Made by a program: the position numbers and the translations under genes
In this document: positions 1 through 64,000 of the stretch, piece by piece
Numbering within the stretch: the first letter of the stretch is position 1
How the letters are laid out: every line of letters begins with the position of its first letter
NCBI RefSeq assembly: GCF_014642675.1
Contig: NZ_BMIS01000001.1
Location: forward strand, 124,001-188,000
Direction: 5' to 3'
Length of the DNA stretch: 64,000 bases
Source of the DNA: Nesterenkonia cremea
GTDB taxonomy: Bacteria > Actinomycetota > Actinomycetes > Actinomycetales > Micrococcaceae
Notes under the pieces: generated by a model
Told to the model about the DNA's origin: nothing
Database searches by the model: none
What the model saw: the letters and a program-made list of their open reading frames with translations, nothing else

Positions 1-2
1 TC

Positions 3-665
3 CCGCTTCCCGACTCCGATGTGACCGATACCGGCCACGGCTACGTGGCGCTGCCGGCGTCGGGCTCCGGCCACGGCTACGTGGCGCTGCCGGCGTCGGG
101 CTCCGGCCCCGGGGTCGTCGTGATCCAGGAGTGGTGGGGTCTGACCGACCACATCAAGGACGTCGCCGACCGCCTGGCCGAGCAGGGCTTCGTGGCCCTG
201 GCACCCGACCTCTACGGCGGATGGATCACCCACGACGGCGAGGAGGCCGGGGGCATGATGTCCAAACTGCCGGCCCAGGAGGGCGCCCGCCAACTGGCCG
301 GAGCCACCGACTTCCTGCTGGGACACGAGAAGGTCACCTCCTCCACGGTGGGTGCGATCGGCTTCTGCATGGGCGGCGGATTCGTGCTGTCCCTGGCCGC
401 CCAGCAGGGCGAGAAGATCTCCGCCGCCGTGCCCTTCTGCGGCGTGGGCCAGGCCGTCCCGGAGGTCTACACCGGGGTCAAGGTCGCAGTGCAGAGCCAC
501 TACGCCGACCAGGACCAGATGTACCCGCCGGAGAAGGCTCAGCAGCAGAAGCAGCAGATCCGCGAGGAATCCGGTGCGCAGGTGGAGTTCTTCTCCTACG
601 ACGCCGAGCGGGCCAAGCTGGCCTGGGACCGCTCCGTCAGCTTCCTCCAGGAGAAGGTGGCCTGA
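3..665 (+). CDS. Dienelactone hydrolase family protein, 5'-truncated by the window edge, lacking the usual C-terminal His motif
   Basis: Alpha/beta-hydrolase of the dienelactone hydrolase family, expected to cleave lactone or ester substrates in the cytoplasm. The nucleophile elbow GFCMGG has its Cys at bases 366-368, and an ADQD acid segment follows. The frame is open to base 3, and the residues before the GTG at base 21 resemble the usual family N-terminus, so the true start is probably off the left edge. Two oddities: a perfect 12-residue tandem duplication (GHGYVALPASGS) near the N-terminus, and no GHAF-type segment near the C-terminus. Family members normally carry the catalytic His there, but here VEFF runs straight into YDAERAKLAWDR. 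Activity is therefore doubtful. The family call is secure. Confidence 0.85.
   Translation, partial: PLPDSDVTDTGHGYVALPASGSGHGYVALPASGSGPGVVVIQEWWGLTDHIKDVADRLAEQGFVALAPDLYGGWITHDGEEAGGMMSKLPAQEGARQLAGATDFLLGHEKVTSSTVGAIGFCMGGGFVLSLAAQQGEKISAAVPFCGVGQAVPEVYTGVKVAVQSHYADQDQMYPPEKAQQQKQQIREESGAQVEFFSYDAERAKLAWDRSVSFLQEKVA
31..102 (+). repeat. 36-bp perfect tandem duplication inside the dienelactone hydrolase gene
   Basis: Bases 31-66 and 67-102 are identical and in frame, duplicating twelve codons (GHGYVALPASGS). The unit contains the 11-mer CCGGCGTCGGG that recurs throughout the window. A replication-slippage duplication is the simplest explanation. Confidence 0.95.
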
Positions 666-687
666 GGGTCTTCATTCCTTCCCTGCG

Positions 688-757
688 GAATCGCGTACCG
701 GAACTGTGCGAATGAGCTGATTGCGTGCCTCATTGTCGACAACGGGGTACGCGATTC
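688..757. repeat. Nested palindrome (12-bp outer arms, 6-bp inner arms)
   Basis: Outer arms GAATCGCGTACC (688-699) and GGTACGCGATTC (746-757) pair perfectly. Inner arms AATGAG (711-716) and CTCATT (729-734) share the same centre of symmetry, with an 11-nt unpaired stretch on each side and a 12-nt loop. It lies 23 bp past the hydrolase stop. There is no U-tract, so a simple terminator is not the best reading, although termination is possible. The rest of the 250-bp gap holds only the leader of the next gene. Confidence 0.8.
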
Positions 758-915
758 GGCGGGACTCTGACCTCCACGGCGCATGTCGGGTGGGAAAGAT
801 TGGGGTGACGGGCTCCCCTGGACAGAAGCTCCGTGTGGGCACAACACGAGCCGAAAAGCACGTAGGCTCAGGGGTGAAGGACGCACCAGAGAAGCCCTGA
901 TGGAAGGACTGCCCG

Positions 916-1605
916 ATGCCGAACCACCGCTCCCGCACCGCGCGCACCGCCGCGATCACCGGACTGGCCGCCGGATCCGCCCTGCTGCTCACCGCCTGCA
1001 ACTCGGTGCCCGGCGAGCCGATGAGCGCCGAGGAGCTGGAGACTGTGGTCCCCACCGGCGATCGCATCCCGGAGGGCTGGCAGGACGTGGAGGCGCCTTC
1101 GGCTGGTGAGACTGATGCCGGGGCAGAGAGCCTGCTCTTCCGCATGGGCATGATGTTCAGCGACATCGACACCGGCGATGAGTGTGAGGACCAGCTCGAG
1201 GAGTTTGAGGACAACCTCGAGGAGGTGGAGCTCGTCGCTCAGGGCGAGGCGCCCTATTCCGATGACGATGAGGAGGATTACTTCGTCGCCATTCCCTTCT
1301 CCACCGATGACGAGTCCGACGTCACCGATGAGGCTCTCGAGCTGATGCGCGTCTGCTACGAAAGCGCCGCCGAGGAGGACGAGGACATGGAGGGTGCTGA
1401 GCTCGGTGAGTTGGACACCACGCTGGACAGCGTTCTGGTCACCGTGCGGGACGCCGATGAGGAGGGCATCCTGTTGATCGGCGGCTACAGCTACGGCCAG
1501 AACCACCTGCTGGTCATGGGCTTCTCCGATGATCCGGATGCCGACTTCTCCCAGATCGCCGATGCCACTCACGAGGTCTTCGAAGAGGGCCCCGACGCCG
1601 ACTGA
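916..1605 (+). CDS. Acidic lipoprotein of unknown function
   Basis: A 229-residue secreted protein with a lipoprotein signal: basic N-terminus, hydrophobic core and lipobox LTAC with Cys28. The mature part is very rich in Asp and Glu, with almost no Lys, which fits an extracytoplasmic protein of a halotolerant organism. No enzymatic motif is recognised. The ATG is preceded by GGAAGG about 7 nt upstream. It stands alone, 32 bp before the next gene. Function unknown; surface anchoring is inferred from the lipobox. Confidence 0.8.
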   Translation: MPNHRSRTARTAAITGLAAGSALLLTACNSVPGEPMSAEELETVVPTGDRIPEGWQDVEAPSAGETDAGAESLLFRMGMMFSDIDTGDECEDQLEEFEDNLEEVELVAQGEAPYSDDDEEDYFVAIPFSTDDESDVTDEALELMRVCYESAAEEDEDMEGAELGELDTTLDSVLVTVRDADEEGILLIGGYSYGQNHLLVMGFSDDPDADFSQIADATHEVFEEGPDAD

Positions 1606-1637
1606 TCCTTCGGCTTGCCTCCTCATAGACTGAGGGG

Positions 1638-2474
1638 ATGGAGGATGAGGGCCAGCAGGGCGGCGGCGAGAGCCCGCAGAGAGCCGCGCAGGACGGACTG
1701 AAGCTGGGGGCGATCCCAGGCGCCACTCCGGACAAATGGGCCTCGCGGTGGAGGGATCGCTACCCGCGCTTCCGTCTGAGCGTGGACCACTACGACGACG
1801 CCGGCCAGCTCGCCCGGCTGCAGGAGGGCACCGCCGACGTCGGCTACATCCGCCTGCGCGAGGGCGAGCCCGACCTGGACAAGGACCAGTTCTCCCGAGT
1901 GCTGCTCTACCGCGAGGAGCCGGTGGTCTGCGCCGCCCAGGACCATTGGGTGGCCGCCGCTGAAGAGTCGGTGACCTGGGAGGAGATCGCCGAGGAGTCC
2001 TTCCTGGATGTCGCGGAGATGGCCCCTGGCCAGGAGCCTGACCCCCATGAGCCGCTGGCCGGGGCCGAGCTGGCCCGTGCAGAGCGCATCGCGCTGGAGG
2101 TGGTCGCCTCCGGAGCGGGTCTGCTGATCCTGCCGAACTCCGTGGCCCGGATGCTCTCGCGCAAGGACGTGGTCATCCGCCGGGTGGAGGACATCCCCGG
2201 CTATGAGGTGGGCCTGGGTTGGCTGAAGGAGAAGGACAGCGACCTCATCCAGGAGTTCATCGGCGTGGCCCGCGGCCGCAAGCCAGGGAGTGGACGCAGC
2301 GCCATCACCCCCGCGGCCAAGGGTGCCGCCGAAGGCTCCGGCAAAGGGTCGTCCAAGGGTGTCAAGGGCGGCGCTGAGAGCGGCTCGGCCCAGAAGAAGT
2401 CGCGCGGAAAGTCTTCCGGTCCCGCGCGCTCGGGGCGCCGCCCCTCCTCACCGAAAGCACGGAGGCGGCGCTGA
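1638..2474 (+). CDS. LysR-type substrate-binding domain protein without a DNA-binding domain
   Basis: A 278-residue protein whose residues ~20-215 look like a LysR effector-binding fold (LGAIPGATPDKW at the start, then DVGYIRL and GAGLLILPNSVAR). The N-terminal winged helix expected of LysR regulators is absent: only ~20 residues precede the effector domain. A Lys/Arg/Ser/Gly-rich tail of ~60 residues follows and might bind nucleic acid nonspecifically. The start fits a leaderless transcript, with TAGACT at 1626-1631 and six bases before the ATG. Similar HTH-less proteins occur in other Micrococcales, from memory. Its role is unknown; ligand sensing or an accessory role with another regulator is inference. 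Confidence 0.75.
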   Translation: MEDEGQQGGGESPQRAAQDGLKLGAIPGATPDKWASRWRDRYPRFRLSVDHYDDAGQLARLQEGTADVGYIRLREGEPDLDKDQFSRVLLYREEPVVCAAQDHWVAAAEESVTWEEIAEESFLDVAEMAPGQEPDPHEPLAGAELARAERIALEVVASGAGLLILPNSVARMLSRKDVVIRRVEDIPGYEVGLGWLKEKDSDLIQEFIGVARGRKPGSGRSAITPAAKGAAEGSGKGSSKGVKGGAESGSAQKKSRGKSSGPARSGRRPSSPKARRRR

Positions 2475-2522
2475 GTCGACGGTCAGGAACGGGTCAGGAA
2501 AGCCCGGTAGAGTCCGTCGGCG

Positions 2523-4169
2523 ATGTCTGCTTACCCGCACCCGCGCCCGACCTCTTCCCGTCCCGCCGGCGCCACGGCAGCAGCTGCCCTGGCCGCCCTG
2601 GCCCTGACCGCCTGCGCCGGGGACTCCGACTCCGGGACCACTGAGCACCAGCAGACCTACGCCCAGCACCCGGTGGACGAGGACGTGGAGATGGACCTGG
2701 CCGGCGCCGGGCTCACCGAGGTCGCCCAGGCTCTTGAGGAGGGGGAGGTCAGCTCTGAGGCGCTGGTCGAGGCCTATACCGAGCGGATCGAGGGGCTGGA
2801 TCAGAGCGGGCCGGCGCTGAACTCGGTGCGTATGCTCAACTCCGACGCCGAGGAGGAGGCCGAGGCCCTCGACGCCGAGCGCGAGGACGGCGAGCTGCGC
2901 GGCCCGCTGCACGGGGTGCCGGTGCTGATCAAGGACAACATCGACGTCGGAGGTCTGCCCACCACCGCCGGATCCACCGCCCTGGCTGACTCCGTGCCGG
3001 AGGAGGACGCCGCCCTGGTGGAGGCCCTGCGGGAGTCCGGGGCGATCGTGCTGGGCAAGACCAATCTGAGCGAGTTCGCCTACTTCATGACCTCGGATGC
3101 CCCGGCCGGCTACAGCTCGTTGGGCGGGCAGACGCTCAACCCCTATGACGTGACCGAGTCGCCCAGCGGCTCCAGCTCCGGCTCCGGTGTGGCCGCCTCC
3201 GCAGGGCTGGCGGCCGCCACTGTGGGTACCGAGACCTCCGGCTCCATCCTGTTGCCGGCCGAATCGAACTCCGTGGTGGGCCATAAGCCCACGGTGGGCC
3301 TGATCAGTCAGGAGGGCATGCTGCCGGTCTCCACCACCCAGGACACGGCCGGGCCGATGGCCCGCAGTGTGGAGGATGCCGCCGTGCTCTCGGCCGCCAT
3401 GACGGATCCCGGCGCCGAGGTGGATCCTGAGGAGCTGGCCGAGGCCGTGGACGGGGCCTCCCTGGAGGGCGTGCGGCTGGGATACCTGCCCTCCCAGCAT
3501 GAGCCTGACGAGGAGGAGCAGAACGGCGAGCCGTCCGGCGTCGCGGCCTATGAGGAGTCCCTGGAGGTGCTCGAGGAGCAGGGCGCTGAGCTGGTGGAGG
3601 TGGATCCGTTGGGCGCCACGGAGGCTGATGACATCCTGCTGGACGAGTTCGGCCGAGACCTGGATGAGTACCTCGCGCAGCTGCCTGATGACGCGCCGAT
3701 GGGTTCGCTGGAGGAGATCATCGCCTATAACGAGGAGAACTCCGACGCCGCCCTGAAGTTCGGTCAGGGTCTGCTGGAGGAGGCCGCCGGGATCGATCTG
3801 GACGATCCTGCCGACAGTGCCGCCTATGAGGAGGACCTGGAGAGCGGCTTGGAGCAGAGCCGCTCGGCCATCGATGACACCCTTGAGGAGGATGACCTGG
3901 ACGCCATCGTCTCCGACGGCTCCACTGTGGGCATCGGAGCGCGGGCGACCTACCCCACGGTGAGTGTGCCCAGCGGGTACATGGACCCCGGCGAGCATCC
4001 CACCGCCCTGATGTTCCTGGGCACCGAATGGTCCGACGCCGAGCTGCTGGGCTACGCCCACGCCTTCGAGCAGGCGGCCGATGTCTGGCAGTCCCCGGCG
4101 GAGGTCAACCCCAGCCTGTTCCGCTGCACGATGGCTGCCGTGGACAGCCTGCCGGGCGACTGCCCCTGA
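2523..4169 (+). CDS. Lipoprotein amidase, amidase-signature family
   Basis: A 548-residue extracytoplasmic amidase hydrolysing amide bonds, substrate unknown. A lipoprotein signal ends at Cys31 (ALTAC). The Ser-cisSer-Lys triad is visible: Lys137 in VLIKDNID, Ser217 in the PSGSSSGSG block and Ser241 in TSGSI, with the 24-residue Ser-Ser spacing standard for the family. The overall form resembles bacterial peptide amidases. The mature protein is strongly acidic. A TAGAGT hexamer (2508-2513) lies 9 nt before the ATG, so the leader is very short or absent. No operon partner. Confidence 0.88.
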   Translation: MSAYPHPRPTSSRPAGATAAAALAALALTACAGDSDSGTTEHQQTYAQHPVDEDVEMDLAGAGLTEVAQALEEGEVSSEALVEAYTERIEGLDQSGPALNSVRMLNSDAEEEAEALDAEREDGELRGPLHGVPVLIKDNIDVGGLPTTAGSTALADSVPEEDAALVEALRESGAIVLGKTNLSEFAYFMTSDAPAGYSSLGGQTLNPYDVTESPSGSSSGSGVAASAGLAAATVGTETSGSILLPAESNSVVGHKPTVGLISQEGMLPVSTTQDTAGPMARSVEDAAVLSAAMTDPGAEVDPEELAEAVDGASLEGVRLGYLPSQHEPDEEEQNGEPSGVAAYEESLEVLEEQGAELVEVDPLGATEADDILLDEFGRDLDEYLAQLPDDAPMGSLEEIIAYNEENSDAALKFGQGLLEEAAGIDLDDPADSAAYEEDLESGLEQSRSAIDDTLEEDDLDAIVSDGSTVGIGARATYPTVSVPSGYMDPGEHPTALMFLGTEWSDAELLGYAHAFEQAADVWQSPAEVNPSLFRCTMAAVDSLPGDCP

Positions 4170-4289
4170 GGCAGCCCCGGCAGTCCCGGCAGTCCCCGCG
4201 CAGACGCCCTTGTCCCAGGACTCCCGAGACCAGTATCATCGGCCGGACCAGTGACCCAGGCCAGAAAGTCAGCTGAGGAGAGATCGCCA

Positions 4290-4523
4290 GTGGCAGATGC
4301 CAGACGTGCGATGGTGACCACCAGCCCCCTGCGCCTCTGGGCAGGTGTGGCACTGATGCTGGCAGGAGTGGTCGTGGTGATCGTGGGTTCCTGGCCCGCC
4401 GTCGGCGACATTTCGCCCGGGAGCTCGGTCTTCGCCACGGCGCTGAACATCGCCGGCCTGCTCACCATCATCAGCAGCCGGGCCAAGATGCCCCAGGACA
4501 TCCCGGCCGAGCCCCAGCACTGA
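4290..4523 (+). CDS. Small two-helix membrane protein
   Basis: A 77-residue protein with two hydrophobic segments (LWAGVALMLAGVVVVIVGSW and FATALNIAGLLTIIS). The GTG at 4290 is chosen because AGGAGA lies 8 nt upstream; a longer frame from GTG 4251 lacks a ribosome-binding site. Family not recognised. It ends 8 bp from the convergent RDD gene. Confidence 0.6.
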   Translation: MADARRAMVTTSPLRLWAGVALMLAGVVVVIVGSWPAVGDISPGSSVFATALNIAGLLTIISSRAKMPQDIPAEPQH

Positions 4524-4531
4524 CCCTGCGC

Positions 4532-5080
4532 TCAGTTGTCCCGGCGCGACTCCCGCGCGTTGACCACCACAGTCGACGCCGCCCGGTCATGCCAGCCCTG
4601 CCGGCGCGGCTGCTGCGTGATGGCCACGACCAGCGCGCCCACCACCGCCAGGCCCAGCAGGTGGAACGGATCCGGCAGTGCCCACAGCGGCAGCCCGAAG
4701 AGCACCAGCAGCACTGTGCGCATAATGGCCTTGTCCATCGTCGGGACCTGACCGGTGTCTACGCGCAGCACCTTCAGCCCTACGATCATCTTGCCCACAG
4801 TGGCGCCCCGCCAGCGCAGCAGCAACGGATCATAGAGCAGCACCGGCACCAGCAGCAGCCATATGGGCAGATTCAGCGACGCCGCCTCCGGATCCTCCGC
4901 CGAGACCTGCGCGGCGATCACCAGCGGCATCAGCAGGGCGACGAGCAGCACACCGTCCAGAAGGCGCGCGAAGAAGCGCTCGCCGGCACCGGCGAGCAGC
5001 TGCTCACCGGCGTCGGGAAGCCTGATGAAGGGGCGGCTGGGCGGACCCTGAGGGTCCGAGTCACGGGAGGGTTTCGGCAT
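4532..5080 (-). CDS. RDD family membrane protein
   Basis: 182 residues with the RDD domain: the R-x-x-A/D-x-x-x-D signature appears as FFARLLDGVLL near residue 35, followed by helices and a WRGATVGKMIVGLKV segment typical of the family, then a C-terminal membrane hairpin. RDD proteins are integral membrane proteins of uncertain role; some influence ion or osmotic tolerance. A GAGAAGGAG-type ribosome-binding site precedes the ATG. It is monocistronic and divergent from the PfpI-like gene. Confidence 0.85.
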   Translation of the reverse strand: MPKPSRDSDPQGPPSRPFIRLPDAGEQLLAGAGERFFARLLDGVLLVALLMPLVIAAQVSAEDPEAASLNLPIWLLLVPVLLYDPLLLRWRGATVGKMIVGLKVLRVDTGQVPTMDKAIMRTVLLVLFGLPLWALPDPFHLLGLAVVGALVVAITQQPRRQGWHDRAASTVVVNARESRRDN

Positions 5081-5196
5081 CGTGGTGCTCCTTCTCTCTG
5101 CCCCTTGCTTACCATGCGCTGTTCCTGGAAGAAGACGCGGGGCTCACGTGTTGGCCACGGGTGAAAGGTCACACTCCCATCGAGAAGGAGCACATC

Positions 5197-5745
5197 ATGG
5201 CTGATCAGAACATCGCAGGAAAGACCATCGCACTGCTGGTGACCGACGGCGTGGAGCAGCCTGAGCTGACCGAGCCGCTGGCCGCCATCCAGGCCGCCGG
5301 CGGGGCCGCCGAAGTGGTCTCCCCCAAGGAGTCCTCGCTGCAGGCGATGACCGGCGACTGGGTCCACGCCGACCACTTCGACGTCGACCACCAGCTGGGC
5401 AGCGTGAGCTCCGAGGACTTCGACGCCCTGGTGCTGCCCGGCGGCACCCTCAACGCAGATGCGCTGCGCGTGGACGAGAAGGCGCGCGAGTTCGTGAAGG
5501 GCTTCGTGGACACCGGCAAGCCCATCGCCGCCATCTGCCACGGCCCCTGGATCCTCACCGAGGTGGGCGGCATCGAGGGCCGCCGCGTCACCAGCTACCC
5601 CTCCCTGAAGACCGACCTGGTCAACGCCGGCGCCCAGTGGGTGGACGAGTCCGCCGTGGTCAGCAACGGCCTGATCACCTCGCGCACCCCGGACGACCTG
5701 GAGGACTTCAACCGTTCCTTCCTCCAGGTGGTCGCTCAGGCCTGA
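5197..5745 (+). CDS. PfpI/DJ-1 family protein (type 1 glutamine amidotransferase-like)
   Basis: 182-residue cytoplasmic protein of the PfpI/YhbO branch of the DJ-1 superfamily, associated with protease-, chaperone- or deglycase-like stress functions. The nucleophile Cys sits in AAICHGPWIL, and LVLPGGTLNADALR forms the preceding conserved strand. The start is the ATG at 5197 with GAAGGAG upstream; a frame extending to GTG 5161 is probably untranslated leader. Transcription ends in the strong hairpin at 5781-5821. Confidence 0.9.
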   Translation: MADQNIAGKTIALLVTDGVEQPELTEPLAAIQAAGGAAEVVSPKESSLQAMTGDWVHADHFDVDHQLGSVSSEDFDALVLPGGTLNADALRVDEKAREFVKGFVDTGKPIAAICHGPWILTEVGGIEGRRVTSYPSLKTDLVNAGAQWVDESAVVSNGLITSRTPDDLEDFNRSFLQVVAQA

Positions 5746-5780
5746 TCAGCGGCGGGCAGCCGCCGATCACTTCAGCTGAC

Positions 5781-5821
5781 ACGTGTGCCCGCTCCGGATG
5801 CTCTCCGGGGCGGGCACACGT
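5781..5821. terminator. Bidirectional terminator hairpin
   Basis: 17-bp arms at 5781-5797 and 5805-5821 pair perfectly apart from one T-G wobble, around a 7-nt loop. It separates the convergent PfpI-like gene and the ABC permease gene. No U-run follows, as is common in high-G+C actinobacteria. Confidence 0.8.
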
Positions 5822-5849
5822 CTGCGCGCGGCCTCCCCGCGGGGGAGGG

Positions 5850-7541
5850 TCAGCCTGCCAGACCCTGAGCGGGCGGAGTCTGGGCGAAGCTGCGTGCCGG
5901 AAGCCAGGCGGCGAGGAGAGCTGCACCTGCGGCTGCGCACCAGATGAGAGCCAGTCTGCCCCAGGGCATTGCGACGCCGATGCTCACCTCCTCGAGCGCG
6001 ATCAGGGAGCTGACCCCGGCCCAGCCGAAGAAGGTGCCCAGTGCGGTGCCGATCAGCAGGGCCACGAGGGCGAGAAGCAGGGCTTCGATGCTGACCATCC
6101 GCCCCATCGTGCCGCGTGTGGAGCCGAGCGCTCGCAGCAGGGCCGCCTCCCTGCGACGCTCCATCACCGACAGAGCCATCGTGTTGGAGACTCCGATGAT
6201 GGCCACCACGACGCTCACTGCGACCAGCAGAAGCACGACGGCGAGCACCTGGTCGATCATTCCCTGGTCGGAGAACTCTTCCTCCAGGAAGGCCTGTGTG
6301 GTGGCTGCACCGACGGTGAAGGTCACCACCAGGGTCACCCCCACCAGCAGCGCGGAGGCGGTGGCAGTGGTGCGGCCCGGGGACTGCCGGGCGGTTCGGC
6401 CGGCGAGGGGTGCTGAGGGACGCAGGCCGGTGACAGCGCCCACCAGACGCCCGAGCCGGTCCACCAGGACGGGGATCATCAGGCGGCCCAGCAGAAGCGT
6501 TCCGAAGAAGGTCAGCATGCCCCCAGCGATGCCCAGCAGCGGCATCGCCAAGCCCGTGACCGGGTCGCTGTAGTGCTCGGAGGCCGCTGCGTAGACGGTC
6601 AGTCCGAAGCCTGGGACTGCGAACAGCAGTCCGGCCAGGGTCCGCACCATGGGCACAGCGGCTCCACCCGAGCTGAGGTCCGCCGGTCGCAGCGCCTCCA
6701 TCGGAGAGGTGCGTCCGGACCGAACAGCGGGCCAGGCAGAGGCGAAGACCGTCACACCCACCCCGATCAGCACACCGATGAGAGCCGGTGCTGGGGTGAG
6801 CTGGGCAGGCAGGAGATCGGCTCCGCCGCCGAAGAGGTCCGCTCGAGAGACGGTGAGGCCCCAGGCCGCCACCCATCCCAGCAGGATTCCGGCCACCGAG
6901 GCGGCAGCCCCCAGAAGAGCTCCTTCGCCCAATGCCGCACTGCGCAGCTGGGCGGAGCCCGCTCCCACCGCACGGAGCAGGCCGAGGGTCTTGCGCCGTG
7001 AGGCCACCACCACCTGGAACGTATTGGCGATCACGATCGCTGAGACGAACGCGGCGATCGCCCCGAATCCACCGAGCACGAACTGCAGAGCAGTCGCCCC
7101 TCCGGTCCGCAGCTCGATCCACTGGTCGATGTACTCCTGCTGGGTGAACAGGGCGGTGTCGTCGTCGATGAGTCCCTGGACCTCATCCCGGGCCTCCTGC
7201 GCCGCGTCCGGGTCTTCGCGGTGCTCCTCTTCGAGGATGAGCTGCAGGCTGGGGAAGCCTTCTCCCCGGATGTCCACCTCTGCCACAGAGTCGAGGGCCG
7301 TGAGGTCGCTGACCAGTTGATCGACTGCCTCTTCCCCTTCCTCATAGAGGGCGTAGGGCTCCAGCACGATATCGGCGCCGCCGATCTCTTCGGCCGCCTG
7401 AGCCTCGATGCCGCGTTGGAGTGAGTCGGCCAACAGCATGCCCGCCACGATGAAGGTGACTGAGATGGTGATCGCGGACGCGGCGGCCCAGAGGCGCCCG
7501 CCGGAGGAACGGATGTTCGTGCGCAATACGGCCGCGCGCAT
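5850..7541 (-). CDS. FtsX/MacB-type ABC transporter permease with shortened extracytoplasmic domains
   Basis: 563-residue permease with two FtsX-type halves (second-half motif NTMALSVMERRREAALLRALGST). It should form an exporter or lipoprotein/peptide-handling complex with the ATPase encoded just upstream; the stop and start codons share one base at 7541, so translation is coupled. Actinobacterial relatives are usually around 800 residues because each half carries a large extracytoplasmic domain. Here the first domain is only ~130 residues and the second is almost absent, with only about a dozen residues (LEEEFSDQG) between transmembrane segments. The frame is intact, so this is a compact variant or an in-frame deletion product. 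Confidence 0.85.
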   Translation of the reverse strand: MRAAVLRTNIRSSGGRLWAAASAITISVTFIVAGMLLADSLQRGIEAQAAEEIGGADIVLEPYALYEEGEEAVDQLVSDLTALDSVAEVDIRGEGFPSLQLILEEEHREDPDAAQEARDEVQGLIDDDTALFTQQEYIDQWIELRTGGATALQFVLGGFGAIAAFVSAIVIANTFQVVVASRRKTLGLLRAVGAGSAQLRSAALGEGALLGAAASVAGILLGWVAAWGLTVSRADLFGGGADLLPAQLTPAPALIGVLIGVGVTVFASAWPAVRSGRTSPMEALRPADLSSGGAAVPMVRTLAGLLFAVPGFGLTVYAAASEHYSDPVTGLAMPLLGIAGGMLTFFGTLLLGRLMIPVLVDRLGRLVGAVTGLRPSAPLAGRTARQSPGRTTATASALLVGVTLVVTFTVGAATTQAFLEEEFSDQGMIDQVLAVVLLLVAVSVVVAIIGVSNTMALSVMERRREAALLRALGSTRGTMGRMVSIEALLLALVALLIGTALGTFFGWAGVSSLIALEEVSIGVAMPWGRLALIWCAAAGAALLAAWLPARSFAQTPPAQGLAG

Positions 7542-8302
7542 CAGTGCGCCGCCTCGATCATTCGTGCTGCGAGGTGCTCGGCGCTGGGCTTCTCCAGGGT
7601 CTCGGTGACGTGGCCGTCGGCGAGCATCACGGTTCGGTCCGCCTGCGCCGCCGCGGCGGCGTCATGGGTCACCATGACGACGGTCTGGGAGAACTCATCG
7701 ACCGCAGTGCGCAGCAGGGCCATCACCTCGGCTCCGGTGCGGGAGTCGAGATTGCCGGTGGGCTCATCGGCGAAGATGACGGTGGGCCGGGAGACCAGCG
7801 CCCGGGCCACGGCGACCCGCTGCTGCTGGCCGCCGGAGAGTTCCGCAGGTCGGTGGTGGAGGCGATCGGTGAGTCCGAGCCGTCGGGTCACCGTGTGCAG
7901 GAGATTCCGGTCCACGCTGCGGCCACCCAGGCTCGCGGGCAGCAGGATGTTCTCCTCGGCCGTCATGGCAGGCACCAAGTTATAGGCCTGGAAGATGAAG
8001 CCGATGTGGTCGCGGCGTGCCGCAGTCAGCGTCTTGTCGCTGAGTCCGGTGAGCGCCACGGGCCCCTCGGCGGTATGGAGGATGACCTCCCCGGAGTCTG
8101 GTGCGTCGAGCCCGGCGAGCACATGCATCAGTGTGGACTTCCCTGATCCGGATGGTCCCATGATCGCGGTGAAGGAGGCGTTCGGGATCCGTAGGGAGAG
8201 GTCTCGGAGGGGTCTCACGGCGGCGTCCCCGGTCCCGTAGGTCTTGGAGAGGTGTTCAGCGGTCACCGCGTCGAGGGCGGCGACGGGAGTATGCGTCGTC
8301 AT
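7541..8302 (-). CDS. ABC transporter ATP-binding protein, MacB/LolD type
   Basis: 253-residue cytoplasmic ATPase powering the adjacent FtsX-type permease. Walker A GPSGSGKST is at residues 49-57, followed by a Q-loop (FIFQAYNLVPAMT), the signature LSGGQQQR, Walker B VIFADEP and the H-loop MVTHD. The ATG at 8302 is preferred over the upstream ATG at 8338 because TACGGT lies 7 nt before it, matching the leaderless pattern seen elsewhere in the window. It is followed by the permease gene with overlapping codons. Confidence 0.92.
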   Translation of the reverse strand: MTTHTPVAALDAVTAEHLSKTYGTGDAAVRPLRDLSLRIPNASFTAIMGPSGSGKSTLMHVLAGLDAPDSGEVILHTAEGPVALTGLSDKTLTAARRDHIGFIFQAYNLVPAMTAEENILLPASLGGRSVDRNLLHTVTRRLGLTDRLHHRPAELSGGQQQRVAVARALVSRPTVIFADEPTGNLDSRTGAEVMALLRTAVDEFSQTVVMVTHDAAAAAQADRTVMLADGHVTETLEKPSAEHLAARMIEAAH

Positions 8303-8414
8303 AGTTTCCACCGTACGAGCACTGATTCTGGGGCACATCGGGCTGGGGTCGGAATCTCATCTCATCCTGTGGTCTGAGTTCGGGATCCGGCGAAAGCTCT
8401 GGTCCAGCGGAAGA

Positions 8415-9086
8415 TCATGGGACGACGACGCCGGCTTCGTAGGCGAAGACGACGGCTTGGACGCGATCACGGGCACCCAGCTTCGCGAGCACGTGACCCA
8501 CGTGGGTCTTCACCGTGGCCTCCGAGACGTAGAGCTTCGCGGCGATCTCCGCGTTGGAGGCCCCGGTGGCCATCTCCTCCAGCATCTGGCGCTCCCGGCC
8601 GGTGAGGAGGGCGAGCCTCCTCTGCTGATCCGGACTGGGGGAGGGCGCGGCCCCGTCCCCCAGCAGCGCGGAGTTCAGCAGCCGACGGGTGGTCGTGGGG
8701 GCGATGACGGCTCCGCCCTGCATGACGGTGCGGATCGAGTCCAGCAGCACCTCCGGCTGAACATCTTTCAGAAGAAAGCCCGCAGCTCCGGCACGCAGCG
8801 CATGCAGAGCGTACTCATCGGTGTCGAAGGTGGTCAGCACGATGACCCGGGTATCGGCGAGTGTGGGATCCGCGGCGATCTTCTCCGTGGCCTCCAGGCC
8901 GTCCATCTCCGGCATGCGGATGTCCATGAGGAGGACGTCGGGCTGGTGGTCGCGGGCGGCTCTGAGGGCCTCGGCGCCCGTTCCGGCCTGACCGGTGACG
9001 GTCATATCCGGCTGGGAGTTGATGACCATGGCGAAGCCGGCGCGCAGCAGGGCCTGATCGTCGGCGAGGTGGACGGTGGTGGTCAT
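8415..9086 (-). CDS. NarL/FixJ (LuxR-HTH) family response regulator
   Basis: 223 residues. The receiver domain (1-125) has acidic pocket residues Asp9/Asp10, phosphoacceptor Asp55 (LLMDIRMPEMDG) and the conserved Lys in GFLLKDV. A LuxR-type HTH follows at ~155-215 (LTGRERQMLEEMATGASNAEIA...). It overlaps the histidine kinase gene by 4 bp, so the two form one unit. With ABC exporter genes on both sides, it probably controls one or both exporters, as in antimicrobial-peptide or envelope-stress systems (inference). Confidence 0.93.
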   Translation of the reverse strand: MTTTVHLADDQALLRAGFAMVINSQPDMTVTGQAGTGAEALRAARDHQPDVLLMDIRMPEMDGLEATEKIAADPTLADTRVIVLTTFDTDEYALHALRAGAAGFLLKDVQPEVLLDSIRTVMQGGAVIAPTTTRRLLNSALLGDGAAPSPSPDQQRRLALLTGRERQMLEEMATGASNAEIAAKLYVSEATVKTHVGHVLAKLGARDRVQAVVFAYEAGVVVP

Positions 9087-10429
9087 CGAGGTGTTCCTTC
9101 CGCGCTGACGACGCGGTGCAGCGGGAACCGTGCACCCAGCACGAAACCGTCGCTGTGGGCTCGGGCCTCGACGTCGCCCCCATAGAGGCGGGCACGTTCG
9201 GTCATGCCGCGGATCCCGGAGCCTGCGCCGTCAGAGAGAGCGGCCGCTCCCTGTCCGGTGTCGCGGACCTCGAGCCTCAGCTCCTGCGCAGCGGAACTCT
9301 CGGCGCCGGGGGCCACGCTGAGACCTACGGTGGCGGAGGCTCGCTCGCCTCCATGCTTGAGTGTGTTGGTGAGCGCCTCCTGGATGATCCGGTAGACGGT
9401 CAGCCCGGCGCCCTCGGTCAGGGGCGGGAGATCCTCGGGGAGGGCCTCGAGGCAGACATCGAGTCCGGAGGCGCGGACGTCCTCGAGCAGCTGAGGAAGC
9501 CCGTCGAGATTCGGGGCCGGGCGCCGGGCGAGCTCCTCTGAGTCTTCGCGGAGCACACCGAGCATACGGCGCAGCTCGCTCAGGGTTTCCCTGCCGGTGG
9601 TGCCGATGGCCTGAAACGCCTCCTCAGCCTGGTGGGGGTTCTGGTGGACCACGTACCGGCCGCCGTCGGACTGGGCGATCATCACACTCATCGAATGGGA
9701 GACGACGTCGTGCATCTCCCGTGCGATCCGCATCCGCTCGGCATCCGCGGCGAGGCGGGCCTCCTGGTCACGCTCGACTTCGAGCAGACGGTTCTTCTCG
9801 CTGACGGCCGCCTGCTCGCGACGACGGCGCCCGCCCAGGTCCCCGATGGTCCACGCCCCCACGACGACGGCGGCGCAGAACCCGGCGACCAGCAGCATGA
9901 CGACGATCAGGATCGGCAGTTCCGTCAGGGGATCCGGGCCGTAGAGGGTGGTTTCGTCCGGGTCATGCTGATACCACCGGATCAGGTAGCCGACCAGGAT
10001 GGTCCCCCCGGCGAGGAGACCGCCCAGCAGGCCCCACCCCAGAGCCGTCAGGGAGATCCGCCGGGATCCGTACTTCGCCGCAGCATAGACCAGAAGAGGC
10101 ACTGCGAGAGAGGACCATCCCGGGCCCTGCAGGGTGAGGATCTGGAGGGTGCAGGCGGTGCCGGACACGGCCACGGCCCAACCCGGCCGGATCCGGCTGA
10201 TCGCCACCGGGACGATCGCCGCCAGGTCCAGCAGCAGCATGAGGGGCCACAGCACGTGGCCGCCCAGCATCCCCATGCTGGGTCGGTTGAGCCCCCACGC
10301 CGAGAAGGCCGCCACGGCCAGGGGCAGCGCCAGGAAGGACGACCCCAGCCATGGGCGAGCCTCGAAGAATCGGACCGCTCGCACATGCACAGGCGTGCGC
10401 GGGACAGACGAGGCAGGGGCGGCGGTCAT
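9083..10429 (-). CDS. Sensor histidine kinase, HisKA_3 (NarX/DesK-like) type
   Basis: 448-residue membrane kinase. Four to five hydrophobic helices span residues ~28-195 with no large external domain, suggesting sensing within the membrane. The H-box RIAREMHDVVSHSMSVM gives phosphorylated His240. An HATPase_c domain follows, with N-box-like QEALTNTLKHG and GSGIRGM near the end. TAGACT and six bases precede the ATG (leaderless). It partners the downstream regulator. The 145-bp divergent gap to the second ABC operon carries the promoters of both. Confidence 0.92.
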   Translation of the reverse strand: MTAAPASSVPRTPVHVRAVRFFEARPWLGSSFLALPLAVAAFSAWGLNRPSMGMLGGHVLWPLMLLLDLAAIVPVAISRIRPGWAVAVSGTACTLQILTLQGPGWSSLAVPLLVYAAAKYGSRRISLTALGWGLLGGLLAGGTILVGYLIRWYQHDPDETTLYGPDPLTELPILIVVMLLVAGFCAAVVVGAWTIGDLGGRRRREQAAVSEKNRLLEVERDQEARLAADAERMRIAREMHDVVSHSMSVMIAQSDGGRYVVHQNPHQAEEAFQAIGTTGRETLSELRRMLGVLREDSEELARRPAPNLDGLPQLLEDVRASGLDVCLEALPEDLPPLTEGAGLTVYRIIQEALTNTLKHGGERASATVGLSVAPGAESSAAQELRLEVRDTGQGAAALSDGAGSGIRGMTERARLYGGDVEARAHSDGFVLGARFPLHRVVSAEGTPR

Positions 10430-10574
10430 GCATCAAGTCTAGGAGCCCCCTCCTTCTGCGGGCTTCAGACCTGGGGATGAGATCCGACGGCCCTGGGCTC
10501 CGACACTTCCTCCTCTGCTCCGATGTGCCGGCGCGGCGAAGACGGGATCGTGGAAGCTGTCGAAAGGAAGAGTG

Positions 10575-11291
10575 ATGGGATCAGTCATCTGGGCCGTAGG
10601 CCTGACCAAGCAGTATGGAGATCAGTCAGCCGTCGACGGCATCAGCTTGGAGGTCAGTCAGGGCGAATCCGTGGCGATCATGGGCCCCTCAGGCTCCGGC
10701 AAGACTACTCTGATGCACCTGCTCTCCGGGATCCTCTCCCCGGACCAGGGCGAGGTGCGGCTGCGGGACGGGAGCGAGGACGGCGTCGTCGTCTCTGCCC
10801 TCAGCGCGGAGAGGCGGGCGCGGCTGCGGCGTGAGCGCGTCGGGTTCGTCTTTCAGGAAGGACTGCTGCTGCGGGAACTCACAGCCCGAGAGAACGTGGC
10901 CGTGCCGCTCATGCTCGCAGGTTCCGGCCGCCGGAGGGCTGAGGAGCACGCGGATCAGTGGCTCGCCGCACTGGGCCTTGCGGGTATGGAGTCCCGCCGC
11001 CCGGGCGAACTGTCCGGAGGTCAGCAGCAGCGGGTGGCCATCGCCCGGGCCCAGGCCGTGACCCCCGGAATAGTCTTCGCCGATGAACCGACCGGCGCAC
11101 TGGACTCGGCGACGTCGACCCAGGTGCTCGACGCCCTGCTGAACTCCACCACCAGCCGCGGTGCTCCGCTGGTCATGGTCACCCACGACGCCGACGTCGC
11201 CGCTCGCTGCTCCCGGATCATCCGCTTGGAGGATGGTCGCGTCGTGCACGACTCCCGCGTGGAGGAGACCCGTGTGGAGGAGTCTCGATGA
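10575..11291 (+). CDS. ABC transporter ATP-binding protein
   Basis: 238-residue ATPase with Walker A GPSGSGKTT, Q-loop FVFQEGLLLREL, signature LSGGQQQRVAIA and Walker B VFADEPTGALDS. The ATG at 10575 follows AAAGGAAG; a GTG one codon earlier is an alternative. It overlaps the following permease gene by 4 bp. Divergent transcription from the histidine kinase gene suggests this exporter is the main target of the two-component system. The C-terminus ends in a small direct repeat (RVEETRVEESR). Confidence 0.9.
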   Translation: MGSVIWAVGLTKQYGDQSAVDGISLEVSQGESVAIMGPSGSGKTTLMHLLSGILSPDQGEVRLRDGSEDGVVVSALSAERRARLRRERVGFVFQEGLLLRELTARENVAVPLMLAGSGRRRAEEHADQWLAALGLAGMESRRPGELSGGQQQRVAIARAQAVTPGIVFADEPTGALDSATSTQVLDALLNSTTSRGAPLVMVTHDADVAARCSRIIRLEDGRVVHDSRVEETRVEESR

Positions 11292-12598
11292 TCCGCCTGA
11301 TGCTCACCCGTCTGTTCGCCGAACGCTCCGTCTGGCTGCTCCCCACAGCAGGTTTCGCCCTGACCAGCGGGATCGGACTGATGGTCCTGGGCGGAGCGCT
11401 GCGGCTCTATTCCCTCGACCACCCAGAGTTCGGGATGCTCTACGGGCTGTTCGCCTCCATCGCCCTGGTCCTGCTGCTGATCCCCATGTTCGCCCTGATG
11501 AGCTCCGCTGCGCGCCTGCTGGCTCGGCGGCGGGACGAACGGCTCTCCACGCTTCGTCTGCTCGGCGCGGGTTCCGGTCAGCTCCGGGGACTGGTGGTCG
11601 CAGAGGCGGCCGTCCTCGCCGCGGTGGGCACCCTGGCCGGCGTCGTCCTCTACCTCGCGCTGATGCCCGCCGTCGGGCTGATCCCTTTCGCCGGCCGGCG
11701 GATGGGGGCCGAAGGTCTGTGGGTGGGGTCCACAGTGCTGGCCGGTGTCTGTGCCGGGGTGCTGTTCTTCGCCGTCGTCGCATCCTTCCTGGGTCTGCAG
11801 CGGATCCGCGTGACTCCGCTGGGCATCAGGACCAGCCGCAGCGCTCAGCAGGTGTGGGGCGGACGTGCGGTGGTGGCGGGGATCGCCGTCGTCGCTGTGG
11901 TGGTCATCTACTACAGCGTGCCGCTGCAGAACCAGGCGCTGATCTTCGGAGTGCTCCTGGCTTTCCTGGCTGTGCCGCTGCTGGCTGTGCAGCTGATCGG
12001 ACCGTGGGTGCTGCGGCTGGTCGCAGTGGTGCAGGTGAAGCGGGCGAAGACTGCGGAGAAGCTCATCGCGGCCCGCGGTGTGCTCGAGTCCCCGCAGCAG
12101 ATGTGGCGGCAGGTGGGAGGCGCGGCCATCGCAGCCTTCACCGGGGTCATCGCAGGGTCCGGAGCCGCCCTGATGCAGGGTCTCGAGCAGGGGAACATCA
12201 CCGCGGCGGAGCAGGTGATGATCGGTGACATCCAGCGCGGCGTGATGGTCACCCTGGCTGTCACCTTCCTGATGACTGCCTGCTCCGTGGCCCTGAACCA
12301 GTCTGCGCAGATCGTGGATCGTCGAGACCTCTGCGCGGGGATGGTCCGCATGGGCTTCACCCTGGACCAGCTGCAGCGGGTGCGTCGACTCTCGGTGATG
12401 CGGAGCCTGACGGCGGTGCTGATCATCTCGGTAGGAGCCGCCTGCATCTTTGTGCTGCCCGTGCTGGGCTACGCCATCGTCGTCAGTCCGCTCGCCGTGG
12501 CGACTGTGGTTCTGGCGCTGATCGGCGGCGCCGGGCTCATCCGGCTGGGCATGCTGAGCACGCGCCCCGCCTTGCGCAGCGTCGCCCAGCTGCGGTGA
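11288..12598 (+). CDS. FtsX-like ABC transporter permease
   Basis: 436-residue membrane protein forming a transporter with the preceding ATPase (ATGA overlap). Helices occur near the N-terminus, then the FtsX-type segment LARRRDERLSTLRLLGAGSGQLRGLVVAEA, and a second membrane block from ~285 to the end. No large extracytoplasmic domain is present. This type occurs next to two-component systems for peptide or drug resistance; the substrate is unknown. It ends 17 bp from the convergent BASS gene. Confidence 0.85.
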   Translation: MIRLMLTRLFAERSVWLLPTAGFALTSGIGLMVLGGALRLYSLDHPEFGMLYGLFASIALVLLLIPMFALMSSAARLLARRRDERLSTLRLLGAGSGQLRGLVVAEAAVLAAVGTLAGVVLYLALMPAVGLIPFAGRRMGAEGLWVGSTVLAGVCAGVLFFAVVASFLGLQRIRVTPLGIRTSRSAQQVWGGRAVVAGIAVVAVVVIYYSVPLQNQALIFGVLLAFLAVPLLAVQLIGPWVLRLVAVVQVKRAKTAEKLIAARGVLESPQQMWRQVGGAAIAAFTGVIAGSGAALMQGLEQGNITAAEQVMIGDIQRGVMVTLAVTFLMTACSVALNQSAQIVDRRDLCAGMVRMGFTLDQLQRVRRLSVMRSLTAVLIISVGAACIFVLPVLGYAIVVSPLAVATVVLALIGGAGLIRLGMLSTRPALRSVAQLR

Positions 12599-12615
12599 AG
12601 GCGCAGCGGCGCAGT

Positions 12616-13599
12616 TCAGCGCTTCGGCGTGGAGGGGCGGCGGCCCCACACTGAGGCCAGCAGGCCTCCGGAGATGTTGTGCCAGACCGAGAAGATCGCC
12701 CCGGGCAGGGCGGCCTCCGGTGAGAAGTGGGTGCCGCCCAGCCCGGCGGCCAGCCCCGAATTCTGCATGCCCACCTCCACCGAGATCGCCCGGCGGGTGG
12801 GCACCGGCGCGCGGGTCAGCGCCGCCGCCAGATAGCCCAGCCCATAGCCGCACAGGTTGTGGATGACCACGCCCAGGATCAGCAGCACTCCGGCGGAGAT
12901 CAGCTCATCGTGAGAGCCGGCCACCACGGCCAGGACCACATAGGTGATTCCCAGCACCGAGACCCAGGGCAGGGCCGGCTGCACCGCCTGGATGATCCGC
13001 GGCAGCAGCAGGCGCAGCAGGATGCCGCCCACCACGGGGATCAGCACGATCTGCACGATGCTCCAGGCCATCTCCCCCGCTGGAACCGGCAGGAAGTGCC
13101 CGGCCAGCCACAGGCACAGCGCCGGAGTCAGCAGCGGTGAGAGCAGCGTAGAGATGGAGGTCATCGTCACTGAGAGCGCGACGTCGCCGCGGGCCAGATA
13201 GGTGACCACATTCGAGGAGGTGCCGCCCGGCACACAGCCCACCAGGATCAGACCTGCCGCCAGCGCCGGCGGCAGCTGCAGCACCCAGGCGATGCCGAAG
13301 GCGATCAGCGGCATCAGGCCGTATTGGAACGCGACGCCGGCGATCACCGGCGTCGGGCGCTTCAGCACCAGTGCGAAGTCAGGCAGGGTCAGCGTCAGGC
13401 CCATGCCGAACATGATGATCATCAGTGCATAGGTGACGCCGGCGCCCAGCGGGGCGAAGGTGCTCGGCAGCAGCAGGGCCAGCGCGGCGCCGCCGATGAT
13501 CAGCAGCGGAAAGACGGTGACGGCCAGCTTGGCGCTGCGTGGGCTCTGATCCGCGGGCGCGCGCGTGGGCGCCGGCCCGGTGGGTGACGAGTGAGACAT
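12616..13599 (-). CDS. Bile acid:sodium symporter (BASS) family transporter
   Basis: 327-residue membrane protein with about ten helices. The family motif GCVPGGTSSNVVTYLARGDVALSV lies near residues 130-155, and the second half contains VEVGMQNSGLA, both part of the sodium- and substrate-binding core. Bacterial BASS members carry organic anions such as keto acids or pantoate rather than bile acids; this substrate cannot be told. It is monocistronic, divergent from thiE, with a 92-bp gap. Confidence 0.88.
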   Translation of the reverse strand: MSHSSPTGPAPTRAPADQSPRSAKLAVTVFPLLIIGGAALALLLPSTFAPLGAGVTYALMIIMFGMGLTLTLPDFALVLKRPTPVIAGVAFQYGLMPLIAFGIAWVLQLPPALAAGLILVGCVPGGTSSNVVTYLARGDVALSVTMTSISTLLSPLLTPALCLWLAGHFLPVPAGEMAWSIVQIVLIPVVGGILLRLLLPRIIQAVQPALPWVSVLGITYVVLAVVAGSHDELISAGVLLILGVVIHNLCGYGLGYLAAALTRAPVPTRRAISVEVGMQNSGLAAGLGGTHFSPEAALPGAIFSVWHNISGGLLASVWGRRPSTPKR

Positions 13600-13691
13600 G
13601 CTTCACATCGTCGGCTCACAGAGCGACGCCGTCAACGGTGGCTCAGCCGCATCCCAGAGTGTGGGATTGCTCCCGGGAGTAGGCTGGGGGC

Positions 13692-14414
13692 ATGACGGAT
13701 ACGACGGCCACCACCCCGGATCCCAGCCACCTCGGACAGCTGCGCCGCGAGCGTCTGCTCGCCTCACGGCTCTACATCTGCACCGACCTCCAGCGGTTCA
13801 TCGCCCGCCCCGAGGCCGGCCCCGTGGAGGAACTGGACTTCGAGGCCCTGCGCGGCTTCCTCTCCGAGGCCTACGCCGGGGGAGTGGATATCATCCAGAT
13901 CCGCGATAAGCAGGTCTCCGCGCAGACCGAGCTCGCCGCCCTCTCCCTGCTCAAGCAGGTCGCCGATGAGCACGGGGGGCTCTCCGCCGCCAACGACCGT
14001 GCCGATCTCGCGCTGCTGGCCGGCGTCGACGTCTTCCACGTGGGTCAGGACGACCTCTCCACGGAGCAGACTCGCTTCATTCTGGGCGACGATGTGGTCA
14101 TCGGGCGCTCCTGCCGGACCTTCGAGCAGGTCAGGGAGGCCGACGGTGACATCGGCCTGGACTACTTCTGCACCGGCCCGGTCTGGGAGACCCCTACCAA
14201 ACCCGGCCGCGCCGCCGTCGGGGTGGAGCTGCCCCGGCAGGCCGCAGGGCTGGAGTCCTCCAAGCCCTTCTTCGCCATCGGCGGGATCGACGCTCAGAAC
14301 ATCGGCGAGGTCACCGCAGTGGGCACCGACCGTGTGGTCGTGGTGCGCGCCGTGACCCAGGCCGAGGATGCCCGCGCGGCCGCCGCGGCGCTGCGCGGGC
14401 GGCTCCCGGCCTGA
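13692..14414 (+). CDS. thiE: Thiamine-phosphate synthase
   Basis: Joins hydroxymethylpyrimidine diphosphate and thiazole phosphate to give thiamine phosphate. 240-residue TIM-barrel protein with the diphosphate-binding IQIRDKQ segment, NDRADLAL, the GPVWETPTKPGR loop and the C-terminal FAIGGID phosphate-binding segment. TAGGCT lies six bases before the ATG, implying leaderless transcription, so there is no room for a TPP riboswitch directly upstream. It is separated from thiOSGF by about 3.7 kb of other genes. Confidence 0.93.
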   Translation: MTDTTATTPDPSHLGQLRRERLLASRLYICTDLQRFIARPEAGPVEELDFEALRGFLSEAYAGGVDIIQIRDKQVSAQTELAALSLLKQVADEHGGLSAANDRADLALLAGVDVFHVGQDDLSTEQTRFILGDDVVIGRSCRTFEQVREADGDIGLDYFCTGPVWETPTKPGRAAVGVELPRQAAGLESSKPFFAIGGIDAQNIGEVTAVGTDRVVVVRAVTQAEDARAAAAALRGRLPA

Positions 14415-14456
14415 GCGGTCGGCTGAGCCGGCCCGCGGTGCCGGACCACCTCAGGG
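14411..14456. terminator. Possible terminator between convergent thiE and nitroreductase genes
   Basis: CCTGAG (14411-14416, overlapping the thiE stop) pairs with CTCAGG near 14450, and CCGGC/GCCGG can pair inside it. It lies between two convergent genes where a bidirectional terminator is expected. The stem is imperfect. Confidence 0.4.
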
Positions 14457-14477
14457 AGCCGACCTCAACAGCCAGTC

Positions 14478-15095
14478 TCAGAGGATTTGGCTGACCTCGT
14501 CGAACTGGAGCCGTGCCCCGCGCGGCCGCTGAGCGTTCTGCTGAGAGGCGTCTGCGCCGTGGCCCACGTTCACCACCGCCAGGGTCTTCCAGCTGTTCTC
14601 GGTGTGCAGCACGGAGTCGATACCTTCAGCCTTGATGCCGGTCATCGGCCCGACCTCCAGGCCGTGGGCGCGCAGTGAGAGCAGCAGGTAGCCCAGCTGC
14701 AGGAAGGCGTTGTCCCGGCCCATCGCCAGGCGTGCCTCCTCCTTGCCGTCGAAGTTCTCGCGCAGCCCGGGCACATGCGGGAAGAGCGTCTCCATATGCT
14801 CGTGCCAGTTGGGGTCCATCGCAGCCACGATGGTCAGCGGGGCGGCCTGAGTCTTGGCCTGGTTGTTCTCCAGCATGTGTTCCACCACGGCCTCGCGCGC
14901 CGGGCCCTGCTGCAGCACGCTGATCCGCAGTGGCTGGATGTTCATGGAGGTGGGGGCCCACCGCGCATCCTCGTAGGACTCGCGCACCAGCGCCGGATCC
15001 ACCGGGGTGTCGGTGAAGAAGTTGGTGGTGTGACGTTCGGAGAACAGTGCGTCCAGCGCCTTGTTGTCGAGGGTGGGGACGGTAGTGGCGCTCAT
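14478..15095 (-). CDS. Nitroreductase family protein, RutE/malonic-semialdehyde-reductase-like
   Basis: 205-residue FMN-dependent reductase. RHTTNFFTDTPVDPALVRESYEDARWAPTS... near the N-terminus and VNVGHG near the C-terminus match the HadB/RutE subgroup, which reduces malonic semialdehyde or similar aldehydes with NAD(P)H. No rut genes lie nearby, so pyrimidine degradation is not supported by context. The ATG at 15095 follows GAAGGAG at 10 nt; a longer frame to 15158 lacks a ribosome-binding site. Confidence 0.82.
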   Translation of the reverse strand: MSATTVPTLDNKALDALFSERHTTNFFTDTPVDPALVRESYEDARWAPTSMNIQPLRISVLQQGPAREAVVEHMLENNQAKTQAAPLTIVAAMDPNWHEHMETLFPHVPGLRENFDGKEEARLAMGRDNAFLQLGYLLLSLRAHGLEVGPMTGIKAEGIDSVLHTENSWKTLAVVNVGHGADASQQNAQRPRGARLQFDEVSQIL

Positions 15096-15235
15096 GGGTG
15101 GCAGGCTCCTTCGGTAGACGGCATCTGACCATGTCGAACGCCGCTGGCCGCTCAGCACTTCCGTTGGGTGAGGTATCCCACATTGCGCTGTGGCTCATCG
15201 GCGGCCCGCGCCCCGGCCTGCCCCACACCCACCCA

Positions 15236-15319
15236 CACCCTCGTTTTACCAAGCGGAATCCGTGTTACCTGGCCGTATACGGTTGGGTAATCCTAGAAGT
15301 GCTTGGTAAAACGAGGGTG
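15236..15319. repeat. Nested palindromic repeat element, copy 1
   Basis: Perfect 19-bp outer arms CACCCTCGTTTTACCAAGC (15236-15254) and their complement (15301-15319). Between them lies a second hairpin, 15264-15275 with 15280-15291 around TATA, in which all 12 positions pair if G-U is allowed. A conserved AGAAGT box precedes the right arm. Copy 2 lies at 35141-35216. This element ends about 40 bp before a leaderless gene. The rest of the 264-bp gap shows no other gene. Confidence 0.85.
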
Positions 15320-15359
15320 GCAGGTGCTTGGGGGAGTACTGGGTGCCTAAGGTGGAGGC

Positions 15360-16025
15360 ATGAGTTCTTCCAGTGATGAGCCTGCCCGCCCTGAAGCTCC
15401 GGCCGTCGCCCCCTCCCGTGCCGAGACGAGGGCCAGTCGGCGTGTTGCGCGCGAGGGTGCTGCCGGTGCCTCAGGCTGGAGCGCAGCTTCCCAGGCGGCT
15501 GTGGTCGGGGGCCTCAGCCTCATCCCCGCCCGGAAGTATCCGGGGTGGATCAGGCAGGGCCTGACCTGGGGCAGCACTGGGCTGGTCATGGCCGTTGCGC
15601 TGAGTCCAGGCGCAACGAGCGGGTTGCTCAAGGCCCTGGGCGCCAAGTACGGAGACGCCGAGCAGCGGAAAGGCGCTGAGCGGCAGGAAGAAGCTTCTCA
15701 GCGGCAGCAACAGTCTGAACAAGGGGAATCGGCGTCGTCGGGTTCCTCCGCAGGAGCGCGCGAGGACGCGGAGTGTCCGCAGGTCAGCTGGATGAGTCGC
15801 ACTGCGGCGGCGCTCGTCGTCGGTGGATTCGCCTACGGGACATGGCGTTTCGCCTGGTGGGCTGATGACGCTGCGGAGCGGGCGCTGCAGCGTATGCGCG
15901 TCCCTGCGCCGCGGGTGGTCATGGCCGCGGCTGCAGCGGCACTGACCTATCGTGAGGCTCGCCAGGATCAGGAGGCTCGGAGTCAGGTTCAGGGCCAGCT
16001 GGCCCAGCACCGGACCCAAGGTTGA
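15360..16025 (+). CDS. Unrecognised membrane-associated protein
   Basis: 221 residues, family unknown. Residues ~1-45 are Ala/Ser/Arg-rich; ~45-90 contain a moderately hydrophobic glycine-rich stretch. Residues ~95-135 are Glu/Gln/Arg/Ser-rich and probably disordered or helical. A hydrophobic segment (TAAALVVGGFAYGTWRFAWW) follows, then a charged Gln/Arg-rich tail. TAAGGT lies six bases before the ATG, so the gene is probably leaderless and its promoter abuts the nested palindrome upstream. Confidence 0.65.
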   Translation: MSSSSDEPARPEAPAVAPSRAETRASRRVAREGAAGASGWSAASQAAVVGGLSLIPARKYPGWIRQGLTWGSTGLVMAVALSPGATSGLLKALGAKYGDAEQRKGAERQEEASQRQQQSEQGESASSGSSAGAREDAECPQVSWMSRTAAALVVGGFAYGTWRFAWWADDAAERALQRMRVPAPRVVMAAAAAALTYREARQDQEARSQVQGQLAQHRTQG

Positions 16026-16125
16026 ATTCTGGGTTGAAGGGTGGACGCCGGCCGCCTCGGCTGAAAGGCTAGAATGGTCAGCACGCCGTCTGTGGTGTCA
16101 TCGCTCGCACACGGACGGCGGCCAA

Positions 16126-16196
16126 GCGGGCGTAGCTTAATGGCAAAGCTTCTGCTTCCCAAGCAGACGACGCGGGTTCGATTCCCGTCGCCCGCT
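16126..16196 (+). tRNA. tRNA-Gly (anticodon CCC)
   Basis: Cloverleaf drawn by eye: acceptor GCGGGCG/CGCCCGC with discriminator T, D-arm around GCTTAATGGCAAAGC, and anticodon stem TCTGC/GCAGA enclosing TTCCCAA (anticodon CCC). The T-arm has GGTTCGATTCC. CCA is not encoded (TCCGC follows). A strong hairpin lies 8 nt downstream. Confidence 0.96.
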
Positions 16197-16204
16197 CCGC
16201 AGCA

Positions 16205-16241
16205 CGAAGGCCGGGCACCTCAGGAAGGTGTCCGGCCTTCG
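16205..16241 (+). terminator. Terminator hairpin after tRNA-Gly
   Basis: 16-bp arms starting CGAAGGCCGG and ending CCGGCCTTCG, with one G-T wobble, flank a short CAGGA loop. Position directly after the tRNA supports factor-independent termination. The remaining ~150 bp to the methyltransferase gene shows nothing else. Confidence 0.8.
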
Positions 16242-16390
16242 GCGTCTCTGAGCTCTGGTCGGCGCAGCGTCCCGCGCCCCTGCCGAATATGCTCACCGAT
16301 CATGGCGATGCCCACCCAACGTAGGCGTGACATGGCCACGACCCCTGGGCATAGACGCTCCCGGCAGAGGGATGGCCGCTGCGCTACGGG

Positions 16391-16999
16391 TCAGGCCGGC
16401 GTCTGCGTCCGCCGGGCGATGATGTCCCACCGGTGCCAATGCTTGGGCCCGCGTCCGCTTCTGCCGTCGTATTCCTCTTCCTGGCGTTCCACGACATCCA
16501 GGCCGTCCAGCAGCTGGTCCGTCTGCGCGCGGGTGTGGAAGGTCATGCCCTCTACAGTCTGGTTGCCCGAGGCCCAGGAGTCCCGATCCCCGAGCAGGTT
16601 CACGGCCAGCACGGCACCTGGCCGCAACGCCGCGCGGAGCCGGTCCCAGACGGCGTCGAGCTCCTGAGGCGGCAGAAAGGGGAGCGTCATGCAGGAGAGG
16701 ATGAGGTCCGACGCCGGCGGCGCGAACTCTGCAAGGTCAACGGTCTGCGTGCTCAGCCGCGGATGGTCCCCGGGGCGTTGGCTGACCCAGTCGATGGAGG
16801 CCGGCTCGCGGTCCACGGCGGTGACCTGCCAGCCCTGATCGAGCAGATGCAGGGTCTCAGTGCCGTCCCCGCAGCCCAGGTCCAGGGCCTCGCCCGGCTG
16901 CTGGAAGAGTGCCGCGGCGCGGACGGCGAGCTCTCGTGGTGCGCGGCCCTCCATGGAGCGGTAGTACGCGGCCCAATCTGCATCTGCCGTGGAAGCCAT
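16391..16999 (-). CDS. Class I SAM-dependent methyltransferase
   Basis: 202-residue Rossmann-type methyltransferase. Motif I ALDLGCGDGTETLHLL is near residue 38, followed by TAVDREPAS (motif II), then DLILSCMTLPFLPPQEL and GAVLAVNLLGDRDSW typical of tellurite-resistance/UbiE-like small methyltransferases. The ATG at 16999 fits a leaderless start, with TAGGAT seven bases upstream; the frame extending to 17344 is not protein-like. Substrate unknown. Confidence 0.83.
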   Translation of the reverse strand: MASTADADWAAYYRSMEGRAPRELAVRAAALFQQPGEALDLGCGDGTETLHLLDQGWQVTAVDREPASIDWVSQRPGDHPRLSTQTVDLAEFAPPASDLILSCMTLPFLPPQELDAVWDRLRAALRPGAVLAVNLLGDRDSWASGNQTVEGMTFHTRAQTDQLLDGLDVVERQEEEYDGRSGRGPKHWHRWDIIARRTQTPA

Positions 17000-17130
17000 A
17001 CCTTCGATCCTATGGGCCCGCAGCCGACGTCTGTGTATAGGCCTTCTGCCGATGCATGCCCTGATGTGTCCATACATCCGCAGAAGCACTATGCATCCGC
17101 GGCCGTTCAACCCTTCGGTATCCTGCAGGG

Positions 17131-18099
17131 GTGGATTCCGCCGCTGACACTCCTGCTGACACTCCCGCCGAGGCCCCTGCGCCCCGCTCCGTCCCCGAGA
17201 CCCCCGCTGACCTGCTGGCCCTGGCCGCGCGCCACGGGCTGGGCCTGACCGAGGAGTCCGTGGAGTTCGTCGATTTTGGGCTGGACTATCAGGTGGCCCT
17301 CGCCGACGACGACGCCGGCCAGCGCTGGGTTCTGCGGATCCCACGCCGCCCCTCCGTGGTGGAGACCATGGCCGCCGAAGTCGCCATCCTGGACCTGGTC
17401 GGCGCCCACCTGGAGGCGGCTGTCCCGGACTGGCGGATCCGCTCCGAGGACCTCATCGCCTACCCCGCCGTGCCCGGGACCCCCGGTATGACGCTGAAGG
17501 ACGGCGAGCAGCACTGGACCCTGGATCCGGCTTCCGAGGACTACGCGCGGCGCTTCGGCACGCTGCTCGCCCAGCTGCACAGCATCGACGCCGAGAAGGC
17601 CCGCGACGCCGGCGTCGAGGTCCGCGAGCCCGAGCAGGTCCGCCAGCAGTGGCGCGAGGACATCGAGAAGGTCACCGCCCACTTCGACGTCCACCCTCAG
17701 CGCACCGCCAGCTGGCAGTACTGGCTGGCCGAGGACGCCTACTGGCCCCAGCGCACCGTCATGACCCACGGCGAGATCTACCCCGGCCACGTCCTGGTGG
17801 ACGAGAACGACGGCATCACCGGCGTCATCGACTGGACCACCGCCCGGGTGGACGACCCCGCCCGCGACCTCCTATTCTCCTATGCCATCGGCGGCGAGGA
17901 GGCCTTCACCGTCACTCTGGAGGCTTATGCCGAGGCCGGTGGTCAGCCCCGCGAGCATCTGCTGGAGCACTGCCGCATCTTCTGGTCCGCCGGAGCCGTG
18001 GGCTACGGGCTCTACGCGCTGGAGACCGGGGAGCAGGCCCACCACGACGCCGCCGCGGCCCAACTCGCCTCCGACCCCGACGGCGGTGACCCCGTATGA
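17131..18099 (+). CDS. MphA-like aminoglycoside/macrolide phosphotransferase family kinase
   Basis: 322-residue APH-fold kinase resembling macrolide 2'-phosphotransferases across its length: LAARHGLGL, FGLDYQVALADD, RWVLRIPRR, VPDWRI...LIAYP and a C-terminal YGLYALETG block. In the catalytic loop His213-Gly214-Glu215 replaces the usual His-Gly-Asp, so the catalytic base is Glu. The metal-binding Asp is in VIDWTTARVDDP (Asp234). The GTG start has TATCCT six bases upstream (leaderless). Its stop overlaps the thiO start (ATGA), making it the first gene of a thiazole-synthesis operon. It may be a macrolide kinase or a thiamine-related small-molecule kinase; the sequence favours the former, the context the latter. 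Confidence 0.8.
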   Translation: MDSAADTPADTPAEAPAPRSVPETPADLLALAARHGLGLTEESVEFVDFGLDYQVALADDDAGQRWVLRIPRRPSVVETMAAEVAILDLVGAHLEAAVPDWRIRSEDLIAYPAVPGTPGMTLKDGEQHWTLDPASEDYARRFGTLLAQLHSIDAEKARDAGVEVREPEQVRQQWREDIEKVTAHFDVHPQRTASWQYWLAEDAYWPQRTVMTHGEIYPGHVLVDENDGITGVIDWTTARVDDPARDLLFSYAIGGEEAFTVTLEAYAEAGGQPREHLLEHCRIFWSAGAVGYGLYALETGEQAHHDAAAAQLASDPDGGDPV

Positions 18100-19427
18100 C
18101 AGGAACCGCGCCTGAGCAGGGCACCGCACCCACCGCCAGCACCTCACCCCACCCCCGGACCGCGGTGATCGGGGCCGGCGTCGTCGGGCTGCTCTCGGCC
18201 TGGCAGCTGCGGCTGAGCGGGCATGCGGTGACCATCATCGCTCCCGACGCCGGCCAGGACGCCTCCTATGCGGCCGCCGGCATGCTCGCCCCGGTCAGCG
18301 AGGTCCAATACGGCCAGGATGAGCTGTGGCCGCTGATGACCGCCTCCCGAGCCGAGTACCCTGCCTTCCTGGCCGCACTGGCCCGCGCTGGGGACACCCC
18401 CACCGGCTACCGCGAGAACGGCACCATCCTGCTGGCCGCCGACCGCTCCGATCGCGACGCCGTCGCCGATCTGGTCAGCGTCCAGCAGGCCCACGGCATG
18501 GAGGTTGAGCCGCTGACCTCGCGTGAGCTGCGCAGCCGCGAACCCTCATTGGCCCCCGGTCTGGCCAAGGCCTGGGATGTGCCCTCGGACCACCAGGTGG
18601 ATCCCCGTCAGCTGGTCCGCTGCGCCGTGGATGCGTTGAACGCGCCGTTGGACACCCCGGAGTTCGCCGCAGAGTTTCCCGACGCCGGCCCGCCCGCCAC
18701 CTGGGTGCAGGCCCGCGCCGCCCGCGTGGACGCCGCCTCCGGCAGCACCCCCACAGCGTCCGGAAGCACCACGCCCGCCAGCACCAGTGACCCCAACTCC
18801 AGCCAGCCCTACACCGTCACCCTCGAGGACGGCGCCACCCTCTCCACCCAGAAGGTCCTGATCGTCCCTGGCCTGGGCTGTCCGGAGATCGCCGGTCTGC
18901 CCGAGGCCGCTCCTCTGCAGCTGCGCCCGGTCCACGGCGATGTCCTGCGTCTGCGCGGCGCCCCGGACACGGTCCGTGCTACCGTCCGGGCCACGGTCCG
19001 CGGTCGCTCGGTCTACCTGGTCCCGCGCGGCCCGGAGAGCACTGACGGCGAGGGCGGCCTGGTGGTCGGCGCCTCCTCCCGCGAGGACGGGCTCACCGGG
19101 ACCCACGCCGGCTCGGTCCAGGAGCTGCTCGACGATGCCGTCGCCGTGCTGCCGGGGGTCAAAGACATGGAGCTGGCCGAGATCACCACCCGCGCCCGTC
19201 CCGGCACCCCCGATGAGCGGCCCTATCTGGGAGCGCTGGCGGAGCATCCCGACGTCGTGGTCTCCACCGGCTACTCCCGCCACGGCATCCTGCTGGCCCC
19301 GCTGGCCGCCCGGCTCTCGGCCGCGCTGCTCAACAGTGAGAAACTGGGGGAGCGGGACAGCGCCATGCTGAAGTCGATGGCCCTGGACCGCCTGGAACAT
19401 ACACGGCCCAGCAGACGTTCCCCCTAG
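18096..19427 (+). CDS. thiO: Glycine oxidase
   Basis: FAD-dependent oxidase that makes the iminoacetate used by ThiG in thiazole synthesis. N-terminal Rossmann motif VIGAGVVGLLSAWQL, then AAAGMLAPVSE typical of ThiO, and a C-terminal ATGYSRHGILLAP-like end. At 443 residues it is longer than usual (~370). Much of the excess is a Ser/Thr/Pro-rich insertion at about 215-238 and a short VRATVRATVRG repeat near 290. It overlaps the kinase gene upstream and is followed 28 bp later by thiS. Confidence 0.9.
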   Translation: MTGTAPEQGTAPTASTSPHPRTAVIGAGVVGLLSAWQLRLSGHAVTIIAPDAGQDASYAAAGMLAPVSEVQYGQDELWPLMTASRAEYPAFLAALARAGDTPTGYRENGTILLAADRSDRDAVADLVSVQQAHGMEVEPLTSRELRSREPSLAPGLAKAWDVPSDHQVDPRQLVRCAVDALNAPLDTPEFAAEFPDAGPPATWVQARAARVDAASGSTPTASGSTTPASTSDPNSSQPYTVTLEDGATLSTQKVLIVPGLGCPEIAGLPEAAPLQLRPVHGDVLRLRGAPDTVRATVRATVRGRSVYLVPRGPESTDGEGGLVVGASSREDGLTGTHAGSVQELLDDAVAVLPGVKDMELAEITTRARPGTPDERPYLGALAEHPDVVVSTGYSRHGILLAPLAARLSAALLNSEKLGERDSAMLKSMALDRLEHTRPSRRSP

Positions 19428-19455
19428 AGCCCCCTTCAGATCCGAGCGGAGAAGA

Positions 19456-19695
19456 ATGCTCACTGTCAGTATCAATGAGGAAGACGTGAAGCTGCCCGAG
19501 GGCGCCACGCTCGTCGACGCCGTCGCGCATCTGACCGGACGCGAGCTCAACGCCGACGGGACCCCGGTGGACGGCGGCCGGCTCGGCGTGGCCGTCGCGG
19601 TCGGCTCTGCCGTGGTCCCGCGCAGCCGCTGGGCCGCCACGGAGCTCACCGGCGGCGAGGAGCTGGAGATCGTCACAGCAGTCCAGGGAGGCTGA
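19456..19695 (+). CDS. thiS: Sulfur carrier protein ThiS
   Basis: 79-residue ubiquitin-like sulfur carrier ending in Gly-Gly (VQGG), the group adenylated by ThiF and thiocarboxylated. It starts at ATG 19456 after a GCGGAGAAG-type site. Three bases separate it from thiG. Confidence 0.92.
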   Translation: MLTVSINEEDVKLPEGATLVDAVAHLTGRELNADGTPVDGGRLGVAVAVGSAVVPRSRWAATELTGGEELEIVTAVQGG

Positions 19696-20507
<812 letters not shown>

Positions 20508-20508
<1 letters not shown>

Positions 20509-21794
20509 TGACCGATATCTCCCAGTATTCGCAGAGCCAGCTGGAGCGCTTCCAGCGGCACCTCTCGTTGATCGGCTTCGGCCCGCAGGCTCAGGTCAGG
20601 CTGCTGCAGGCCCGCGTGCTGGTGGTCGGGGCCGGCGGGCTCGGCTCGCCCATCCTGACCTACCTGGCCGCGGCCGGAGTGGGCAGCATCGACGTGATCG
20701 ACCACGACGTGGTGGACCGCTCCAACCTGCACCGTCAGGTCATCCACTCCGAGGAGGCCATCGGCCGGCCCAAGACCGAATCCGCGGCCGAGGTCATGCG
20801 CGGACTCCATCCGGAGGTGCAGATCCGCGAGATCCGCGAGCCCATCACCCCGCAGAACGCCCTGGAGCTGGTGGAGCCCGCCGACATCGTGGTGGACGGC
20901 AGCGATAACTTCGCCACCCGCTACGTGGTCTCCGATGCCTGCGAGATCTCCGGGAAGCCTCTGGTCAGCGGCTCCATCCTGCGCTTCGACGGGCAGGTCA
21001 GCCTGTTCTGGTCGGCTCCCACCCAGGAGCACTGGCCCGAGGGCGGCCGCGGCCCCACCTACCGGGACCTCTACCCGGAGGCCCCCGACGCCGGCGAGGT
21101 CCCCACCTGCGCCGAGGCCGGAGTCCTCGGGGTGCTCCCAGGGGTGATCGGCACGCTCATGGCGACCGAGACCATCAAGTTCCTGGCCGGCGTCGGGAAG
21201 CCTCTGCTGGGCCGGGTGCTCAGCTACGATGCCTTGGCCGCGAGCTTCCGAGAGATCACGCTGAAGCCGGATCCGGAGCGTGAGCCGGTCACCGAGATCG
21301 GTGCCGATGTGAGTGGGCTCGGCGGGTTCAGCCCCGCCCCGGAGCATCCCGCTGCGGAGCAGTCCCCAGCAGCCCAGACAGAGCAGAGAGAAGAGCACGT
21401 GGCAGACCCGCCCGACATCCCGGTGACCCCGGGTGATATCGATCCCTTCGTGGGCGTCCCCTATGACCAGCACGACATCAGCCCCGGGGAGCTGCTGCGC
21501 CGCGTCCAGGAGGATCAGGCCCTGGTGGTCGACGTCCGCGAGCCCTGGGAGTACGCCATGGGGCACGTCGAGGGTGCGGTGAACATCCCGCTGGACCAGC
21601 TGGTCCACCCCGGGGTGGAGATACCGGGTGCCGAGGAGGCCACTGAGGAGCGGCCGCTGGTGCTCTACTGCAAGATCGGGGCGCGCTCGCGGCAGGGCCT
21701 GGACCTGCTGCGCAGCCGGCACCCGGAGCTGCCCCTGCGTAACCTGGTGGGCGGGTTCAGCGAGTTCCAGAACCATGGCCGGGTCAGCCGCTGA
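20508..21794 (+). CDS. thiF: ThiF/MoeB-type adenylyltransferase fused to a C-terminal rhodanese domain (MoeZ-like)
   Basis: Adenylates the ThiS C-terminus and delivers sulfur. Residues ~1-270 form the E1-like domain with nucleotide loop GAGGLGSPILTYLAAAG and the NLHRQVIHSEEAIG helix; residues ~325-428 are a rhodanese domain with active-site Cys in LYCKIGARSRQG. A ~50-residue acidic/Ala/Pro linker joins them. Such fusions are common in actinobacteria, where one protein may serve both ThiS and MoaD-type carriers. Last gene of the operon. Confidence 0.9.
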
Positions 21795-21814
21795 ATGTGA
21801 GGTAGTTTAGAGGC

Positions 21815-22813
21815 GTGAGTTCATACCTGGCAGTCATCGGCGAATGCTTGGTGGATGTCGTCCACTCGGAGACGTCTGCCCCCAAGGCGCACGTCGGCGG
21901 TAGCCCGTTCAACGTGGCTGTGGGCCTTTCGCGCCTGGACCATGAGGTGGTCTTCGCCGGTCGGCGCGGGGATGACGAATACGGCCGGATGATCGCGCGC
22001 AGCCTGCGCGCCCAGGGCATCACCCCGCTGCTGGAGGCAGACTCCGCTCCCACCTCGGTGGCCAAGGCCACGCTGGATCCCACCGGCCAGGCCACCTACG
22101 AGTTCAGCCTGGACTGGACCCTGCCCTCGGCCGAAGAGGTGGAGGCCAAATACTGCCAGCTGGTGCGGGAGCGCGACGCCGACACCGACGCACTCGAGCT
22201 GCTCCACACCGGTTCCATCGGGGCGATGATGCAGCCGGGCGCAGAGACGGTCAAAGGCGTGCTGCACCGCGCCCGGGAGACCGCCACGATCTCCTATGAC
22301 CCCAACTACCGGCCCTCCATCATCCCCAACCGGGAGGAGGCCCGTGCCCAGGTGGAGGAGATGTTGGCGCTGACCGACGTGGTCCAGGCCTCCACCGATG
22401 ACATCGACCTCCTCTACCCCGAGCGCAGCCACCAGGACACCATGCACGCCTGGCTGGAGCTGGGTCCCGCGCTGATCACTGTGACCCGCGGCGCCTCCGG
22501 GGCCATGGCCCTGGCCCGCTCCGGCTTCGCCGAGCAGCCTGCCTTCCCCATCGAGGTGGCGGACACGGTGGGCGCCGGGGACTCCTTCATGGCCGCCACA
22601 CTCTCCACGCTGCGGGATATGGGTCTGCTGGGTGCTGAACAGCGCCGGGCCCTGCACGATCTGAGCCTGGACCAGGTCAGGACGGTGCTGCGCACGGCTG
22701 CCCGTGCCGCGGCGATCACCTCCTCGCGCTTCGGCGCACAGCCCCCGACGGCGGCCGAGCTGAGCGCCGCTGTGGAGGCCGACCGTGCAGCCGGCACCGC
22801 CCCGCAGAGCTGA
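21815..22813 (+). CDS. PfkB family carbohydrate kinase (fructokinase-like)
   Basis: 332-residue ribokinase-fold sugar kinase. N-terminal VGGSPFNVAVGLSRL is the PfkB signature 1 region; DTVGAGDSFMAA carries the catalytic Asp and anion hole. Fructokinase is the nearest type, substrate unproven. TAGTTT six to seven bases before the GTG suggests a leaderless start. It is followed 2 bp later by the HAD phosphatase gene, so phosphorylation and dephosphorylation of a sugar may be linked. A role with the polyol locus 3 kb downstream is possible, since mannitol oxidation yields fructose. Confidence 0.85.
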   Translation: MSSYLAVIGECLVDVVHSETSAPKAHVGGSPFNVAVGLSRLDHEVVFAGRRGDDEYGRMIARSLRAQGITPLLEADSAPTSVAKATLDPTGQATYEFSLDWTLPSAEEVEAKYCQLVRERDADTDALELLHTGSIGAMMQPGAETVKGVLHRARETATISYDPNYRPSIIPNREEARAQVEEMLALTDVVQASTDDIDLLYPERSHQDTMHAWLELGPALITVTRGASGAMALARSGFAEQPAFPIEVADTVGAGDSFMAATLSTLRDMGLLGAEQRRALHDLSLDQVRTVLRTAARAAAITSSRFGAQPPTAAELSAAVEADRAAGTAPQS

Positions 22814-22815
22814 TC

Positions 22816-23751
22816 ATGGCTGGTATGGACGGGCGGAACCTGCGGCTCATCGCCAGTGACATCGACGGCACCATTCTGAGCTACCGCTCGGCGGTCTCCG
22901 GATCGGTCAGCAGTCGGACGGTGGCGGCCTTCCACGCGGCTCGCGAGGCCGGAGTGAAGATCGTGCTGGTCACCGGACGCCCGGTGCGCTGGCTCAAGCC
23001 GGTCAGTGACGCCCTGGGCGCCATCGGCCCGGTGATCTGCTCCAACGGCGCCGTGACCTATGACCTGGCCGAGGACCGGCTGCTGCGGGAGGACCCGCTG
23101 GAGGCCGAGATGCTCTTCGAGGCCAAGGACCTGATCCTGGACATCGACCCGCAGGCCTCCTTTGCGGCCGAGACCCTGGAGCATCTGCACTCCGAGCCGG
23201 AGTTCCTGAAGGATTCGCTGTTCTTCGAGGAGGACCGGCGCCGGGCCGCAGGGATCACCGAGGAGACCCTGCGGTTGGGCCCGCTGGACGAGACCCTGGA
23301 GCGTGACGCCCTGGGTGCTGCGCGCACACCGGGCGGGGAGGTCGGCGTCGGGCATGCCGCTGACCGCGTGGTGAAGCTGCTGGTCAAGACCACAGTCATG
23401 GATGCCGACCTGTTTCTGGAGAAGGTCCATGAGCGGGTGGGTCACCTGCTCAGCGTGACCCATTCGGCCCCGGGTGTGAGCCTGCTGGAGCTCTCCGCGC
23501 AAGGGGTCAACAAGGCCTCAGCCCTGAAGCGTGTCAGTGCTGAGTTCGGTGTGGATGCTGGCGGCGTCGTGGCCTTCGGGGATATGCCCAACGACATCGA
23601 GATGCTGCAGTGGGCCGGCACCTCATGGGCCGTGGGATCGGCTCATCCCATGGCCCAGTCCGCCGCCCACTACGTGACCGCAGACTGCGACGACGACGGC
23701 GTCGCCCAGGTGATCGAGCGGCTGCTGGAGGGCGCGCGTGTCCTACCGTGA
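22816..23751 (+). CDS. HAD superfamily hydrolase, Cof type
   Basis: 311-residue phosphatase of the Cof/IIB subfamily. Motif I is DIDGTIL, motif II VTGRP, a Lys precedes the cap, and motifs III/IV are VAFGDMPNDIEML. These typically act on sugar phosphates or flavin/pyridoxal phosphates. It overlaps the following GDPD gene by 14 bp and lies 2 bp after the PfkB gene. Confidence 0.88.
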   Translation: MAGMDGRNLRLIASDIDGTILSYRSAVSGSVSSRTVAAFHAAREAGVKIVLVTGRPVRWLKPVSDALGAIGPVICSNGAVTYDLAEDRLLREDPLEAEMLFEAKDLILDIDPQASFAAETLEHLHSEPEFLKDSLFFEEDRRRAAGITEETLRLGPLDETLERDALGAARTPGGEVGVGHAADRVVKLLVKTTVMDADLFLEKVHERVGHLLSVTHSAPGVSLLELSAQGVNKASALKRVSAEFGVDAGGVVAFGDMPNDIEMLQWAGTSWAVGSAHPMAQSAAHYVTADCDDDGVAQVIERLLEGARVLP

Positions 23752-24577
23752 GCATCCCTATAGGGACGTTCCCTACCTGCTGAACTCACGGCCCGGTGCC
23801 CCCGGAACGGTGGATCTGCACCACTCGCCCCTGGCCTTCGTCCACCGCGGGGGAGACCCGGCGCGGGAGAACACGATGGCCGCCTTCGAGGATGCCGTGG
23901 CCATGGGCTACCGCTACATGGAGATCGACGTGCGCACCTCCTCCGACGGGGTGCTGGTGGTCTTCCACGACGAATCCCTGGACCGCATCACCGACGGCGC
24001 CGGACGGCTGAGCGAGAAGACCTGGGAGGAGCTCTCCGCCCTGCGGCTGCGTGCCAGCGGCGAGCCTCTGCTGCGCTTCGAGGAGCTGCTGACCCGCTGG
24101 GAGGACGTCCACCTCAACGTGGATCTGAAGGACGAGGCCTCCGTGGAGGAGTTCGCCCGCCTGGTGGAGGCCCACGGAGCTCATGACCGGGTGCTGGCGG
24201 CGAGTTTCAACGACGCTCGCCGGCATCGGGTGCGGAGGGCACTGAGCCGCCGGACCGCCGCTTCGGGCGGCTGGGTGGTCACAGCGCTGATCGTGCTGCT
24301 GGGGCCGCTGGGTCTGATGAGGCGGTCGGGCCGCCGCGCCGCCGAGATCGACTGCCTACAGGTCCCCATCAGCCAGGGCCGCATCCGCGTGGTCACCCGC
24401 GGGTTCATCCGCCGTTGCCACCAGGCCGGGCTGCAGGTCCACGTCTGGGTGGTGGACGAGCCCGCGGAGATGCACCGTCTGCTGGACATGGGCGTGGACG
24501 GGCTGATGACCGACGATGCCGCAGCCCTGGCGAAGGTCATGACTGAGCGCGACGGCGCCGTCTGGCCCCAGCGCTGA
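23738..24577 (+). CDS. Glycerophosphodiester phosphodiesterase
   Basis: 279-residue GDPD-fold enzyme releasing glycerol-3-phosphate from deacylated phospholipids. Catalytic motif FVHRGGDPARENTMAAF, metal ligands in YMEIDVRTSSDGVLVVFHDESLDR, and the C-terminal VHVWVVDEPAEM...GVDGLMTDD. No signal peptide, so cytoplasmic. The GTG start at 23738 lies inside the HAD gene. A nested palindrome follows 19 bp after the stop. Confidence 0.92.
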   Translation: MSYREHPYRDVPYLLNSRPGAPGTVDLHHSPLAFVHRGGDPARENTMAAFEDAVAMGYRYMEIDVRTSSDGVLVVFHDESLDRITDGAGRLSEKTWEELSALRLRASGEPLLRFEELLTRWEDVHLNVDLKDEASVEEFARLVEAHGAHDRVLAASFNDARRHRVRRALSRRTAASGGWVVTALIVLLGPLGLMRRSGRRAAEIDCLQVPISQGRIRVVTRGFIRRCHQAGLQVHVWVVDEPAEMHRLLDMGVDGLMTDDAAALAKVMTERDGAVWPQR

Positions 24578-24595
24578 CTGTTTCCTTCCGTTCTC

Positions 24596-24655
24596 TTGGC
24601 GCGCAGGTGTCGGAATGGCAGCGATTTCGCGCTGAGAGCGACACCTGCGCGCCAA
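24596..24655. repeat. Nested palindrome with perfect 17-bp outer arms
   Basis: TTGGCGCGCAGGTGTCG (24596-24612) pairs perfectly with 24639-24655. Inside lies a second hairpin, CAGCG (24619-24623) with CGCTG (24630-24634). It lies between two co-directional genes and could terminate the upstream operon, but the layered form matches the other nested palindromes in this window rather than a plain terminator. Confidence 0.8.
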
Positions 24656-24698
24656 CCGAACCTTCCGTGAGCCCGACGCCGGCTCCTACGCTGGGCCT

Positions 24699-25016
24699 AT
24701 GGAGATCCTGTCGGCAACCCTCGCGTTGGGTACGGCGCAGCTGAGCGTCCTCGGCCTGGAGTCAGGCGAGCCGATCCCGTGGTGGCTGCGGGTGGGCGGC
24801 ATCGCCGCCTTCGGGCTGATCGTGGCCGCCTTCATGGTGCTCATCCAGACTTCTCACACGGGCGGTCAGAAGATGGCCTGGGCCGCCGTCGTGCTGTTCC
24901 TGCCGATCATCGGCCCACTGATCTATCTGATCAGTGAGACCATCCGGCACCGCCGCAACAACCCCCGGCCCACCAAGGGCCGGGCCGAGAGGATGCCTCC
25001 GGAGGAGTACCGATAG
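24699..25016 (+). CDS. Small membrane protein with PLDc_N-type domain
   Basis: 105 residues with two transmembrane helices (GGIAAFGLIVAAFMVLI and WAAVVLFLPIIGPLIYLI); the second, with its IIGPLIYLI pattern, is the PLDc_N signature found at the N-terminus of cardiolipin synthases and as stand-alone proteins. The tail is basic. TACGCT lies six bases before the ATG (leaderless). Role unknown. Converges with the polyol transporter operon 2 bp away. Confidence 0.75.
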   Translation: MEILSATLALGTAQLSVLGLESGEPIPWWLRVGGIAAFGLIVAAFMVLIQTSHTGGQKMAWAAVVLFLPIIGPLIYLISETIRHRRNNPRPTKGRAERMPPEEYR

Positions 25017-25018
25017 GT

Positions 25019-25819
25019 CTACTTCACCGCACCCATGGACAGTCCGCGGACCAGCTGCTTCTGGGCGATCCAGCCGGCGATGACCACCGGCAGCGAGGCC
25101 AGTACCGAGGCCGCAGAGAGCTGGGCCAGGAAGAGCCCCTCGGAGGTCATGGTGCTCATCAGGTAGATCGGTACAGTGGCTGCCTCGGCCGCGGTGAGGT
25201 TCAGAGCGAAGAAGAACTCGTTCCAGGCGAAGATCACGCAGATCAGCGCCGTGGCGGCGATCCCGGGAGCGACCATCGGGATGAGGACCCTGCGCATGGT
25301 CATCAGCAGGGGGGCTCCGTCCACCGAGGCCGCCTCAAGCACCTCCCCGGGAACCTCCAGGAAGAAGGAGCGCATCATCCAGATCGCGATCGGCAGGTTC
25401 ATCGCCGTATAGAGGATGATCAGCAGCGCCAGATTGTCCAGCATCCGGATGTTGCCGGCGATGACGTAGATCGGCATGATCACCGCGACGATCGGCAGCA
25501 TCTTGGTGGAGATGAAGAAGAACAGCGCGTCCTGGGTCCGCTTCACCGGCCGGATGCTCAGCGCGTAGGCTGCCGGGATCGCGAGCACCAGCACCAGCAG
25601 CGTGGAGACCGTGGTCGCGATGAACGAGTTCAGGAAGTGGCTGCCGGCCTCCGAGCTGAAGATGGCCCGGTACTGGTCCAGCGTCGGCTCGAAGAAGAAG
25701 GTCGGGGGCGAGGACGCCGCCTCGGCCTCCTGCTTGAAGCTGGTCATCACCATCCACAGCACCGGGGCGAAGAAGATGAACGCGGCGAACCACGCCAGGG
25801 TGGTCAGAATCTTGCTCAT
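25019..25819 (-). CDS. Carbohydrate (polyol) ABC transporter permease, MalG type
   Basis: 266-residue inner-membrane permease of the CUT1 family with six helices and the EAA loop EAASVDGAPLLMTMRRVLIPM that contacts the ATPase. The start at ATG 25819 overlaps the preceding permease stop (ATGA). Third gene of a binding protein-permease-permease operon without an ATPase; MsmK at 35.5 kb is the likely partner. The link to polyols comes from the dehydrogenase and SorC regulator upstream. Confidence 0.9.
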   Translation of the reverse strand: MSKILTTLAWFAAFIFFAPVLWMVMTSFKQEAEAASSPPTFFFEPTLDQYRAIFSSEAGSHFLNSFIATTVSTLLVLVLAIPAAYALSIRPVKRTQDALFFFISTKMLPIVAVIMPIYVIAGNIRMLDNLALLIILYTAMNLPIAIWMMRSFFLEVPGEVLEAASVDGAPLLMTMRRVLIPMVAPGIAATALICVIFAWNEFFFALNLTAAEAATVPIYLMSTMTSEGLFLAQLSAASVLASLPVVIAGWIAQKQLVRGLSMGAVK

Positions 25820-26778
25820 GACTGCACCTTTTCGTTGATGCTGCGGAAGATCAGCCGCAGGGCCAGCAGGGAGATGGCGATGGTGGCGACCACGGTGACC
25901 ACGCCCATCGCGGCGGACTGCCCGATGTCGAAGCCGAGGAAGGCCCGCTGGTAGATGTAGTAGGGCAGGTTCGCCGACTCGGTGCCGGGTCCGCCGGCGG
26001 TCATCAGGTAGATGTGATCGAAGGTGTTGACCACGTAGATCGCGCCCAGCAGCACTGCCAGCTCCATGTAGAAGCGCATATGCGGCAGAGTCACGTAGCG
26101 GAAGGTCTTCCACCAGCCGGCGCCGTCCATCTGCGCGGCCTCCAGCACGTCCTTCTGCTGGGACTGCAGGCCCGCCAGGAGCAGCAGCATCATGAAAGGC
26201 GTCCACTGCCACACCAGGGCAACGATGATCGAGAGCACCGGGTACTGGGAGGTCCAGTCGACGGGATCGAATCCGACGAGCCCGATCAGCCAGTTCACCA
26301 GACCGTAGGTGGGGTTGAACATGGAGATGGACCACAGCATCGCCCCGGCGACCGGCATGATCAGAAACGGGGTGATCAGCAGGGTGCGGGCCACGCCGCG
26401 TCCGGGGAACTTCCGGTCCAGCAGCAGCGCGAGGATCAGCCCGAGGATGAGGGCGGCGAACACGCAGCCGAGGGTGATGATGATCGAGTTCAGCGCGGCG
26501 GTGCGGAAGGTGGAGTCGACGAAGATGTCCGCGAAGTTCTGCAGACCCACGAACTCCTCACCCTCGGGCCGGAGCAGGTTGCGGGATCGCAGCGAGTACC
26601 AGATGGTCAGCAGGAAGGGGATCTGCGTGCAGACGATCACGAAGAGCAGTGCGGGCAGCAGCGGCGCCCGGCGGCTCCACCCCTCGGCGCGCTCCCGCCG
26701 CTTGGCCGCCGCGGCGGCAGCGGTCCGGGACTCTCTGCGCGAGGTCTCGGCACGGTCCTGAACGGTCGGCGTCGTCAT
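25816..26778 (-). CDS. Carbohydrate (polyol) ABC transporter permease, MalF type
   Basis: 320-residue CUT1 permease. A basic N-terminal region of ~40 residues precedes six helices; the EAA-type loop is EAAQMDGAGWWKTFRYVTLPHMR. It partners the MalG-type permease encoded immediately downstream and the binding protein encoded upstream (1-bp gap). Confidence 0.9.
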   Translation of the reverse strand: MTTPTVQDRAETSRRESRTAAAAAAKRRERAEGWSRRAPLLPALLFVIVCTQIPFLLTIWYSLRSRNLLRPEGEEFVGLQNFADIFVDSTFRTAALNSIIITLGCVFAALILGLILALLLDRKFPGRGVARTLLITPFLIMPVAGAMLWSISMFNPTYGLVNWLIGLVGFDPVDWTSQYPVLSIIVALVWQWTPFMMLLLLAGLQSQQKDVLEAAQMDGAGWWKTFRYVTLPHMRFYMELAVLLGAIYVVNTFDHIYLMTAGGPGTESANLPYYIYQRAFLGFDIGQSAAMGVVTVVATIAISLLALRLIFRSINEKVQS

Positions 26779-26779
26779 C

Positions 26780-28180
26780 TCAGGCCTCCCATCCGTAGGT
26801 GCGGGCGACGGCCTCGGCGAAGGTCTGCGCCTGGTCCAGTGCCTCTTCGACCGTCTGCGATCCGGCGATCGCCGCGGAGAGCTGCTGTCCCACTCGGGTG
26901 CCCAGGTCCTGGAACTCGGGGATGCCCACGAACTGCAGCCCCGGGTAGGGGACCTCGTGGACCATGCTGTTCTCCTGGGTGGCGTTCTCCATGGAGTTCA
27001 GCGTGGGCTCGGCGTAGTTGGCCGCGATCTCGGCGTATTCGGGAATCTCGTAGGTGGACTGCCGGGAGCCTGGGGGCAGGGCTTCCCAGGAGACCTCCTC
27101 GCCCACCAGTCGGAAGTAGTCCGGGTGGGTCATCCAGGTGATGAAGTCCCAGGCGGCCTGCTTGTGCTCGGAGGTCTCCGGGATGGCCAGGGACCAGGCG
27201 TAGAGCCAGCCGGCGTAGTCGGTCTCCATGACCGGGGCGAGCGCGTAGTTGGTGCTGCCGACCACAGTGGAGGAGCGCGGATCCTCGATCCCGGACACCA
27301 TGGCGGAGGCGTCGTACCACATGGCGGCGTTGCCCTGGTTGAACTGGGTCATGCATTCGCCGTAGCCGGAGGTGGCCGCGCCGGGCTGTCCCCAGGTGCG
27401 CACGGTGTCCACGTAGGTGTTGACCGCGTCGACCACTCCGGGGGAGTTCAGCATCGGTTCCCAGTCGGGAGTGAACCAGCGGCCGCCGAAGGTGTTGATC
27501 ACGGTGTTCATGGGGGCGAGGTTCTCTCCCCAGCCGGCCAGCCCGCGCAGCGCGATCCCTGCCATCCCGGTGTCCGGGTCGTGCAGGGTCTCGGCGAACT
27601 CGCGGATCTGGTCCCAGGTGGGCTGCTCGGGCATCTCCAGGCCGGCTTCTTCGAAGAGGTCCTCGCGGTAGACCAGGAAGGAGCTCTCCCCGTAGAACGG
27701 GACTGCGTGCTGGCGGCCCTCGTAGGAGAGCGCGTCTCGGATAGTGGGGATGAAGTCGTCGGGGTCATAGCCCTCGGTCTCGGAGATGTAGGGTTCGAGG
27801 TCGGCCAGCCAGCCGTTCTCTGCCCACATCGGAGTCTCATAGTTGGAGATCATCACGACGTCGAACTCTCCGCCGCCCGAGGCGACGGAGGCGGTGATCT
27901 TGGCGCGCGCCTCGTTCTCCGGGAGAGAGACGAAGCGGACGTCGATGTCCGGGTGGTCGGCCCGGAAGTGGTCGATCAGCCCGATGGCGTCCTGCATCTG
28001 CGGGTTGGACACGATGGCGACGACGATCGTCTCCCTTCCGCCGGAGCCTGCGTTGCCTCCGCAGCCGGTGAGGCTGAGCGCGGCGGCGCCCATACCCAGT
28101 CCTGCTCCTGCGCCCAGCAGGGTGCGGCGTCTGAGCGGCCTGCCGGTCAGACTGTCCAGCCGGTGTTCGAATCCGGTCAT
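26780..28180 (-). CDS. Carbohydrate (polyol) ABC transporter substrate-binding lipoprotein
   Basis: 466-residue extracytoplasmic binding protein. The N-terminus has a twin-arginine-like RRRTLLGAGAG and a lipobox ending at Cys40 (LTGC), so Tat export and lipidation are both possible. The body matches solute-binding family 1 proteins of the sorbitol/mannitol/maltose group (VRFVSLPENEARAKI, FDVVMISNYETPMWAENGWL). The ATG at 28180 is chosen to fit the signal peptide; no strong ribosome-binding site is seen. First gene of the transport operon, divergent from the SorC-type regulator. Confidence 0.88.
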   Translation of the reverse strand: MTGFEHRLDSLTGRPLRRRTLLGAGAGLGMGAAALSLTGCGGNAGSGGRETIVVAIVSNPQMQDAIGLIDHFRADHPDIDVRFVSLPENEARAKITASVASGGGEFDVVMISNYETPMWAENGWLADLEPYISETEGYDPDDFIPTIRDALSYEGRQHAVPFYGESSFLVYREDLFEEAGLEMPEQPTWDQIREFAETLHDPDTGMAGIALRGLAGWGENLAPMNTVINTFGGRWFTPDWEPMLNSPGVVDAVNTYVDTVRTWGQPGAATSGYGECMTQFNQGNAAMWYDASAMVSGIEDPRSSTVVGSTNYALAPVMETDYAGWLYAWSLAIPETSEHKQAAWDFITWMTHPDYFRLVGEEVSWEALPPGSRQSTYEIPEYAEIAANYAEPTLNSMENATQENSMVHEVPYPGLQFVGIPEFQDLGTRVGQQLSAAIAGSQTVEEALDQAQTFAEAVARTYGWEA

Positions 28181-28229
28181 AGAGGCATCCGTTCTGTGAT
28201 CACGGTGTGATGTCGGACCTGGAGTCCGC

Positions 28230-28266
28230 TCATCTGTGAGTGATGTAGATCTCATCTGATAAGTGA
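28230..28266. promoter_or_regulatory. Candidate SorC-regulator operator (two direct repeats)
   Basis: TCATCTGTGAGTGA (28230-28243) and TCATCTGATAAGTGA (28252-28266) form a direct repeat about one and a half to two helical turns apart, in the 153-bp divergent region between the binding protein and the SorC gene. A related box, TCATTTGATAATGTGA, precedes the dehydrogenase gene at 29300. Shared occurrence at both putative target promoters supports an operator role. Confidence 0.5.
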
Positions 28267-28333
28267 CCCTAATCATATATTCTCGATTGGGCAAGACGTC
28301 GGGAAGCGCCGGAGCTTCCCTGAGGAGGGATAC

Positions 28334-29269
28334 ATGCCGGAGGACAGCGACCTCTCGCTCATGGCCGCGCTGGCCGGTGAGCATTATCTGGACGGCCGCT
28401 CCAAGGTGGAGCTCGCGCGGACGCATGGCCTCTCCCGGTTCCAGGTGGCGCGCCTGCTGGACCAGGCTCGCGATGAGGGCATCGTGCGGATCACCATCGT
28501 GGATCCCACGCAGGCGGGCCAGGGCCGGGGCGATCTCGCAGCCCGGCTCGGCATCAACTCGGTGACCGTGGTTCCGCAGCGCTCAGATGAGACCATGCGC
28601 TCGGCGCTGGCCCGGCAGGTCGCCCAGATCCTGCCGCAGCGGGTCCACGACGGCGGACGGCTCGGTGTGGCCTGGTCGCGCACTCTGATGCATCTCCCCG
28701 AACATCTCGACGCTCTGCCGCGGGTGGACATCGTCCAGCTGGTCGGCCCGCTGAGCGCCCCGGGATCCTCGACGGCGGCCTCTTCGACTCTGATCCACAC
28801 CCTCGGTTCCTACTCGGGCGGCCAGGTCTGGCCGCTGCCCACCCCGCTGATCGTCGACTCCCCGGAGGTGGCCGCAGCGCTGCGCCCGCTGGAGGAGGTC
28901 AGTGCCGCGCTGGAGGCTGCGGCCTCCCTGGACGTGGCCGTGGTGGCCATCGGCGGCTGGGGTCCGGGTGCCTCCACGCTGTGGGGCCGCATGGGCGAGC
29001 AGGAGCAGGAGCGCGCCCGCGCCGCCGGAGTGGTCTCCGAGTGCTCGGGCATCCTGATGGACATCGAGGGCAATGTGGCCGAATCCGGCATGGAGGACCG
29101 GGTGATCGGTGTGCGCCCCGAGCAGCTCAAGCGCGCTCATGTGATCGCGGTGGCCGCCGCCGTGGAGCATCCGGAGGCCGTGCTGGCCGCCGTCCGTGCC
29201 GGCGTCGTGGATGATCTGGTGCTCTCCGCGGAGCTGGCCGACCGGCTCTCCCAGGAGCTTGACGGCTGA
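28334..29269 (+). CDS. SorC/DeoR-type sugar-binding transcriptional regulator
   Basis: 311 residues: N-terminal HTH (YLDGRSKVELARTHGLSRFQVARLLDQARDEGIVRI, ~18-55), then a SorC sugar-phosphate-binding domain from ~70 (VAWSRTLMHLPEHL, DIVQLVG, AIGGWGPGASTLW). These regulators bind phosphorylated sugars or polyols. An AGGAGGG ribosome-binding site precedes the ATG. It sits between the transporter operon and the dehydrogenase, the expected place for their local regulator. Confidence 0.9.
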   Translation: MPEDSDLSLMAALAGEHYLDGRSKVELARTHGLSRFQVARLLDQARDEGIVRITIVDPTQAGQGRGDLAARLGINSVTVVPQRSDETMRSALARQVAQILPQRVHDGGRLGVAWSRTLMHLPEHLDALPRVDIVQLVGPLSAPGSSTAASSTLIHTLGSYSGGQVWPLPTPLIVDSPEVAAALRPLEEVSAALEAAASLDVAVVAIGGWGPGASTLWGRMGEQEQERARAAGVVSECSGILMDIEGNVAESGMEDRVIGVRPEQLKRAHVIAVAAAVEHPEAVLAAVRAGVVDDLVLSAELADRLSQELDG

Positions 29270-29299
29270 TCAGGTGATCATATGAGTGCAGTCATGCGC

Positions 29300-29320
29300 T
29301 CATTTGATAATGTGATCTGC
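29300..29320 (+). promoter_or_regulatory. Leaderless promoter and candidate SorC operator of the dehydrogenase gene
   Basis: TCATTTGATAATGTGA (29300-29315) matches the repeat box at 28252 apart from two changes including a 1-nt insertion. TAATGT (29308-29313), seven bases before ATG 29321, can be the -10 element, so repressor binding here would cover the promoter. Confidence 0.5.
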
Positions 29321-30859
29321 ATGACTTCGCTCTCAGCTTCCACTCTGCCGGAGATCGCAGCGGCCAACGGTGAGGCCCTCTCCGTGCCCGGCTACCCGCT
29401 CGAGGACCGGGAGATCGGCATTGTCCACTTCGGTGTGGGCGGCTTCCACCGCGCCCACCAGGCCTACTATCTGAACCGGCTGTTCAACGCCGGCCACTCC
29501 ACCGAGTGGGCGGTGTGCGGCGTCGGGCTCATGCCCGGTGATGTGGTCATGCGCGATGCGCTGACCTCGCAGGATGGGCTCTACACCTTCGCGGCGAAGT
29601 TCCCCGACGGCAACCGAGAGGCCAGCGTCATCGGTTCCATCGCGGAATACCTCTTCGCCCCCGATGCCCCGGAGCAGGTCCTGGCGCGGATGACCGATCC
29701 GGCCGTGCGGATCGTCTCGCTGACGGTCACCGAGGGCGGCTACAACTACAACCCCTCCACCGGCGAGTTCCAGTACGAGACCCCGGCCATCGCCGCGGAC
29801 CTGGACGCGGTCTTCGGCGACGGCGAGACGTCTCCCCAGACGATGTTCGGCTTTGTGGTGGAGGCGCTTCGCCGCCGTCGGGAAGCCGGTGTGCAGCCCT
29901 TCACCGTGCTCTCCTGCGACAACGTGCGCGGCAACGGGCACCTGGCCAAGGAGATGGTCCTGGCCTATACGCGGCGCCGGGACGAGCAGACCCATGCCGA
30001 GCCGCTGGCGGACTGGATCGAGCAGAACGTGGCCTTCCCCAACTGCATGGTGGACCGCATCACCCCGGTCACCGCGGATGAGGACCGCGCGATGATCGCC
30101 GAGGACTACGGCATCGAGGACGCCTGGCCCGTGGTCTCCGAGGACTTCATCCAGTGGGTGCTGGAGGACGATTTCCCCACCGGCCGCCCGGCCTTCGAGG
30201 AGGTCGGCGTGCAGATGGTTCAGAATGTGGAGCCCTATGAGCTGATGAAGCTGCGCCTGCTCAACTGCAGCCATCAGGCCATCGCCTACTTCGGACTGCT
30301 GCTGGGCCACACCTACGCCCACGAGGCCTGCACCGATCCGGAGCTGACCTCCTTCACCCGCGTCCTCTACATGGACGACGAGGGTACCCCCACTGTGCCG
30401 GAAGTGCCGGGCATCGACCTGGACGCCTATAAGGACCAGCTGATCGCGCGGTTCGCCAACGAGCATGTGAAGGACACGCTGGCCCGACTGGCCGCCGAGT
30501 CCTCCGACCGCATCCCCACCTGGATGATGCCGGTCATCCGAGAGAACCTCGACGCCGGCCGCGACGTCACCATCTGTGCGGCCATCGTCGCCTCCTGGGC
30601 GCGGTACGCCGAGGGCACCGGGGAGAACGGCGAGCAGTGGCCGGTGGTGGACCGGCTGCGCGACCGCGTCATGGCGGCCGCCGCCCAGCACGATCAGGAC
30701 CCGCTGGCCTTCCTCCGCGATGAGGAGCTCTTCGGCGACCTGGTCCAGCACGAGGCCTTCACCCGCCCCTACCTGGAGGCGCTGGAGGCCCTGCGCACCG
30801 ACGGCGCCCGCGCCCTGCTGCAGAGGCTCACCGCGCAGCGGCTCAACGGCCGGGGCTGA
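29321..30859 (+). CDS. Mannitol dehydrogenase family protein (mannitol 2-dehydrogenase/fructuronate reductase type)
   Basis: 512-residue NAD-dependent polyol dehydrogenase. N-terminal VHFGVGGFHRAHQAYYL nucleotide-binding segment, SLTVTEGGYNYN, LSCDNVRGNG, and the catalytic KLRLLNCSHQAIAY block. Polyol specificity (mannitol, arabitol or similar) is favoured over fructuronate because the neighbours are an ABC importer and a SorC regulator rather than uronate genes. The start at 29321 is supported by a leaderless -10; an in-frame ATG at 29282 (AGGTGA 4 nt upstream) is the alternative, adding 13 residues. Confidence 0.88.
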   Translation: MTSLSASTLPEIAAANGEALSVPGYPLEDREIGIVHFGVGGFHRAHQAYYLNRLFNAGHSTEWAVCGVGLMPGDVVMRDALTSQDGLYTFAAKFPDGNREASVIGSIAEYLFAPDAPEQVLARMTDPAVRIVSLTVTEGGYNYNPSTGEFQYETPAIAADLDAVFGDGETSPQTMFGFVVEALRRRREAGVQPFTVLSCDNVRGNGHLAKEMVLAYTRRRDEQTHAEPLADWIEQNVAFPNCMVDRITPVTADEDRAMIAEDYGIEDAWPVVSEDFIQWVLEDDFPTGRPAFEEVGVQMVQNVEPYELMKLRLLNCSHQAIAYFGLLLGHTYAHEACTDPELTSFTRVLYMDDEGTPTVPEVPGIDLDAYKDQLIARFANEHVKDTLARLAAESSDRIPTWMMPVIRENLDAGRDVTICAAIVASWARYAEGTGENGEQWPVVDRLRDRVMAAAAQHDQDPLAFLRDEELFGDLVQHEAFTRPYLEALEALRTDGARALLQRLTAQRLNGRG

Positions 30860-30897
30860 GCCGGGGGCTCAGTCCCGCAATGAGCCGGGGGCTCAGT
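30856..30897. terminator. Twin terminator hairpins between convergent genes
   Basis: TGAGCCGGGGGCTCAGT occurs twice (30857-30873 and 30881-30897). Each copy is itself a hairpin with stem GAGCC/GGCTC. The second copy includes the YjiH stop codon. A tandem duplication of a small bidirectional terminator is the simplest reading. Confidence 0.65.
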
Positions 30898-32269
30898 AGA
30901 ACAGGTGCGCCAGCCCGATGATGATCGGCAGGCTGATCAGGGTCCGCAGCAGGAAGATCGCCACCAGGTGGTGGAACTTCACCGGGATGCGGGAGGCCAG
31001 CAGCATGCCGCCGGTCTCGGACATGAAGATCAGCTGGCTGACCGAGAGCGCACCGATGATGAATCGGGTCATCTCAGGCTCGATCCCGCTGCCGATGATC
31101 GCCGGCAGCAGCATGTCGGCAAACCCGATCAGCAGTGTCTCGGAGGCGGCCTGGGCCTCGGGGACCTGCATGAGCTCCAGCACGGGCACGAACGGATAGC
31201 CCAGCCAGGTGAACAGGTCGGTGCCCTCGGCGATCATCACCGCCACGGTGCCCACCGCCAGGATGATCGGGATGACCGCCAGCCACATCTCCAGGGCGTT
31301 GGATCCGCCGCTGCGGGCCACATCGCTCAGCCTGACCGAGCCGCCCCGGCGTCGGGCGCTGTCCCAGGCCGAGGCCAGCAGGGACTGCTGGCTCTGCTGG
31401 GGCTCCACCACCTCGACGGCGGCGGTGCGCGGATCCTCGGTGACGCCTTCGGCGAACTCATCCGGGAACCGGGACAGCGGAGGGATGCGCGGCATGATGA
31501 TCGCCGCGGCCAGGCCGGCCAGGATGATGGTCAGGTAGAAGGGCCCGAACATGTGCTCCAGGTCCAGGTAGCCCAGGATCACCACGATGAACGTCACTGA
31601 GACGATGTTGAACGTAGTTCCCAGCACGGCCGCCTCACGCTTGGTGTAATGGCCTTGGGTGTACTGCTGGTTGGTCATCAGCACGCCGATGGTGCCGTCG
31701 CCCAGCCAGGAGGTCAGGCCCACCACCGAGGAGCGGCCCGGGACCTTGAACAGCGGGCGCATGACCTTGGTCATCAGCGTGCCCGCCAGGTCCAGCAGCC
31801 CGAAGTTCAGCAGCAGCGGCAGCAGCAGTCCGGCCAGGGCGAAGACCACGATCAGCATCGAAGCCAGGTCCACGATCAGCCCGCCGGTGTCCTCACCCCA
31901 GATCCACTCCGGGCCCAGCTCGAAGAGGATCGCGACGCCGAAGGCGAGCCCCAGCACGCGGATGATCAGCCAGAACAGGGAGGTCTTGAACAGGGTCCTG
32001 CCCAGCTCGTTCTGAAGGAAGGCCGGTTTGGCCAGGGAGTAGGTCAGGGTGCCCAGTGCGGAGATCGCCACCAGGGTCAGCAGGAACCAGGGGATCTGAT
32101 CCTCGAGCAGGACCTCCAGCTCACCGGCCATCCAGGCGATGGGGATGGTGACCGATCCCTCGCCGTCGGGCACCGGCACCATGAAGATGAAGATGCCCAG
32201 CAGGGAGGGCAGGAGGAACCACAGCGTGCTGGTGCTGCGGTGCTGGGGCTGTGCCGTGGTCATGGTCAT
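30893..32269 (-). CDS. YjiH family membrane protein (nucleoside-recognition/Gate domain)
   Basis: 458-residue polytopic membrane protein with about ten helices. SWLGDGTIGVLMTNQQYTQGHYTKREAAVLGTTFNIVSVTF is the Gate-type core of the YjiH family, whose substrate is undefined. A soluble loop of ~60 residues with acidic and Gln-rich sequence lies mid-protein. Its ATG overlaps the stop of the upstream flavin oxidase gene (ATGA); a second ATG two codons in is better spaced from AAGGA. Coupling to an amino-acid oxygenase suggests transport of its substrate or product. Confidence 0.82.
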   Translation of the reverse strand: MTMTTAQPQHRSTSTLWFLLPSLLGIFIFMVPVPDGEGSVTIPIAWMAGELEVLLEDQIPWFLLTLVAISALGTLTYSLAKPAFLQNELGRTLFKTSLFWLIIRVLGLAFGVAILFELGPEWIWGEDTGGLIVDLASMLIVVFALAGLLLPLLLNFGLLDLAGTLMTKVMRPLFKVPGRSSVVGLTSWLGDGTIGVLMTNQQYTQGHYTKREAAVLGTTFNIVSVTFIVVILGYLDLEHMFGPFYLTIILAGLAAAIIMPRIPPLSRFPDEFAEGVTEDPRTAAVEVVEPQQSQQSLLASAWDSARRRGGSVRLSDVARSGGSNALEMWLAVIPIILAVGTVAVMIAEGTDLFTWLGYPFVPVLELMQVPEAQAASETLLIGFADMLLPAIIGSGIEPEMTRFIIGALSVSQLIFMSETGGMLLASRIPVKFHHLVAIFLLRTLISLPIIIGLAHLFY

Positions 32270-33996
32270 CGGTCCTTCGGTGCGTCGAGTTTCACTGGTG
32301 CCAGATCTTGCCACAGGTCGCCTGGGCCCTGGTTGGCGGCGTCGGTGCCTCCGCCCAGGTGGTCCATCACGCCCCAGACGGCGTTGAGCGCGGTGGTGAC
32401 CGCACCCTCGGCCCACCCGGCGGTGAAGGAGATGTCATCGCCGGCCAGGAAGATGCCGCGCTGGTGCTCGGGCAGATCCTTCTGGATGAAGTGGCCGAAG
32501 AGCCGCTCCTGGTAGCGGTAGTGGCCGGGGAGGTTGTTCTTAAAGGCGCCCATGAAGTTGGGGTCGGCCTCCCAGGAGACGGTGATCGGCTCGCCCACGA
32601 TATGCGATCCGATGTCCAGGCCCGGGTAGATCTTGTGCAGCGAGTGCAGCATCAGTCGGGTCCGCTCGGAGGCGTCCAGGGCCAGCCATTTCAGGGCGTC
32701 GTCGTTCCAGGTGTAGCTCAGCAGGATCGAGGCCGGCTTATCCGGGCCCTCGTCCAGCAGGTAGGTGGCCCGCGGCAGGCGATCGGTCAGCGTCATCGAC
32801 ATCACCGGCTTGCCCGTCTGCGGGTCGATGTCCCGCCAGAACGGGCGGTCCACCATCACGAAGGTCTTGGAGGAGAGCATGTAGTGGCTCTTCTCGATGG
32901 CGGTCCACATATTTGGGGTGAACAGCTCCTCCTGGGTATCGATCCGGGAGGAGAGCAGCCAGGACTGGCAGGTCACCACGGCGGCGGCGAACTCCTGGGT
33001 GCGCCCCCACTTCTCGGTGATCGCGATCCCGCCGGCGGGCAGATCCGGGTTGCCGCCGCGGCGGATGGCCGAGACTGCGCCGCGGGGCGCCCCGCCGTGC
33101 AGCGACTCCAGGCTGTTGCCCGCGGGCCAGTGCAGGATGTCCTCCGGGACGTGGCGCCAGAGCTCCACGGGCAGACGCTGGGCGCCGCCGACGATGCTGC
33201 GGTGCTGGTCATCGGCGTCGGTGAACACCACGCGCAGCACCTCCAGGATGGAGTTGGTGAAGTCGGTGTCCCAGCCGCCGGAGCCGAAGCCGACCTGCCC
33301 GAAGGTCTCCAGGTGCTCATAGCTGAGCTCGCGGAAGGCTCGGGAGGAGGTCAGGAAGCCGTAGAAGGACTCATCGTCATAGCGCTCCACCAGCTCGTTC
33401 CACAGCCGCTTCAGTGTGGTGACGTCGCGGGCGCGGATGGCCTGCTGGATGGCCTCCAGCTCGGCCTCTTCGGTGAGCGCCTGCTTCCAGGCCTCGGCCA
33501 CTTCGCGGTAGAACTCCGGCAGGTCCTCGGCCGTATCGGCCTGGATGCGCTGATCCTTCAGCTCGATGACGGTGGACGGCGTGGCCGGGGCCAGCGGGTT
33601 GGGGAACTCGCGGGTCTGAAGGCCCAGCAGATCCACGTAGTGGTAGAAGGCCCGGCCGGAGATGGGGAAGCGCATACCGCCCAGATCGGCCACCACATCC
33701 GGGGCGGGCTCGAAGGACTGGGTCTTCAGCCGTCCACCGATGGCGCCTGCCTCATAGATGACCGGCTTCAGCCCCATCTTCATCAGTTCATAGGCGGCGA
33801 CGACGCCGGCCAGTCCCGCACCGATGACCGCCACCTCGGTGCCCCGGGCGGCCTGCGGGACAGAGCCCAGTCCGGCAGGGTGCTGGAGGTGGTGTTCGTA
33901 GCTGAACGGGAAGTCCGGGCTGAACATGGTCAGCGGCGGCTCAGCGGATGAGCCGGCGTCGTGCTCATCGTGGTGGTGCGAGGAGGCGAGCGTCAT
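32266..33996 (-). CDS. davB: Flavin amino acid monooxygenase, probably L-lysine 2-monooxygenase
   Basis: 576-residue FAD enzyme of the amine-oxidase fold. Dinucleotide motif VIGAGLAGVVAAYELMKMGLKPVIYEA near residue 55, then GGRLKTQSF and LGGMRFP as in amide-forming amino-acid monooxygenases (tryptophan or lysine 2-monooxygenase), and a C-terminal FLAGDDISFTAGWAEGAV. Lysine specificity is inferred because the divergent neighbour is a strong DavA-type amidase; DavB converts lysine to 5-aminopentanamide. Tryptophan 2-monooxygenase is the alternative. GAAAGG precedes the ATG. Confidence 0.72.
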   Translation of the reverse strand: MTLASSHHHDEHDAGSSAEPPLTMFSPDFPFSYEHHLQHPAGLGSVPQAARGTEVAVIGAGLAGVVAAYELMKMGLKPVIYEAGAIGGRLKTQSFEPAPDVVADLGGMRFPISGRAFYHYVDLLGLQTREFPNPLAPATPSTVIELKDQRIQADTAEDLPEFYREVAEAWKQALTEEAELEAIQQAIRARDVTTLKRLWNELVERYDDESFYGFLTSSRAFRELSYEHLETFGQVGFGSGGWDTDFTNSILEVLRVVFTDADDQHRSIVGGAQRLPVELWRHVPEDILHWPAGNSLESLHGGAPRGAVSAIRRGGNPDLPAGGIAITEKWGRTQEFAAAVVTCQSWLLSSRIDTQEELFTPNMWTAIEKSHYMLSSKTFVMVDRPFWRDIDPQTGKPVMSMTLTDRLPRATYLLDEGPDKPASILLSYTWNDDALKWLALDASERTRLMLHSLHKIYPGLDIGSHIVGEPITVSWEADPNFMGAFKNNLPGHYRYQERLFGHFIQKDLPEHQRGIFLAGDDISFTAGWAEGAVTTALNAVWGVMDHLGGGTDAANQGPGDLWQDLAPVKLDAPKDR

Positions 33997-34338
33997 CGGG
34001 GCCTTTCGTCGGGGCGTCTCAGCTCAGCTGGCGGTTCTGCTGGGGGCGGGTGAGGTGTGGATGTGATCTGCGGCTCACCCGGCATTGGTGTGAACCTACT
34101 GTCAGCAGGTGCCCCTGGCAATGTTGGCATGTTTTGCGCTGAAGGTCTGCACTGCGGATCTGTTGCTCGGCGGCAGGGGGTGAGCGACAGGCTGTGGCAG
34201 AAGGAGTGTCTTGGGTGCGGTTATGGGTGTGGAGCGCCCCATATGCGCGGAATCGGCGGGTGCGGTGTCGTGCGGGTGTGGGGCTGGGCGGGCGCTGTGG
34301 TGCGGACGGGTGCGCGCGGGTGGGGACATACTGGTGGG
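33997..34338. promoter_or_regulatory. 342-bp divergent regulatory region between davB-like and davA-like genes
   Basis: Holds the promoters of both genes. The right end has CATACT six bases before the davA ATG (leaderless). A direct repeat TGGCA-N4-TGGCA (34116-34129) could be a regulator site. Frames crossing the region are Gly/Cys/Trp-rich with no family resemblance, so no gene is called. Confidence 0.5.
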
Positions 34339-35124
34339 ATGAAGATCGCATTGATGCAGGACACCGCTCAGCCGCTGGACGTGGCCGGGAATCTGGCGAT
34401 GATCGAGGCGGCCGCGGGCCGATCTCGGGAGCAGGGGGCGGAGCTGCTGCTCACCCCGGAGCTCTTCCCGGTGGGCTATGCCCCCGCGCAGATCCGCGCT
34501 GAGCTCAGCGCCGAGCAGGTGGCCCAGACCAGGGCGGAGACGGCGGCGATCGCGCAGCGCAGCGGGATTGCGATGGTGGTGAGTCTGCCCGGTGTTGGGG
34601 GGCCTGAGGAGCGGGGCATCACGGCCGTGCTCTTCAGCCCCGACGGCGAGGTTCTGGGGGAACACCAGAAGGTGCAGCTCTTCGGGCCGGAGGAGAAGGA
34701 GTCCTTCCGTCCGGGCAGCGAGGCCCCGGCAGTGATCCGCCTGGGCGGCCTGAACCTTGGGATGGTGATCTGCTACGACATCGAGTTCCCGGAGATGGCC
34801 CGTGCCGCCGCGGCCGCCGGAGTGGAGGTGCTGCTGGTGCCCACTGCGCTCGCCGAGGAGCCGCGGGTGCCCCAGCTGCTGGTGCCGGCCCGGGCCCTGG
34901 AGAATCAGATGACCGTGGCCTATGCCAACCACTGCGGGCTGGAGGACGGGCTGAGCTTCGACGGGCTCAGCGTGGTGGCCGGCCCGCGCGGCGAGATCCT
35001 CGGTGAGCTGGGGGCCGAGCCGGGACTGCTGCTGGCCGAGGTGGGGCCGCGGCCGGCGTCGGGGGAGGCAGGCCCCTGGTACCTGGAGGACCGCCGCACC
35101 GAGCTCCACCGTCAGTGGATCTGA
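34339..35124 (+). CDS. davA: Nitrilase-superfamily amidase, probable 5-aminovaleramidase
   Basis: 261-residue carbon-nitrogen hydrolase with triad Glu41 (LLLTPELFP), Lys111 (EHQKVQLFG) and Cys145 (VICYDIEFPE). Features recalled from Pseudomonas DavA recur along the protein: MKIALMQ...PLDVAGNL at the start, LFG after the Lys, AYANHCG, and YLEDRRTELH at the C-terminus. It would convert 5-aminopentanamide to 5-aminopentanoate and ammonia. It diverges from the flavin monooxygenase that would supply the amide. No davT or davD is in the window. Confidence 0.78.
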   Translation: MKIALMQDTAQPLDVAGNLAMIEAAAGRSREQGAELLLTPELFPVGYAPAQIRAELSAEQVAQTRAETAAIAQRSGIAMVVSLPGVGGPEERGITAVLFSPDGEVLGEHQKVQLFGPEEKESFRPGSEAPAVIRLGGLNLGMVICYDIEFPEMARAAAAAGVEVLLVPTALAEEPRVPQLLVPARALENQMTVAYANHCGLEDGLSFDGLSVVAGPRGEILGELGAEPGLLLAEVGPRPASGEAGPWYLEDRRTELHRQWI

Positions 35125-35140
35125 GCCCGCTGCTGCCCCA

Positions 35141-35216
35141 CCCTCGTTTTACCAAGGCGATCTCAAAATACCCCTGCGGATTCGCAGGGGTATTTTGAGA
35201 AGTGCTTGGTAAAACG
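35141..35216. repeat. Nested palindromic repeat element, copy 2
   Basis: Shares the left arm CCCTCGTTTTACCAAG and the right segment AGAAGTGCTTGGTAAAACG with copy 1 at 15.2 kb; the perfect outer stem here is 12 bp (35145-35156 with 35205-35216). The inner part is unrelated to copy 1: a perfect 18-bp hairpin, 35161-35178 with 35183-35200, around GATT. It lies just after the davA stop. Confidence 0.88.
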
Positions 35217-35246
35217 CGCTTTGGGGACTGGAGCGCAGGCAGCAGA

Positions 35247-35295
35247 AAGCCGGGCCGGCCCGATGAGCTGATGCTCTCTCGGGCCGGCCCGGCTT
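35247..35295. terminator. Strong bidirectional terminator hairpin
   Basis: Perfect 17-bp arms AAGCCGGGCCGGCCCGA (35247-35263) and complement (35279-35295) with a 15-nt loop. It lies downstream of both the davA unit and, on the other strand, the 24-codon gene. Confidence 0.85.
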
Positions 35296-35323
35296 CTCCG
35301 GTCTGACTCCTGCGAGGTCTCCC

Positions 35324-35398
35324 TCAGAGGATGATGATCAGGATGACGATCAGCAGGATCGTGGTGAGGCTGATCGGGATGACAACGCGTCCACCCAT
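35324..35398 (-). CDS. 24-residue hydrophobic membrane peptide
   Basis: ATG at 35398, TGA at 35324. The peptide begins MGGRVVIPISLTT and continues as an uninterrupted run of Ile, Leu and Val to the C-terminus: one transmembrane helix with a single N-terminal Arg. AAGGTG lies 8 nt before the ATG, and the 17-bp hairpin at 35247-35295 closes the unit about 29 bp after the stop. With ~120 bp separating it from the msmK stop, it appears to be its own transcription unit. Tiny membrane proteins such as KdpF are comparable in size, but no homology is claimed. Function unknown. Confidence 0.7.
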   Translation of the reverse strand: MGGRVVIPISLTTILLIVILIIIL

Positions 35399-35519
35399 TG
35401 TTCTTTCACCTTCTCTTCCGTTGAGACCGTCTCTCGGTGGTCCACCACCCTAAACGCGCTGACCTGAATGATCACTTGATGCTGGCCGAGGATTCGGTGA
35501 AGGCGGGGTGGGCGGGAGG

Positions 35520-36671
<1,152 letters not shown>

Positions 36672-36841
36672 GATGAATATGTCCCTTTCACGGGCAGGTA
36701 CGTGCCCGACGATCCGTAGTGAAAAGTGGTTATGGTGATCCCCATCCGAGATGCAGATCAATGTGAACAGTATCACGTTCGGCCTCATTGGGTAGATTGA
36801 GGTCAGATCACAGGTGTCCCGGACAGCGGAAGGAGGGCGGG

Positions 36842-38017
36842 GTGCAGACTCAGCTGATCGCGGCCCGCCGCGCCCTGACCCCGGACGGGCGCCTGGCCCC
36901 GTACTGGGTGGAGATCGCCGCAGGTCAGAGCGGCACTGCCGCTGCTGAGACTCCCGACGCCGGCGTCGGGCGCATCCTCGCCGCCGGCGAGGGTCCGCCG
37001 CCGCGCACCCCGGACCTTGAGGTCCGCGGCATCCTGTCTCCCGGCTTCGTCGACGTCCACTGCCACGGCGGCGGAGGACATTCATTCGCCGAGGGCCCGC
37101 AGCAGGCTCGCCAGGCCGCCGCTGCGCACCGAGCTCAGGGCACCACAACGCTGCTGGCCTCACTGGTCACCGATCCGCTCCCGGCCCTGCGTGAGAGCCT
37201 CCAGAGCCTCGCGCCCCTGGTGGAGGCCGGGGAGCTGGCGGGCATCCACCTGGAGGGGCCGTGGCTGAGTCCGCAGCACAAGGGTGCGCACAGCGAAGTG
37301 TTCCTGCAGCCGCCGCGGCCCGAGGATGTCGCCGATCTGCTCTCCACCGGCACAGTGGCCATGGTGACGCTTGCTCCGGAGCTCCCCGGAGGTCTCGACG
37401 CCGTCCGCCAGATGGTCTCCCATGGTGCCGTGGCCGCCGTCGGGCATACCGATGCCACCTATCAGCAGGTCAGCCAGGCGCTCGACGCCGGCGCCTCCGC
37501 GGGCACTCACCTGTTCAACGCGATGCGCGGACTGCACCACCGCGAGCCCGGTCCTGCCGGGGCTCTGCTGGAGCACGGCTCGGCCTTCCTGGAGCTGATC
37601 GCCGACGGCATCCACCTTCACCCGGCCATGCTGCGGCTGATCTTCGCTCAGCATGCCGAGCGCGCGGTGCTGGTCTCCGATGCCATGGCCGCCGCTGCGG
37701 CTGAGGACGGGGACTACAGGCTGGGCAGTCTTCTCGTGCGGGTCAGCGGCGGTGAGGCGCGCGTGGTGGCGGCGGACGGCACGGCTGGGGCCATCGCAGG
37801 GTCCACGCTCACCGTGGGTGCTGCCGTGCGGTTCGCAGTGCAGGAGGCGGGGATCCCCGCCGAGCAGGCGCTGACCGCGGCCACCGCCAACCCCGCCGCC
37901 ATGCTGGGCCTGGACGAGGTGGGCTCCCTGGCAGAAGGCGGCCGGGCAGACTTGGTGGTGCTGGACGAGGAGTTCCGCGTCGAACGGGTCATGCAGGCCA
38001 GCGCCTGGGTGGGGTGA
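36842..38017 (+). CDS. nagA: N-acetylglucosamine-6-phosphate deacetylase
   Basis: 391-residue amidohydrolase converting GlcNAc-6-phosphate to glucosamine-6-phosphate. Metal/substrate motifs: GFVDVHCHGGGGHSF, LEGPWLSPQHKGAH, VGHTDATYQQ, THLFNAMRGLHHREPG and LVSDAMAAA (catalytic Asp). The GTG at 36842 follows AAGGAGG at 5 nt; an upstream start would add an unrelated 18 residues. It feeds NagB encoded at the far end of the locus. It converges with the hexosaminidase gene; the 41-bp gap has only a weak 6-bp hairpin (AGCTCA/TGAGCT). Confidence 0.92.
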   Translation: MQTQLIAARRALTPDGRLAPYWVEIAAGQSGTAAAETPDAGVGRILAAGEGPPPRTPDLEVRGILSPGFVDVHCHGGGGHSFAEGPQQARQAAAAHRAQGTTTLLASLVTDPLPALRESLQSLAPLVEAGELAGIHLEGPWLSPQHKGAHSEVFLQPPRPEDVADLLSTGTVAMVTLAPELPGGLDAVRQMVSHGAVAAVGHTDATYQQVSQALDAGASAGTHLFNAMRGLHHREPGPAGALLEHGSAFLELIADGIHLHPAMLRLIFAQHAERAVLVSDAMAAAAAEDGDYRLGSLLVRVSGGEARVVAADGTAGAIAGSTLTVGAAVRFAVQEAGIPAEQALTAATANPAAMLGLDEVGSLAEGGRADLVVLDEEFRVERVMQASAWVG

Positions 38018-38058
38018 ATAAGGTCTGGGGCGAGCTCATTCTGAGCTGAGAACGTCGT

Positions 38059-39873
38059 TCAACGACCGTCGGCCAGTCGTGCCAGCGCGCGGCGCGCGGG
38101 AGCGAAGCGGCCGATGCTCGTCTCCAGGCCGCCCGGGCGTGAGGAGAGCAGCCAGACGCGCTGTTGGTCGGCCAGGAGAGCATCCATCCGGTCCACCAGC
38201 CGCTGCGCCTCTCGCTGAGCATCCTGTCCCTCGGACGGCCCTCCGGTGAGAAGTCCCGAGATGAAGAGATCTGCGGCGAAGAGTGACCAGCGCATCGCCT
38301 GAGCGATCTCCTCGACTGCGATGCTTCCCTCGGCGCTCGCCGGCCGAGCCTCAGCAAGCCGCTCCGCCGCTGAGATCAGGATCCGGCGGGCTTCTTCCAC
38401 ACTGTCTGGGGAGGGGATGTGGTGGGCTTCCAGCTCGCCGACCTGTTGGATGATGCGGAACAGCGGACTGGAGTTGGGGATCTTCGCGTCCAAGACATCG
38501 GTGACGCGCCCGACGTCCACCAGGACCCGCCCGATGATCTCGCTCTCATCGTCGAAGACGTGCCGATTCAGGATGTCCGCCAGAGAGTCCTCCAGTGCCG
38601 CACTGCTGTCAGCCGACCAGCTGATGCCCCCTCCGAAGATGATCGGTGCATAGGAGATCACCAGGGGGTCATAGTGGCCGAAGTCGCCCCAGCAGGTCAG
38701 CAGAAAGCCTTCGGAGCCGTGGCTGATTCCGGTGCGGGCGGCGTCGAGGATATTGCTGATCGCGTTGTCGAGCCGACCCGTGAAGGAGAGCCAGGACCCG
38801 GCGCCGGGAGCCACCCAGAAGGGGACACCGGCCTCGATCAATGACTGGGCGCGTGAGGAGAAGTCGCGCAGCTGCTCAGTCTCCACGCCGTGGGCCTCGT
38901 TGAACGCGCGCTCACGCGGAGACATCCTCTCGAGGGCGGTGGCCATGTGTTCCGGAGCGTCGTAGAGCCATACCACTGGAACGCTCCCCTCAGGGACGCG
39001 GTCCATCAGTTCGGGGTGGCTGCCGAGGATGTCTGCCCAGAACTCCACGGCGTATCCCTGTGCGATCCACGGCTCCGCCACCTGCTCCACGTAGTCCATG
39101 AAGACTGCGCCCAGCCCTTCCTGCTCGGCACGGCGGCGGCTCACTCCGGTGCCCAGCTCCCAGGTCTCATCGGCGCCGATGTTGATCCTGTGGGAGCGGA
39201 CGTGCGCGGTCAGCTCTTCGATCAGTCCGGTGACGAACTCGGCGTTCTCCGGGGTGGGTGCCAGAGTGGAGGGCGGTCGCAGGACGCCGGCGAACTCCTG
39301 GGGCTCGGCGTTCTCAGCCCGGGGCAGATAGGTGTCCAGCGCCAGCCAGCGCTCCCAGTGACCGAAGGTGTTCTGGTTGGGGACCAGTTCGATCCCGTGG
39401 CCGGCGCAGAGGTCGTCGAGCCATCGGAGGTCCTCAGCGGTGATCGGGGAGGCGTCCTGCCAGAGTTCCTGGTGATCGGCATAGGCGAAGGTGTGCTCGA
39501 TGTAGAGCTCCAGCTGGTTGTACCGGGCCAGGGCCAGGAGGTCCACCAGCCGCCGGAGTCCGGCTCGCGTGGGGACGCGGTCGCGGCTGATGTCCAGCAT
39601 GAAGGCCCTCCGGGGGAAGTCGGGCCAGTCTTCGATGGTCACCGCTCGCTGCTGGGCCAGCGGCAGGGCTCGCAGCTGGTCCAGGGTCTGCTGTCCGTAG
39701 CGCAGGCCTGCGGCGTCGGCGTACTCCATCCGGATGGTCTCCGCATAGGTCAGCAGGTACCCCTGCTGTGGAAGCTCCGGGTTGTGCGAGACGATCACCT
39801 CCGCCTGGGTCTTCGGCGGGACTCCGCTGAGCTCCGCCAGTCGACGAGGCATCGGAAAGAGGGGGAGTGACAT
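38059..39873 (-). CDS. GH20 beta-N-acetylhexosaminidase, cytoplasmic
   Basis: 604-residue glycosidase removing terminal GlcNAc from imported chitobiose or muropeptide sugars. The N-terminal ~85 residues are a GH20b-like domain; the barrel begins at RRAFMLDISRDRVPT. The Asp235-Glu236 catalytic pair is in NIGADETWELG (Glu as acid, Asp stabilising the oxazolinium). There is no signal peptide, consistent with cleavage after import. The ATG at 39873 lies 6 bp beyond the stop of the upstream permease gene, with AAAGG 9 nt before it. Last gene of the transport operon. Confidence 0.88.
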   Translation of the reverse strand: MSLPLFPMPRRLAELSGVPPKTQAEVIVSHNPELPQQGYLLTYAETIRMEYADAAGLRYGQQTLDQLRALPLAQQRAVTIEDWPDFPRRAFMLDISRDRVPTRAGLRRLVDLLALARYNQLELYIEHTFAYADHQELWQDASPITAEDLRWLDDLCAGHGIELVPNQNTFGHWERWLALDTYLPRAENAEPQEFAGVLRPPSTLAPTPENAEFVTGLIEELTAHVRSHRINIGADETWELGTGVSRRRAEQEGLGAVFMDYVEQVAEPWIAQGYAVEFWADILGSHPELMDRVPEGSVPVVWLYDAPEHMATALERMSPRERAFNEAHGVETEQLRDFSSRAQSLIEAGVPFWVAPGAGSWLSFTGRLDNAISNILDAARTGISHGSEGFLLTCWGDFGHYDPLVISYAPIIFGGGISWSADSSAALEDSLADILNRHVFDDESEIIGRVLVDVGRVTDVLDAKIPNSSPLFRIIQQVGELEAHHIPSPDSVEEARRILISAAERLAEARPASAEGSIAVEEIAQAMRWSLFAADLFISGLLTGGPSEGQDAQREAQRLVDRMDALLADQQRVWLLSSRPGGLETSIGRFAPARRALARLADGR

Positions 39874-39878
39874 GGAGA

Positions 39879-40721
39879 TCAACCTTTCACTGCTCCGGCC
39901 ACCATGCCGGAGGCCATGCGTTTCTGGACGATGGTGAAGAGGATGAGCACCGGTACGGCGATCAGGGCGGAGCCGGCCATGACTCCGGCCCAATCGGTGC
40001 CGGTCTGACCTTCCTGGAAGCTCTGCAGCCACACCGGCAGCGTGACGTTCCCGCCGGAGGAGAGGATGACCAGTGCCAGAGTGAACTCGTTCCACGAGAC
40101 CAGGAAGCCGAAGACGCCGGTGGCCACCAGTCCTGGACCCAGCAGGGGGAAGGTCACGCGGAAGAAGGCTCCGGTCCGTGAGCAGCCCTCCACCATGGCG
40201 GACTCCTCGAGGTCGGCTGGGATGCTGTCGACGAAGCCCTTGAGCATCCAGACGATGAAGGGCATGACGGTACCCACGTAGAGCAGGGAGAGGCCGAGGA
40301 CTGTATTGACCAGATCCCAGCCTGAGAGCATCCGGTACTGGGAGATGAACAGCGCCTCGGCGGGGATCATCTGCACGATCAGCACTGTCACCACCATTGC
40401 CGCGCGCCCTCTGAACCGGAAGCGGCTCAGTGCCACCGCCGCCAGCGTGGCGGAGAACAGGGCGACGCCTACGGCGAGCAGGCTCACGCGCAGACTCATC
40501 TGCAGCGAGTTCCAGAACGAGCTGTCCTGCAGGACGCCGAGGTAGGCGTCCGGGGTGAAGTCGAAGGGCAGTGCCGTGATGCCGGAGATGTGGATGGCTC
40601 CGCTGGGCTGCAGCGAGACGTTGATCATCCAGAAGATGGGGAACAGCCATATCCCTGCGATGCCCAGCGCGAGCAGGTTGGGGAGGAGTCGGCGTCGGCG
40701 GGCTCCGGCAGCGATGCTCAT
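39879..40721 (-). CDS. Amino-sugar ABC transporter permease, MalG type
   Basis: 280-residue CUT1 permease with six helices and EAA loop EESAMVEGCSRTGAFFRVTFPLL. ATGA overlap with the MalF-type permease. Probably imports GlcNAc, chitobiose or GlcNAc-MurNAc, judging from the hexosaminidase and Nag/Mur enzymes around it. Confidence 0.9.
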   Translation of the reverse strand: MSIAAGARRRRLLPNLLALGIAGIWLFPIFWMINVSLQPSGAIHISGITALPFDFTPDAYLGVLQDSSFWNSLQMSLRVSLLAVGVALFSATLAAVALSRFRFRGRAAMVVTVLIVQMIPAEALFISQYRMLSGWDLVNTVLGLSLLYVGTVMPFIVWMLKGFVDSIPADLEESAMVEGCSRTGAFFRVTFPLLGPGLVATGVFGFLVSWNEFTLALVILSSGGNVTLPVWLQSFQEGQTGTDWAGVMAGSALIAVPVLILFTIVQKRMASGMVAGAVKG

Positions 40722-41653
40722 GTCAGATCCCCCTGCCGGGAGAGGATGCGGACATATCGCCAGGTCAGGATGATCAGCAGGAGCAGCATGATCATGGCCA
40801 GCGCGGAGGCCATCCCATAGGATCCGCCGCCGACGCCGGTGTGGTAGATGTAGGTGCCCAGCAGGTTGGTCTCCGAGGTGCTCCCCGCGCCCTGCTGCAG
40901 GGAGTAGATCTGCGGGAAGACGCGCAGGTCCCAGATGACCTGCAGGATGGCCAACAGGATCAGCACCGGCTTGATGATCGGCAGCACCACATGCCACAGC
41001 GTTCGGGCCAGATCCGCGCCGTCGAGCTGTGCCGCCTCCAGCACCTCATCGTCCACCTGTGTGAGGGCGGCGTAGGTGGCCAGGGCCACCAGTGGGGTCG
41101 AAGCCCAGATCACGACGACTGCGCCCACCAGCAGGAAGGTGAAGGTGTTGGCCTGGAGCCAGTGGAACCCTTGGAATCCACTGAGCCCGATCCCGGCGAG
41201 GACGTCGTTGACCACACCATGTCTGTGGTCCACCATCAGTCGCCAGATGGCTACGGCGGCGATCACCGGAGTGGCCCAGGCGAAGATCAGCGTCAGCTGC
41301 AGGGTCACCCGAACCGCACTGCTGACCCTCTGCATCAGCACAGCGAGCCCGACGCCGATGATCATGGTGGCCCCCGCGGCTCCTGCGGTGAAGATCAGGG
41401 TCCGCCCGGTCACCACCCAGAAGTAGGAGTCGGAGAGGATGCTGAGGTAGTTGTCCAGCCCCACCCATTCCGGCGGCTGGCCGAACTGCTGGGCCATTCC
41501 GAATTCCTGGAAGGACATCACCAGCTGGCGCGCCATGGGGTACCCGAGCGCCAGGATCACCAGCGCGCAGGGCAGAAGAAGCAGCGCATAGGGCGTGACC
41601 CGCTGGCGGATCCGGGAGGCCCGGGCCGGAGTGGGAGGGGCGGGAGCGTACAT
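40718..41653 (-). CDS. Amino-sugar ABC transporter permease, MalF type
   Basis: 311-residue CUT1 permease. The EAA loop is EAAQLDGADLARTLWHVVLPIIKP. The ATG at 41653 shares its first base with the stop of the binding-protein gene; longer frames upstream are not protein-like. It partners the MalG-type permease just downstream. Confidence 0.9.
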   Translation of the reverse strand: MYAPAPPTPARASRIRQRVTPYALLLLPCALVILALGYPMARQLVMSFQEFGMAQQFGQPPEWVGLDNYLSILSDSYFWVVTGRTLIFTAGAAGATMIIGVGLAVLMQRVSSAVRVTLQLTLIFAWATPVIAAVAIWRLMVDHRHGVVNDVLAGIGLSGFQGFHWLQANTFTFLLVGAVVVIWASTPLVALATYAALTQVDDEVLEAAQLDGADLARTLWHVVLPIIKPVLILLAILQVIWDLRVFPQIYSLQQGAGSTSETNLLGTYIYHTGVGGGSYGMASALAMIMLLLLIILTWRYVRILSRQGDLT

Positions 41654-42909
41654 CAGTCGTTGAGGATCTCTTCGAGCTCGGCGTCGATCTCTGCTGCGAC
41701 CTCTTCGACGTCCTCGCCGTTGCCGATCCGGGTCCAGATCTCTGCGGGAAGCATGGCGCTGTCGGCCACGCCCCAATCGGGAGTGTTGGGAGTGAGCTGG
41801 GAGGCTTCCACAGCGATCTCATGCGCCTCTGAGGTGGGGCCCTCCAGCCCTCCGGCATAGTCGAGGTTGCCGGGAGCCCAGCCCTCTTCGGCCAACATGG
41901 TCTGGAACTCTTCGCTGTAGATCAGGCGCATGACCTCCTGGGACATCTCCTGATGCTCCGAGGCTGCGGAGATCGCCATGGAGGAGCCGCCGGCGAAGGT
42001 GACCCCTGGTTCTCCCTCTTCCAGGCCCGGCAGCGGCATGACACCGACCTGATCGTCCTCCCAGAGCTCTTCGTCGATATCGTGTTCGGCGAAGGCCAGG
42101 TGGGAGTAGAAGCCGATGTTCCCTGCGTTGAAGAGTTCGCTGGCGGCCTGAACCGCTTCATTGGAGTCTTGGACGTATTCCGAGCCCTCCTCCATCAGCC
42201 GCTGGGCCGCCTCGAGGGCTTCGATGGATTCGGGGCTCGACAGGTTCCCCTTCCAGGTCCCGTCCTCATTCTGTGTGGCGTAGTCCCCTCCGTAGGTGAA
42301 CAGCCATCCCTCGAGGGTCTTGGGGTCGGCGGCCGGGAGGTAGATGCCGGTGAATCCGTCTGAGTCCTCCGGGTTGGCCTCGTTGAGCTCGATGGCCGCC
42401 TCCTCGAGCTCTCCGATCGTGGTCGGTACCTCGATCCCGGCCTCCTCCAGCAGGTCCTGCCGATAGAAGAGGATGCGGGAACCGGAATAGAGCGGCGGAG
42501 CGAAGACCTCCCCCTCCCAGCTGCCGGCTTCGAGGCCGGATTCCACCAGGGAGTCTCCTCCGAGATCCTCCAGGATGTCGTCTACGGGGCTGAAGGCGCC
42601 CACTGAGGTGAACGTCGCAGCCTGGGTATTGCCCACTTCGACGAGGTCGGGCGTCTGCCCGGCGTCGGGGAGCGATGTCTGGAGCAGCTCGACGATGCCG
42701 GGCCACGGCTGGACCTGGATGTTCAGGCTCGCGCCGTCGTGCTGGGATTCGAATTCCTCGACCAGCCAGTCCATGGCTTCGCCGGGGACTGAGTTCTCCA
42801 TGAACCAGACGGTCAGGTCCGCTGATTCGGAATCCTCGGCGTCGCTGCCGCAGGCGCTCAGCGACAGGACCAGGGCGGAGGTGATGGTGAGCTGTGGGAG
42901 GCGTCTCAT
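41653..42909 (-). CDS. Amino-sugar ABC transporter substrate-binding lipoprotein
   Basis: 418-residue solute-binding lipoprotein with lipobox LSAC (Cys20). LTVWFMENSVPGEAMDWLVEEFESQH at the start resembles NgcE-like GlcNAc/chitobiose binding proteins. The mature domain is acidic. A GAGGAC ribosome-binding site precedes the ATG. It heads the transport operon and is divergent from the ROK repressor gene. Confidence 0.88.
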   Translation of the reverse strand: MRRLPQLTITSALVLSLSACGSDAEDSESADLTVWFMENSVPGEAMDWLVEEFESQHDGASLNIQVQPWPGIVELLQTSLPDAGQTPDLVEVGNTQAATFTSVGAFSPVDDILEDLGGDSLVESGLEAGSWEGEVFAPPLYSGSRILFYRQDLLEEAGIEVPTTIGELEEAAIELNEANPEDSDGFTGIYLPAADPKTLEGWLFTYGGDYATQNEDGTWKGNLSSPESIEALEAAQRLMEEGSEYVQDSNEAVQAASELFNAGNIGFYSHLAFAEHDIDEELWEDDQVGVMPLPGLEEGEPGVTFAGGSSMAISAASEHQEMSQEVMRLIYSEEFQTMLAEEGWAPGNLDYAGGLEGPTSEAHEIAVEASQLTPNTPDWGVADSAMLPAEIWTRIGNGEDVEEVAAEIDAELEEILND

Positions 42910-43104
42910 GGCTTGTCCTCATCTCTTCTCAGGCGGAGAGTTCAGTAAGACTGTGATGGCTCTCACGCTCACGTCATGCTGAACCTATGGAAAAAGTATG
43001 GGGGCTTAACTAACAAAAGTGAAGAGGTGCTCGACAAGTTTCCTGGATGTTGCAAGATCCCCTCGATAGTGAGGGAAATGTGGAGACGCTGGTTCTTATC
43101 CTGC

Positions 43105-43126
43105 TTTGTAAGGCATACTTACAAAC
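43105..43126. promoter_or_regulatory. Palindromic operator and leaderless promoter at the ROK repressor start
   Basis: TTTGTAAG-GCATA-CTTACAAA (43105-43125) is a perfect 8-bp inverted repeat ending one base before the ATG. CATACT (43114-43119), seven bases before the ATG, can serve as -10, so the operator covers the promoter, as in autorepression. A second A/T-rich box, CTTAACTAACAAAAG (~43003-43017), lies toward the divergent binding-protein gene. The rest of the 217-bp gap shows no gene. Confidence 0.6.
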
Positions 43127-44266
43127 ATGCCTCGAATAGCTTCTCCGAGCAGTGCTCGGACGCGGGAGCGCGTACTGCCGGAGCATGCGCGACTCCACAA
43201 TCTCGTGCTGGTCCTGCGTTCGCTCTTCCACGGTGGTGCGATGAGCAGAGCAGACCTGGCGCGTGCCACGGGCCTGACCCGTGTGACGACGTCTGGACTG
43301 ATCGCTGAGCTGATCGGCGAGGGGATCGTCGTGGAGAAGGGCACCCGAGCCTCGGCCGGGCCGGGAAAGCCGGCGGTGCTCGTGGACTTGGATCGCGTCG
43401 GGCTGCAGGTGGTGGCGCTGGACCTCTCCGGCGCCGATGAGTACCACGGTGCGCTGATGGACCTCAGGGGTGCTGTGATCGCCCGTCGCAGAGTGCGCCG
43501 GGAGTCGGAGGAGAGCAGCAGCCAGGCTCAGGCGGCTGTGGTCGGGTTGGCCCGGGATCTGGTGCAGGCCGCAGACAGCAGGCTCCTCGGGGTCGGAGTG
43601 GGATCACCCGGTGTGATCTCTGAGGACGGAGTGGTGCTGGAAGCGCCCAATATCGGCTGGGAGGGCGTGCCCCTTCGACAGCTCCTCCAGGATGAGCTGG
43701 GGGTGCCGGTGGTCGTGGGCAATGACGCCAATGCTGCGGCCCAGGCTGAGTACACCTTGGGGGAGACCGAGCCTGACCTGCTGCTGATCCGAGTCGGTCG
43801 CGGCGTGGGTGCAGGACTCCTCATCCGCGGCATGCTCGTGACCGGAACCCATCATGCCGCGGGGGAGATCGGGCATGTTCCGGTGGGGGAGGACGCTCCG
43901 GACGCACCGTCCTGCGCCTGCGGAAACATCGGCTGTCTGGAGGCCTGGATCTCAGTACCGCGGCTCACGGCCGCGCTCCATCGTGAAGGGGCTGACCGGG
44001 AGGCGATCCTCAGAGGGGCCGGAGCTCGGCTGGGCACCGTTCTGGCACCGGTGGTGAGCATGCTCAACCTCTCCGACGTCGTCGTGGCGGCATCGCCCAC
44101 CCTCTTCGGCGACATCTTCCTGGATGCTGCCGGGGAAAACCTGCGCAGCCACACGCTGGGACGCTCTCATGCAGAGGTTCGGATGAGGGTTCCTGCCGAG
44201 AGTGAGGAGATCGTGCTGCGCGGAGCGCTGGTCATGGTCCTCTCCTCAGAGCTGGGAATCTCATGA
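43127..44266 (+). CDS. ROK family transcriptional repressor (NagC/XylR type)
   Basis: 379 residues: N-terminal winged HTH (SRADLARATGLTRVTTSGLIAELIGEGIV, ~38-70), then a ROK domain with an EIGHVPVG and CACGNIGCLEAW zinc motif. Binds a sugar or sugar phosphate and releases DNA. Its place between the importer operon and the salvage enzymes, with a palindrome at its own start, points to local control of the locus. It overlaps the next gene by 4 bp. Confidence 0.9.
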   Translation: MPRIASPSSARTRERVLPEHARLHNLVLVLRSLFHGGAMSRADLARATGLTRVTTSGLIAELIGEGIVVEKGTRASAGPGKPAVLVDLDRVGLQVVALDLSGADEYHGALMDLRGAVIARRRVRRESEESSSQAQAAVVGLARDLVQAADSRLLGVGVGSPGVISEDGVVLEAPNIGWEGVPLRQLLQDELGVPVVVGNDANAAAQAEYTLGETEPDLLLIRVGRGVGAGLLIRGMLVTGTHHAAGEIGHVPVGEDAPDAPSCACGNIGCLEAWISVPRLTAALHREGADREAILRGAGARLGTVLAPVVSMLNLSDVVVAASPTLFGDIFLDAAGENLRSHTLGRSHAEVRMRVPAESEEIVLRGALVMVLSSELGIS

Positions 44267-45228
44267 GCGGCGGAATCTCGGTCGGTCTGGACCTCGGCGG
44301 CACAAAGACTGATGCGGTGGCACTCGACGCCTCGGGTCAGGTCCGAGGCCACCTGCGGCTGAGCACTCGGCCCGGCACCGATGGGGTGTTGGCCACCATC
44401 CGTCAGGCGATGTCACAGCTGCAGGAGAGCACTGGGGATGACCTCGCCTCCATCGGTGTGGGCATCCCCGGGCAGATCAGCGCGGACGGCTCAGAGGTCC
44501 GTTACGCGGTGAACCTCGGACTGAGCTCCTTGGATCTGGGTGGCCGGTTGGCCCGGGAGTTCTCAGTTCCGGTGCGCGTGGAGAACGATGTCAAAGCTGC
44601 TGCCCGCGGCGTCGCCGCCCTGCGCGGCGGCAGCACGGAGACGCTGGCCTACCTGAATCTGGGCACCGGAGTGGCCGCCGGGATCGTGGTCGAGGGGACG
44701 CTCTGGCGCGGAGCCGGAGGGGTGGCCGGCGAGATCGGGCACCTCTCCATCGACCCGAGCGGGCCCGAGTGCCGGTGCGGGCAGCGCGGGTGCATCGAAG
44801 CCTTCGCCGGCGGAGGTTCTCTGGCGCGCAGGTGGGGAGCAGCGGCTCCATCCGCCGTCCGAGGGATCATCACAGCCGCAGAGGATGGGGATGAGCTGGC
44901 ACAGCGGCTGCGCTCGGATCTGGCCTTCGGAACGGCGGCAGCCGTGCGTCTGCTGGTGCTCGCCGCCGATGTCCCCACCGTGGTGCTGGGAGGCGGGGTA
45001 TCGCATATCGGCGAATCCCTGGTCCACGATGTTCGGAGCGCGCTCCGGGCCGCGGCTGAATCCTCGCAGTTCCTTCGGTCGCTGGAGCTGCAGGACCGGG
45101 TGGAGCTGCTGGGGGCCGGATCCCCGGCGGCATCTCTGGGGGCGGCATTGGTAGGCATGCCGGAGGGGCGCGACGAAGAGGCCGTGGTCGGCGTCGCCGC
45201 CGGGCCGCTGAGAGAGGACGATCGATGA
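44263..45228 (+). CDS. ROK family sugar kinase (probable N-acetylglucosamine kinase or glucokinase)
   Basis: 321-residue ROK kinase. ATP motif GLDLGGTKTDAVAL, second phosphate segment LNLGTGVAAGIV, EIGHLSIDPSG and zinc motif CRCGQRGCIEAFAGG. Amino-sugar specificity is inferred from the operon. It is coupled on both sides (ATGA overlaps) to the repressor and anmK. Confidence 0.85.
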   Translation: MSGGISVGLDLGGTKTDAVALDASGQVRGHLRLSTRPGTDGVLATIRQAMSQLQESTGDDLASIGVGIPGQISADGSEVRYAVNLGLSSLDLGGRLAREFSVPVRVENDVKAAARGVAALRGGSTETLAYLNLGTGVAAGIVVEGTLWRGAGGVAGEIGHLSIDPSGPECRCGQRGCIEAFAGGGSLARRWGAAAPSAVRGIITAAEDGDELAQRLRSDLAFGTAAAVRLLVLAADVPTVVLGGGVSHIGESLVHDVRSALRAAAESSQFLRSLELQDRVELLGAGSPAASLGAALVGMPEGRDEEAVVGVAAGPLREDDR

Positions 45229-46406
45229 TCATCGCAGGTCTGATGACCGGAACATCTGCCGATGCTCTGGACGTCGTGCTGGTGGAGTTTCAGCATGAGC
45301 CGGGCGCAGAGCTGGAGATGGGTCTGCTCGGGTTCCGGGAGGTGGCCTTCGCGGAGGACCTGGAACGGGACATCAGACGGCTGCTGTGTCCTGAGCCGGT
45401 GCCGCTGGATCTGGTCAGCAGTGTGGACGCACGGCTGGGGCAAGCTTCTGCCGAGGCGGTGAGCGCCCTGTGCGCAGAGCACCTGGCGGAGGGCAGGATC
45501 CCCGATCTGGTGGTCTCCCACGGCCAGACTGTCCGCCATGACGTCAGTCGGGGCCATGTCACCTCCACTCTGCAGATCGGCCAGCCGGCCTGGATCGCCC
45601 AGGGAGTGGGAAGCCCAGTGCTCTCCGACGTGCGGGCCCGCGATGTGGCCGCCGGAGGGCAGGGCGCACCCCTGGCCGGCATCCTGGATCATCTGCTGCT
45701 CAGTGGGGCAGGGGAGCCGACTGCGGCGCTGAACCTGGGAGGGATCGCCAACATCACAGTGGTGGCGGAGGAGACGCTCGCTTTCGACACCGGGCCGGCC
45801 AACGCCCTGATCGACCTCATGGCAGAACGCATCAGCGACGGCGCTCTGACCTATGACAGAGACGGAGCGCTGGCCGCCCAGGGAACAGTGGATTCGGCCC
45901 TTCTGCAGGATCTCCTGGCGGAGCCCTACTATGCGCTTCCCGCTCCGAAGTCCACGGGGAAGGAGCTGTTCCACGCGGAGTACCTCGATCGGCACCTGGG
46001 CGCCCATCCGGAGGTGACTGCGCTGGATGTCATGGCCACGCTCACGGAGCTGACCGCGCAGACCGTCGCCGAGGCATGCCGTGCCCACCAGGTCACCCAG
46101 GTGATCGCTTCCGGCGGCGGGGTGCGGAATCCGACCCTGATGGCCGCGTCGGAACGTCGTCTGGGCGGCATCAGGCTCAGGAGCAGCGACGCCGCACTCG
46201 GCCTTCCCGCCGAGGCCAAGGAGGCCTGCCTGATGGCGTTGCTGGGTTGGCTCAGCTGGCACGGACTGCCGGGAACGCAGCCCGGGATCACTGGAGCGTC
46301 GACGCCGACCATCGCCGGCCGGCTGACCCCTGGGAAGGAGCCGCTGAGGCTTCCCGAACCGCTGGAGCACCTGCCCAAGGGACTCCATCTGATGAAGGAG
46401 GACTGA
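45225..46406 (+). CDS. anmK: Anhydro-N-acetylmuramic acid kinase
   Basis: 393-residue kinase that opens the 1,6-anhydro ring and phosphorylates anhMurNAc to MurNAc-6-phosphate. N-terminal GLMTGTSADALDVVLVEF (usually GLMSGTSxDGxD; Ser and Gly are replaced), VSHGQTVRH, LNLGGIANITV, FDTGPANALID and VIASGGGVRNPTLM. Second enzyme gene of the salvage operon; 1 bp to the symporter gene. Confidence 0.93.
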   Translation: MIIAGLMTGTSADALDVVLVEFQHEPGAELEMGLLGFREVAFAEDLERDIRRLLCPEPVPLDLVSSVDARLGQASAEAVSALCAEHLAEGRIPDLVVSHGQTVRHDVSRGHVTSTLQIGQPAWIAQGVGSPVLSDVRARDVAAGGQGAPLAGILDHLLLSGAGEPTAALNLGGIANITVVAEETLAFDTGPANALIDLMAERISDGALTYDRDGALAAQGTVDSALLQDLLAEPYYALPAPKSTGKELFHAEYLDRHLGAHPEVTALDVMATLTELTAQTVAEACRAHQVTQVIASGGGVRNPTLMAASERRLGGIRLRSSDAALGLPAEAKEACLMALLGWLSWHGLPGTQPGITGASTPTIAGRLTPGKEPLRLPEPLEHLPKGLHLMKED

Positions 46407-46407
46407 T

Positions 46408-47922
46408 ATGCAGACTCTCGATCTTCTGGTGATCGTGGTCTACCTGGCCGCGATGGCGTGGCTGGGGCTGAAGCTGAGCGGACGCCAAGCCGGGCTCAGA
46501 GACTACTTCCTCGGCGGGAGGAGGCTGCCATGGTGGGCGGTCTGCCTCTCCGTGGTCGCCACTGAGACCAGCGCCCTGACCGTGATCGGCATCCCGGTCA
46601 TGAGCTACCTGGGCGACATCAGTTACCTGCAGCTGGCCCTGGGTTACATCATCGGCCGTGTGTTCGTGGCCTTCTTCATGCTGCCTCGGTACTACGACGG
46701 GGAGATGGTGACCGCCTATGCCTACCTGGGCAAGAGGTTCGGGCAGAGCACCCAGACCACTGCCGGAGTGACCTTTCTGTTCACCCGGCTGCTGGCCGAC
46801 GGCATCCGCGTCCTCGCCGCTGCCATCCCGCTCAGCGTGATCCTCAGCGGTCTGGGCATTGAGACGAACTACTTCACCATCATCGTGGTGTTGGCACTGG
46901 TGACCATCCTCTACACCTTCATCGGCGGAATCCGGGCTGTGGTGTGGGTGGACGTCATCCAGATGGGCCTCTATGTGGGCGGCGGCATCCTGGCGATCAT
47001 CGTCATCTCCGCGGCCACCGGTGGAGGCTGGCTCACCGAGGCGGCAGAGGCCGGCAAGTTCAGCATGTTCGTCTTCGAGGGGAACCCCATCTCCGCTGAC
47101 AGCTCCTTCGTGGCCTCGCTGATCGGCGGCGCCGTTTTCGCCATGGCATCCCACGGCTCCGACCAGCTGGTCGTCCAGCGCCTCCTGGCCTGCAGGACCA
47201 AGGGGGAGGCTCAGAAGGCCCTCATCTGGTCCGGCATCGTGGTCTTCTTCCAGTTCGGCATCTTCCTGCTGGTGGGCATGGCGCTGTGGAGCTACTACGA
47301 GCACGCCTCCCCGGAGGCTCTGGGGCTGGGCCGAGACGACGAGATCTTCCCGCTGTTCATCATCGAAGGACTGCCCCAGGGCATCTCTGGGCTTCTCCTG
47401 GCAGGGATCCTCGCCGCTGCGATGTCCACCCTCTCCTCCTCTCTCTCGGCACTCTCCTCCTCCACCGTCACCGACGTCTACGCCAAGCTGAAGAAGACGC
47501 CCCTGACCGATGAGCAGGGACTGCGCGCCGGACGGTGGGCCACGATCGGATGGGGGATCGCCTTCATCGCCCCGGCCACGTTCTTCCAAAGCGACGAGGG
47601 AAACATCGTGGTGCTGGCGCTGGGCGTCGCCGGGATCACCTATGGTGGGCTGCTCGGCGCCTTCATCTTCGGGATCGTCAACCGGCGGGCCCGGGCCGCC
47701 GACGCCAACATCGCCTTCGTGGCGGCCGTGGTGGTCAACGCGTTCTTCTTCGGCATGGAGAACTACGTGACCGGGGAGGTCTGGGTGGCGTGGCAGTGGT
47801 ACCCGCTGCTGGGTGTGATCGTCACCTTCGTGATCGGCGGTCTCCTCTCCCTGCGGCACAGTCAGCCAGCTCCTCAGCCCAGTTCCGAGACCATCCCAGG
47901 AGGTTCCTCCGATGACCGCTGA
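46408..47922 (+). CDS. Sodium:solute symporter (SSS family)
   Basis: 504-residue secondary transporter with about 13 helices; GRQAGLRDYFLGGRRLPWWAVCLSVVATETSALT is the SSS N-terminal signature. Between anmK and murQ its likely cargo is MurNAc, anhMurNAc or a related amino sugar, giving a sodium-driven route beside the ABC importer. It overlaps murQ by 11 bp. Confidence 0.88.
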   Translation: MQTLDLLVIVVYLAAMAWLGLKLSGRQAGLRDYFLGGRRLPWWAVCLSVVATETSALTVIGIPVMSYLGDISYLQLALGYIIGRVFVAFFMLPRYYDGEMVTAYAYLGKRFGQSTQTTAGVTFLFTRLLADGIRVLAAAIPLSVILSGLGIETNYFTIIVVLALVTILYTFIGGIRAVVWVDVIQMGLYVGGGILAIIVISAATGGGWLTEAAEAGKFSMFVFEGNPISADSSFVASLIGGAVFAMASHGSDQLVVQRLLACRTKGEAQKALIWSGIVVFFQFGIFLLVGMALWSYYEHASPEALGLGRDDEIFPLFIIEGLPQGISGLLLAGILAAAMSTLSSSLSALSSSTVTDVYAKLKKTPLTDEQGLRAGRWATIGWGIAFIAPATFFQSDEGNIVVLALGVAGITYGGLLGAFIFGIVNRRARAADANIAFVAAVVVNAFFFGMENYVTGEVWVAWQWYPLLGVIVTFVIGGLLSLRHSQPAPQPSSETIPGGSSDDR

Positions 47923-48850
47923 TCCTCAGCAGTCCAGCCCCTACCTTCCCCCTACTGAGCGGAGGAACCCGCGCAGCACCGAGCTGGATGAGCTGAGCAC
48001 TGTGGAGGTCCTCCGACTGCTCAACCAGGAGGACCGGGCGGCGGTCGACGCCGTCTCCGAAGTCCTCGAGGAGCTGGCTCCTCTGGTGGAGAGGGCGGCG
48101 GACCGTCTGCGTGAGGGCGGCACAGTGCATTACTTCGGCGCCGGAACCTCCGGGCGATTGGGCGTGCTGGACGCCAGCGAGCTGCGGCCCACCTTCAACC
48201 TGGAGCCGGGCAGGGTCGTCGGCCATATCGCCGGGGGCCAGAGGGCTCTGGTCGAGGCGGTGGAGAACGCTGAGGATTCCGAGCAGGAGGGTCGCGAGGC
48301 CGCAGCAGATCTGGGGCCGGCTGATATCGCCATCGGTGTGGCCGCCAGCGGTTCCACACCGTTCGTGGGTGGAGCCCTGCAGGCCGCAGGCCGGGCGGGT
48401 GTCCACACTGTGCTGATCTCGAACAATCCGAAGGCTCCGCTGGCACAGCATGCTGCGGAGCATCTGATCTTGGACACCGGTCCGGAGGTCGTCACCGGGT
48501 CCACGCGGATGAAGGCCGGAACCTCTCAGAAGCTGGTGCTCAACAGCTTCTCGACTGCGCTGATGATCGCCATCGGAAGGACCTGGCAGAACCTGATGGT
48601 CTCTGTGGTGGCCACCAACGCGAAGCTGCGTGAGCGGACGGTCCGCATCCTGCGAGAGGCCGTGGAGCTGGAGGACCCGGCTGCCCGTGAGCTTTTGGAA
48701 CAGACCGGTGGGGACCTCAAAGCCGCGATCGTCTCCTCGCTCGGTGAGGTGTCCCCGGCCCGCGCGGCTGAGCTGTTGGAGGCTCAGGACGGGTCAGTGC
48801 GGGATGCGATCGCAGCCGTGCACGGAGCGAGCCGCGGGGACCTCGCGTGA
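47912..48850 (+). CDS. murQ: N-acetylmuramic acid 6-phosphate etherase
   Basis: 312-residue SIS-domain lyase cleaving the lactyl ether of MurNAc-6-phosphate to GlcNAc-6-phosphate and lactate. FGAGTSGRLGVLDASELRPTF carries the phosphosugar-binding and catalytic region; GVAASGSTPFV and TGSTRMKAGTSQKLVLN follow. The start lies inside the symporter gene after AGGAGG. Overlaps the next kinase gene by 4 bp. Confidence 0.95.
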   Translation: MTADPQQSSPYLPPTERRNPRSTELDELSTVEVLRLLNQEDRAAVDAVSEVLEELAPLVERAADRLREGGTVHYFGAGTSGRLGVLDASELRPTFNLEPGRVVGHIAGGQRALVEAVENAEDSEQEGREAAADLGPADIAIGVAASGSTPFVGGALQAAGRAGVHTVLISNNPKAPLAQHAAEHLILDTGPEVVTGSTRMKAGTSQKLVLNSFSTALMIAIGRTWQNLMVSVVATNAKLRERTVRILREAVELEDPAARELLEQTGGDLKAAIVSSLGEVSPARAAELLEAQDGSVRDAIAAVHGASRGDLA

Positions 48851-49917
48851 GCCGGAGCATGAGCAGCTCCGCACCGGAGGGGCAGGCGGACCCTCGCCGT
48901 CAGCCTGCGCTGCTGGGCGTCGACATCGGAGGTTCAGGGAGCCGGATCGCGCTGATCGGAGCCGACGGCGGACCATGCCGACAGGCCCGTGGGCCGAGGG
49001 TCAGCATCGGTTCCCAGGGCAGCAGTGTTCCGCAGCTGGTGGGGGAGCTGCTGGAGCTGGCCGGACGCACCTGGCCTGAGACGCTGAGTGAGGGGGTGCA
49101 TGCCCCGGGCGGCGTCGGCGTGGGGGCGACCGGCCTGGCCTCCCTGGTGTCGGATCCCGACGTCGTCGTCTCGGAGGTGGCGCGGCAGGCCGGGGCGCCG
49201 GCGGTGCTGGCCATCGATGCTGTGACGGCACACCTGGGAGCCCTGGACGGAGCAGGCGGGGCCGTGGTCGCCCTGGGGACAGGCGCCATCGCCGTCGGGC
49301 ACCCGGGAGCAGCGCGGAATGGGAATCTCCCCCCGCAGTGGCGGCGCGTGGACGGTTGGGGGCACCTGCTCGGTGATCGGGGCGGGGGCGCATGGCTCGG
49401 ACGCTGTGGGCTGGAGCTGGCTCTGCGGACCGATGACGGCTTGGACGCCGCAGGCGAGGCTCTGCTGCAGGCAGGGCGGACGCGATTCGGTGAGCCGTCC
49501 ACCTGGCCGGGCCAGCTCTATACGAGGCCAGATCGTGCCGGCGTTCTGGCTGAGTTCGCCCGGGACGTCGTGCAGGTGGCCGACGCCGGTGATCCGGCTG
49601 CCCAGGAGCTTGTTGACCGGGCCGGCCGAGAGGCTGCCTCGAGTGCCGCAGCGGCTCTCGGCCGGGCTGGGGCTGACGGTGACCAGGACGCTGATGCTGT
49701 GCAGTCCACGGGGCCGGCGTCGGCCGTGATCACCGGTGGTCTGGCGGCGGCCTCCTCGCGGCTGGTGGAGGCCTTCGCTCAGGAGGTCGTCTCCCTGCGC
49801 CCGGATGCGACAGTGGTCGAGGCGCGGGGCGAACCTCTGAAGGGGGCCCTGTTCCTCGCTCGTGCAGCTGCCGAAGGTAGGGCTGAGTCCCAGAAAGGAT
49901 TCCTATGGAAGTCGTGA
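48847..49917 (+). CDS. BadF/BadG/BcrA/BcrD-family amino-sugar kinase (NAGK/MurK-like)
   Basis: 356-residue acetate/sugar-kinase-fold protein: phosphate-1 LLGVDIGGSGSRIALIGADG, DAVTAHLGALDG, VALGTGAIAVG and RRVDGWGHLLGDRGGGAWLGR are typical of eukaryote-type GlcNAc kinases and clostridial MurK, which phosphorylates MurNAc and GlcNAc. Next to MurQ, a MurNAc/GlcNAc kinase is the best reading. The GTG start overlaps murQ; ATG 48859 is an alternative. Overlaps nagB by 13 bp. Confidence 0.82.
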   Translation: MSRSMSSSAPEGQADPRRQPALLGVDIGGSGSRIALIGADGGPCRQARGPRVSIGSQGSSVPQLVGELLELAGRTWPETLSEGVHAPGGVGVGATGLASLVSDPDVVVSEVARQAGAPAVLAIDAVTAHLGALDGAGGAVVALGTGAIAVGHPGAARNGNLPPQWRRVDGWGHLLGDRGGGAWLGRCGLELALRTDDGLDAAGEALLQAGRTRFGEPSTWPGQLYTRPDRAGVLAEFARDVVQVADAGDPAAQELVDRAGREAASSAAAALGRAGADGDQDADAVQSTGPASAVITGGLAAASSRLVEAFAQEVVSLRPDATVVEARGEPLKGALFLARAAAEGRAESQKGFLWKS

Positions 49918-50684
49918 TCGCAGAGCAGCGGGAGCTGACCGGCCTGGCGGCCGACGCGGTGGAGCGGCTGGTGAGGGAGGAGCCCTCAGCGGTGCTCGGC
50001 CTGGCCACCGGGTCCACTCCGATGCCCGTCTACGACGAGCTGGTGCGCCGGCATCGGGAGGAAGGGCTCTCCTTCGCAGGCGCCCGAGGCTTTCTGCTCG
50101 ATGAGTATGTCGGTCTCAGCCGCGACCACCCGCAGAGGTACCGGCGGGTGATCAGTCAGGAGATTGTGGAGCGCGTGGACTGGCCTGAGGAGCAGGTGCT
50201 GGGGCCCGACGGGCTGGCCGAAGACCTGCCGGAGGCCTGTGCCTGCTACGAGCAGTCGATCGCGGAGGCCGGAGGGATCGACCTACAGCTGTTGGGGATC
50301 GGTGCCGATGGGCATGTCGCCTTCAACGAGCCGGGGTCCTCCCTGGCCTCACGTACGCGGGTCAAGTCCCTCACTGCTCAGACGCGTGAGGACAACGCCA
50401 GGTTCTTCGACAGCCCGGAGGAGGTTCCGGTCCACTGTCTGACCCAGGGCTTGGGCACCATCTCCGAGGCGCGCCATCTGGTGCTGCTGGCCACCGGGGA
50501 GCATAAGGCTCCTGCTGTGCGTCAGCTGGTGGAAGGGGCGATCTCAGCGCGCTGGCCCGCCACTGTCCTGCAGCTGCACCCTCACGTCACCGTGCTGGTG
50601 GATGAGGCGGCGGCGTCGGGACTGGAGCTCGCCGACTACTACAGACAGGCCTATGCCTCGAAGCCGGAGTGGCAGGGGATCTGA
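49905..50684 (+). CDS. nagB: Glucosamine-6-phosphate deaminase
   Basis: 259-residue isomerase/deaminase producing fructose-6-phosphate and ammonia. LATGSTPMPVYDEL (phosphate loop), FLLDEYVGL (catalytic Asp) and GIGADGHVAFNEPGSSL (catalytic His). AAAGGA precedes the ATG. Last gene of the salvage operon; a strong terminator follows 33 bp after the stop. Confidence 0.95.
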   Translation: MEVVIAEQRELTGLAADAVERLVREEPSAVLGLATGSTPMPVYDELVRRHREEGLSFAGARGFLLDEYVGLSRDHPQRYRRVISQEIVERVDWPEEQVLGPDGLAEDLPEACACYEQSIAEAGGIDLQLLGIGADGHVAFNEPGSSLASRTRVKSLTAQTREDNARFFDSPEEVPVHCLTQGLGTISEARHLVLLATGEHKAPAVRQLVEGAISARWPATVLQLHPHVTVLVDEAAASGLELADYYRQAYASKPEWQGI

Positions 50685-50716
50685 GCGTATTCGGCTTCCC
50701 TCTCCAACACCGGTCC

Positions 50717-50767
50717 ACACATGAAGAAGGCCCGCCCGGGAATCCCGGACGGGCCTTCTTCATGTGT
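50717..50767. terminator. Bidirectional terminator between nagB and ectC
   Basis: 18-bp perfect arms from ACACATGAAG (50717-50734 with 50750-50767) plus an inner CCGGG-AAT-CCCGG stem separated by one mismatched pair. Serves the convergent nag/mur and ect operons. Confidence 0.85.
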
Positions 50768-50769
50768 GA

Positions 50770-50910
50770 GTGTCTATCAGTCTTCCTCGATGATCAGGGG
50801 ATAGACGCCCACTCCGGCCTTGCCCCACCCAGCAAGCTGCGCGGGGCCCCTGGCCGTCGCTTACACGATGGTGTCTATCAGTCTTCCTCGATGATCAGGG
50901 GATAGACGCC
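50770..50910 (-). repeat. 40-bp direct repeat: duplicated 3' end of ectC
   Basis: Bases 50770-50809 and 50871-50910 are identical. The second is the genuine ectC end (VYPLIIEED and stop); the first is an untranslated copy downstream. The 61-bp spacer is unrelated to ectC upstream sequence. Confidence 0.93.
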
Positions 50911-51270
50911 ATCTGCGTCGTGGACCTCGCGGCCGGTGACCGGCGGGTTGAAGACGCAGACCATGCGCATCTCCTCCTCCACGGACACGTGGTGCTTCTC
51001 GTGGCCGTCGAGCAGATAGAGGAACCCGTCGGTGATCGGGTACTCCTTGCCGGTCTCCTTATCGGTCAGCGTGCCCTTGCCGCCCACGCAGTAGACCGCC
51101 TCCACATGGTTGGCGTACCAGAAGTCGTTCTCGGTGCCGGCGCGCAGGGTGGTCTCGTGCAGGGAGAAGCCCACCTTCTCCTGGGCCAGGATCATCCGGC
51201 GGGAGCGCCAGTTGGGCTCGTCGATGTCGCGGTCGGTGCCGTTGAGGTCGTCGATGTGCAGGGTGTACAT
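50878..51270 (-). CDS. ectC: Ectoine synthase
   Basis: 130-residue cupin closing N-gamma-acetyl-diaminobutyrate to ectoine. WRSRRMILAQEKVGFSLHETTL, HVEAVYCVGGKGTL and YLLDGHEKHHV carry the metal and substrate ligands; length is normal. The gene ends in VYPLIIEED, and its last 40 bp are repeated 101 bp downstream. Third gene of ectABC; no ectD follows. Confidence 0.96.
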   Translation of the reverse strand: MYTLHIDDLNGTDRDIDEPNWRSRRMILAQEKVGFSLHETTLRAGTENDFWYANHVEAVYCVGGKGTLTDKETGKEYPITDGFLYLLDGHEKHHVSVEEEMRMVCVFNPPVTGREVHDADGVYPLIIEED

Positions 51271-51336
51271 ATCAGGCTCCTAAGAAGATTCTTCGATGAG
51301 GGGGCTGGGCCGCGGTCAGCGGCAGGGTCTCTCCGC

Positions 51337-52623
51337 TCAGTGCGGGGGACGCAGGCGGCTCGGCTCGCCCATCTGACCGGTGGCGGCCAGCACGGCCTCC
51401 TCCAGGATCTTCAGGCCCTTCTGCAGGTCCTCAGGCTCCACGGTCAGTGCCGGCATCAGCTTCACGACTTCGTCCTCGGGGCCGGAGGTCTCCACCAGCA
51501 GGTTGCGCTTATAGGCCTCGGCGGCCACCTTGCCGGCGGTGTCCGGGTCCGGGAAGGACATGCCGGTGAGGAAGCCGCGGCCCTTCACGTAGGCGCCGTT
51601 GACGTGCTCGACGATCTTCTCCATGCCCACGTGCAGCTCCTCGATCTTGCCGCTGAGCTCCTTCTGGAAGGATTCGTCGGACCAGAAGATCTCCAGCGCC
51701 TTGGCCGCGGTGACGAAGGCGAGGTTGTTGCCGCGGAAGGTGCCGTTGTGCTCGCCGGGCTCCCAGACGTCCAGCTCAGGCTTGAACAGGGTCAGCGCCA
51801 TGGCCAGGCCGTAGCCGGAGATGGACTTGGAGACGCAGACGATGTCCGGGTGGATGCCGGCCTCTTCGAAGGAGAAGAAGGAGCCGGTGCGGCCGCAGCC
51901 GGCCTGCACATCGTCGACGATCAGCAGGATCTTGTGGCGGCGCAGCAGGTCGCTCAGCGCCTTCAGCCACTCCATGCGGGCGGCGTTGAGGCCGCCCTCG
52001 CCCTGGACGGTCTCCACGATGACGGCCGCCGGCTTGTCCACACCGGAGCCGGAGTCCTCCAGGACCTTCTCCAGCCACAGGAAGTCCGGGATGTCGCCGT
52101 CGAAGTAGTCGTCGTAGGGGATCTTCGAGGAGTTGGTCAGCGGGATGCCTGCGCCGCGCCGCTTCATCGAGTTGCCGGTGACCGAGAGCGAGCCCAGGGT
52201 CATGCCGTGGAAGGCGTTGGTGAAGCTGAGGATGTGCTGACGGCCGGTGACCTTGCGCGCCAGCTTCAGCGCGGCCTCCACGGTGTTGGTGCCCGTCGGG
52301 CCGGGGAACATGACCTTGTAGTCCAGGTTCCGCGGCTCCAGGATGACCCGCTCGAAGGTCTCCAGGAAGCGGCGCTTGGCCGGGGTCTTCATGTCCATGG
52401 AGTGGGTGACGCCGTCGTTGGCCACGTAGTCCACCACGGCGTCTCGCAGCTCGGGGTGGTTGTGGCCGTAGTTCAGGGCGCCTGCGCCGGAGAAGAAGTC
52501 CAGGTACTTGGAGCCGCTCTCGGTGTACTGGTAGGAGCCGGAGGCCTTCTCGAAGGTGGCCGGCCAGTTCATGCAGTAGCTGCGGACCTGCGACTCGCGA
52601 GTCTCAAAGATGTCAGTGGGCAT
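51337..52623 (-). CDS. ectB: Diaminobutyrate-2-oxoglutarate aminotransferase
   Basis: 428-residue class III PLP aminotransferase forming diaminobutyrate from aspartate semialdehyde. [15 protein letters not shown] near residue 43, [15 protein letters not shown] and the PLP Lys in [15 protein letters not shown]. Normal length. It lies between ectA (53-bp gap) and ectC (66-bp gap). Confidence 0.96.
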
Positions 52624-52676
52624 ATCTACTTCCTTCAGTGGCGTACGAAAAATGAAAAGTCTGTGTGCAGGACGCG

Positions 52677-53204
52677 TCAGCGCTTGAGCGGCTCGACGGT
52701 GTAGAGGTCCTCGGCGGCATGGTGTTCACCGGACTCCTCCTGGGGAGGGAAGAGGTCCTCGGTGAAGAGGTCCTGCTTGGTGATCTCGGTGCCGTGGTCG
52801 CGGGCCAGACCGGTGAACAGGGCGATGGAGGCCGCATTGTCCGAGGTGATGGTGGTCTCCAGGCGTCCGGCGCCGGAGTTGGCCACCACCTGAGCCAGCA
52901 CGCGGGAGGCCAGCCGGCGGCCGCGGAATCGGGAGTCCACCGCCACCTGCCAGATGAACAGAGTGCTGGGATCGGTGGGCTTGAGGTACCCGGAGATGAA
53001 CCCTGCAGCCTCGCCGTCCACCGTGGCGATGACTGAGGTCTCCGCGAAGTCGCGGGCCCAGAGCAGGTAGGCGTACGGGGTGTTCACATCCAACACCCCC
53101 GTCCCTTCAGCGATGCGCCAGAGGTCCGCTCCGTCGGTCAGAGACGGGGTGCGGATCTCGATCGTTTCCGAATTATGGGCAGGGCTATCTGCGGAGTTCG
53201 ACAT
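52677..53204 (-). CDS. ectA: Diaminobutyrate acetyltransferase
   Basis: 175-residue GNAT enzyme making N-gamma-acetyl-diaminobutyrate. [37 protein letters not shown] and [21 protein letters not shown] (acetyl-CoA loop) are typical EctA. The ATG at 53204 is favoured because TAGTGT lies seven bases upstream (leaderless); a frame open to 53336 is not conserved-looking. Confidence 0.92.
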
Positions 53205-53505
53205 CGCTTCCACACTAGTAAGGCTCAGCATGGAATCAACTGCAGTTCCCGTGAAAACTGGGTGAAATCGCCTCTCTGGGGCTTCCGCTGAGTTTCTCCT
53301 CAGAAATACCGACGCCGCTGAATCCCTTCTGCGCATAGGGCTGCGCTCACGCTGGAGAGTTTTCCGCCGAAGAAACTGCAGAGCGTTATCATGATGTGAT
53401 CAAAGATTCCTCGGTCATGCCCCTGACACGGGGTCCCGACGCCGGTCCACACCCATGTCGGCGCCGGTCCCGCACCGGCAGGCCGGGGCGATAGGCTGAG
53501 CTTTC
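53205..53505. promoter_or_regulatory. 301-bp divergent region between ectA and uraA
   Basis: Carries the ectA promoter (TAGTGT beside the start) and the uraA promoter (TAGGCT eight bases before its GTG). Locally A/T-rich around 53385-53410, where an osmoregulated element might sit. No gene, riboswitch or convincing palindromic operator was seen. Confidence 0.45.
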
Positions 53506-54906
53506 GTGACCACGCGCAACAAGACCCTGATCCCCGGGCTCGGATGGAGCCTCCACGGCGACGGACGGACCATCCGCCCCGGCGATGTCGTCGCCCCCGA
53601 TGAGCGGCTCAGCTGGGGCCGCAGCATCGGCATCGGGATGCAGCATGTGGTGGCCATGTTCGGTGCCACCTTCCTGGTTCCGCTGATCACCGGCTTCCCG
53701 CCCTCGACCACACTGCTGTTCTCCGGAATCGGTACGCTCCTCTTCCTGATCATCACCGCCGGGCGGGTGCCCTCCTATCTGGGCTCCTCCTTCGCCTTCA
53801 TCGCCCCGGTCACCGCAGCCATGGGCAGCTACGGCATGGGCGGCGCCCTGGGCGGCATCCTGGCCACCGGTGCGCTGCTGTTCCTGGTCGGCGTCGTGGT
53901 CCATTGTGCGGGCGCCCGCTGGATCCAGCTGCTGATGCCGCCGGTGGTGACCGGCTCCATCGTGGCGCTGATCGGCCTGAACCTGGCTCCGGCCGCCTGG
54001 GACAACGTCGACGCCGCCCCGCTCACCGCCACGATCACCATCGTCGCGATGCTGCTGGCCGGTGTGTTCTTCCGCGGCATGCTGGGCAGGCTCTCCATCC
54101 TGCTCGGCGTCGTGGTGGGCTATGCGGTGGCGCTGCTGCGCGGTGAGGTGGACTTCTCTTCGGTGGATCCTGCGCTGCGTGCCGCGGCCGGCGGTGACCT
54201 GAGCTCGCTGCTGCAGGTCCAGTGGTTCGCCTGGCCCGAGTTCTCCTCCCCGGAGTTCCACATCGGTGTGCTGGGACTGTTCCTGCCGGTGGTGCTGGTC
54301 CTGGTGGCCGAGAACGTGGGGCATGTGAAGTCTGTGGCGCTGATGACCAAGCGCGATCTGGACCCGGTGACCGGACGGGCGCTGATGGCCGACGGCGTGG
54401 CCACGATGTTCGCCGGCTCCGGCGGCGGCTCGGGCACCACCACCTATGCCGAGAACATCGGTGTGATGGCCTCCTCCAGGGTCTACTCCACCGCCGCCTA
54501 CTGGGTGGCCGGCACAGGGGCCATCCTGCTGGCGCTGATCTCCCCGGTGGGCCAGCTGATCGCCACCGTGCCTGAGGGAGTGCTCGGCGGTGCCGGCACC
54601 GTCCTCTACGGCATGATCGGCATCCTGGGCGTGCGCATCTGGGTGCAGAACCGGGTGGACTTCTCCAACCCGATCAACCTGGCGGTGGCCGGCGTGCCGC
54701 TGATCATCGCCATCGCCAACTTCACCATGGTCTTCGGCGAGGTGGTCTTCGAGGGCATCGCGCTGGGCAGCTTCGCCGCGCTGGCCATCCACCACGGCAT
54801 GAGTGCGGTGGCCCGGTGGCGCGGCACCGACGTCGGGCATGAGGACGAGGACGACGCCGCGCTGGCCACTCCGGTGAATCTGGAGGACCTCGAGGACCGC
54901 GGCTGA
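53506..54906 (+). CDS. Uracil/xanthine permease (NCS2 family)
   Basis: 466-residue nucleobase transporter with 12-14 helices. GMQHVVAMFGATFLVP is the NCS2 N-terminal signature; VLVLVAENVGHVKSVA and GGGSGTTTYAENIGVMASSRVYS the substrate core. The AENVGH and TTYAENIG forms favour uracil. GTG start with TAGGCT nearby. Monocistronic. Confidence 0.9.
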   Translation: MTTRNKTLIPGLGWSLHGDGRTIRPGDVVAPDERLSWGRSIGIGMQHVVAMFGATFLVPLITGFPPSTTLLFSGIGTLLFLIITAGRVPSYLGSSFAFIAPVTAAMGSYGMGGALGGILATGALLFLVGVVVHCAGARWIQLLMPPVVTGSIVALIGLNLAPAAWDNVDAAPLTATITIVAMLLAGVFFRGMLGRLSILLGVVVGYAVALLRGEVDFSSVDPALRAAAGGDLSSLLQVQWFAWPEFSSPEFHIGVLGLFLPVVLVLVAENVGHVKSVALMTKRDLDPVTGRALMADGVATMFAGSGGGSGTTTYAENIGVMASSRVYSTAAYWVAGTGAILLALISPVGQLIATVPEGVLGGAGTVLYGMIGILGVRIWVQNRVDFSNPINLAVAGVPLIIAIANFTMVFGEVVFEGIALGSFAALAIHHGMSAVARWRGTDVGHEDEDDAALATPVNLEDLEDRG

Positions 54907-55104
54907 GGCCGCCGGCCGGGCGCGGACTCCACAGTTCGGCGTCGTGCGCTGAATATTCACTGTGAATTTCGGTGGAACTGGTGACGTCGGCGGGCCGGCT
55001 CGGTATCTTGGCGGGACAGGGAGGAGGCGGACCGCTCGGCTTCACCGAGAAGTCGCCGTCGTCCTTCGCTGGCAACCCCGTTGCACGAGTGAGAGGAGTT
55101 CAGC

Positions 55105-55305
55105 ATGGGACTCGGAGATAAGCTCAACAACAAGGCAGAGGAAGCGTCCGGCGCAGCCAAGGAAGGTCTCGGCAAGGCGACCGGAGACAAGGAAGCACAG
55201 GCTGAAGGCACCGGCGAGAAGCTGCAGGCCAAGGCCAAGGACGCAGCCAACGACGCGAAGGACTCGGTGAAGGGATTCGCCGACGGTCTGAAGAAGGACA
55301 ACTGA
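55105..55305 (+). CDS. CsbD family stress protein
   Basis: 66-residue hydrophilic Lys/Ala/Glu-rich protein with the CsbD pattern (DKLNNKAEEASGAAKEGLGKATGDK). Homologues are general-stress proteins of unknown mechanism. An AGAGGAG site precedes the ATG and a GC hairpin follows the stop. Confidence 0.92.
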   Translation: MGLGDKLNNKAEEASGAAKEGLGKATGDKEAQAEGTGEKLQAKAKDAANDAKDSVKGFADGLKKDN

Positions 55306-55327
55306 TCGCCTGAACGGCCATCACGGC

Positions 55328-55357
55328 GAGGGGCGGAGTCTTCGGGCTCCGCCCCTC
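55328..55357 (+). terminator. Terminator of the csbD gene
   Basis: Perfect 11-bp arms GAGGGGCGGAG (55328-55338) and complement (55347-55357) with loop TCTTCGGG. Confidence 0.82.
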
Positions 55358-55548
55358 TCGTGTGTGCAGGGGCTCCGGCGTCGTCAGGTCCTGCGCTCGC
55401 AGACCGGATCGCCCTGGTGCTGTTCTGAGAATCGGCTCAGATCGCGGAATCTCATGAAGAAGGCGGAGTGATGATCAGCCTCTGCCCGCCTCCGTGGAAG
55501 CTGACGCCGGCGGGCCATGCCGCAGCCGGCGTGTTCTACGATCGAGGC

Positions 55549-56259
55549 ATGAGTCGAACCCAGGCCCATGATGCCCCGTGCGTACTGATCGTCGAGGACG
55601 AGGAGCCGCTGGTCCGGCTGATCGGGGACTACCTCCGCCGGGACGGATTCGCGGTCCAGGCTTCGGGGGACGGCGCGGAGGCGGTGGACCTCGCCGGTGC
55701 GCATGACCCTACGGTGGTGATCCTCGATCTGGGCCTTCCCGGGATGGACGGGGTGGAGGTCTGCCGTCGTCTGAGGACCTTCAGCGATTGTTACATCATC
55801 ATGCTCACCGCCCGAGCCGACGAGGTCGACCGGCTGATCGGGCTCTCGGTGGGGGCTGATGACTATGTGACCAAACCGTTCAGTCCCAGGGAGCTGGTGC
55901 TGCGCGTCAAGGCGATGCTGCGCCGTCCGCGGCTTCCGTTGGACCAGGCCCGCAGGCAGCACGCGGTGGGGGAGCTGACCCTGGACCGGACCGCACGAGA
56001 GGTGCGGCTGGCCGATGAGCCGGTGGAGCTGACCCGCACGGAGTTCGACCTGCTCGCCGCCATGATGACTGATCCCGGGGCGGCCCTGTCCCGCCGCGAG
56101 CTGATCGACCGGGTCTGGGGCGAAGACTGGGTGGGCGATGAGCACCTGGTCGATGTCCACGTCGGGAATCTGCGCCGGAAGCTCGGTGACAGCGGCGGCG
56201 ACTCCGGCTATATCCGCACCGTCCGCGGCGTCGGGTATAAGACGGGGCCGGGAAGATGA
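55549..56259 (+). CDS. OmpR/PhoB family response regulator
   Basis: 236 residues: receiver (1-125) with Glu/Asp acidic residues in VEDEEP, phosphoacceptor Asp60 (VILDLGLPGMDG) and the Lys in DDYVTKPF; winged helix (~140-232) with LTRTEFDLLAAMM...GYIRTVRGVGYK. TACGAT lies six bases before the ATG (leaderless), preferred over a start at 55468. Overlaps the kinase gene by 4 bp. Downstream DUF305 and CueP genes suggest copper response. Confidence 0.93.
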   Translation: MSRTQAHDAPCVLIVEDEEPLVRLIGDYLRRDGFAVQASGDGAEAVDLAGAHDPTVVILDLGLPGMDGVEVCRRLRTFSDCYIIMLTARADEVDRLIGLSVGADDYVTKPFSPRELVLRVKAMLRRPRLPLDQARRQHAVGELTLDRTAREVRLADEPVELTRTEFDLLAAMMTDPGAALSRRELIDRVWGEDWVGDEHLVDVHVGNLRRKLGDSGGDSGYIRTVRGVGYKTGPGR

Positions 56260-57392
56260 CGGCGAGGCGGCCGACCCGGCGCACCCGGCTGGGGACCCGA
56301 CTCGGGACCCGACTGCTGCTCGGCGTCGCACTGGCCCTCGGGGCCGGTGCGGTGGCCGCGTGGCTCATCGCCCTTCTGGTGGGCCCTGCCATCTTCCATG
56401 AGCATATGCTGATGGTGGAGACGCACCATCCGGATCCTGAGGTGGTGGCCCACGCGGAGGACGCGTTCGACCATACGTGGCAGCTCTCCCTCAGCCTGGC
56501 GCTGTTCGTCGCCGGTATGACGTCGATCCTGGTGAGCGCCTTCCTGGCACGCAGCATCACCAGCACTCTGACCAGGGTTCGCCATGCGGCTTCCCGTGTG
56601 GCTGACGGCGACTATGGGGTGCAGGTCCCCGAGGCCGGCATGGGCGCGGAGCTGGAGGATATGGCCTCGGCGTTCAACCGGATGTCCGATGAGCTGGCGG
56701 AGACCGAGCTGACGCGACGGCGCCTGCTCTCCGACCTGTCCCACGAGATGCGCACCCCGGTGGCTACTGTGGACGCGTACTTGGAGGGAATGGCCGACGG
56801 CGTCGTCGAGGCCGACGCGGCGACGGTGACGATGCTGCGCGAACAGACCGAGCGTCTGCGCCGCCTGGCTGAGGACATATCCTTGGTCAGCTCGGCCGAA
56901 GAGCACCGCCTGAGCATCCAGCCCGAGCAGGTGTCGCTGACTGAGCTGATGGACGGAGCGGCCGCGCAGGCCCGAGCATCCTTCGCGGCCGCAGGCGTGG
57001 CACTGGAGACGGAGGACTCCTCCGCAGGAGCGCAGGTCACCGGTGACCGGGACCGCCTCTCCCAGGCTCTGACCAATCTGCTGGACAACGCGCTGCGCCA
57101 CACGGCTGAGGGGGACAGGGTGATCCTGCGTGCGGCCGGGGCGCAGGAGGTCGCCGTGCTCGAGGTCGAGGACACCGGGGACGGGGTCGATCAGCAGCAC
57201 ATCCCGCATCTGTTCGAACGCTTCTACCGCGTCGACGCTGCCCGGGACAGGGCTCATGGGGGCTCGGGCATCGGCCTGGCGATTGTCCGCTCCATCGTCG
57301 AGGCTCATCAGGGCAGTGTCAGGGTCACGAGTCCCGGACCGGGGCAGGGCGCTTCCTTCGTCATCGAACTTCCGCTGAGCCGGCCCCGCTGA
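56256..57392 (+). CDS. Sensor histidine kinase with a His/Met-rich sensor loop
   Basis: 378 residues: helix ~20-44, extracytoplasmic loop ~44-76, helix ~77-98, HAMP (~99-150), HisKA with His163 (LSDLSHEMRTPVA), HATPase_c (NLLDNALRHTAEGD, DTGDGV, GGSGIGLAIV). The ~33-residue loop contains six His (48, 50, 57, 58, 66, 73) and two Met (51, 53), a plausible soft-metal site. It partners the upstream regulator. Confidence 0.92.
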   Translation: MTARRPTRRTRLGTRLGTRLLLGVALALGAGAVAAWLIALLVGPAIFHEHMLMVETHHPDPEVVAHAEDAFDHTWQLSLSLALFVAGMTSILVSAFLARSITSTLTRVRHAASRVADGDYGVQVPEAGMGAELEDMASAFNRMSDELAETELTRRRLLSDLSHEMRTPVATVDAYLEGMADGVVEADAATVTMLREQTERLRRLAEDISLVSSAEEHRLSIQPEQVSLTELMDGAAAQARASFAAAGVALETEDSSAGAQVTGDRDRLSQALTNLLDNALRHTAEGDRVILRAAGAQEVAVLEVEDTGDGVDQQHIPHLFERFYRVDAARDRAHGGSGIGLAIVRSIVEAHQGSVRVTSPGPGQGASFVIELPLSRPR

Positions 57393-57555
57393 GATCGAAC
57401 CGGGCAGGGCCCGGCGCGGATGTCGGGCAGCTGTCCGCACCAGGCCGAAGAAGGTCAGGATTCGATCAAGGAGTTCTCAAGACGCCGCCTGTGGCGTGAC
57501 ACTGCCCCTGTTCGTCCAGTTGACTGGGATCTCCCCGATGCGAAGGAGATCCACT

Positions 57556-58164
57556 GTGAGAAGGAACGCCCCCGCTGTCACGTTGGTCGGACTGTTCGTC
57601 TCCGCCCTGGCGCTGACCGCCTGCGGAGCATCCGACCCTGCCGACGATGATCCCGGCGCTCAGCAGGATGATGCGGCGACCGCTCCGCAGGAGCAGTTCA
57701 ACGAGGCCGACGTCGAGTATGTGTCGGGCATGATCCTCCATCATGAGCAGGCAGTGGAGATGTCGGAGATCCTGGCGGAGAAGGACCGCGTGGACGCCGA
57801 CGTCGATGCGCTGGCTCAGGAGATCCGGACCGCCCAGCAGTCGGAGGTCCAGGAGATGGAGTCCTGGCTGGAGGCGTGGGGGCACGCCGATCATGATGAG
57901 CACGCCGAGCACGGCGAGGACCACGGCGACCACGCCGGGATGATGAGTGAGCAGGACCTGGAGGACCTGGCGGATGCCGAGGGGCCGGAGGCTTCCCGAC
58001 TGTTCCTGGAGCAGATGATCGTCCACCACGAGGGTGCCGTCACCTCGGCGCAGGAGCACCTGGAGGCCGGAGAGAATCCGGAGGCCCTGGCGCTCTCGGA
58101 GGACGTCATCGACGATCAGAGCGCAGAGATCGAGGAGATGGAGCAGATGCTCACCGATCTCTAG
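57556..58164 (+). CDS. DUF305 lipoprotein, His-rich
   Basis: 202-residue lipoprotein (lipobox LTAC, Cys23) with two ferritin-like DUF305 repeats: YVSGMILHHEQAVEMSEIL and FLEQMIVHHEGAV, separated by a His/Asp/Glu-rich stretch (HADHDEHAEHGEDHGDH). DUF305 proteins often accompany copper handling. The GTG at 57556 is chosen because AAGGAG lies 8 nt upstream; ATG 57538 would place that site within the gene. Confidence 0.88.
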   Translation: MRRNAPAVTLVGLFVSALALTACGASDPADDDPGAQQDDAATAPQEQFNEADVEYVSGMILHHEQAVEMSEILAEKDRVDADVDALAQEIRTAQQSEVQEMESWLEAWGHADHDEHAEHGEDHGDHAGMMSEQDLEDLADAEGPEASRLFLEQMIVHHEGAVTSAQEHLEAGENPEALALSEDVIDDQSAEIEEMEQMLTDL

Positions 58165-58254
58165 CGCCCGGTCTCCCGGCTCGTGCCCCGCCCGTCCGGC
58201 AGGGCACGGGTGCGGGTCCTGAGCCTCGCCGACGCCCCACCGAACAGGAGAACC

Positions 58255-58848
58255 ATGACGCAGAACCTCACCGCGCGACGCCGCGCGGCCGTGGCCGGGC
58301 TGATGGGAGCGGGGATGCTCCTGACGGCATGCGCCGCCGATGGCCCGCCCGACCCCTCCGGCGACGATCCCGGCGTGCTGGAGTCCCATGGGCTGGATGG
58401 GCTCACCGGCCGCGAGCTCGCCGAGGAGCTCGACGCCGCCCCGGTGGAGGAGCGGCCCACAGACCTCATCGCCTCGGTGGAGCCCGACGCCGTCGTGGTG
58501 ACCGATGAGCAGGGTCAGGAGGAATCGGTGCCGCTGCCCGAGGACGAGTTCTACGTCTCCGTCGCCCCGTACATCGATCAGACCCATGACTGCTTCTACC
58601 ACAGCCTGACCACCTGCCTCGGTGAGCTGGACAACCAGGAGGTCGACGTCACCGTCACCGAGGAGGGCACGGGCGAGGTCCTCGTCGATGAGACGCTTGA
58701 GACCTATGACAACGGGTTCTTCGGACTGTGGCTCCCGCGCGACATCGACGCCGAGATGACCATCGAGCACGAGGGCCTCTCCTCCACCACCTCCCTCTCC
58801 ACAGGGGAGGGTGATCCCACCTGCCTGACCACCTCACAGCTGAGCTGA
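58255..58848 (+). CDS. cueP: CueP family copper-binding lipoprotein
   Basis: 197-residue lipoprotein (lipobox LTAC, Cys26). FYVSVAPYIDQTHDCFYHSLTTCLGE is the CueP core. Cys113, Cys121 and Cys190 match the number and spacing of the three Cys recalled for Salmonella CueP (8 and ~68 apart). CueP holds periplasmic copper; here it would be anchored outside the membrane. CAGGAG precedes the ATG. 90 bp after the DUF305 gene. Confidence 0.88.
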   Translation: MTQNLTARRRAAVAGLMGAGMLLTACAADGPPDPSGDDPGVLESHGLDGLTGRELAEELDAAPVEERPTDLIASVEPDAVVVTDEQGQEESVPLPEDEFYVSVAPYIDQTHDCFYHSLTTCLGELDNQEVDVTVTEEGTGEVLVDETLETYDNGFFGLWLPRDIDAEMTIEHEGLSSTTSLSTGEGDPTCLTTSQLS

Positions 58849-58877
58849 ATCAGGTCCGGGCGCCGCCGACGCCGCCC

Positions 58878-60437
58878 TCACATCTCCCGGCGCAGCACCG
58901 CCGCCAGGGCGAGCAGCATCTCCTCAGAACCGGTGGGCCCGATGATCTGGACCGACCAGCTCAGCCCGGCTGCGTCGGTGTGGGTGGGCACGTTGATCGC
59001 CGGCAGCCCCAGCACGTTGACCACGGAGCTGTACGGGGTGAACCGGCACTGTTGGATGTAGTTCTCCTCGGGGCTCAGCCCGGCGAACCAGCCGACCTTC
59101 GGCGGAGCCCAGGCGAGCATGGGGGTCAGCAGCACGTCCCAGGGCCCGAAGATCTCGTCGGCGGAATCTGCGAAGTCCTGCATCCGGGTGACGGCCTCGG
59201 CCGTCTCAGCCCCGGGACGGTTCCTGGCCAGCTCCAGGAAGTACCGGGTCAGCGGTTCGAGCTTCTCCTCCTGCTCCGGCGGGAACTCCATGGAGCCCAT
59301 CCGGGCGGTCCACAGGGCGCGGAACAGCCGGTGATAGTCCTCCGGCCAGAAGCGGTCCGAGCCGGTGCAGTGGGAGGTGCCTTGGACGATGTGCCCGGCC
59401 TGCTCGAGTCCGCCGATCCCCTTCTCCAGGGCCGTCACCGCGCCCTCCTGAAGGGTGACCTCCAGCTCCGGAGAGAACGGCGACTCCGTGGTAACCCCGA
59501 TGTTCAGCGGCGCCAGTCCGGTCTCCAGAGCCTGGCGCACCCCCCGCATGGCGGGGCCTTCGGCCAGCACGACGCCGGCTCCTCCCGGCCCGTTCCGGCT
59601 GCCAGAACCCGTGACCTCCGGAACGCGGAAGGAGTGCCCGGCCATGACGTCGAAGAGCAGTGCGGCGTCCTCCACGGTGTCGGCGATGGGCCCGGAGACC
59701 GGGAGATTGGTTGCGGCGGGGGAGCGGTCATCGTCGGGAAGTCGGGTGCGCCCGGGCTTCAGCCCCACCAGGCCGCAGGCGGCCGCGGGGATCCGCACCG
59801 ACCCGCCGCCGTCGGTCCCTGGAGCCAGGGGCAGCATGCCGGAGGCTACGGCCGCAGCCCCGCCTCCGGTGGAGCCGCCGGAGGTCCGGTCCGGGTCCAG
59901 CGGGTTCCGGGAGGGCTCGGCGATCTGGTTCTCCGAATAGCAGGGCAGGCCGAACTCGGGCACCTGGGTCTTGCCCACGCTGATCGCCCCGGCGCCGTGC
60001 AGCCGGCGGGCCAGCCCGTGGTCCTTGGCCGCTACGGCTGGAGGCAGCGCGGCGGTGCCCCGGGTCGTGGGCATCCCGGCCACATCCACCAGGTCCTTGA
60101 ACGCAGTGGGCAGACCCAGCAGCGGGGAGCGGGTGGAGAGCCGGCTCAGTGCGGCGTCCCGGTCCTCGCCGGAGGAGGCGCCGACCATCGTGGTGCGCAC
60201 GGCGTCGGTCTCTGCGGCGCGGGCCAGCGCGTAGTCGGCGTCGAGGTGGAGGAAGGCACCCAAGGAGGAGTGGGCGGAGGCCGCGGTCAGCGCCGTGGTG
60301 GCCAGCTCCACAGCGGTGACGTCTCCCTCGAGGAAGGCCGTGCGCCAATGGGCGGCGGTGGCGGCGCGGAAATCGGTGAGCGTGGTGTCGGTGGTGTGAT
60401 CCGGGTCCGGGGCGGGTGCATCGGCGAACGGCTCCAT
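58878..60437 (-). CDS. Amidase, amidase-signature family, cytoplasmic
   Basis: 519-residue amidase with Lys114 (PTAFKDLVDVAG), Ser189 (TSGGSTGGGAAAVA) and nucleophile Ser213 (GTDGGGSVRIP), the standard spacing. No signal peptide. Substrate unknown; not a GatA candidate on context (no gatB/gatC nearby). TAGGGT lies six bases before the ATG (leaderless). Confidence 0.9.
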   Translation of the reverse strand: MEPFADAPAPDPDHTTDTTLTDFRAATAAHWRTAFLEGDVTAVELATTALTAASAHSSLGAFLHLDADYALARAAETDAVRTTMVGASSGEDRDAALSRLSTRSPLLGLPTAFKDLVDVAGMPTTRGTAALPPAVAAKDHGLARRLHGAGAISVGKTQVPEFGLPCYSENQIAEPSRNPLDPDRTSGGSTGGGAAAVASGMLPLAPGTDGGGSVRIPAAACGLVGLKPGRTRLPDDDRSPAATNLPVSGPIADTVEDAALLFDVMAGHSFRVPEVTGSGSRNGPGGAGVVLAEGPAMRGVRQALETGLAPLNIGVTTESPFSPELEVTLQEGAVTALEKGIGGLEQAGHIVQGTSHCTGSDRFWPEDYHRLFRALWTARMGSMEFPPEQEEKLEPLTRYFLELARNRPGAETAEAVTRMQDFADSADEIFGPWDVLLTPMLAWAPPKVGWFAGLSPEENYIQQCRFTPYSSVVNVLGLPAINVPTHTDAAGLSWSVQIIGPTGSEEMLLALAAVLRREM

Positions 60438-60522
60438 ATGCCAACCCTATGCAGGCGCGCGCGGACAAGCGATAGTCTTGATCCGCAGAGTCGGATTCTC
60501 CGTGAGATGCAGGAGGTGCTGG

Positions 60523-60852
60523 ATGTCGGACTTCGAGACGGTCCGCGCGGCGGCGGTGCCTGAGAGCGCCCAGCTGCTGGACGTCCGTGAGGACTACGAG
60601 TTCACCGAGGGCCATGCCCCCGGTGCGCTGCACATCCCGGTGGAGGAGATCCCCACACGTTTTGAGGACGAGCTGGACCCGGACGAGGACTACTACGTCA
60701 TCTGCCGCACCGGCGGCCGCGCCGTCCAGATCACTCAGTGGCTGACCGGTCAGGGCTATTCCGCGGTCTTCGTGGGAGACGGTATGGACGGCTGGCTTGA
60801 GGCCGGCCGCCCGCTGGAGTCCTCCACCGGCCAGGAGCCCAAAGTCATATGA
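60523..60852 (+). CDS. Rhodanese-like domain protein
   Basis: 109-residue single-domain sulfurtransferase: LLDVREDYEFTEGHAPGALHIP and active-site Cys in YVICRTGGRAVQ. The ATG follows AGGAGG at 6 nt. It overlaps pheA by 4 bp, so the two are co-translated; a functional link is not obvious. Confidence 0.9.
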   Translation: MSDFETVRAAAVPESAQLLDVREDYEFTEGHAPGALHIPVEEIPTRFEDELDPDEDYYVICRTGGRAVQITQWLTGQGYSAVFVGDGMDGWLEAGRPLESSTGQEPKVI

Positions 60853-61766
60853 CCCGCTATTCCTTCCTGGGCCCCTCGGGCACCTTCACTGAGGCTGCCC
60901 TGCTGCAGCTCCCTGGGGCCGAAGAGGCCGAGCGGGTGCCCGCGTCCTCGGTGCTCTCCGCGCTGACCATGGTGGAGGAGGGTTCGGTGGACGGTGCCAT
61001 GGTGCCCATCGAGAACTCGGTGGAGGGCGGGGTCACCGCCACCCTCGACGCCGTCTCCGTGGCCCACAACCTGCACATCGTGGGCGAATCTCTGGTGCCG
61101 ATCACCTTTGTGGTGGCCTCCCGGGAGCCGATGCCGCTGAGCGCGATCAGCTCGCTGGCCACCCATTCTCACGCCTGGGCGCAGGTGCGCCGTTGGGCTG
61201 AGGTGACGGTCCCACATGCCGAGTACATCCCCGCCTCCTCCACGGCGGCCGGGGCGCAGGGGTTGCTGGCCGAGAACCCGGTGGCGGACGCCGCGATCTC
61301 TTCGCCGCTGGTGGCTGAGCAGCTGGGCCTGCACGTGATCGCCTCCGGGATCGAGGATGTCTCCGGGGCGGTGACGCGTTTCGTGCTGGTCACCAAGCCC
61401 GGGCCCACACCGGAGATGACCGAGGCGGATAAGACCACGGTGATGGTCCCTCTGCCGGAGGACCGCCCGGGTGCGCTCATGGAGATCCTGGAGCACTTCT
61501 CCACCCGCGGGGTGAACATCTGCCGCATCGAGTCCCGGCCCACGGGCAACGGGATGGGCGACTACTTCTTCTCCATGGACCTGGAGGGCCACATCAAGGA
61601 GTCCCGCGTAGCCGATGCCTTGACCGGCATTCACCGGGTCTCCCCGAAGATCCGCTTCCTCGGCTCCTACCCGCGCGCCGACCGCAAGCCCCAGCAGGTC
61701 ACCCAGGACGTCAGCGACGCCGCCTTCTCGGCGGCCCGCGCGTGGATTGAGTCGCTGCGGCGCTGA
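60849..61766 (+). CDS. pheA: Prephenate dehydratase
   Basis: 305 residues. Converts prephenate to phenylpyruvate for phenylalanine synthesis. Catalytic domain ~1-190 (FLGPSGTFTEAAL, MVPIENSVEGGVT, and the ...AAGAQGLLAENPVADAAI block), then an ACT regulatory domain ~195-280 with GALMEILEHFSTRGVNICRIESRP for phenylalanine feedback. No chorismate mutase domain, as usual in actinobacteria. Confidence 0.95.
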   Translation: MTRYSFLGPSGTFTEAALLQLPGAEEAERVPASSVLSALTMVEEGSVDGAMVPIENSVEGGVTATLDAVSVAHNLHIVGESLVPITFVVASREPMPLSAISSLATHSHAWAQVRRWAEVTVPHAEYIPASSTAAGAQGLLAENPVADAAISSPLVAEQLGLHVIASGIEDVSGAVTRFVLVTKPGPTPEMTEADKTTVMVPLPEDRPGALMEILEHFSTRGVNICRIESRPTGNGMGDYFFSMDLEGHIKESRVADALTGIHRVSPKIRFLGSYPRADRKPQQVTQDVSDAAFSAARAWIESLRR

Positions 61767-61798
61767 GGCCTGTGGCCGGCAGCCGGCGTCGGGCGGGT

Positions 61799-62929
61799 TC
61801 AGTCCTCGGTGACGGTGAGGACGGCGCCCTGGCTGGCGTGGGTGGTGCTGACCCCGTTGACCACCAAGGACGCCGGCCGCACGGTGGTGCTCACGCGCAC
61901 CACCTTCCCGACGGCGTCGCCGTCGATCTGGAAGGGCATGGGCTCCGCCATGCTGACCACGGTCTGCTCCGCCTGACGAACCTTCATGACCGGGATCTCG
62001 GCCTTGAACCGGGCGATGGTCTTGGTGATGATCTTTGCCCAGTCCACCACGTGGCGGGGGCTGAAGAGGACGGCGTCGAGCTTGCCGTCGTCGAACCGGG
62101 CTGAGGGCACCAGCACCATCCCAGCCTGCAGTGATCCGCAGTTGGCCATCAGCACCGAGCGGACCCGGTAGGTCTCCGGGCTGCCGTCGTCCAGGGTCAC
62201 GGTGATGCTGCGCGGTTTGCCGGTGACGTGGCGCAGTCCGGCCTCCCCGTAGGCCAGCCAGCCGGCGCGCTGCTTCAGGGCCTCGCGGGTGTCGCCCATG
62301 ACCTCGGCGTCGAGGCCTCCGCCGGCGATGACCAGGGAGGTCTCCTCATCGCTGGTGCCGTCGGCGCGGTCCAGGATGAGGTCCAGCGTGTCCACGCGGT
62401 GGCCCATGCCGTGGATGGCCTCATCCACGCAGGTCTCCAGCTGCGAGTAGGGCAGTCCGATGTTCCGTGCGAAGAGGTTGCCGGTGCCCAGCGGCAGCAC
62501 GCCCAGGGCGGTGTCGGTGCCGGCCAGCTCGGCGGCCACGGCACGCACGGTCCCGTCTCCGCCGGCGGCGATGACGACGTCGGCGCCCTGTTCCAGTGCG
62601 CGCCGGGTCATCACATAGCCGGGATCCTCGGCGGAGCTGGCCATGACCACCGGGGCGGGCATGCCTGCGCGGGAGCAGGCGGAGTGGATCAGTCGGACCG
62701 CCTCATCGGCGTCGTCCTTGGTCACATTGATGACCACAGCGATCAGCCGCTGATGGGGAGGCTTGGCGTGACCGGCCACGGAGGTCTCGACCTCCAGGGC
62801 GTGGTTGAGCTCTGCGGCTTCGGCGCGGAGGCGCCGGGAGACGGTCGAGCTGCGCAGAACGAGGACGATCAGCAGCACATTCACTGCTGCGGAGAGCCCC
62901 AGTACCCAGGTCAGCGTGGTCGTATCCAT
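61799..62929 (-). CDS. Diacylglycerol/sphingosine kinase-like lipid kinase (YegS/BmrU family)
   Basis: 376 residues. An N-terminal transmembrane helix (LSAAVNVLLIVLVLRSS) anchors it; VINVTKDDADEAVRLI begins the kinase domain, VIAAGGDGTVRAVAAEL binds ATP and GVLPLGTGNLFARN completes the site. Likely phosphorylates diacylglycerol. TAGACT lies seven bases before the ATG (leaderless). Converges with pheA. Confidence 0.9.
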   Translation of the reverse strand: MDTTTLTWVLGLSAAVNVLLIVLVLRSSTVSRRLRAEAAELNHALEVETSVAGHAKPPHQRLIAVVINVTKDDADEAVRLIHSACSRAGMPAPVVMASSAEDPGYVMTRRALEQGADVVIAAGGDGTVRAVAAELAGTDTALGVLPLGTGNLFARNIGLPYSQLETCVDEAIHGMGHRVDTLDLILDRADGTSDEETSLVIAGGGLDAEVMGDTREALKQRAGWLAYGEAGLRHVTGKPRSITVTLDDGSPETYRVRSVLMANCGSLQAGMVLVPSARFDDGKLDAVLFSPRHVVDWAKIITKTIARFKAEIPVMKVRQAEQTVVSMAEPMPFQIDGDAVGKVVRVSTTVRPASLVVNGVSTTHASQGAVLTVTED

Positions 62930-63035
62930 CCCGGTCAGTCTATCCAGCTCTGCCTGGGGCGCACCTGTATGCAGTGGGTGAGCGAGAGAGTGCGCGTTCG
63001 CCGCGCTGACCTGAACCTTCTTCTGGGCGTGATCC

Positions 63036-63080
63036 TTGACACTCTTCGCTGAACTTTTTAGTCTTGCGGGAAGACAAAAT
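63036..63080 (+). promoter_or_regulatory. Sigma-70-type promoter with overlapping palindrome upstream of the xylanase gene
   Basis: TTGACA (63036-63041), a 17-bp spacer, then TAGTCT (63059-63064). An imperfect inverted repeat, TTTTAGTCTT-GCGGG-AAGACAAAAT (63056-63080), covers the -10 and start-site region, so a repressor bound there would block transcription. Confidence 0.6.
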
Positions 63081-63121
63081 GTATGACGCAGATCACATCG
63101 AGTCGCACCCTGAGGAGAGTC

Positions 63122-64000
63122 ATGTCATTCCCCCGCCGTTCTCGCGCTGCCGCTGCCTTGGGTGTCGGAGCCCTGCTGCTGGTCAGCTGCGCCGGAGAAG
63201 AGGCCGACGCAGAGGCCGATGAGCAGCCTGAAGACCAGGCGGGCGAGGAGGTCGAAGCTTCGGAGCCGACCTGCCAGTTCGCCCCGGATGAGCAGGTCGA
63301 CCACGAGTACGCTCGCGACTCGCTGGGCCACTTCGCCCAGGAGGCTGATCTGAAGGTCGGCAACGTCGCGGCCGGCGGCGGTCACCATGAGGATGAGGAG
63401 TACCCGGACCCGTTCCCGGATGACGAAGAGTACCGCGAGCATCTGGCCGAGGAGTTCACCTCGCTCACCCACGAGAACTATATGAAGTGGGAGTTCATCC
63501 ACCCCGATGAGTGGGGAGACTTCCACTTCGAGGAGACCGACGCCGTCGTCGAGTTCGCCCAGGAGCACGGTATGAACATGCGTGGCCACGCGCTGTTCTG
63601 GCACTCGCAGAACCCGGAATGGCTCGAGGAGTCCGTGGAAGCCGGCGAGTACACCCAGGAGGAGCTGCGCGACATGCTCGAGGAGCACGTGCGCACCGTG
63701 GTCTCCCGCTACGCCGGCTGCATCCAGCAGTGGGACGTGGTCAACGAGGTCTTCGACGATGAGGAGGAGCCGCAGCTTCGCGACGGCTCCTATGAGGAGA
63801 GCGGAAACCTGTGGATCCGCGAACTCGGGCCAGAGATCCTCGACGACGTCTTCGAATGGGCCCATGAGGAGGACCCGGACGCGCTGCTGTTCTACAACGA
63901 CTACGCCGTGGACGGCACCAACGCGAAGTCCGACGCCTACTACGAGCTGATCCAGGAGCAGTCGGACCGCGGCGTTCCGGTCCACGGCTTCGGCAGCCAG
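63122..64000 (+). CDS. GH10 endo-1,4-beta-xylanase lipoprotein, 3'-truncated by the window edge
   Basis: First 293 codons, open to the last base. Lipobox VSC (Cys23) and an acidic linker precede a GH10 domain: MKWEFIHPDEWGDFHFEETDAVVEFA, RGHALFWHSQNPEW and the acid/base Glu209 in WDVVNEVFDD. The nucleophile Glu would be past the edge. GAGGAG lies 4 nt before the ATG. A lipid-anchored xylanase acts on xylan at the cell surface. Very high Asp/Glu content suits a salt-tolerant secreted enzyme. Confidence 0.93.
   Translation, partial: MSFPRRSRAAAALGVGALLLVSCAGEEADAEADEQPEDQAGEEVEASEPTCQFAPDEQVDHEYARDSLGHFAQEADLKVGNVAAGGGHHEDEEYPDPFPDDEEYREHLAEEFTSLTHENYMKWEFIHPDEWGDFHFEETDAVVEFAQEHGMNMRGHALFWHSQNPEWLEESVEAGEYTQEELRDMLEEHVRTVVSRYAGCIQQWDVVNEVFDDEEEPQLRDGSYEESGNLWIRELGPEILDDVFEWAHEEDPDALLFYNDYAVDGTNAKSDAYYELIQEQSDRGVPVHGFGSQ

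Follow-up and report, generated by a model that had tools for sequence, protein, structure and literature searches.

A probable chromosomal MphH-type macrolide 2'-phosphotransferase gene, apparently beside thiO by position rather than by pathway

The window analysed here is the whole stretch of 64,000 nucleotides from Nesterenkonia cremea, whose genome is G000 in the comparison across the genus. A sequence-only reading of this DNA had described, at 17131-18099, an open reading frame for a kinase with a glutamate, Glu215, in an HGE catalytic loop, and both the frame and the GAG codon of this residue were confirmed. On the 5' side lie thiE, a nitroreductase gene, a tRNA-Gly(CCC) gene and a divergent methyltransferase gene, and on the 3' side come thiO, thiS, thiG and then a ThiF/MoeB-like rhodanese gene. 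The features discussed below are the following:

13692-14414, plus strand: thiE, upstream of the variable spot
16126-16198, plus strand: tRNA-Gly(CCC), a conserved landmark on the upstream side of the spot
16391-16999, minus strand: gene for a small SAM-dependent methyltransferase of class I, reading away from the kinase gene
17119-17124, plus strand: TATCCT, candidate -10 box read by eye, six bases ahead of the kinase GTG
17131-18099, plus strand: kinase gene, predicted MphH-type macrolide 2'-phosphotransferase, 322 aa, GTG start, TGA stop
17767-17790, plus strand: catalytic-loop codons HGEIYPGH, His213 to His220 (Glu215 = MphH Glu196, His220 = MphH His201)
17773-17775, plus strand: Glu215 codon GAG, in a loop reading THGEIYPGH
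17830-17832, plus strand: Asp234 codon, counterpart of MphH Asp214
18096-19427, plus strand: thiO, glycine oxidase, whose start overlaps the kinase stop
19456-19695, plus strand: thiS
19699-20508, plus strand: thiG
20508-21794, plus strand: ThiF/MoeB-like adenylyltransferase gene with a rhodanese domain

The TGA of the kinase gene (18097-18099) and the ATG of thiO (18096) overlap as ATGA, as had also been described, and thiE is separate from thiO-thiS-thiG. The methyltransferase is TehB-like; relatives of it adjoin the tRNA-Gly and the kinase in G003 and G009 and are present at the same locus without a kinase in G001 and G029. Farther along the window, an msiK cis-regulatory RNA match of 66.7 bits was found at 36676-36734 on the minus strand.

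At E 1e-3 the only Pfam match of the kinase was APH (PF01636, E 6.8e-34). Among solved structures, the best phmmer matches were the MphH chains of 5uxb, 5uxc and 5uxd with E values of about 1e-91, followed by MphA at 1.4e-66, and identity to the MphH of Brachybacterium faecium was about 50% over nearly the full length. Eight NCBIfam Mph models, namely Mph(A), (B), (C), (E), (E/G), (F), MphL and MphM, matched nearly the whole protein with 172-226 bits, all of them below their curated cut-offs (500-650 bits), and the kinase is therefore none of those named types. The description of the protein as MphA-like throughout stands as regards an Mph-kinase match of nearly whole length, but the closer relative is MphH and not MphA. 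The predicted fold, which has a mean pLDDT of 77.2 with values below 50 in the catalytic loop (residues 212-219), matched MphH best in the PDB (5uxd_B, Z 30.0, rmsd 2.7 over 292 residues), MPH-E coming next (Z 28.6), and MphH was likewise the best Foldseek match (E 2.3e-31). Compared with MphH, that is MPH(2')-VIII of B. faecium, which is given as chromosomal in the review PMC6109786, the kinase has the same fold and the same Glu-His-Asp set, about 20 additional residues at the N-terminus and a different setting, since the neighbours of its gene, tRNA-Gly and thiO, are not those seen at the three Brachybacterium loci compared. The Mph(A) and Mph(F) of mobile elements belong to the same family (39.1% and 37.7% identity, respectively) and their genes likewise share 4 bases with the gene that follows, mrx; they differ by an HGD loop where the present kinase has HGE, by the transporter gene that comes next and by their location on plasmids. 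Among 4002 plasmid records with a match to the kinase, none reached at least 60% identity, which is in keeping with a chromosomal branch.

The glutamate in the loop had been described as standing in place of the catalytic aspartate, but reading it as a sign of changed chemistry could not be upheld. The catalytic residues of MphH are named as Glu196, His201 and Asp214 in the legend of Fig. 4 of PMC5760710, and in the alignment all three are kept in the kinase, as Glu215, His220 and Asp234. Leu31, Thr101, Trp155, Tyr198, Phe229, Gly271 and Tyr272 are conserved with MphH as well, and 3 of the 13 MphH positions compared differ (Ala200 to Gly219, Phe265 to Trp285 and Ala268 to Gly288), two of these belonging to the six that approach the cladinose. 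MphA, MphC, MphE and MphF carry an HGD loop, while HGE was present in all 40 distinct MphH-like loci examined, 7 in the genus and 33 outside it. For both MPH(2')-XV and MPH(2')-VIII, the latter assigned there to B. faecium, the review PMC6109786 describes the base as "apparently a glutamate"; our literature search found no work treating an HGE motif in macrolide phosphotransferase catalysis by that name. A catalytic anomaly was thus ruled out by the same residue in MphH, by its presence in 40 of 40 loci and by the remark of the review. Since MphH and all the branch loci examined share it, the HGE loop is what this branch ordinarily has, and it is consistent with activity as a macrolide kinase.

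As to what enzymes of this branch do, PMC3324550 reports that the B. faecium and B. paraconglomeratum enzymes, in purified form, use GTP to phosphorylate macrolides with 14-, 15- and 16-membered rings. The 2' site was demonstrated there with telithromycin for the enzyme of B. paraconglomeratum, and no aminoglycoside activity was seen with that of B. faecium, which from species, PDB titles and annotation is probably MphH itself. The kcat/Km values of the Brachybacterium enzymes on macrolides reported in the same paper are modest (about 6x10^2 to 1.4x10^4 per M per s), and its authors, in 2012, left the physiological role open, the gene context having given no obvious clue. They also named the possibility of a native substrate, and it has to be weighed here whether the protein is a kinase of MphH fold acting on some native metabolite, with macrolide activity incidental and the placement before thiO in two species being a regulatory tie. 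The modest efficiency of the relatives would agree with such a role, as would retention of the gene, which is under purifying selection between G000 and its sister species G002 (dN/dS of about 0.27, 0.109/0.399, with thiO alike at 0.098/0.422). On the other hand, the macrolide-facing residues are largely kept, and the presence of the kinase is patchy: at E 1e-40 it was found in 7 of 30 genomes of the genus (G000, G002, G003, G009, G023, G024 and G028) and in 43 of 197 family genomes, themselves a sample of a larger group, from 12 of 32 genera. This patchiness, together with varied neighbours elsewhere, fits resistance cargo better than core metabolism, and a native-metabolite kinase is regarded as rather unlikely.

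The history of the gene was followed in a kinase tree, which leaves out the copy of G009 (in two frames) and covers 13 of the 25 loci L007 and L122-L145, G030, G047, six named loci and known enzymes. In this tree the copies of the genus form a clade with two copies of genus g53 (support 100/98), within which G000 pairs with G002 (100/100) and G023 with G003 (98/91); the deeper forks do not settle whether MphH or MphA is the sister. On a ThiO-ThiS-ThiG tree serving as species proxy (26 genomes, seven of them without one or two of the three proteins), the presence of the kinase needs three changes, and the thi genes of G023 fall in another main clade than those of its kinase partner G003. These results fit an old residence at the spot, a loss in one clade of nine species and a transfer into G023.

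The association with thi genes is real within the genus: each of the seven carriers has the kinase upstream of thiO and in the same orientation. Abutment, on the other hand, is restricted to the two sister species G000 and G002, both with the ATGA overlap. Measured to the thiO position aligned with residue 19, the gap from the kinase end is 54 bases in G000 and 24 in G002, then 163 in G009, 1030 in G023, 1385 in G024, 5265 in G028 and 10,109 in G003, and rough gene calls based on codon usage place opposite-strand genes between the two in G003, G024 and G028. Around the 33 MphH-like loci outside the genus (flanks of 1.5 kb where the contig allows, and for 14 of the loci wider ones, usually of 6 to 9 kb but shorter near the end of a contig), none of thiO, thiS, thiG and thiF was found, and in the other genera examined the kinase has different neighbours. 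The linkage proposed from the sequence was thus borne out in relatives as regards the upstream position in the genus, while a conserved adjacency to thi genes fails (2 of 7 carriers, 0 of 33 loci outside). Tight junctions with a gap of -4 or -1 made up 19 of 196 same-strand neighbour pairs (rough calls, 27 genus stretches, two of them overlapping), so that a stop/start overlap by itself says little about a common function. In G009 (L049), the kinase gene and thiO are each broken into two frames, which may reflect sequence error or decay.

The tRNA is a steadier companion of the locus. The kinase lies directly behind tRNA-Gly(CCC) in five of the seven carriers, with 18-227 bases from the tRNA to kinase residue 27, and one gene separates the two in G000 and G023; in G028 (L045) the tRNA 3' end and the kinase ATG overlap. 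The same tRNA-Gly was found upstream of thiO in 14 of the 19 kinase-less loci examined out of 23 (G006, G008, G017 and G025, where thiO is missing, partial or broken, were excluded), and within the stretch covered it was not found in the other five. In seven of the 14 (G011, G012, G018-G021 and G029) it ends 2-8 bases before the thiO position aligned with residue 19, resembling what an empty site would look like, and in the remaining seven the gap runs from 96 to 2779 bases. Six of these close pairs (G011, G012 and G018-G021; loci L097, L098 and L103-L106) have a likely thiO GTG one base past the end of the tRNA-Gly called by ARAGORN, which places a glycine tRNA gene directly before the gene of a glycine-oxidizing enzyme; processing of the tRNA 3' end could leave an almost leaderless thiO mRNA there. 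The idea that an element had integrated at the tRNA and duplicated its attachment site was considered and rejected, no exact tRNA repeat of at least 11 bases being found between the tRNA and thiO in five of the seven carriers; G003 and G024 have one 11-base repeat each, inside the kinase gene and of about chance length, and a repeat search of 16050-18250 gave only short two-copy direct-repeat families. The spot is variable in gene content, but these repeat results show no integrase-type insertion. The kinase is better described as a resident of a variable tRNA-Gly(CCC)-thiO spot common to the genus than as a member of the thiazole pathway.

A more specific suggestion had been that an APH-fold kinase leading a thiazole operon might be a thiamine-related salvage kinase acting on thiamine or hydroxyethylthiazole. 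E. coli ThiK (YcfN) does belong to the APH superfamily and has the APH fold, and the overlap with thiO in G000 and G002, the place upstream of thiO in every carrier of the genus and the lack of a ThiM-type kinase (PF02110) from this genome at E 1e-3 all speak in the same direction. Against it, the kinase matches neither ThiK model (TIGR02721, PRK10271) at E 1e-3 while E. coli ThiK matches both, its alignment with ThiK has 19.5% identity, and the ThiK loop reads HMDVHAGN versus HGEIYPGH here; the ribokinase-like PF02110 domain of ThiM is likewise absent from the kinase at E 1e-3. Thiamine kinase does not appear among the 50 PDB structure matches listed, an absence that is evidence neither way. 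The lack of ThiM does not track the kinase: PF02110 matches at E 1e-3 occur in 7 of the 30 genus genomes, all partial and weak (best E 8.6e-10), two of them kinase carriers (G002 and G023), with matches above the family cut-off in three kinase-less genomes (G007, G010 and G029), and full-length matches like those of other genera (E 1e-53 or better) are found in none of the 30. A full-strength ThiM being missing with or without the kinase, its lack is general in the genus. This genome has ThiE, ThiL and a ThiD-type kinase, the last starting at C8:4865 right after a TPP riboswitch match at C8:4698-4799 (53.7 bits, gathering score 54.3); all four TPP riboswitch matches in this genome are on other contigs (150 of 176 first-look candidates scored), and at gathering score the window has none, neither before the kinase nor before thiE. 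In addition, the kinase occurs in G047 and G030, where the ThiG search gave nothing and one 59-residue match (E 6.3e-4), respectively, and a strong thiO match without the kinase is present in 19 of the 23 kinase-less genomes of the genus. No joint treatment of a macrolide kinase with thiamine genes was seen by title or abstract start among the literature matches listed. On profile, loop, distribution and linkage, a thiamine or thiazole kinase was rejected, and we consider it very improbable. The other half of the suggestion, a resistance-like gene beside the operon, agrees with the APH-fold macrolide-kinase group and with the constant place upstream of thiO in the genus. A decayed or inactive pseudo-kinase kept before thiO as a driver of transcription is hardly credible, for the frame is full-length, the catalytic residues are intact and the dN/dS against the sister species is low, and the two-frame copy of G009, which might have spoken for decay, stands next to a thiO split in the same way, suggesting sequence error.

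With regard to expression, a TANNNT box six bases ahead of the start, noticed after looking and read by eye, accompanies 6 of the 7 kinase copies of the genus (G000, G002, G003, G009, G023 and G024), including those in which thiO is distant; the background rate is 66 in 15,647 ATG/GTG words, taken from a single strand of the stretches with some words counted twice. A scan of 16050-19500 for sigma-70-type promoters found none. The box suggests that the kinase may have its own leaderless-type promoter, and since the kinase directly abuts thiO in G000 and G002, thiO in these two species is probably read from the kinase transcript.

Taken together, the gene is likely to encode a chromosomal MphH-type macrolide 2'-phosphotransferase, probably self-protective, which stands beside thiO by position and not by pathway, as judged from sequence and from analogy with the Brachybacterium enzymes. 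By that analogy, the kinase would use GTP to phosphorylate the 2'-OH of a desosamine-type sugar in macrolides of 14 to 16 ring members, the gamma-phosphate being the group transferred. Glu215 would be the base that abstracts the proton, His220 and Asp234 would make up the rest of the catalytic set, and such 2'-phosphorylation would inactivate the macrolide. Counted against this macrolide-kinase reading are the identity of only about 50%, the three changed positions, the NCBIfam cut-offs of which none was passed, the low pLDDT of the loop, the deep forks of the tree, the modest kcat/Km of the relatives and the upstream place in seven of seven carriers. A bolder idea, that actinobacterial MphH-type kinases act on a thiazole- or glycine-linked metabolite, which would be revealed where they abut thiO, or that the promoter of the kinase was taken over to drive thiO after the gene had wedged between tRNA-Gly and thiO, is considered a distinctly unlikely one.

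What is most likely a protective enzyme would thus be an additional MphH-type chromosomal kinase with the glutamate base typical of its branch, the glutamate itself being already remarked upon in the review PMC6109786. What seemed a catalytic anomaly is the signature of a known enzyme branch, and this macrolide-kinase-like branch is present in 12 of the 32 genera sampled in the family. A place beside vitamin genes can follow from a spot at the side of a tRNA rather than from a shared function, and the kinase gene gains a meaning for the environmental resistome rather than for thiamine.
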